Assembly (NCBI GenBank): GCA_004151065.3
Contig: NWUY0304739108.1
Coordinates: 1 to 23,963, forward strand
DNA length: 23,963 nucleotides
Direction of reading: 5' to 3'
Origin: Larix sibirica
Taxonomy: Eukaryota; Streptophyta; Pinopsida; Pinales; Pinaceae
Translations under genes and position numbers: made by a program
The notes under the pieces: generated by a model
What the model was told of the DNA's origin: nothing
The model's database searches: none
The model's input: only the letters and a program-made list of their open reading frames with translations
Part shown: positions 1-23,963 of the stretch, one piece after another
Layout: each line of letters starts with the position of its first letter
How positions within the stretch are numbered: position 1 is the first letter of the stretch

Positions 1-884
1 CTCCCTTTGGTCAAGCAAGCCTTTCCTTTTTGAGTGTTTGTTCAATGTGATTTACTCACTACGATTGATTTGCTACAATGGGTGTGTAACGGTTGGTATG
101 GCCAACCTATGAATGCGCTATCGCTCTCAAACAAGAAGGTATAAGTGGATATTTTCTCTCCACTGATGCTTCTTTAGACTATAAAACAGGGAAGGATGCA
201 CCTAAGAACTGGGGCCTTATTGATTGACTAAATGTGTGGTCCTACAGAGGTGGGGCACAGAACCGAGAATGAAACATGCATGCCACATGCAGAGACTCAG
301 GCAGACAGCAGAGACTTACACGGACGTGACGAATACGGGCGCAGAACACTAAAACAGACGAGACACGCGGGTCCATATTATAAGACAAAAACTAAAGGAC
401 AGACTAGCGGAACACATTCGGGTGGACAGACCAAGATTCGGAGGGCATGCTAGGACACTGACACAGGAATAGACCAACGGTATACTAGTGCTCGTACATA
501 CCCCCCGAAACCCTAATTATACACTCGTTCCACTTCCCACCCGTATAATATTGTAGGGAGGCTAGCGTAGCGAAGATTATAACCATATTAGTTACTCCTC
601 GCAGAAATTGCAGATTTTTCCACGGGCGTAGCACCCGCACCACCTCTCGCCTAGTGCTTCATGCGCTTATGGAGACATATACACCCCTGACAGAGACAGA
701 TCCCCTTTCCCGTGCGGTTAACACTATATTTATACCCTTTATGTGGTTATTTGATAACCAGTCTGGTAGGAAAACAGTCCTGGTCGTACGGAGCACTCGA
801 TAGCTATTTCAACATTGTTGGACGTAGCACTGGATATAACATTGACCTTCCCTGGTAAGTCCTAGTCTCGGTGGGAGTGCCTCG
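1..884. other. non-coding stretch, nothing recognised
   Basis: No frame is open for a convincing length and no tRNA, rRNA or known organelle gene was seen. A 73-codon plus-strand frame at 232-453 has no recognisable domain and looks like chance. The stretch from about 480 to 860 mixes GC-rich and AT-rich patches without repeats that I can define. Confidence 0.5.
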
Positions 885-1035
885 CAAAGATCTGGATCCA
901 GTGGCGATTGATGGCGCTAGTGAAGCAGCACCACCAGCAGTTGAATCCATTGATCCATAAGCATAAGCATCAAGGGCATAGGCACGGGCAAGGGCATCAA
1001 AGTAAGTAACGGAAGCACCAGCAACTCAAAAGTGG
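885..1035 (-). repeat. outlying fragment of the Gly/Ala/Tyr-rich coding-like repeat family
   Basis: On the plus strand this patch shows the same triplet vocabulary as the big array at 5.5-11 kb (CCA, GCA, TAA and GTTGAA in phase). Read on the minus strand in the matching frame it is open over the whole patch and gives a small-residue protein-like sequence with segments such as ARAYALDAYAYGS and STAGGAAS. A stop lies just before it on the minus strand, near 1036. It is about 4.5 kb from the main array, so it is either a separate seeding of the family or a piece moved by recombination. Membership rests on composition, phase and short motifs only, not on a long alignment. Confidence 0.45.
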
Positions 1036-1800
1036 GCTTTACATACCATTGGAAGAGCTTTCTTTAGTTTTATTTAACTACCATTATCCCATTTCCTCAT
1101 TAATACAATGGAGAGTTCACATAGAAGCTAGATCCAAAGAGAGTTAAACCATTAACCTATAAATAAAGCCCTTGAGGTCACACTTCATATCATCCAATCA
1201 AAGATTAAGGTTATGCTGCTGGAAGTTCACTAGAGATACTTGAGCCCCTTTTTTTTTACCAAGCTTGGAGTTGGAGCACACAAGGAGGCAAAGCAACCAT
1301 CCCAAATCGAGGCTCTGGAGACCACCTAGCTATATAAAAGCCTACTCCCCAGGTGCGCCATTGTAAGTTTATTTTATTTACATTGGCATTAAGAAAATAG
1401 AATTGTTTCATTCACATATTTTTGTATGGAATTTCACTTCATTAATATAAGGCTTGGTTGATTTCCTTTCATAAGTTGTGAATAGGAACAATGCTTGCAT
1501 GTGAGTCCTTTCTTTATACTATTGACCATTATTTATTTGTTGCTTAGTTACACAACCCACTAAGTAGGGAATTTTGTACACCCTTGCTGCAAAAATCCCA
1601 ATAACATTGTTCATTTGCTACAACCACCCCGAGTTGGCCAGGGAAGGCGAGGAAGAGATAGAGAGGGGTCAAGAGGATGACCGACCTGATAAGGTGCATT
1701 GAAGGATTAAGAAAACATCCAAGGAGAAAATGCAAGAAAGGATGGTATAAGATTCCGACCTACTTAGGTGGAGTTCAAAGGATGAACAAGTAGAGGAGGA
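1036..1800. other. non-coding stretch, nothing recognised
   Basis: AT-rich sequence without a supportable gene. A 63-codon minus-strand frame (1544-1735) is hydrophobic and has no recognisable domain. It could be part of the decayed element that follows but I cannot show this. Confidence 0.4.
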
Positions 1801-2990
1801 GGCCTCAAAGAAGACTGGAGACTACAAATAAGATACCAAGTGATGAGTCTTAGGATAAACCTTAATAAATAATAAAGAAAGGAGCGGGATCACATTCAAT
1901 GAAATAAGTCTTGCCCTCATGGAAGAGAAATGTATCACGCATGAAAGTGCAAGGGACAACCATCATTGCATCCAACTAAGGGTGATCGAGGAAGATGTTG
2001 TACTCCGGATCTCCTGAAAGTCTTGAAAAAGGGGATTCCACTTTCTTGGGCAAAGGGTCATAGGAATCTCAACAGTTATAAGAGGTCTAGTTTCAGATTT
2101 GTTGAAAGCTTGAGGGGATCAATAAAAAAGTAAGTAGCTAAAAGGGTATGATAGACAGGAGATGCCATGATGTTAAGGGAAAATATAGGATCAACAATGA
2201 CTCATTTGATGGCAAAGTCACGAGAAAGTATCTCGATGAATAATAGGTTTACCATCTTGGCTTTTCCTTCCTCTATGAAAGGGATGTGAGACATACCAAA
2301 AGAGAGAGAGAAGGGTCATGAGCTCATGCAAGCTCGACAGAAAACTCAAAAAGGGAGTCAATCAGAAGGTCCTTCTAGTTGGGACATGCCCAAATAATAT
2401 CCATGTAGGACATTATGGAGACATGATAGGACAAGCTCTGAACAAGGGAAGAGGAAGAAGGAGGTGAAAGCCCGGTATAGGTTGCCAGGGAAGGATATAT
2501 AGAAAAGGAATAGGAGGAGCTCCCTGTTGATCTCGAGAGATGGTTCCAATCCAATGAGAAGGTAAAGGACCATTGACATAGATTAGGCTAAGGGTTGGCT
2601 CCTAAAGAGGTTTACAGAGAGAGATACCTACCCAGTGTACTGGTAGGATGGTATCAAGGTCAATGAGGTCAGGAAGAGAATAAGATAAAGGATGTACCCT
2701 TTTGGGGTTGGGGACAGTCACCACAACTTCAATCTAATATGGGTTAGCGCCTGACTTGCCAGAATAACTTACAATAACATGGATCCTTTTTTCCACTTTG
2801 GAAGCAGGCTATCTATAAAAAGTATCAGTGGGATCTTTTCCCTTATTATTGGGATATTTAGGAGGGAGGGTCGTGATCAGGCATAAGGAAAGAGTCAACA
2901 AGAATATACAAAATCAGTGAATGAGAAGGGTCTTTAGACACTCGATCGGACGCTAGGAGATCGAGGACCCGGAGGGACTCGGCATTAGTA
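1800..2990 (-). pseudogene. heavily decayed retrotransposon-like stretch, possible Ty3/gypsy protease region
   Basis: Pieces of the minus strand read like coding sequence, but stops and frame changes break them every few dozen codons. The most suggestive piece is about 2080-2290. A stretch resembling the run-up to a retropepsin active site contains VIVDP and, a few residues later, SLNIMASPVYHTLL. Plant gypsy proteases typically have a D-G/N-x-S-x-LN-x-M arrangement here; the catalytic D is present but the G/S residues that follow are altered. The piece lies downstream, in minus sense, of the gag pseudogene at 3990-5107, which is the order expected for gag then protease, although about 1 kb of unrelated DNA separates them. 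No reverse transcriptase or integrase motif was found. The assignment is tentative, and the outer limits are rough. Confidence 0.3.
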
Positions 2991-2999
2991 GTCGAGGGG

Positions 3000-3960
3000 G
3001 GATTTTCAAAAAATATTATCTATTCAAGCAAACTGAGTGCCCGCGCCCAAGCTGGCTGTGAATAACTCTATTTTCTGGATCACTTGGATCAGCACCGGTA
3101 CCTTCCTTTCCCTGACTGGCACTACCTCCTCGTCTGTTGACAACTTGAACTCAATCAATATCTCGTTATCGTGGCAACTTGGAAACAAAATCTCTTGCGT
3201 CTGGTGGGTGGCTTAATGTGTGTGATGGGGTGGGCTAGTTTGTGTGATCGATCTAGCGATAAAGAAAAAAGCAACAATAATTGATTTGTAAAGCCTAACG
3301 TGCCAACCGTTATAGCGACACTCTCATCTAGCAACACGTCTAGCCATGGTCCTAGCCTGGTTCATAAAGCAGCTTCCTTAGTTGTATTTTCATTCTAGCC
3401 TCTCGCCGTTATAGCAGCATCACGTTTTCTACCAGCTTCATCGGGTTATTTCGTAAAGCCCGCGAAGCCGCCATCAAGCCTAAAAGCAAATGCTTACATC
3501 CCGGCAAAATAAGAGAAACGTTATGAAAGGCCCTAGTTTATTAAAATGAAATCCATTTAATGGCTCCGATGAGTAAAATTCTAATCCCCCCCCCAAAAAG
3601 AAGAGCTTTTCTTATACAATAATGTTTAATGAGGCTGTTTTCTAGAACCGGTAGCTGATCCAAGTATCCCAGCTCGAAGTATTCAAGTTGAGTAGTCGGG
3701 TTGGAGCGCAGCAGCCACGGTGGAGTATCCAAGCCCAGCCCGAGTAGCTGAGTCGACGAGTAGCAAAGCCCAGTTGGGAGGTTGGCTGGAACAGTTTTCT
3801 AATGGAGGTTCGGGATGAGATGTAGTCATACATTACTTCCACCGAGCGGAAGTGGTTTTGCAGAGAATAAGCGAAGGGATTATCATATAACAACTTATTC
3901 TCTGGCGGCTGCTCTCAATCTTACACTATGAAATAAGAAGAGCAGCAGATTTGATGATGG
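3000..3960. other. intervening sequence, no supportable gene
   Basis: This stretch separates the possible protease relic from the gag pseudogene. Two overlapping minus-strand frames (3541-3732 and 3642-3893) have no domain that I recognise. Around 3690-3780 there are short internal similarities (variants of GAGTAG, AGCCCAG) suggesting local duplication. A C run followed by an A run occurs near 3586-3597. Confidence 0.4.
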
Positions 3961-3989
3961 GATGATTAACGGCCTGGTGGGTTTCTAGG

Positions 3990-5107
3990 CTTTGATCTCC
4001 TTTCTGTCTCACCGCTTGAGTTCTTCCCCAATACTCGCTTTCGTTTCCCTTAGCTTAGCTTCTTGCTCTGATAGGTTTACTTTCGTAAACGGTTGGGGGG
4101 GTGTAGTGGGATTGGGGGGCTCCAAGTCCTATCGAAGGCTGAGGTGGGGCCTGAGGATTAGAAGTAGATGCAATGGCACCTATGACCCCATCGACAGCAT
4201 GGGAGGCTCCCAGGGTATCAGAGCGGGAATAACCGACGCGAGGGGCATCAGGTAACACAGTGTAAAGGTAACCAGATTGAGCGTAAATCAAGTCGTACTG
4301 TTGGGCAAGCATAATAGCTTCCTCTTCGGTTCGGGGTCATTCTGACGCTACATCCTTAGCGATGATTGGAATAAGGGACTTGAGGAACCAATCAAGGAAA
4401 AGGGAGTCATCAAGCTTATTTTTACACAAGCTTATTTACCAACGCCACTCGTGGATATGGTCCGTGATATGAGTGGAAATATTCTGTCAACAGGAAAAAA
4501 GGATTTTGAGGCATTCGTCGTAGCGAACAGGGGGTTGGAAGAAGTTCAGAAAGACCGTAGCAAGAGAAACAAACGTGGCATGCGTGTTGGGGGGCTGCTC
4601 AATGTACCACTTGGCAGCGACACCGGTGAGGGTATGCTTAAAAAGTCTAAGCCTAATGGAGTCATCAGCTATGCTGTTAGAGGAACACCATAGGTGAAAC
4701 GACATAACGTGGTTACAAGGGTCTTCTCTAGCACGACCTTCGAACTTGGTAATGTCCGAGGGAAGCTTGGTGGGCATGGGTGGCCAAGCAGGATTATGCT
4801 CGATAGAATCGTTGGTCAGGCGAGTTAGATCAGGGAGATTCAAACTAGCCATGAAAGGGAGACTATGGACAACATACGTGTTGTGACCGGGTGGTAACTG
4901 GGTATGGTTTATATAACCACCTCCAAACTGATGTCCTCCACTAGGATTAGCAATAAATCTAGGATTAGGATTAGGCATATGTCCCATATTAGGGTTAGGG
5001 AAATAGCCAGTATTGGGGAATTGGCCTGAACCAATTTGGGTGGAACTCCCCATCCCACTGTGAGGAAAGGTACCCATGTGAGAGTGAGGAAAAGGACCAA
5101 AACCCAT
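3990..5107 (-). pseudogene. gag: Ty3/gypsy retrotransposon gag pseudogene
   Basis: The minus strand reads in a single frame from 5107 to about 4058, roughly 350 codons, with three internal stops: TGA at 4489-4487, TAA at 4438-4436 and TGA at 4339-4337. No frameshift is needed. The first about 90 residues are rich in Gly, Pro, Asn and Met. A Pro/Trp-rich linker (WPPMPTKLPSDITKFEG) then leads into the plant retrotransposon gag domain, with FHLWCSSNSIADDSIRLRLF, LTGVAAKWYIE, DHIHEWR and the late segment TEEEAIMLAQQYDLIYAQSG. This arrangement matches the gag of plant gypsy elements as I know the family; it forms the capsid-like particle in which the RNA is reverse transcribed. No zinc knuckle (CCHC) follows and no LTR was seen. 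Such nuclear elements are often found inserted in plant mitochondrial genomes. The stops make it non-functional. Confidence 0.85.
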
Positions 5108-5354
5108 ACTAAATAGAAGCCAATCTATGTACAGTTAATCCTTTGACCTCTTCTTACTTAGCTTGCCTAGCAAAAATGAGATTTTGTACTTCTTTAGATA
5201 CCCAACAAAGCTTTTTGAAATTCCCGCTTATCGGTTGGGGCATTAAATCTACATTTCTTACTGGCTACTTCCTTCCATCCTCGCTCATCTCATAAGAAAA
5301 AGCCTTCGGAAAAGAGGAGTAATTATCTTACTTGGCTGCCCTCGGAAAAAGAGA
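5108..5354. other. spacer between gag relic and repeat arrays
   Basis: No gene. A CTCGGAAAAAGA-type motif near 5305-5352 is present in two variant copies. The frame of the gag relic stays open for several codons above its first ATG, so the relic's true upstream limit may lie here. Confidence 0.35.
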
Positions 5355-5475
5355 AAAAGTCGGTGAATGCGGAATTCTCTTATCAGTGAATGCAAGGTTT
5401 TTCTCTTAAATGCTTATCGGGGAATGCAATGTATCTATCTTTATCCTTATCGGTGAATGCAAGGTTTTGGTCTAA
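5355..5475 (+). repeat. degenerate tandem repeat with core CGGTGAATGCAAGG
   Basis: Four variant copies of a TTATCGGTGAATGCAAGG core begin near 5361, 5384, 5418 and 5451, with spacings of about 23, 34 and 33 bases. Tails are variants of TTTTTCTCTTA. The copies differ at several positions, so the array is old or has evolved by repeated slippage. It adjoins the large coding-like repeat array but does not share its vocabulary. Confidence 0.7.
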
Positions 5476-5479
5476 AAGC

Positions 5480-5905
5480 AGAAGTTGAACCCGGATTCCC
5501 AGCATCCTCATTTGAATAAGCCTCATTTCCCAGCCTCATCATTATTCCCAACAACAAAAGGAGGACCGGAAAAAGCAGCAGTTAAACAAGCATTTCCATT
5601 AGCGGTTTCACCTGGATCATTTCAATAAGCAGTTGAACCAGCACGACCAGCAACATCCCCAAGATCATTTGAATTAGCAATTGAAGTAAAAGATTACCAG
5701 CTTCCTCAGTTCCCGGAGCACCAACTCCAGATTTAATCAATAAACAGTTCCATCAGAAGTTGAAACGGGATTACCAGCCTAAGTTCCCGGGATCATTTCC
5801 AGCAGCCTCAAGATCAGGAGCACTACAACCAGCAATTCCAAGATCATCCCCATCATTAGTTGAAATGAAATTATTTCCAGCATAAGTTGAAGGTCATAAG
5901 TATAA
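5480..5905 (-). repeat. coding-like triplet-phased repeat array, block 1
   Basis: On the plus strand this block is built from triplets such as CCA, GCA, TAA, TTC, GTT and GAA kept in phase. In the matching minus-strand frame it reads as small-residue repeats: STYAGNNFIST, AGNDPG, AGNPVSTSDGT, APGTEEAGN, and GSTAY followed by a stop and NDPGETANGNACL. A few single-base frame slips and in-frame stops show that it is not a working gene. The GST...NDPG motif (plus strand about 5603-5640) and the AGNPVST motif (5758-5778) recur in blocks 2, 4 and 5, which ties the blocks together. I do not recognise the parent protein. Confidence 0.7.
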
Positions 5906-6880
5906 GGCCCAATCACCGGGTATTGTAATGGGGCAATAGTAGAAAGACCGGAAAGACTCAGTGGGAGGCCCAGTTACCTTTCCAATCACGAGTGTGGAGT
6001 GGTCAACCCCGCAGCTGCTTACTTAAAACGGGGACAGCTTACCTCATAAAATCCGCTTACTGCCTCCCCAACACGCCTTGGTGATACTCGGCCGCAGCAA
6101 CCTTGTTGACACAAACAAAATAGGCCCGAAATTTCTCACGCAGAACCACGGCTGTCGAAGTCAAAGCCTAATTAAGTGTTTATTGGCCTACGTAGGAGAT
6201 CAAGGGTGCCAAAGCCATAAGCCTTTTTCTTTTCGTCTATCCTGACTGCCTGAAAATCGGCCTGACTAAGCTGACCAGCCCTGAGAAATGCATTACCTAA
6301 CCTAACTGGATCCGTGTTCCCAGCTGATATAAGACCAGCTGATATGAGCAGTAGCAGCCAAGATAATACCTAAGACCCGTATCAGATACAAACGCCGTAC
6401 CATGTACAATAAATACCGTAAGGGCTAAATATTACTAGGCCATTTTTTTCATTTGGCCCCTTTCAAAAATTGGGAAACTAAGAAGAGCTAATCCCTTGGA
6501 CTTACTTCATTAGGGGTTAAGCAAATTCTGTAGTATTCCCGGCTTGTGTTTGTGTCCTATCAAAAGTGTTAATAAATCCTATTCTGAGGTGTAGTTCAAT
6601 ATGTAGTGTGTAAATATATTGAAATGCTCAATTGATTCCTATCCTAGTGTCCAGTCTTCCCAGGCTCAAGGGGCGATTAACCCTAATGTAAGGCAGCAAA
6701 AGCAAGGCAATGTAAACCATTTATGGTCCTGACTATTTTTCTTGTTCCTTCCCCGCCGCCCTGCCTGTATAATCCTGGTACCGGCCCTTCCCGGAGATTC
6801 TTATTTTATATGTCAAACTTGTTGGTCTACGGGATTCAATGATCCGTGCCAAGATTTGAAGGTGTAAGGTCCAGCTTAAT
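5906..6880. other. non-repetitive spacer between array blocks 1 and 2
   Basis: About 1 kb without a supportable gene. Apart from short pieces at the edges it does not show the triplet vocabulary of the flanking blocks, and it does not resemble the spacer segments at 8190-8375 and 9919-10105. It may be an insertion that split an originally continuous array, or simply the edge between two expansions. Confidence 0.45.
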
Positions 6881-6881
6881 T

Positions 6882-8189
6882 CTAACCAGGAGCAGTTTCC
6901 AGAGCGGCATTACCTGCCTCAGTTCCAGGATCATTTCCTGGATCATTCAAATAAGAAGCAGCAGTTGAACCAGTTTTTGAATAAACAGTTGAAGGAGCAT
7001 CCCCAGCAGGATCTGCAGTAGGGGGGCCAGAATAAGCAGCAGCATCACCGGTTCCCGTAGGAGTTCCAGCATAAACATAATTTAAAGCAGCCTCATTGGC
7101 ACCAGTTGAATCTTCATTCCCATAATAAGTTCCGAGAGCAGCCGTATAAGCATTCCCGGCCTCATTTGCCATAGCATTTCCAATATATTTTGAAGGAGAA
7201 ATCCCTCATTTCTTGACCCAGCAGCCTTCTCAGAAGCACCAGTTTCACTGGCTTTTTCATTTCCAGGAGCAGCCCCATATGCACCGGTTGAACCATCAAT
7301 ATTATTATTATTCCCAACCCCCGGATCACCAGTTTCACCGGCTTCTTCCTTATTCCCGGCAGCATTTCCATAAGCTGAGGAGCAGCACTAAAACTAGTAT
7401 AATTTCCAGCCGTTCCCGGAGCAGTTCCATAAGCATAAGTTGAACCGGGATCCCCAGCTTAATTAGAACCAGCAGAGCCAGGCTCAGCAAAAGCAGCCTC
7501 AGTTCCAGGATCATTTTCATAAGCAGCAGCAGTTGAACCAGAGACACTAGGACTACCAGCATACCCGGTGGAACCAACGTCATAAGTTGAACCATCACTA
7601 AGTTGAACAAGCATTCAAATGAGCAGTTAAAGCGTCATTCCCAGCATCCCCATAAGCACGAGTCTAACCAGGAGAATATCCATAAGCAGTTGAAGTCGCA
7701 GCAGTATCACCAGCAGAAGTCCCGGCACAAGCAATCCCAGGTTCATTCCCAGCAACACAAGTTGAACCAACATAAATGTAAGAAGTCCCCGCCCGAGGAG
7801 CAGCAGAAGCATAACGACCAGCAGCCTCAGCAGCACAAGAAGTCCCAGATAACCAGTTGAGCCAACTGAATTCCTAGGAGCATTTGAACTCGCAGCATTC
7901 CCAGTCTAATTCCAATAAGCGCCAGTTTAACCAGGCTAAATTCCATGATAAGTTCCAAGAACATTTCCATCAGCAGTCCCGCCAGCAACACTACTACTCC
8001 CAGCATCCCAAGCATAACCAGGTTAAGCAGCACAACCAGAGGAGGGAGGAGGATAGGGTAAGGATATTCATAAGCAGCACAACCAGCATCTCCGGCAGCA
8101 CTATTCCCAGCAGTCCCAGCGTAATGAGAACAAGAAGAACCAGGCCAAGCATAAAAATGCGCATCCCATAAAAAGTGAAATTCGCGGCA
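6882..8189 (-). repeat. coding-like triplet-phased repeat array, block 2
   Basis: The minus-strand frame 7172-6882 is open for 96 codons and made almost only of A, G, T, S, N, D, P, E and Y. It contains AGNAYTAALGTYYGNED, TGSTAASYLNDPG and NDPGTEAGNAA. All four glycine codons are used, so the similarity to other blocks is not just copied DNA triplets. After a one-base slip near 7350, the neighbouring piece (about 7350-7605) reads GSTGYAGSPS and SGSTAAAYENDPGTEAA with one in-frame stop. Further on (7827-8130) the same style continues with more stops (YAWDAGSSSVAGGTADGN). Other frames here are open only because of composition: the leucine-rich minus frame has T in most second codon positions, and the Gln/His/Lys plus frame has A there. 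None is annotated as a gene. Confidence 0.75.
7716..7850 (+). repeat. higher-order duplicate within the array (partner 9008-9142)
   Basis: This stretch of block 2 matches 9008-9142 in block 3 at a constant offset of 1,292 bases. The best part is a run around AAGCAATCCCAGGTTCATTC followed by CCAACATAAA and GAGGAGCAGCAGAAGCATAA. The match is much closer than the general repeat similarity, so it marks a specific segmental duplication and not just shared vocabulary. Confidence 0.7.
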
Positions 8190-8375
8190 TTCCAAGCATA
8201 ACCGGTCCCAGGATAAATTCTAAAAACGTGTGGAGAGGGGTAGTTTAATATAAATTCATCTATCGTGGGCCTGTGTCGAGTAGCAAGGTTCCACCGCGTT
8301 CTATTTCGTGCATTTGAAAATAGGGAAGTCGATGCCTGATAGCCTGTAATTTCATTATCCAGTTCTATCGGTCCC
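8190..8375 (-). pseudogene. non-repetitive segment, copy A, embedded in the coding-like array
   Basis: This segment lacks the triplet repeats but is 78% identical over its core, by hand count, to 9919-10105, at a constant offset of 1,729 bases. On the minus strand it is open in the array's frame, and enters block 2 without a break at YPGTGYAWNAANF. Core features include NARNRTRW, TRHRPTID, ILNYPSPHV and YAWN. In another minus frame the sequence above it, 8490-8360, is also partly open, and in the array frame two adjacent stops lie near 8395. I do not recognise the domain. It could be a former unique domain of a repeat protein, or a spacer trapped during amplification. Confidence 0.6.
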
Positions 8376-8489
8376 GTAAATCCGTTCTATTAAACCCAGC
8401 TCCCTCCGTTCCGGAATTCCATCCCTAAAAGTAAGGCAGGAAACAAAAAGGTCTTGGGCGAATCCCCAGAGCTCAACAGGTTCTGAGCA
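8376..8489. other. segment between copy A and array block 3
   Basis: Unlike the flanks this piece shows no clear triplet repeat. On the minus strand in the array frame it reads through FLFPALLLGMEF and then meets two adjacent stops near 8395. No counterpart is visible at the equivalent place beside copy B, so it may have been lost there or inserted here. Confidence 0.35.
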
Positions 8490-9007
8490 ATAAATAAAGA
8501 GCATCCAGGAGGAGTTAGACCAAAAGTGTCATAAGCAGTTCCAGTATAAAAAGTTTAACTCGCATAATTCCCAGGATAAGTGGACCCAAGAGCATCCCCC
8601 TAAGCACTAGTTGAAGCAGGACCAGTGTTATCAGCACGACCAGCAGCTCCAGCAGCACTAGTTTAAGCAGTTCCCAGAGCACTCCCAGCATAATTTCCAT
8701 AAGCACTTGAACTGGCATAATTATTCCGAGCATTAAAACTCGTAGCACAAGCAGTTTCGGCGGCACAACCGGTTTGTAAAAAATCTCCAAGAGCATTTGG
8801 CAGAGCAGCACAAGTCGTCCCATCATGATAAGTTTCCACGGGATTCCCAGCATAAACAGTGGAACCGGGAGCATAAGAATGATTATTTCCAGGAGAAATT
8901 GAAGCAGTATTTGTGAATTCCCAAAATAACCGGAAGTATTAGTCCCAGCATAAGCATAATTCCCGGTATAATTCTAAGGAGCATTATAACCAGGAGAACC
9001 AAGCTAA

Positions 9008-9142
9008 GCAGCACCAGCACAAGCAATCCCAGGTTCATTCCCAGCAACACCAGTTGAACCAACATAAATTGAATAAGTCCCCGCGCGAGGAGCAGCAGAA
9101 GCATAAAAACAATCAGCCCAATCAGCACCAGTTGAAGTCAAA
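9008..9142 (+). repeat. higher-order duplicate within the array (partner 7716-7850)
   Basis: Partner of 7716-7850, offset 1,292 bases. The offset differs from the 1,729 bases separating copies A and B of the non-repetitive segment, so the two duplications cannot both come from one simple tandem copy without later insertions or deletions. Confidence 0.7.
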
Positions 9143-9540
9143 AATTCCTAGGATAAGTGGCCCCAACAGCATCCCCAGGAGCAGTATCCAGAGCATCCCG
9201 ATGATTCGCAGTTAAAGCAGGAGCATCCGCATAAGCACCAGTGGAACTGGCCTCCTAATGACCATAAGCAGTTTAATCAGCAGCAACCTAAAATCTGATT
9301 TCCAGCAAGCCGAGTAGCACAAGCAGTTGCACCAGCAAAATTCCCAGCATAAAAAGTATAACTGGCAGCATAAGAATGTGTATTCCCAGGATAAATTGAA
9401 CCAGCACAATAAGAAGCACCAGTATAACGGGCTTGATTCTAATTCCTGGCAGCATGACTCCCAGCAGTTCCAGCATAATTGGAAGCAGGAGCAGTTTACC
9501 CAAAAGAATAATGATTATTCCCAGGTTCATTCCCAGCATA

Positions 9541-9650
9541 AGCTGAACCGGATAATTCATTCTAAACATAAGCAGTTTCATCAGCACCAATTTAACTAGC
9601 TTCATTCCTGGCAGCACGAGTGTTATCAGCACGACCAGCAGCCCCAGCGA
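9541..9650 (+). repeat. higher-order duplicate within the array (partner 10274-10383)
   Basis: Matches 10274-10383 at a constant offset of 733 bases. The exact 19-base run GAACCGGATAATTCATTCT is at 9545-9563 and 10278-10296. The shared end GACCAGCAGCCCCAGC follows about 70 bases later in both. A related piece (GTGTTATCAGCACGACCAGC) also occurs near 8641-8660. Confidence 0.75.
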
Positions 9651-9918
9651 GGAACTTAATCATTCCCGGCAGCAGCATGAAAAGCAGCCTTTGTATAAGC
9701 ACTGGTGTAACCGGCCTCCTCTCCTCATTCCCAACAGAAAAGTATTCCCAGGCCTAGCGGCATTATAAGCAGCATCCCGAGGAGCACCAGTCCGGGCATA
9801 ATTCTGATTCCCAGCGTTATAATTCGCAGCCTTAGTCTCATCAGTTTCACCGACAAAGGCAGCACAAGTGGTCCCAGGAAAAGCAGCATAAAAACGGGCA
9901 TAATTTGCATAAGCATGG

Positions 9919-10105
9919 TTCCAAGCATAATCGTTCCCAGTGTAAATTATCAAAACGTGTGAAAATGGGGTGTTTAATATAACTAAATTGATCGTGGGCC
10001 TGGTTCGAGTAGGAATGTGCCGCCGCGGTCTCTATCGTGCATTTGTATTAAGGCAAGTTGATGGCTGAGAGCATGTCTGTAACTTCAACCCAATCCGATC
10101 AGGTG
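9919..10105 (-). pseudogene. non-repetitive segment, copy B, embedded in the coding-like array
   Basis: Diverged copy of 8190-8375 with no gaps over a 144-base core (about 32 differences by hand count). In the array's minus frame it reads STCLNTNAR, a TAG stop, then RPRRHIPTRTRPTIN, ILN, HV and IYTGNDYAWN, and passes straight into block 3. Of 48 aligned codons 27 encode the same residue as copy A, shared features being NAR, TRxRPTI, ILN, HV and YAWN. Only six of the differing codons are synonymous, so I see no sign of protein selection after the duplication. Upstream on the minus strand the frame stays open through GTASTPAPDRIG into block 4. Confidence 0.6.
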
Positions 10106-10975
10106 CTGGTGTTGAAGCAGTTCCCATAGAAGTTCCATGATAAGTGAGTATAACTGGCATAATTCGGAAGGGCAGTGGACCCGTAAGTAGTTGCAGCACC
10201 AGTATAACCGAAAGCATAACCGGGCCAAAGCATCTGAATTCCCAAGATGACGAGGATTCAAAAAATAAGCGCAAGTGGAACCGGATAATTCATTCTGTAA
10301 AGAACTGGTTTAATAAGCACCAAAGTAACTAGGCTAAATCCTGGCAGCAAAAGTGTTCTAAGCATGACCAGCAGCCCCAGCAGCGGCATAAGTGTAAAAT
10401 CCCGCAGTTCCAGTCTAATTCTAACCAGGAGCAGTATAACTCGCATCCCCATGATTCGCAGTTGACCCAGCAGCATCCCCATAATAATAAGTTGGCGGAG
10501 CAGTACCAGCCTGATGCCCAGCGGCATAAGAACAAGCAGCATAACCAGGCCAAGCAGCATTCCTCGCAGCCCCATAAGCACCAGTCTACTAAGGATAATA
10601 TAAATAAGCAGTTTCTAGAGCAGTTAAAGCATAATTCTCAGCATCATTATTATTCCTCGCAGCAGCATAACCATAAGCAGTGGAACTCGCAGCATTAAAA
10701 GCAGCAAAGTAAGGTAAGATTGGCCCAGGAGTACCAGGACAAGCAGTAAAATTCTTTCCAGCATTACCAGTAGAATCGACTTAATTCCCGAGGTAATTAG
10801 CATAATAAGTTGAAGTAAAAGCATTCCCAGGAGAAGTTCCAGCATCATCAGTTGAAACGGGATTCCCAGCTTCCTAAGTTCCAGGAGAATTTAAAGCAAC
10901 ACCAGTGGAAACAACATAAATTTCACCAGTTTAACCAACGTAAATTAAAGAGGTCATCATTCCCGAGCGCATAAT
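10106..10975 (-). repeat. coding-like triplet-phased repeat array, block 4
   Basis: Same triplet vocabulary as blocks 1-3. The minus strand from about 10870 reads EAGNPVSTDDAGTSPGNAF, STYYANYLGN, a stop, then DSTGNAGKNFTACPGTPGP and SSTAYGYAAARN. Near 10240-10105 it reads FGYTGAATTYGSTALPNY before a slip near 10130. The AGNPVST motif lies at 10850-10870 on the plus strand. The block ends abruptly near 10975, followed by unrelated sequence. Plus-strand frames rich in Gln, His, Lys and Asn (for example 10462-10698) are by-products of the repeat phase. Confidence 0.7.
10274..10383 (+). repeat. higher-order duplicate within the array (partner 9541-9650)
   Basis: Partner of 9541-9650 at an offset of 733 bases, without visible gaps across the 110 bases. 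It links block 4 to block 3. Confidence 0.75.
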
Positions 10976-11445
10976 AGAAATGCTGCCATATATATAGAAG
11001 GGGCCCCGGAAGGTTAAGGAAGTTGGTGACTGGGTCCTAAGGTCTTTGTCGGGGGTGAAGACATATGAACGGACTGCACCGCTTGGATTGACTCAGAATT
11101 CTAATTGGACCGAGACAGTATCATCTAGGCGGGCGGCAGAAGGGGGAATGGCCTAGGCACGGGCGACGAAATGCGGGGATCCGGAGCAAGCGATTCACTG
11201 ATAGCTTCAGCGGGAATTAGCAATTAGCAATTCGGCCCTCACAACTTGAATCGTCTCCAAATAAATCACAACTTTTCCAAAACTATAGTCGGAGCGGAGC
11301 GGCCCCGACCCCTTGGGGGTCTAAAGAATGATCGGACAGCTACCCTACTTATTCCCTTCGGATGCGTCTCACCCCTTTATATAGTAGGGCCCCCCGGGCC
11401 AACTTGATCCTCTTCCGAGGAGAGCCTATCCATATATATTCCACC

Positions 11446-11475
11446 TTATATAATAATAGGTTATATAATAATAGG
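11446..11475 (+). repeat. perfect 15-bp tandem duplication
   Basis: TTATATAATAATAGG occurs twice head to tail without a mismatch (11446-11460 and 11461-11475). It indicates a recent slippage or end-joining event. Confidence 0.9.
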
Positions 11476-11610
11476 GTCGGCCCGATGAAAGGTCAGCCAA
11501 TCAGGTCGGTAAGGTCTAGCTGATTTCAAGGGGATTTGCCCCTCTTTACTGTCCCACTAACCCACCTCTACCTCGCCTTAGCATGACCCGAGAAAGACCC
11601 GCACACGCTC

Positions 11611-11646
11611 TTAAATAATAATAGTGCCTTAAATAATAATAAATAG
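11611..11646 (+). repeat. 18-bp tandem duplication, TTAAATAATAATAGTGCC type
   Basis: TTAAATAATAATAGTGCC is followed directly by a second copy beginning TTAAATAATAATA. The motif resembles the duplication at 11446-11475 (shared ATAATAATAG), so one may have been copied from the other. Confidence 0.75.
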
Positions 11647-12183
11647 GGCCGAAGTTGAGTTGACGAATCCCATCAATAAGTTATCGTGCCCTGCATAAAT
11701 ATTTTAAGCAGGATGATGTGGGACAAATAAATGTCTCTATATGTTCCCGGTTAGTAAGGGGAATCAATAAAAAAATGGTATTGAAGCGAGCAAATATAGA
11801 CTATGGACCTTACTTAAATAATATAAAGGGGGTGCGTTGTGGATCGGAATTAGCCTTAGCTTGTATAGTTTCCAGTGAAACCAATCCTACTATTCCCAAT
11901 TAATTGAAATAAAAAAATAGGAGTGTGATAGCGGAGTAAATGTGATTGATAGATGAGCGGACTTGTAAAGCTTGCTTGCTTAATAGTGGGTGGGCTTACT
12001 AAAACGCGGGTGGGATTCGCTGACCCTGCAAGAGGTACATCTATGTTCCTCCCAAACCAAACTATGATCGGGTGAAATTAAACTATTCTATTATGTCTAG
12101 AAGTGCTTTCCCTCTCTTCCCCCAGCTATCCCTTTTTGGGATCATGATCCCTTTTTCCACCACAGCTAAGTAAAGTGAAGTAG

Positions 12184-12418
12184 AGGTCCCAAAGCAAAGT
12201 ATAGTTCCGACAGCTAGGTCCCACAGTAGAGGTACCACTGCTTATTTCTAGGTCCCACTGCTAAATAAATATAAATATCGTATATAAATATCGTATATAT
12301 AGGTCCCACCGCTAACGTAGAGGTACAACTGCAAACTAAGATATAGGTCCCACTGCTCCTAGTAGATAATGTAGCTACTAAATGCCGTCCCTTCTTTAAT
12401 ATAGGTCCAAGCAGCTAA
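12184..12418 (+). repeat. degenerate repeat family AGGTCCCACTGCTA
   Basis: At least seven variants of AGGTCCCACTGCTA are scattered over about 235 bases (near 12184, 12216, 12231, 12250, 12301, 12321, 12345 and 12402), with AT-rich inserts between them. One insert near 12265-12300 is itself a short tandem repeat of AAATATCGTATAT. Spacing is irregular. The family was not seen elsewhere in the window. Confidence 0.75.
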
Positions 12419-13370
12419 GAAAGTCTGTACAGGTGTTCCCTTCCCCGTAAGTATTAAAAGCTAAGATGTACTGGTTCGGCCCCCGGAGGTTACATTATAA
12501 CTTTAACATATATGGGTGATCAAAATTAAAGTATTCGGGAATCTCTCAACTAAATAACGTATTTAGTAGTGGCTCTGACCATGTGGTAGGAACAAAGGGT
12601 AAGTTCTCCTGCCCTGTAAGCCGGCGCAGTCCCTGTAATGAAGCCGCCATAGATCCCAGGCCATATAATTATATCATGACTAGCCGCCGTGGCTCCAAGG
12701 CAAATCGTATCATGGCATCGTTTAATGGCCAGTGATGCCAGGCCAATCAATCTTTGTTAGCCAGTGAGCCGAGCATGTTGGCAAGTGATCCGGCACGCAC
12801 GTAAATGTCCCGCTGAGATGCCTCCTGTCTGTCTGTCTGTCCCTTCGGCAGTCCAACCTATTCTAAATGATATAACAGAATATATCAAGATAATCTTTAA
12901 CTTCATAATCCAGCATGCATTTGAGCAATAAGCCATCAGGATCCTTCTTCAAATGTAATTAAACCCCCGTAAGGAAGAAATAAAAGAGTATTTTGTTACT
13001 GCACTTGACTGCCCTGAGCGTTCCTCCTCTATTCTTTTTCCATCCCTTGAGGGCTGCGCGCCTCTAGTTAACAGGTGAGCTATGTCACAGATGGTAGCAT
13101 GACTTGAGATTCACTTCCTATTCCTTATTAGCCACCCGGTTTAACCTCAGTCTTTCTCGCTCGGTGTCACACTCATTTTGAGATCATCCGTTCCCTTCAT
13201 CCATCCCCAATTCATCTATATCTTAGGAGCTCCAAAGAACCCTAAAGGAAAGAGGGCCCTTGGTTCAACGCCCACCAAATAAGGAACGAAGTCTTAAAGT
13301 TTCTTTTAAAAGGAGCAATAAGCAGCATATCTTATCGTATCGAATTTGCCGAAAATCTATCTATTTCAGT
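12419..13370. other. non-coding stretch, no supportable gene
   Basis: No known gene. A 66-codon minus-strand frame (12550-12750) has no recognised domain and overlaps a patch with short ATCATGGC-like repeats. A TGTC microsatellite lies at 12826-12841. Confidence 0.45.
12826..12841 (+). repeat. (TGTC)4 microsatellite
   Basis: Four perfect copies of TGTC, flanked by unique sequence. Confidence 0.85.
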
Positions 13371-13389
13371 TCAGTAGAGCATTCCTACA

Positions 13390-13930
13390 TTTGAGTTAGG
13401 TAGTTTAGTGAGAGTAGTAGCAGTAGTGGTAGTTCAGTGGTATCGGTTACTCAGTCTTGGCAGTTCAAGTTGTTAATCAGTAGCATTAGCTAGTGTGCAT
13501 TAGCCTTGGATGTTAGCCTTGTATGTTATGGCAGGTAGGTTAGCTAGCGAGTAATGGAGGTAGGGTAGGTACAATCGGAAGTATGATTGGAAGGGATAGT
13601 TAGGAAGGTTGGTTACTCAGTGTGTGTTACTTCATGGTCGGGGGGATAGTAGCTAGCTATCAATGCAGTATGTGGGTGAGGGGGTTTAGGATAGTTATTT
13701 ATCCATGCGGTATGTGGGGTATTAGCTCTCAATGCTTGCTTTGGGTGAGGGGGTTAGCTCTCGAGAATGATAGCTTGGCAGGAGGTAAGGCAGTAGAATC
13801 AGTAAGTAGAGGAGGTAGGTTCGTTAGCTTGCGGTAATGGGAGTGTGGGGTTATTCTCTTTTGATAGCTTGGTTCCAATGCGTGGAGTTAGCTCTCTCAA
13901 TGGTTCTTTCTCGATAGCTTTGTTTGATGG
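13390..13930 (+). repeat. GT/AG-rich degenerate repeat region
   Basis: The strand is strongly biased to G and T. Short variants of GTAGTTCAGTGG, TTAGCCTTG(G/T)ATGTTA, GTATGTGGG, GTGAGGGGGTTAG and GTTAGCTCTC recur with irregular spacing. The GTTAGCTCTC and GATAGCTT motifs alternate between about 13720 and 13920. A 71-codon frame at 13622-13837 is a product of this composition. Confidence 0.6.
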
Positions 13931-13959
13931 CTGGGGGTTTAATCAATTCAATTTTTTCT

Positions 13960-15355
13960 TAGAAGTAGGGAAACTCTTCGAGTAGTTTAGTTAAAGCCTC
14001 CATTGTTGAAGACCTATCTATATTCAGTGAGTTATTGCTTTGGTGAGCGAGTACCGGTTCTTATTCCATGGATTTCCACCCAATAGTTCTTATCCAACTA
14101 GGTGCTAAAACACTCACGTGATTTCATTGCTATGTTAATTAATGTAATATGTGTAGTTGTTATAAGTTTTCGGAGTGTGATAATTGGGGAGTGATGGTTT
14201 ATATATTATTATATTATTGAAACAACTTCACTTCCAACTCAATGCGATGCGTCCACAACTTCCAACTCAACTATTTGGTGCATATAGACAAGCTGGACAT
14301 TTTCTTCCTTCACTCATGGGCTTTCAGGGCTCACTATATTCACTTTCATCTTTGGCAGGGATCTTTCTTCAAGTGAAAACATTAACCTCGCATGCAAATA
14401 GTAGGCTGGTCATCTCAGATTTCAAACGACTTCCTTTAACTCAGTGATTTTCCTATAAACTCATCTATTATTATTTTCTCATTCAACTTAGCAATACTAT
14501 AAAGGGATAGGTGAACGTTGGTTTTAATGAGTACTTTCTTTTTACTAACGGCCGGCCCCGCAGAGGTAATTTGCTTGCCTCAAAATTTAGTGAGCCCATA
14601 AAGGAAAGCCCAATGATTTAGCATGTAAACCCTATAAACTAGTGATTTATAATGTAAAGCCTCTAATGTAAAGCCTCCAACTCAGTCTTTTGGCCAAATT
14701 GATCACTTCGAAAACTATAATGCCTTCAACCTCAACGATCTGGTGTCTTGGCCAAAAACCTAAGTGTTTTCCTTTCAAAAACAAATGGCCTATTGCTAGT
14801 GTATTGCCTCATAAATTAGTTTTATAAATTAGTTTTCATTTACTTTGGGCTATTTCTTGTATCCACCTTGGTTGTAAGTGATAATGTTCACGATTTTATG
14901 AGTTTCTATTATAAATTGGGAGCTTCCCAAAGCTATTGTGGTTTTCATTAAAATAATATAACTCACCCAGTCTAGTGCACACAGCTTCTTGCCTCCCGGG
15001 CAGCTTTTATACTATAAACACTGATTGCATGTTGCAGGCATTTATATTTATAATACCTTTTCCTGGCAAAACCTAGATCCGGTATAGTCAGGTTATAGCT
15101 AGAGCGCAATAGCCTCTCGTCCTGCTAAGCTGGGCTTAGATGCCCTAGCGCTTGCTTCAATCCAGACAAATAATTATTTCTCCCTCTACATTGAGAATCT
15201 TCATCTCGTGATAACCCCGCTTTGCCCTTTGCTAATAAGACCTATTTATTCCCACCTCCTCATCCCGTTTTAATCCGTCGTTTATGCTCCTGTCCCCGGC
15301 GATCCATATGCCCACTACTCCCCAAACAATACTTTAGCAGAGAATCCCCGAACAC
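13960..15355. other. AT-rich non-coding stretch, no supportable gene
   Basis: No gene recognised. Short local duplications are present, for example ATAAATTAGTTTT twice near 14811-14838 and variants of AATGTAAAGCCT three times near 14625-14680. An 87-codon plus-strand frame at 14184-14447 contains two copies of CTTCCAACTCAA and no known domain. Confidence 0.45.
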
Positions 15356-15358
15356 CCC

Positions 15359-15483
15359 TGTATAAGATGATCCCTACGCCTGTATAAGATGAGTAGGTAG
15401 AAAATTATAAGATGACTGCCCATTCATTGTATAAGGTGCCTTTATAAGATGCTAGTATCAGATTATAAGAGCTGTATAAGATG
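15359..15483 (+). repeat. TGTATAAGATG repeat cluster
   Basis: Seven copies or near copies of TGTATAAGATG(A/C) lie within 125 bases (starting near 15359, 15381, 15405, 15429, 15441, 15463 and 15473). Spacings are irregular, about 10-24 bases. The motif is largely conserved while the sequence between copies is not. Confidence 0.75.
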
Positions 15484-16260
15484 CTAAAATGATTGCCCCG
15501 CTGCCCATTGTGTTTGCCGTTGTCTCTTACCCATCCCGTGTTGAAAGTTACAAGAGCGATCGTATATACTATATAGTCTATTTGCCATTCCATTGTATCG
15601 TCTCGCACCCGTCCAGCATCGCACCCATCCCCATCAAGATAGATAATTAGTATAACTCCTCTTGGTTTAGCCTCACTCCTATTTATTAACAGGCGGAGGG
15701 TCGATTCCGTAGGTATAAATGAAGGGAAAGATCGTATGAATGACCCCGGATAGTCTAAATGAACAAGCTATGAATGACCAAGCCCAGGAAAGCCCAGGGA
15801 ATGTCCAAGCCCAGAATATATTATATGCCTATTTCTATATAACTATATATTCCTTCCCCTATCTATTACTTCCTATTCCGTGCGTGGAGAATGAAGGCCA
15901 AGAACAATAACCTCACCGGCTCAGCTTATCACGATCATAGCAATACACGATAATAACTAACTATATAAGCTCATTAGGCCCGATATATATATATATATTT
16001 TTTTATTGAATGAGGAGAGCAAGATCCATGATTCCATTTAGCGGGAAGTAACGCTGACTAGTTAGCTAAGGGGGAACGCTGACTCACTAAAGCTTTCAAT
16101 CACATTGCACACTCAGAAGCAGAGAGACCTGTATTGTCAGACGAGTTTTTCATAATATGAGCATGTTCGATAACTTAAAGAGAAGGAATGGTACTATTAT
16201 AAGGCTATAAAGATACAGAGAAGGGATGGTACTCTGATCCCCTCTGATTCCCATCGCTCA
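15484..16260. other. non-coding stretch with short repeats
   Basis: No gene recognised. Short duplications include CAAGCCCAG(G/A)A near 15780-15815 and GAGAAGG(A/G)ATGGTACT at about 16180 and 16219. An AT dinucleotide run followed by a T run lies at 15985-16006. Confidence 0.45.
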
Positions 16261-16261
16261 G

Positions 16262-16600
16262 CTTGACCAGTTAAATCGTTGGTTAATAACTCTTGACCAG
16301 TCTTGACCAGTTAGAGACCAGCGTTAGCCAGCTTATACAGCTTATACCAACGTTAGCTGGCTTATACTAAAATGAATGATGGTGGTCATATGCATCAGCT
16401 GGTACAAATGCCTATATTTAATGCATCAGCGGCTTATACCCTGAATACATATAAATGCTTCCAACCTCACAAAACGTGGTGTGATACTGAAAGCTTAAAG
16501 CAGGTAGTGTAAAGCTAATATTAAGTACCTTAAAGCAGGTGGTATGAGCCATAAAGCAGGGTGTAGCAGCTTAAAGCTAGAACGTGGCATGCTAAAGCTT
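16262..16600 (+). repeat. cluster of three adjacent short repeat families
   Basis: CTTGACCAGT occurs at about 16262, 16292 and 16302. CGTTAGC(C/T)(A/G)GCTTATA occurs twice between 16322 and 16365 with an extra CAGCTTATA between. (T/A)TAAAGCAGG(T)(A/G)GTRT occurs near 16495, 16530 and 16551. Each family is confined to its own short interval and gives way to the next. Confidence 0.65.
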
Positions 16601-16804
16601 TAACTTGAAGCTTAGAAAGGGCAAGATAAGCTTGAACTTGAATAAATGGTGAACTGAAAGCAATAAGATGGTGGGATTAAAGCTTAAAATGGGGTAACTT
16701 AACCTTCCCCTTATTTTTTTTAGCAGCAAAGAAGAAGAAAGTAGTTCCTGTCTTCCTGGCTTACCCAGTATAATAAACATCAATGAAATAGGAATCCGTC
16801 CAAA
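16601..16804. other. AAGCTT-rich spacer
   Basis: Contains several AAAGCTTNAA-like motifs near 16590-16690 that continue the TTAAAGC theme of the preceding cluster. The 71-codon minus-strand frame here has no recognised domain. Confidence 0.4.
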
Positions 16805-17345
16805 CATAAGATCCCGGATTTCCAGCTGAACCAGAAGTCGCAGTAGTTCCAGCCTCTACAGTTGAACCAACATCCCCAGAAGCACTAGTTTTATCAACAC
16901 CCGAAGGAGCTTTCTTTCTAGCTAAAGTTGGACCAGTTGTTTAACGAGTATCATCTGCTTTATTAGAATCAGTATCAGTTCTAGTTGAACAAACATCTTG
17001 AAATTAGCCTATTTATTTACTATTAGTAGTATTTCCTGCAAATGAAGATGGAGTACTTACCCCAATTAGCTTTAAGTAGTTAAACTAACAGCTTTCCCAG
17101 CGTATGGTTAAACAAATAAAGTAGGCCCTTCTTAACAGCACTGGTTGAACCAGTCTTACCAGCCTTTTTAGTTGAACCTACTGCAGTTACATCATAAGTA
17201 GAAACGGGATTACCAGCTTTAGCATTCCTAGCAGTCAAAGTATCAGTTGACCCAGCATTCCCATTAGCACCAGTAGAAGGAGTATTACCAGATTGCCAGC
17301 CTCAGTACCAATAGCCTTTCCACCATTTGAACCAGCCTTGCGCTA
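16805..17345 (-). repeat. coding-like triplet-phased repeat array, block 5
   Basis: A detached block of the family at 5.5-11 kb. In the minus frame the lower part reads SGVDKTSASGDVGSTVEAG and TATSGSAGNPGS, with one stop further upstream. The upper part reads TGANGNAGSTDTLTARNAK, AGNPVSTYDVTAVGSTKKAG and KTGSTSAVKK. The AGNPVST motif (17197-17217 on the plus strand) matches blocks 1 and 4 closely. The composition is richer in Lys, Val and Thr than blocks 2-4. Since it keeps readable segments of 20-40 codons, it may be nearer the ancestral sequence or represent a different subfamily. Confidence 0.65.
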
Positions 17346-17560
17346 CCTTATGGTCCTGGCAATGTGCCTTGGGTGATACCTTCCCTATAAAAAGGGATTT
17401 TTGGCTTATACCTATGCTTGAACTATATATTTTGATTGAAATGGAGACAAGGCTAAAAGCTAATAGTCCGGGATTTTGAAAGAAAGCTAATTTTTATTGA
17501 TCAGGCTTTTCAATAGAGGCAAAAACTAAAGGGACTAAGAGAGTCTCTTAAGGCTATAAG
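17346..17560. other. spacer, no supportable gene
   Basis: AT-rich, with no repeat or gene recognised. Confidence 0.35.
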
Positions 17561-17850
17561 CCATGGAACTCTAAGTGTATGGACTCTTTCACTCGCCGGA
17601 ATACCTGCTTGAACTCCATGGAACAGACTGTATGGACTGAAGCTAGTGCCAAGTATACCTCCATGGAACTACGGCAAAGATAAAGCTTGTATCAGCTAAT
17701 GAACATAGAACTACAGTCTCTTCAAGCTTTAACTATAAAGCTTAAGACAAGATATTAGGGCTTACTGTACGGACTGAAATTATCTACCGTAGAGCTATGG
17801 AAGGAAGTCTTTAGAGCATAATACGGGCTTCTACGGCTTATACGGCTACG
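17561..17850 (+). repeat. CCATGGAACT / TGTATGGACT repeat cluster
   Basis: CCATGGAAC(T) occurs at 17561, 17616 and 17661, and TGTA(T/C)GGACT(GAA) near 17576, 17629 and 17766. ACGGCTTATACGGCTACGGACT near 17833 is related. The two motifs alternate, which suggests an original compound unit of about 50-70 bases, now eroded. Confidence 0.6.
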
Positions 17851-20740
17851 GACTATGGCTTTCCGTAGATTCTGGTCTCATAGGGCTGAAGAAAGAGTTT
17901 CCCATCACAGGATACCCGAGTCACCATCACAACTTGATGATCCACCCAGTATGGTAGGTACTACGCACGGTACGGCACGGAATGACCATGTGAGTGAGGC
18001 ACACTGCCTACTGATCACTACTTGCTTATTAAAAAGGGAAGTCTCTTGCTTACTTACGCTAAACAGATGCCATTGGGATGTTATAACCTCAAATCCACAG
18101 TAAAAACTACCTGCTTTGAAATTGCTGCTTGCTTGCGAATTGGCTTTACGAAACACTGAACGAGAGAGATGAATTCCCCATGGGTCCCCACCAGAAGAGA
18201 TTGAAACAAGCTGTTAACATACGTGATTTCAAGATGTTCCCCAAGTTGAAACCATACACGCGAAATAAACCCCATCATATGCAATTGATTTTTCCGAGTT
18301 GATACCGATCGAGACACGACGTTCACTGAAAGCACGAAGTTATCGAATCACCCAGTTAGTCATCTTCACACACAGTGGAAACTCATGCTGTTGTTCACCT
18401 GGAGTACACTGGTAAACCTATGTATGGCCGTTTAAATACCCATTCCCAACAGATAGCTGTTCAACCTATTCTAATACCCAGTTGTTCCCAACAGATATAA
18501 GCTGTAAAACTCAAGTCCAAAGTTAACATCACATCCATTCGTTGAACCACCAGATGCGAGAGGAGATATTATGCTTCGCTTTACTTACGATATTACGCTT
18601 TGCTCAACTAATCCGACCTACCGATTGAAACCCCCCATCCATTGGCCCTAAACTGCGAACCTGAGGACCATACTTCTTAGGAACTTTCCACCTGAATAAA
18701 GAACCAAATTGCCTTAAGAACCAAGTTGACAACCCTATAACCTTTCCACTCTACAATATCAATATTATGTTTGCATTAAATAAATTCCCAGGTCCCAGGG
18801 TTCGACAGAAGGAGAGCTCGACTAAAAGGAGAGGCGTATAATTACTCTTTATTTATAGGCGCTTTCAGTCTTGCATTTTAGACTTGAAAACGCGTATACG
18901 AAGGTGTGAGAATCAATAGGTCTAGTTTTGCCCTTTCTAAGCCACCTTGAAGCCCAAATGGACGCTCTGCAGCAAGAAGCCATTCAGGGGGTACTACACG
19001 GATGAGCTCAAAGCAGAAAAAGAGCGCCTGCAAACCCAACTGGAAGAACGTGCAACTCAGGAATAAACCCTAAGGAACCCATTAATGGTAAAGATCAAAG
19101 TACCCAAAGTTCCCAACAGACGATAGAAATGTACCTGTTAAACCATACCCCGTTACAGCCATACCCGGGAGAGAAGTTACCCGTCGTTTCTACCAAGAGA
19201 GAATCTGGACCCCGCCATATGGGTGAATGGCTAGAAGTGTTGCTAGAGTAAGTGAGTGAGTTGACTATGCACTTGTAGGGCAAGGAGCGGGCGAATAACA
19301 TGGCTATGTGATGGCTATGCGCTGTTTACGACGGGTGTATGATACGGGGCTATATTTTCATTACCTTCACATCAAGAGCGTTAAGACAGCTTGTTATATA
19401 CGAGTCAACAAGTGAGGTTCATACACCATACACAGAAAGACATTCATATCTGGTCAGGTAGGGTCTCACGCTAGTCAGGTAGAACAGTAAGGGAAGGGAG
19501 GTGGGTGATCCTATTGTCGTGTGGTGGTTTGTTCCATAATTGGTAGGCAGGTTGTCGTAGGCCCTCTCTGTTGGTGGGCAGATTTTTTGTGGGTCAGTCA
19601 TTATTGGTGGGATGGTAAAGTCCTGCTGTTCCTAGGCTGGTGGGAATTTTTGAACTAAAGCAATATGCTTTATGGCATATTCTTCTCTATGTCTATGACT
19701 GGCTACTGCTATGACTGGCGCTATATGACTGCATGTCCTTGTGTGCTCTATGTGCTGGTGCTGTAGGAACTATTGTTCCATATATGTAAGTCCCGTCCCG
19801 GGGTTCATTTTAGTACTTCTTCTTTCTCCCAGCTCGGAATCAATCTAGCAAGCCCGCAATCAAATCAAGCAAGCCCTTAAAATATAAGTAGTAAGGCTGT
19901 AGAATCCATAGGGCAGTTCCCATGATATCTGCTTAAGTGCTAGCTGTATAGAGAGAATAAGGCGCAGTTCAAAACGTGCCTGCTAAAGGTTCTGGCTTTA
20001 GTTCCTAAATCCGGGGCAGTTCTGAGGATCCCACACCATGACTGAGCTGTCCAACTGCGACTGCGGTAAGGATGAGGGAATTAGAATCTGTGCCGTGCCA
20101 TGCCATCCAGTAATTGGGGGAGCAAGGTACGAAAGTCCTCATCGAATCGACCATCCATCCCATTCACCCGTGCCTTGTTTTCTGTAATTGATCTCCCCGC
20201 TCGCTACCCATGTCTGTTTCTATTGATAATATACCGCCTTTTTTTCTGTCACCCCGAGCATTCCTTCATCCAGAAGTGTAATCAAAGCATATACTGGCAA
20301 TGCTGTCTTCATGAATCAATCATATCTGGGGGTTAATCCCGGCTCGAACATGAGCAATAGTAAACCCCCTAAGCGCATTCATGAAGGCAAGTGGTGACCC
20401 GCCCGTGCACTGACTACTCTACTGTACAAAGTTAAAGCCTGTGAGCCAGTTGGTAAAAGGTCTAGGTGGTTGGTAGAATGGTCACTAAGATTCAAGCAAG
20501 CAATCTAACCATCCCTACCAATAGCTATTCTCGCGAGCTAACTACTCGTCTACGTTGAGATATAAATACTTGTATTGAACTTAACCACTTTAATCAAAGT
20601 GAACAAGCCATAAAGCATAAAGTAAAGACCCCATTATTGTCTTACTCATCTTTGTAAGTATAAGGTGCGTAAGACAGACATACTTTTTTATTGATTGAGG
20701 CCCCTAAGAAACATTTATCGAAGGCAGGCAGCGATATAAC
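17851..20740. other. long non-coding stretch, no supportable gene
   Basis: Nearly 2.9 kb without a gene I can support. Overlapping frames at 17855-18103 (plus) and 17905-18156 and 18081-18335 (minus) have no recognised domain. At about 18960-19065 the plus strand gives a short charged stretch ending DELKAEKERLQTQLEER, which would form a coiled coil. It is only about 30 codons long and ends at a stop, so I do not call it a gene. Short repeats occur at 18425-18510 (variants of ACCCAGTTGTTCCCAACAGATA) and 19680-19760 (TATGACTGGC variants). Confidence 0.45.
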
Positions 20741-20763
20741 TGTGAGGAAGTTCGAAGCTGAGT

Positions 20764-20806
20764 AGGGTGAGACTAGATAAGGCGAGACCAGAAGTGGGGC
20801 GAGACC
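20764..20806 (+). repeat. short GGCGAGACCA repeat
   Basis: Three variants, GGGTGAGACTAGA, AGGCGAGACCAGA and GGGCGAGACCAAA, follow one another within about 43 bases. Confidence 0.6.
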
Positions 20807-21740
20807 AAAGGGAAAGGCTATTCGCCAAAATAAAAATGAAATTTTTAAGCTGTTAATAAGGGCAGATTCTTAAGAGGTACTTCAACCATCCTCTTTTTAA
20901 ACAACTAGTTCCTTCCCTCGGGAACGATACTTATGCTTCAATAAATACAATATCACACAGCCTCAATATAAACGGGAAAGAATGTAAGAGATTATCCCGG
21001 TCTATTACAAGTCAAACCTAACAAATAAGATCAGATACAGTTATCTATTTCTCTGATAAGTCAAGTCAGACCTGGCTAGAAAGGTATGCCAAGTAAAGTC
21101 ATCTCTTTAAGGTATCATCCTGGTCTATCTCTAATGCCAGAGTAAGAAGTGGTTACCTTCATTATCTCACTATTAATTGTAGTTGCCATAATTCTGGCCT
21201 ATCTACTCACTATTAAACCCCCATTGAAGGGTTAAAGTGGCAATACAACGCGCTTAAAAATAAAGAACCATATAACTCGTTATCGCTCTTCATAAATCCC
21301 GCCTGAAGACCATGGGTTATCCCACAAATTACCCTTTTAATAAGCTTTTCAACCTCATATAAGGAAATCCAGGACCTTCTCTAACTGAGCTCAGAATGCA
21401 TTTTTATTTAACAACCTTGCATCTTACTCCATTTCAGCATCTTCAAAAGGTTCCTACTATGTTAAACTATAATAGAAATAAACAAATTGCTATTGCTCAA
21501 TAGAGATATTACCTAAACACTCCTAAAGAACTTATCTACTTTAGCTTTTCCCTTCTATATTTTGCCCTAATCATTTTAACCCCTCCTACAGTCCCACGAT
21601 CTAACTGCATTTGAGTTGCTTACTTGCTTGATCCTTACATTTCAAAAAGTAGAGCAATTCAAGGAAGGTATACTGAGCAAGATTACGTTGAGCTAGAGCA
21701 AGCTACCCAGAAACCAGCTATCCGTCATGCTACAACACAA
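20807..21740. other. non-coding stretch, no supportable gene
   Basis: No gene. Similar passages at about 20988-21030 and 21055-21130 share GTCTAT, AAGTCA(A/G)ACCT and TATC(C/A)(C/T)GGTCTAT, suggesting an old duplication. Confidence 0.4.
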
Positions 21741-21836
21741 TATAGGGAAAAGCATAACTGCGTTTGTCGCCGGTGATTTAGCACGATATATAGAGAAACG
21801 CATAGTGATTTTACCGCCGCTGGTGCAGTACATAGA
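21741..21836 (+). repeat. diverged 48-bp tandem pair
   Basis: TATAG(G/A)GAAA(A/C)GCATA begins at 21741 and again at 21789. Both copies continue with a CGCC-rich middle (GTCGCCGGTGATTTAGCAC and ACCGCCGCTGGTGCAGTAC) into an A/T-rich end. One gap is needed within the unit. Confidence 0.6.
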
Positions 21837-22139
21837 ACCCTTTTTTTAGCTATTCTCCCTCTATTGTGTGCAGGACCCTAGCCGGTCAGGTACACGGGAA
21901 CCTTTTGCATGGGAACCCGGATACACGGAAACTTTTATTATGAAAATGCGCGTTTGGCAAAGGAGCGAAGCGAAGCGGAGCCGCTCGACTAAAAGGTATT
22001 ATAATAGTGCCGTACCCTACTGATCTTCCTTTCCTGGTATAATAAGTTTGGGCATGACTCCCTCTCCTACTGGGATTTCGGCAGTAAATAAAGTAGGATG
22101 GAAAGCATGCTCGTGCTCGTAAGTAAAGGGTTAAAGCCC
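21837..22139. other. spacer with GC-rich hairpin-like motif
   Basis: Contains variants of TACACGG(G)AA(C/A)CTTTT near 21891-21936 and a GC-rich motif at 21962-21986 (GCGAAGCGAAGCGGAGCCGCT) whose end, AGCGGAGCCGCT, could form a five-base-pair stem. The 14-base string GCTCGACTAAAAGG at 21983-21996 occurs also at 18816-18829. Confidence 0.45.
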
Positions 22140-22730
22140 CGTACCTTACCTCCTAAGTTCCCAAGATTGAGAAAGGCTCGGCCAAACAAATAGGTGAGAT
22201 ATGTCCCAGAAGACTTAATATAAGGCAAGTAGAGTAAAGGTTCATAGCTCTCGTGTCTACCCACGATTCCTGGCTTCATCAATTGGTAAGGACAGACAGC
22301 ACTCCATCGACTAGGGTGAAGGCAATAGGTTAGGCATCACTCAATATCTTAGGTTGAAGGGAGTAAGAAAGGAAGTAAAAGGTTGGTTGATCCGGTCCTT
22401 ATAAGAGAGTGAATAGTGGTACCTCCTAAGTGCATTCATTCCTCAAGTGGTATAGGGCTAAATGTCTAGCTCTTAAGGTGGGCAGGTAGTAAGGTAGTAA
22501 GTCAACACATACATCAGTAAGGGAGAAGGATAAGTTTGTTTCATGCCATCCCATCCCCGGTCTGTCTATAGTTGGTACCTCCTAAGATTCCTGAAGTAAG
22601 TGGTCTAGGGCTACTAGGTCTAGGTCTGAAGGTGGGATAGGTCGTAGGCACTTCAGTAAAGGTTGTTGTTTCATGCCATCCAATCCCAATTCCAATCCCG
22701 GGTCTATAGTTGATACCTCCTAAGGGATAT
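22140..22730 (+). repeat. degenerate tandem array, spacings about 140-156 bp, TACCTCCTAAG core
   Basis: The core T(G)GTACCTCCTAAG or a variant lies at about 22146, 22417, 22573 and 22711. The two clearest units (22417-22572 and 22573-22710) share, in order, TACCTCCTAAG, a TCCT(C/G)AAG stretch, AGTGGT-TAGGGCTA, GTCTAG, AAGGTGGG, CAGTAA, TTGTTTCATGCCATCC and CCCGGTCT. Variant units may extend to about 23400 (GTACCTACCTTCCTC near 23400). Frames on either strand here have no recognised domain. Confidence 0.7.
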
Positions 22731-23515
22731 GAAATTCTCAATTGGTCCAGCCAGGCATTATAGGTCTATTCCTAGCCGGTGGGTTCAACTTCCTTAAGTA
22801 TATTGTATCGGCGGCTCCCTCCTCGGTGAGAACAATAGGTAATAGCGGTACTAGCATCTGTCCTGTCAGCAAGTGTGATTCCAGTGATTGGAAGGCAGTG
22901 GAAAAGCTCTATGGGAAGTCGGTGACGCTGTTTGGGGCTAACAAAGTATGGATAATAGGTAGTCTGGAAAGAAGGGTGTTTGGTAAAACGGTAAAGGTAA
23001 ATAGGGTGCTGATTCAAGGTTCATAGTAAAGGTTCTAACTAAGTGCAGTACCAAGGTAAGCATGATTTCAGCAAGTGTTAGTGTGTAGTTGAACGCCCGT
23101 GAATGCTAGAAGTTCAGCAGGTAAGTGAGCCGGTCTGGTCTGGTTGGTACACACACACATTCCAGGTGGTTGGTAGCATGGAAAAAACGTAGGCATCTAA
23201 AGGTCCTATCCTAGCAATCTGTTTGAATTCATCAATACATATCTGGCCTGGTCCGAAAAGAGAAGATAGCGCTGATACTGATTCCTGGCTTAAACAAGAG
23301 GTTGGGGCATAGGTTATAAGTAAATAAGAGTTTGAATAAAGTGAAGGTTGGAAGCACGACTAAAGTAAGGCAAGGTAGGGGGGTTCATATAAGAGTGCCG
23401 TACCTACCTTCCTCAAGCAAGTGGTGGGCCCGAGCAATGGAGGAATAGAAGAAGAGACAAGTAAAAAGGACCCTGCAATAGGCAAGCCCAAAAGAGGAGT
23501 CCTTTAGGGGGCACA
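22731..23515. other. non-coding stretch, no supportable gene
   Basis: A 94-codon plus-strand frame (22742-23026) overlaps a minus-strand frame. Neither has a recognised domain. GGTGGTTGGTAG near 23165 also appears in variant form near 20465. Confidence 0.4.
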
Positions 23516-23561
23516 TAAGAGAGACCATGGATCGGTGTTAAGAGAGACCATGGATCGGTGT
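23516..23561 (+). repeat. perfect 23-bp tandem duplication
   Basis: The unit begins TAAGAGAGACCATGG and ends ATCGGTGT. It occurs at 23516-23538 and 23539-23561 without a mismatch. Confidence 0.9.
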
Positions 23562-23963
23562 GGAGGGATATATTAAATTGAAGTAAATTTATATATATAA
23601 CTCGGAGACATGCAAAAGGCTAGGCCCATTGTAAATGACAAGTGGGCATTTGACCCAATAACGAGATAGGCTCTACAGCCCTCTCCTTCCAACAGCTGAT
23701 GCATTTAGTTGTTGGGTGATGTGCATCCTTTTGATATCCTCACAAAGCAAGGGCACTTGTAGTGTTGCCCAAGAGCAAGCGGTACTCCTACACTATTTGA
23801 AATGATGAAGTCCTCACTGCTACAACTCCACCAGTCTTTAAGTAGCAGGTTTTGAGCAAGGGAGGATTTATGTAAACAGGAACTTTTACATTCCCTCGGC
23901 TAGCACTATAACCATGGATGCTATAGAGCCTTCTTCCACAACCCATGTTGTGAATACCTGTGA
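23562..23963. other. non-coding end of window, nothing recognised
   Basis: No gene or repeat recognised. A gene may begin beyond the window edge but nothing here shows it. Confidence 0.4.

Follow-up and report, generated by a model that had tools for sequence, protein, structure and literature searches.

The origin of the intergenic DNA of plant mitochondria is mostly unexplained. Among the repeats described from plant mitochondria are the Bpu short interspersed elements of Cycas, whose short unit has a set length. In the parts of the Platycladus report cited here, 75.6% of the mitogenome is listed as undefined, and repeats shorter than 100 bp are the commonest class by far (6,332 of 7,634; PMC9174605). 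The DNA considered below, a 23,963-nucleotide stretch of Larix sibirica (contig NWUY0304739108.1) that is referred to as the window, contains long blocks that keep a three-base register.

Within the four main blocks, bases match at a frequency of 0.31-0.35 when their spacing is a multiple of three, compared with 0.21-0.24 at other spacings; in the gaps and flanks, the two frequencies differ by no more than 0.01. Against 200 dinucleotide shuffles per region, the three-base periodicity reaches z = 12.7 (5480-5905), 37.7 (6882-8189), 41.6 (8490-9918), and 27.2 (10106-10975), and it exceeds the periodicity of the same organism's cox1 by a factor of 3.5 to 6.8. An outlying area at 16722-17336 gives z = 22.4, likewise against dinucleotide shuffles. 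The earlier note had described blocks of in-phase triplets here, and this register is confirmed; the edges drawn by a phase model fall near those it proposed. The model places register slips in all four main blocks (4, 6, 6, and 3, respectively), a total of 19 over 4,067 bp. In a control of 239,630 shuffled bases, read on one strand, it returned one block at 24 bits and none above 45. The features of the window are as follows:

923..1023, minus strand: short outlying block found with the same model, 101 bp, 51 bits
5476..5892, minus strand: triplet-phased block 1 (small-residue register), phase model, 417 bp, 4 slips, 216 bits
6872..8216, minus strand: triplet-phased block 2, phase model, 1345 bp, 6 slips, 663 bits
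7722..7839, no strand assigned: internal unit with a second copy at 9014-9131, 88.1% identity over 118 bp, gapless
8190..8371, no strand assigned: spacer element separating block 2 from block 3, core 8268-8360, one of three sequences founding the spacer profile
8505..9945, minus strand: triplet-phased block 3, phase model, 1441 bp, 6 slips, 713 bits
9919..10111, no strand assigned: spacer element separating block 3 from block 4, core 9997-10090, a founding sequence of the spacer profile
10113..10976, minus strand: triplet-phased block 4, phase model, 864 bp, 3 slips, 403 bits
16722..16997, minus strand: outlying block, 276 bp, 72 bits
17136..17336, minus strand: outlying block, 201 bp, 88 bits

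Part of the last outlying block (17184-17217) matches a piece of block 1 (5745-5778) at 91% identity. Correlation between triplets vanishes in the window by a lag of six triplets, and as for a fixed head-to-tail unit, Tandem Repeats Finder reports just one 24-bp two-copy array inside the blocks.

Related DNA was matched in 35 other contigs of the assembly, each at E <= 5e-6, in a hand count in which some contigs with identical matches (e.g., C19330, C19331, and C19589) may be duplicates. When 26 sources were scanned with the phase model, 20 yielded a total of 42 blocks (cut-off >45 bits and >25 codons) spanning 18,942 bp with 113 slips, in both orientations; two of the 42 sit in a locus (L029) that is a 98.3% duplicate of another (L025). 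Of eight contigs chosen regardless of the pattern, the six that could be read wholly or partly gave no block. The family is thus dispersed, with many copies at separate places when counted contig by contig. The spacers at 8190-8354 and 9919-10087 are homologous as well (77.5% identity), and a search with the spacer profile found 11 copies of a core of approx. 94 bp in 5 of 26 sources searched. The three outlying blocks, the homology of the spacers, and the copies in both orientations in other contigs are absent from the earlier note. The spacer was also considered as a structured RNA, a candidate that was rejected: it has no consensus pair, and no Rfam family reaches the gathering threshold in the window. 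A permissive RNA-family scan of 8180-10120 gave a single match, with an E value of 0.17, outside the spacer. Rfam had no match in the window and 16 loci, and ARAGORN, applied to the window and 28 loci, detected no tRNA.

It is reasonable to regard these blocks as members of a low-complexity repeat family that is dispersed and non-coding, that most likely resides in a large plant mitochondrial genome, and for which short-patch copying is the proposed mechanism; the probability of this reading is put at approx. 0.6, and its compartment and mechanism are the parts that we infer. Such copying could proceed by gene conversion or by template switching that depends on microhomology. That breaks in the intergenic DNA of plant mitochondria are repaired inaccurately has been put forward as a theory (PMC7043297). 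Among similar triplet-phased words, ends would anneal best in register, so every copied patch would gain or lose whole triplets. Words would be reshuffled without a fixed period, and the register would be broken solely where ordinary point indels fall. The depth of decay masks the origin of the blocks.

Most indels that distinguish copies of the blocks have a length divisible by three (21 of 37), compared with 12 of 78 in the flanks (Fisher p 1.3e-5) or, in a hand count without the AT-rich loci, 6 of 42 (p 1e-4); these counts come from short alignments of low-complexity DNA, in which some aligned units may lack true homology. Neutral simulation gives 15-20%. For the most similar pairs (84-97.5% identity), just three of six gaps are multiples of three. 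The blocks of different loci also share exact patches: 54 exact 18-mers are common to more than one locus, compared with simulated means of 5-14 and a maximum of 18 (order 3-5 models), as are 19 exact 21-mers, compared with approx. 1 simulated. Non-block DNA of the same contigs has 29 exact 18-mers in common, compared with 0.2 by chance, so the sharing of patches extends beyond the blocks.

The register and the triplet indels would also be expected of a decayed minus-strand fossil of an undescribed low-complexity protein gene (rich in Ala, Gly, Thr, Ser, Asn, Tyr, Asp, and Pro) that multiplied in the mitochondrial genome. This explanation, one of the two offered in the earlier note, is the strongest of the rivals, although it is still judged unlikely. 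The minus register has a suggestive composition, with 20% A, 14% G, 12% T, 10% S, 7% N, and 6% Y over 6,513 codons, and its translation may resemble other small-residue repeat proteins in style. The recurring GST, NDPGTEA, and AGNPVST motifs reported previously are indeed seen in the minus translation, and segments such as SIYVGST and SGPPTA recur across different loci. A four-codon period, weak at 1.29 times the baseline for lag 4, the avoidance of one-triplet runs, and stop-free in-register stretches, the longest reaching 140 aa (L014), point in the same direction. Some single blocks are poor in stops, namely those of L024 (1 vs. 5.9 expected) and L027 (0 vs. 2.7 expected). Overall, however, stops stand at the level predicted from composition: there are 35 vs. 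33.0 in the small-residue frame of the window and 137 vs. 128.9 pooled over the 42 blocks, with individual blocks falling on either side. No long intact copy was present among the loci read.

Divergence by codon position also speaks against a gene. In the small-residue frame, sense positions 1, 2, and 3 diverge over all pairs at 161/858, 153/859, and 105/861 (0.188, 0.178, and 0.122), and pairs at 84-97.5% identity show 44/594 at position 3 vs. 67/589 and 70/588 at the others. The third position is the least diverged in every identity band, by a tiny margin at 90-97.5% (10/237 vs. 12/234). Divergence is therefore unequal, with the supposed wobble position changing least, and no known satellite was matched, so neither the absence of a three-base signal nor equal divergence together with a known satellite, the two outcomes that would have counted against the earlier note, was found. 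Base dependence peaks across the codon boundary, at 0.156 bits in the blocks vs. 0.007 in cox1 and 0.003-0.021 in long frames (at least 250 residues) of four viral contigs that are related to each other. A highly repetitive gene could likewise raise dependence at the triplet boundary. No protein relative was found among word-sharing candidates of approx. 5.8 billion proteins, or in Pfam (four block pieces), NCBIfam (six), and PDB (one). Chance-level stops, no wobble excess in the small-residue frame, a boundary dependence unlike that of the genes compared, and no relatives among the proteins searched give no support to a protein gene that is alive or died recently, nor do these present-day signs support the proposed fossil, although the blocks may have had a coding origin long ago.

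Three related candidates were considered and dropped. The hydrophobic minus frame has long open stretches, yet its third position (sense position 1) diverges over all pairs at 0.188, much like the first at 0.178. In the 20 closest pairs (90-97.5%), sense positions 1, 2, and 3 diverge at 23/239, 12/234, and 10/237 (p 0.08 for the first against the second; p 0.03 for all three), a weak coding hint for the hydrophobic frame that vanishes at 84-97.5%. A changed genetic code, prompted by the scarcity of TGA among the stops (two in the window), was also set aside: pooled TGA makes up 16 of 247 NGA triplets (0.06) and is about half as common as its neighbours, T being uncommon before GG (0.12) and GT (0.13) and common before AA (0.40) and AG (0.25). 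Finally, four IMG/VR contigs were matched by an exact pattern taken from the blocks inside phage frames, which we take to be T4-like capsid genes; these are chance matches of small-residue, T-ending codons, and the contigs were used as the coding controls for boundary dependence.

A further variant, somewhat speculative, is that a family of low-complexity protein genes, as yet undescribed, left fragments throughout a large plant mitochondrial genome, and that these fragments kept multiplying after coding was lost because triplet-phased DNA recombines best in register. If so, the three-base beat would have outlasted the protein that made it.

Decayed triplet microsatellites, grown by single-triplet slippage, are improbable as the source of the blocks. 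Strict register across hundreds of bases is what they would leave, and there is one (AAT)10 run in L021; three- and four-triplet words recur at lags 1-4 at 2 to 9 times the baseline (small counts of five to nine cases each, partly from one AAT run), so there is some local slippage. Nonetheless, runs of at least three identical triplets number 17 vs. 33.6 (sd 5.5) in shuffles, neighbouring identical triplets stand at 0.81 of the baseline, and the lone 24-bp array is all that Tandem Repeats Finder detects inside the blocks. Because one-triplet runs are scarcer than in shuffles, the idea that single-triplet slippage was the principal driver is contradicted, although slippage of greater age, its traces fully decayed, may have contributed. 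The suggestion of growth in three-base steps is therefore supported in part, by the indels, and contradicted for this form of slippage.

As regards the compartment, the assembly carries an intact cox1 (523 aa) on contig C19808. The DNA around this gene has a 63-bp match (79%) to 20398-20459 of the window and one spacer-profile match, and its CpG (0.62) and TG/CA values are similar to those of the block contigs. Most block loci have 41-46% GC and no TG/CA excess, as does the DNA beside cox1; loci above 41.5% GC lack that excess, whereas AT-rich loci average 1.18 for TG and 1.15 for CA. The 5,000 bases read beside cox1 contain no block, and for this reason the mitochondrial location is one that we infer. 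Composition and elements in common link the block contigs to the cox1 contig, and they probably belong to a large plant mitochondrial genome. That they are instead nuclear, the blocks being a nuclear repeat or gene, is the least probable account: short copies in AT-rich contigs (L003/L019, L004/L020, and L005, where the block measures 471 bp), a match of the window to retrotransposon gag at 4490-5134, albeit a weak one, and the lack of an organelle RNA gene in the scanned loci would fit it, but the composition of most block loci is unlike that of the AT-rich loci, the six contigs taken regardless of pattern hold no block, and retroelement pieces also adjoin cox1 (by our reading of the translation).

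A dispersed, non-coding repeat family with a codon-like register would give one traceable source of plant mitochondrial intergenic DNA, and the triplet-indel preference would offer a way to test the short-patch copying that is believed to rearrange plant mitochondrial genomes. It would also be a warning that a three-base periodicity, together with long open frames and motifs that look like protein, can arise in DNA without the usual marks of coding selection. A literature search found no triplet-phased repeat family on record. In comparison with triplet microsatellites, the blocks share the three-base periodicity and have neither an excess of one-triplet runs nor a fixed unit. Low-complexity repeat-protein genes and pseudogenes are alike in three-base register, T-ending Ala/Gly/Thr/Asn codons, and triplet indels, whereas the blocks differ from them in showing no overall stop avoidance, no third-position excess in the small-residue frame, and a dependence that peaks across the codon boundary. 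The Bpu elements are likewise a dispersed family of a mitochondrial lineage; their short fixed-length unit would set them apart from the present blocks, which reach 1.4 kb and have no unit. The small dispersed repeats of seed-plant mitochondria, as far as the cited parts of the sources go, are classed by length with no triplet register described; they have many short intergenic copies, as here, whereas the copies of the present family are triplet-phased.

The earlier note placed four stretches of in-phase triplets, read on the minus strand in the style of a small-residue protein, between 5480 and 10975; these stretches are real. Within them, bases match at a rate of 0.31-0.35 at distances that are multiples of three vs. 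0.21-0.24 at other distances, whereas in the gaps and flanks this difference does not exceed 0.01. Compared with dinucleotide shuffles (200 each), the three-base signal of the blocks is higher by 12.7 to 41.6 standard deviations, and the three-base contrast (0.07-0.14) is 3.5 to 6.8 times that of cox1 from the same organism (0.020). The blocks were placed with a phase model of four states, for which the window served as training data:

5476-5892, minus strand, triplet-phased block 1
6872-8216, minus strand, triplet-phased block 2
8505-9945, minus strand, triplet-phased block 3
10113-10976, minus strand, triplet-phased block 4
923-1023, 16722-16997 and 17136-17336, additional blocks from the phase model

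The model counts 19 slips, i.e., breaks of the three-base register, in the 4,067 bp of the four blocks. Its maximum on shuffled sequence (239,630 bases) was 24 bits, and since four coding phage loci reached 22-47 bits, ordinary genes can yield low scores. Tandem Repeats Finder reported a single two-copy, 24-bp array inside the blocks. Mutual information between triplets vanishes by six triplets in the window; therefore, the blocks have no long unit.

Copies occur elsewhere in the assembly (618 Mb, 19,862 contigs). With window positions 6882-8189 as a DNA query, 35 other contigs each gave a hit with E ≤ 5e-6 (manual count; 40 of 49 candidates scored), although some of them repeat identical matches. 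Twenty regions from 19 contigs, chosen among 50 places in the assembly, were fetched, and in 18 of them one or more blocks exceed 45 bits and 25 codons. Together with the window and L005 (L numbers denote loci from other contigs), the total is 42 blocks, spread over 20 of the 26 scanned sources and comprising 18,942 bp with 113 slips; this total includes L029 although it duplicates L025 (L025 4003-9234 and L029 1-5227 are an inverted 5.2-kb stretch common to both contigs, 98.3% identical). Blocks are found in both orientations, which in places (L021, L024) switch within 40 bp. Among eight contigs chosen regardless of the pattern, no block was found in the six with readable sequence (one partly masked); the other two read N. 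Four loci carry triplet-phased DNA of a second wording, which suggests that the block family has subfamilies:

L015 663-1204, second-wording triplet-phased DNA
L023 3889-4548, second-wording triplet-phased DNA
L026 2066-2626, second-wording triplet-phased DNA
L031 4574-4827, second-wording triplet-phased DNA

These stretches score more weakly under the phase model and have at most one slip per block, and the one examined as DNA (L026) has GGATCT and TATGCT words.

A fossil of a repeat-protein gene, as proposed in the earlier note, would account for both the three-base register and the recurring peptide segments. It is the chief rival explanation and an unlikely one, although such a gene may have been the original seed of the family. 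However, triplet indels are the sole sign clearly present among the coding signs tested. In the small-residue minus frame (the register of the Ala/Gly/Thr/Ser-rich translation), stops are at chance level: 35 observed vs. 33.0 expected from position-specific composition in the window, and 137 vs. 128.9 in the 42 blocks pooled, with few in L024 (1 vs. 5.9) and L027 (0 vs. 2.7) and many in L014 (11 vs. 6.9). Divergence between paralogous units (78 alignments kept, 68-97% identity) is indeed unequal among codon positions, but the supposed wobble position has diverged least: the counts at positions 1, 2 and 3 of this frame are 161/858, 153/859 and 105/861 (p = 3e-4 for all three, p = 0.65 for 1 vs. 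2), and the low value at position 3 may partly reflect aligned units that are not truly homologous, since this position is 68% T. Position 3 is again lowest in pairs of 84-97.5% identity (67/589, 70/588 and 44/594; p = 0.02). The 20 closest pairs (90-97.5%) give 23/239, 12/234 and 10/237 (p = 0.03; first two positions, p = 0.08), a weak excess at the third position of another, hydrophobic minus frame, which speaks against the non-coding reading. After bias correction, neighbouring bases show a dependence of 0.081 bits for positions 1-2, 0.066 for 2-3 and 0.156 from 3 to the next 1, compared with codon-boundary values of 0.007 for cox1 and 0.003-0.021 bits for long frames from four viral contigs that are related to each other. 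Protein searches gave no relative, either with one 112-aa piece (E ≤ 1, 48 candidates) or with a profile of 15 of 45 stop-free pieces (E ≤ 0.01, 7,992 candidates), and Pfam, NCBIfam and PDB yielded none for four, six and one block pieces, respectively.

The suggestion that the repeat grows in three-base steps holds for its gaps, 21 of 37 between block copies being multiples of three vs. 12 of 78 in flanks (p = 1.3e-5). AT-rich loci supply 36 of these flank gaps (manual count); without them the flank figure is 6/42 (p = 1e-4), and also without gaps double-counted via L025/L029 it is 4/35 (p = 6e-5). A looser cut-off gives 37/68 block gaps at 68-84% identity and 3/6 at 84-97.5%. Because neutral mutation of real block pieces followed by the same realignment yields 15-20%, the aligner does not create the excess for truly homologous copies. 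The suggestion fails for runs of one triplet, whose frequency is half that of shuffles; relative to baseline, identical triplets occur side by side at 0.81 and four triplets apart at 1.29. At lags 1-4, recurrences of three- or four-triplet words are 2 to 9 times as frequent as baseline (5-9 cases each, partly from one (AAT)10 run). This pure run of ten AAT triplets, inside a block (L021 3993-4169), is the longest single-triplet run in the pooled blocks.

Blocks of different loci share 54 exact diagonals of 18 bases and 19 of 21 bases. Simulated blocks (order 3-5) average 5-14 for the shorter length, with 18 as the highest value, and about 1 for the longer, with 3 as the highest. In 138,902 bases of non-block DNA from these contigs, shared 18-mers likewise exceed the model (29 vs. 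0.2), and patch sharing is thus general there, although denser in blocks per base compared. We put at roughly 60% the probability that the blocks are a dispersed, non-coding low-complexity family whose register is kept by in-phase annealing during short-patch copying. Directly observed are the three-base register, the multiple copies, patch sharing between loci, indels of whole triplets and, for the small-residue frame, a lack of coding signs; a mitochondrial location and the way of copying are inferences. The literature searched, which covered few subscription papers, contained no account of such a triplet-phased family.

The DNA between blocks 2-3 and 3-4 is homologous (77.5% identity over 169 bp), and both copies, with one from L017, were used to build a profile:

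8190-8371, spacer element
9919-10111, spacer element

Its core of approx. 94 bp has 11 copies in 5 of the 26 sources (window 2, L017 3, L014 2, L016 3, L018 1); no consensus fold (10 copies) or Rfam match was found. Across the window, ARAGORN found no tRNA, and no Rfam family reached the gathering threshold. A 215-aa open frame (4490-5134, minus strand) has a weak, below-cut-off match to retrotransposon gag (Pfam E 0.035). A tandem repeat (5379-5468, period 34, 2.7 copies) lies just ahead of block 1, and a diverged duplication with overlapping parts occupies 22413-22586 and 22568-22724 (66% identity).

It is likely that the blocks are located in the mitochondrial genome. Loci above 41.5% GC (n = 17, including L033, a partly masked contig chosen regardless of pattern) have a mean CpG of 0.62 and TG/CA of 0.99/0.99; those at or below 40.5% (n = 13) have 0.44 and 1.18/1.15. 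L024 and L028, intermediate in GC, are excluded from both means. The low-GC group has blocks in L005, L022 and L029 and short ones in L019 and L020; the pieces in AT-rich contigs span 68 to 471 bp:

L005 1137-1607, block piece
L019 4543-4614, block piece
L020 4715-4782, block piece

The AT-rich contigs holding such pieces are probably nuclear, and the pieces may be mitochondrial DNA transferred to the nucleus. On contig C19808, cox1 (L041 526-2097) is an intact frame of 523 aa whose closest PDB entry is 7jro, a plant enzyme; several Pro and Ser at usually conserved places may point to much RNA editing. The 2.7 kb behind it (GC 0.415, CpG 0.62, TG 0.94, CA 1.08) contain a 63-bp match (79%) to window 20398-20459 and one weak match to the spacer profile (E 5e-5); no block was found there. 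Outside the blocks, transitions and transversions number 237:361 (AT-rich loci included). Published ratios are 422:686 for Arabidopsis mitochondria (PMC7056966) and, in PMC9222611, 519:775 for Arabidopsis (where the plastid is given identical figures), 315:282 in rice and 204:89 in Ginkgo. The ratio found here thus agrees with that of some plant mitochondria but disagrees with that of others.
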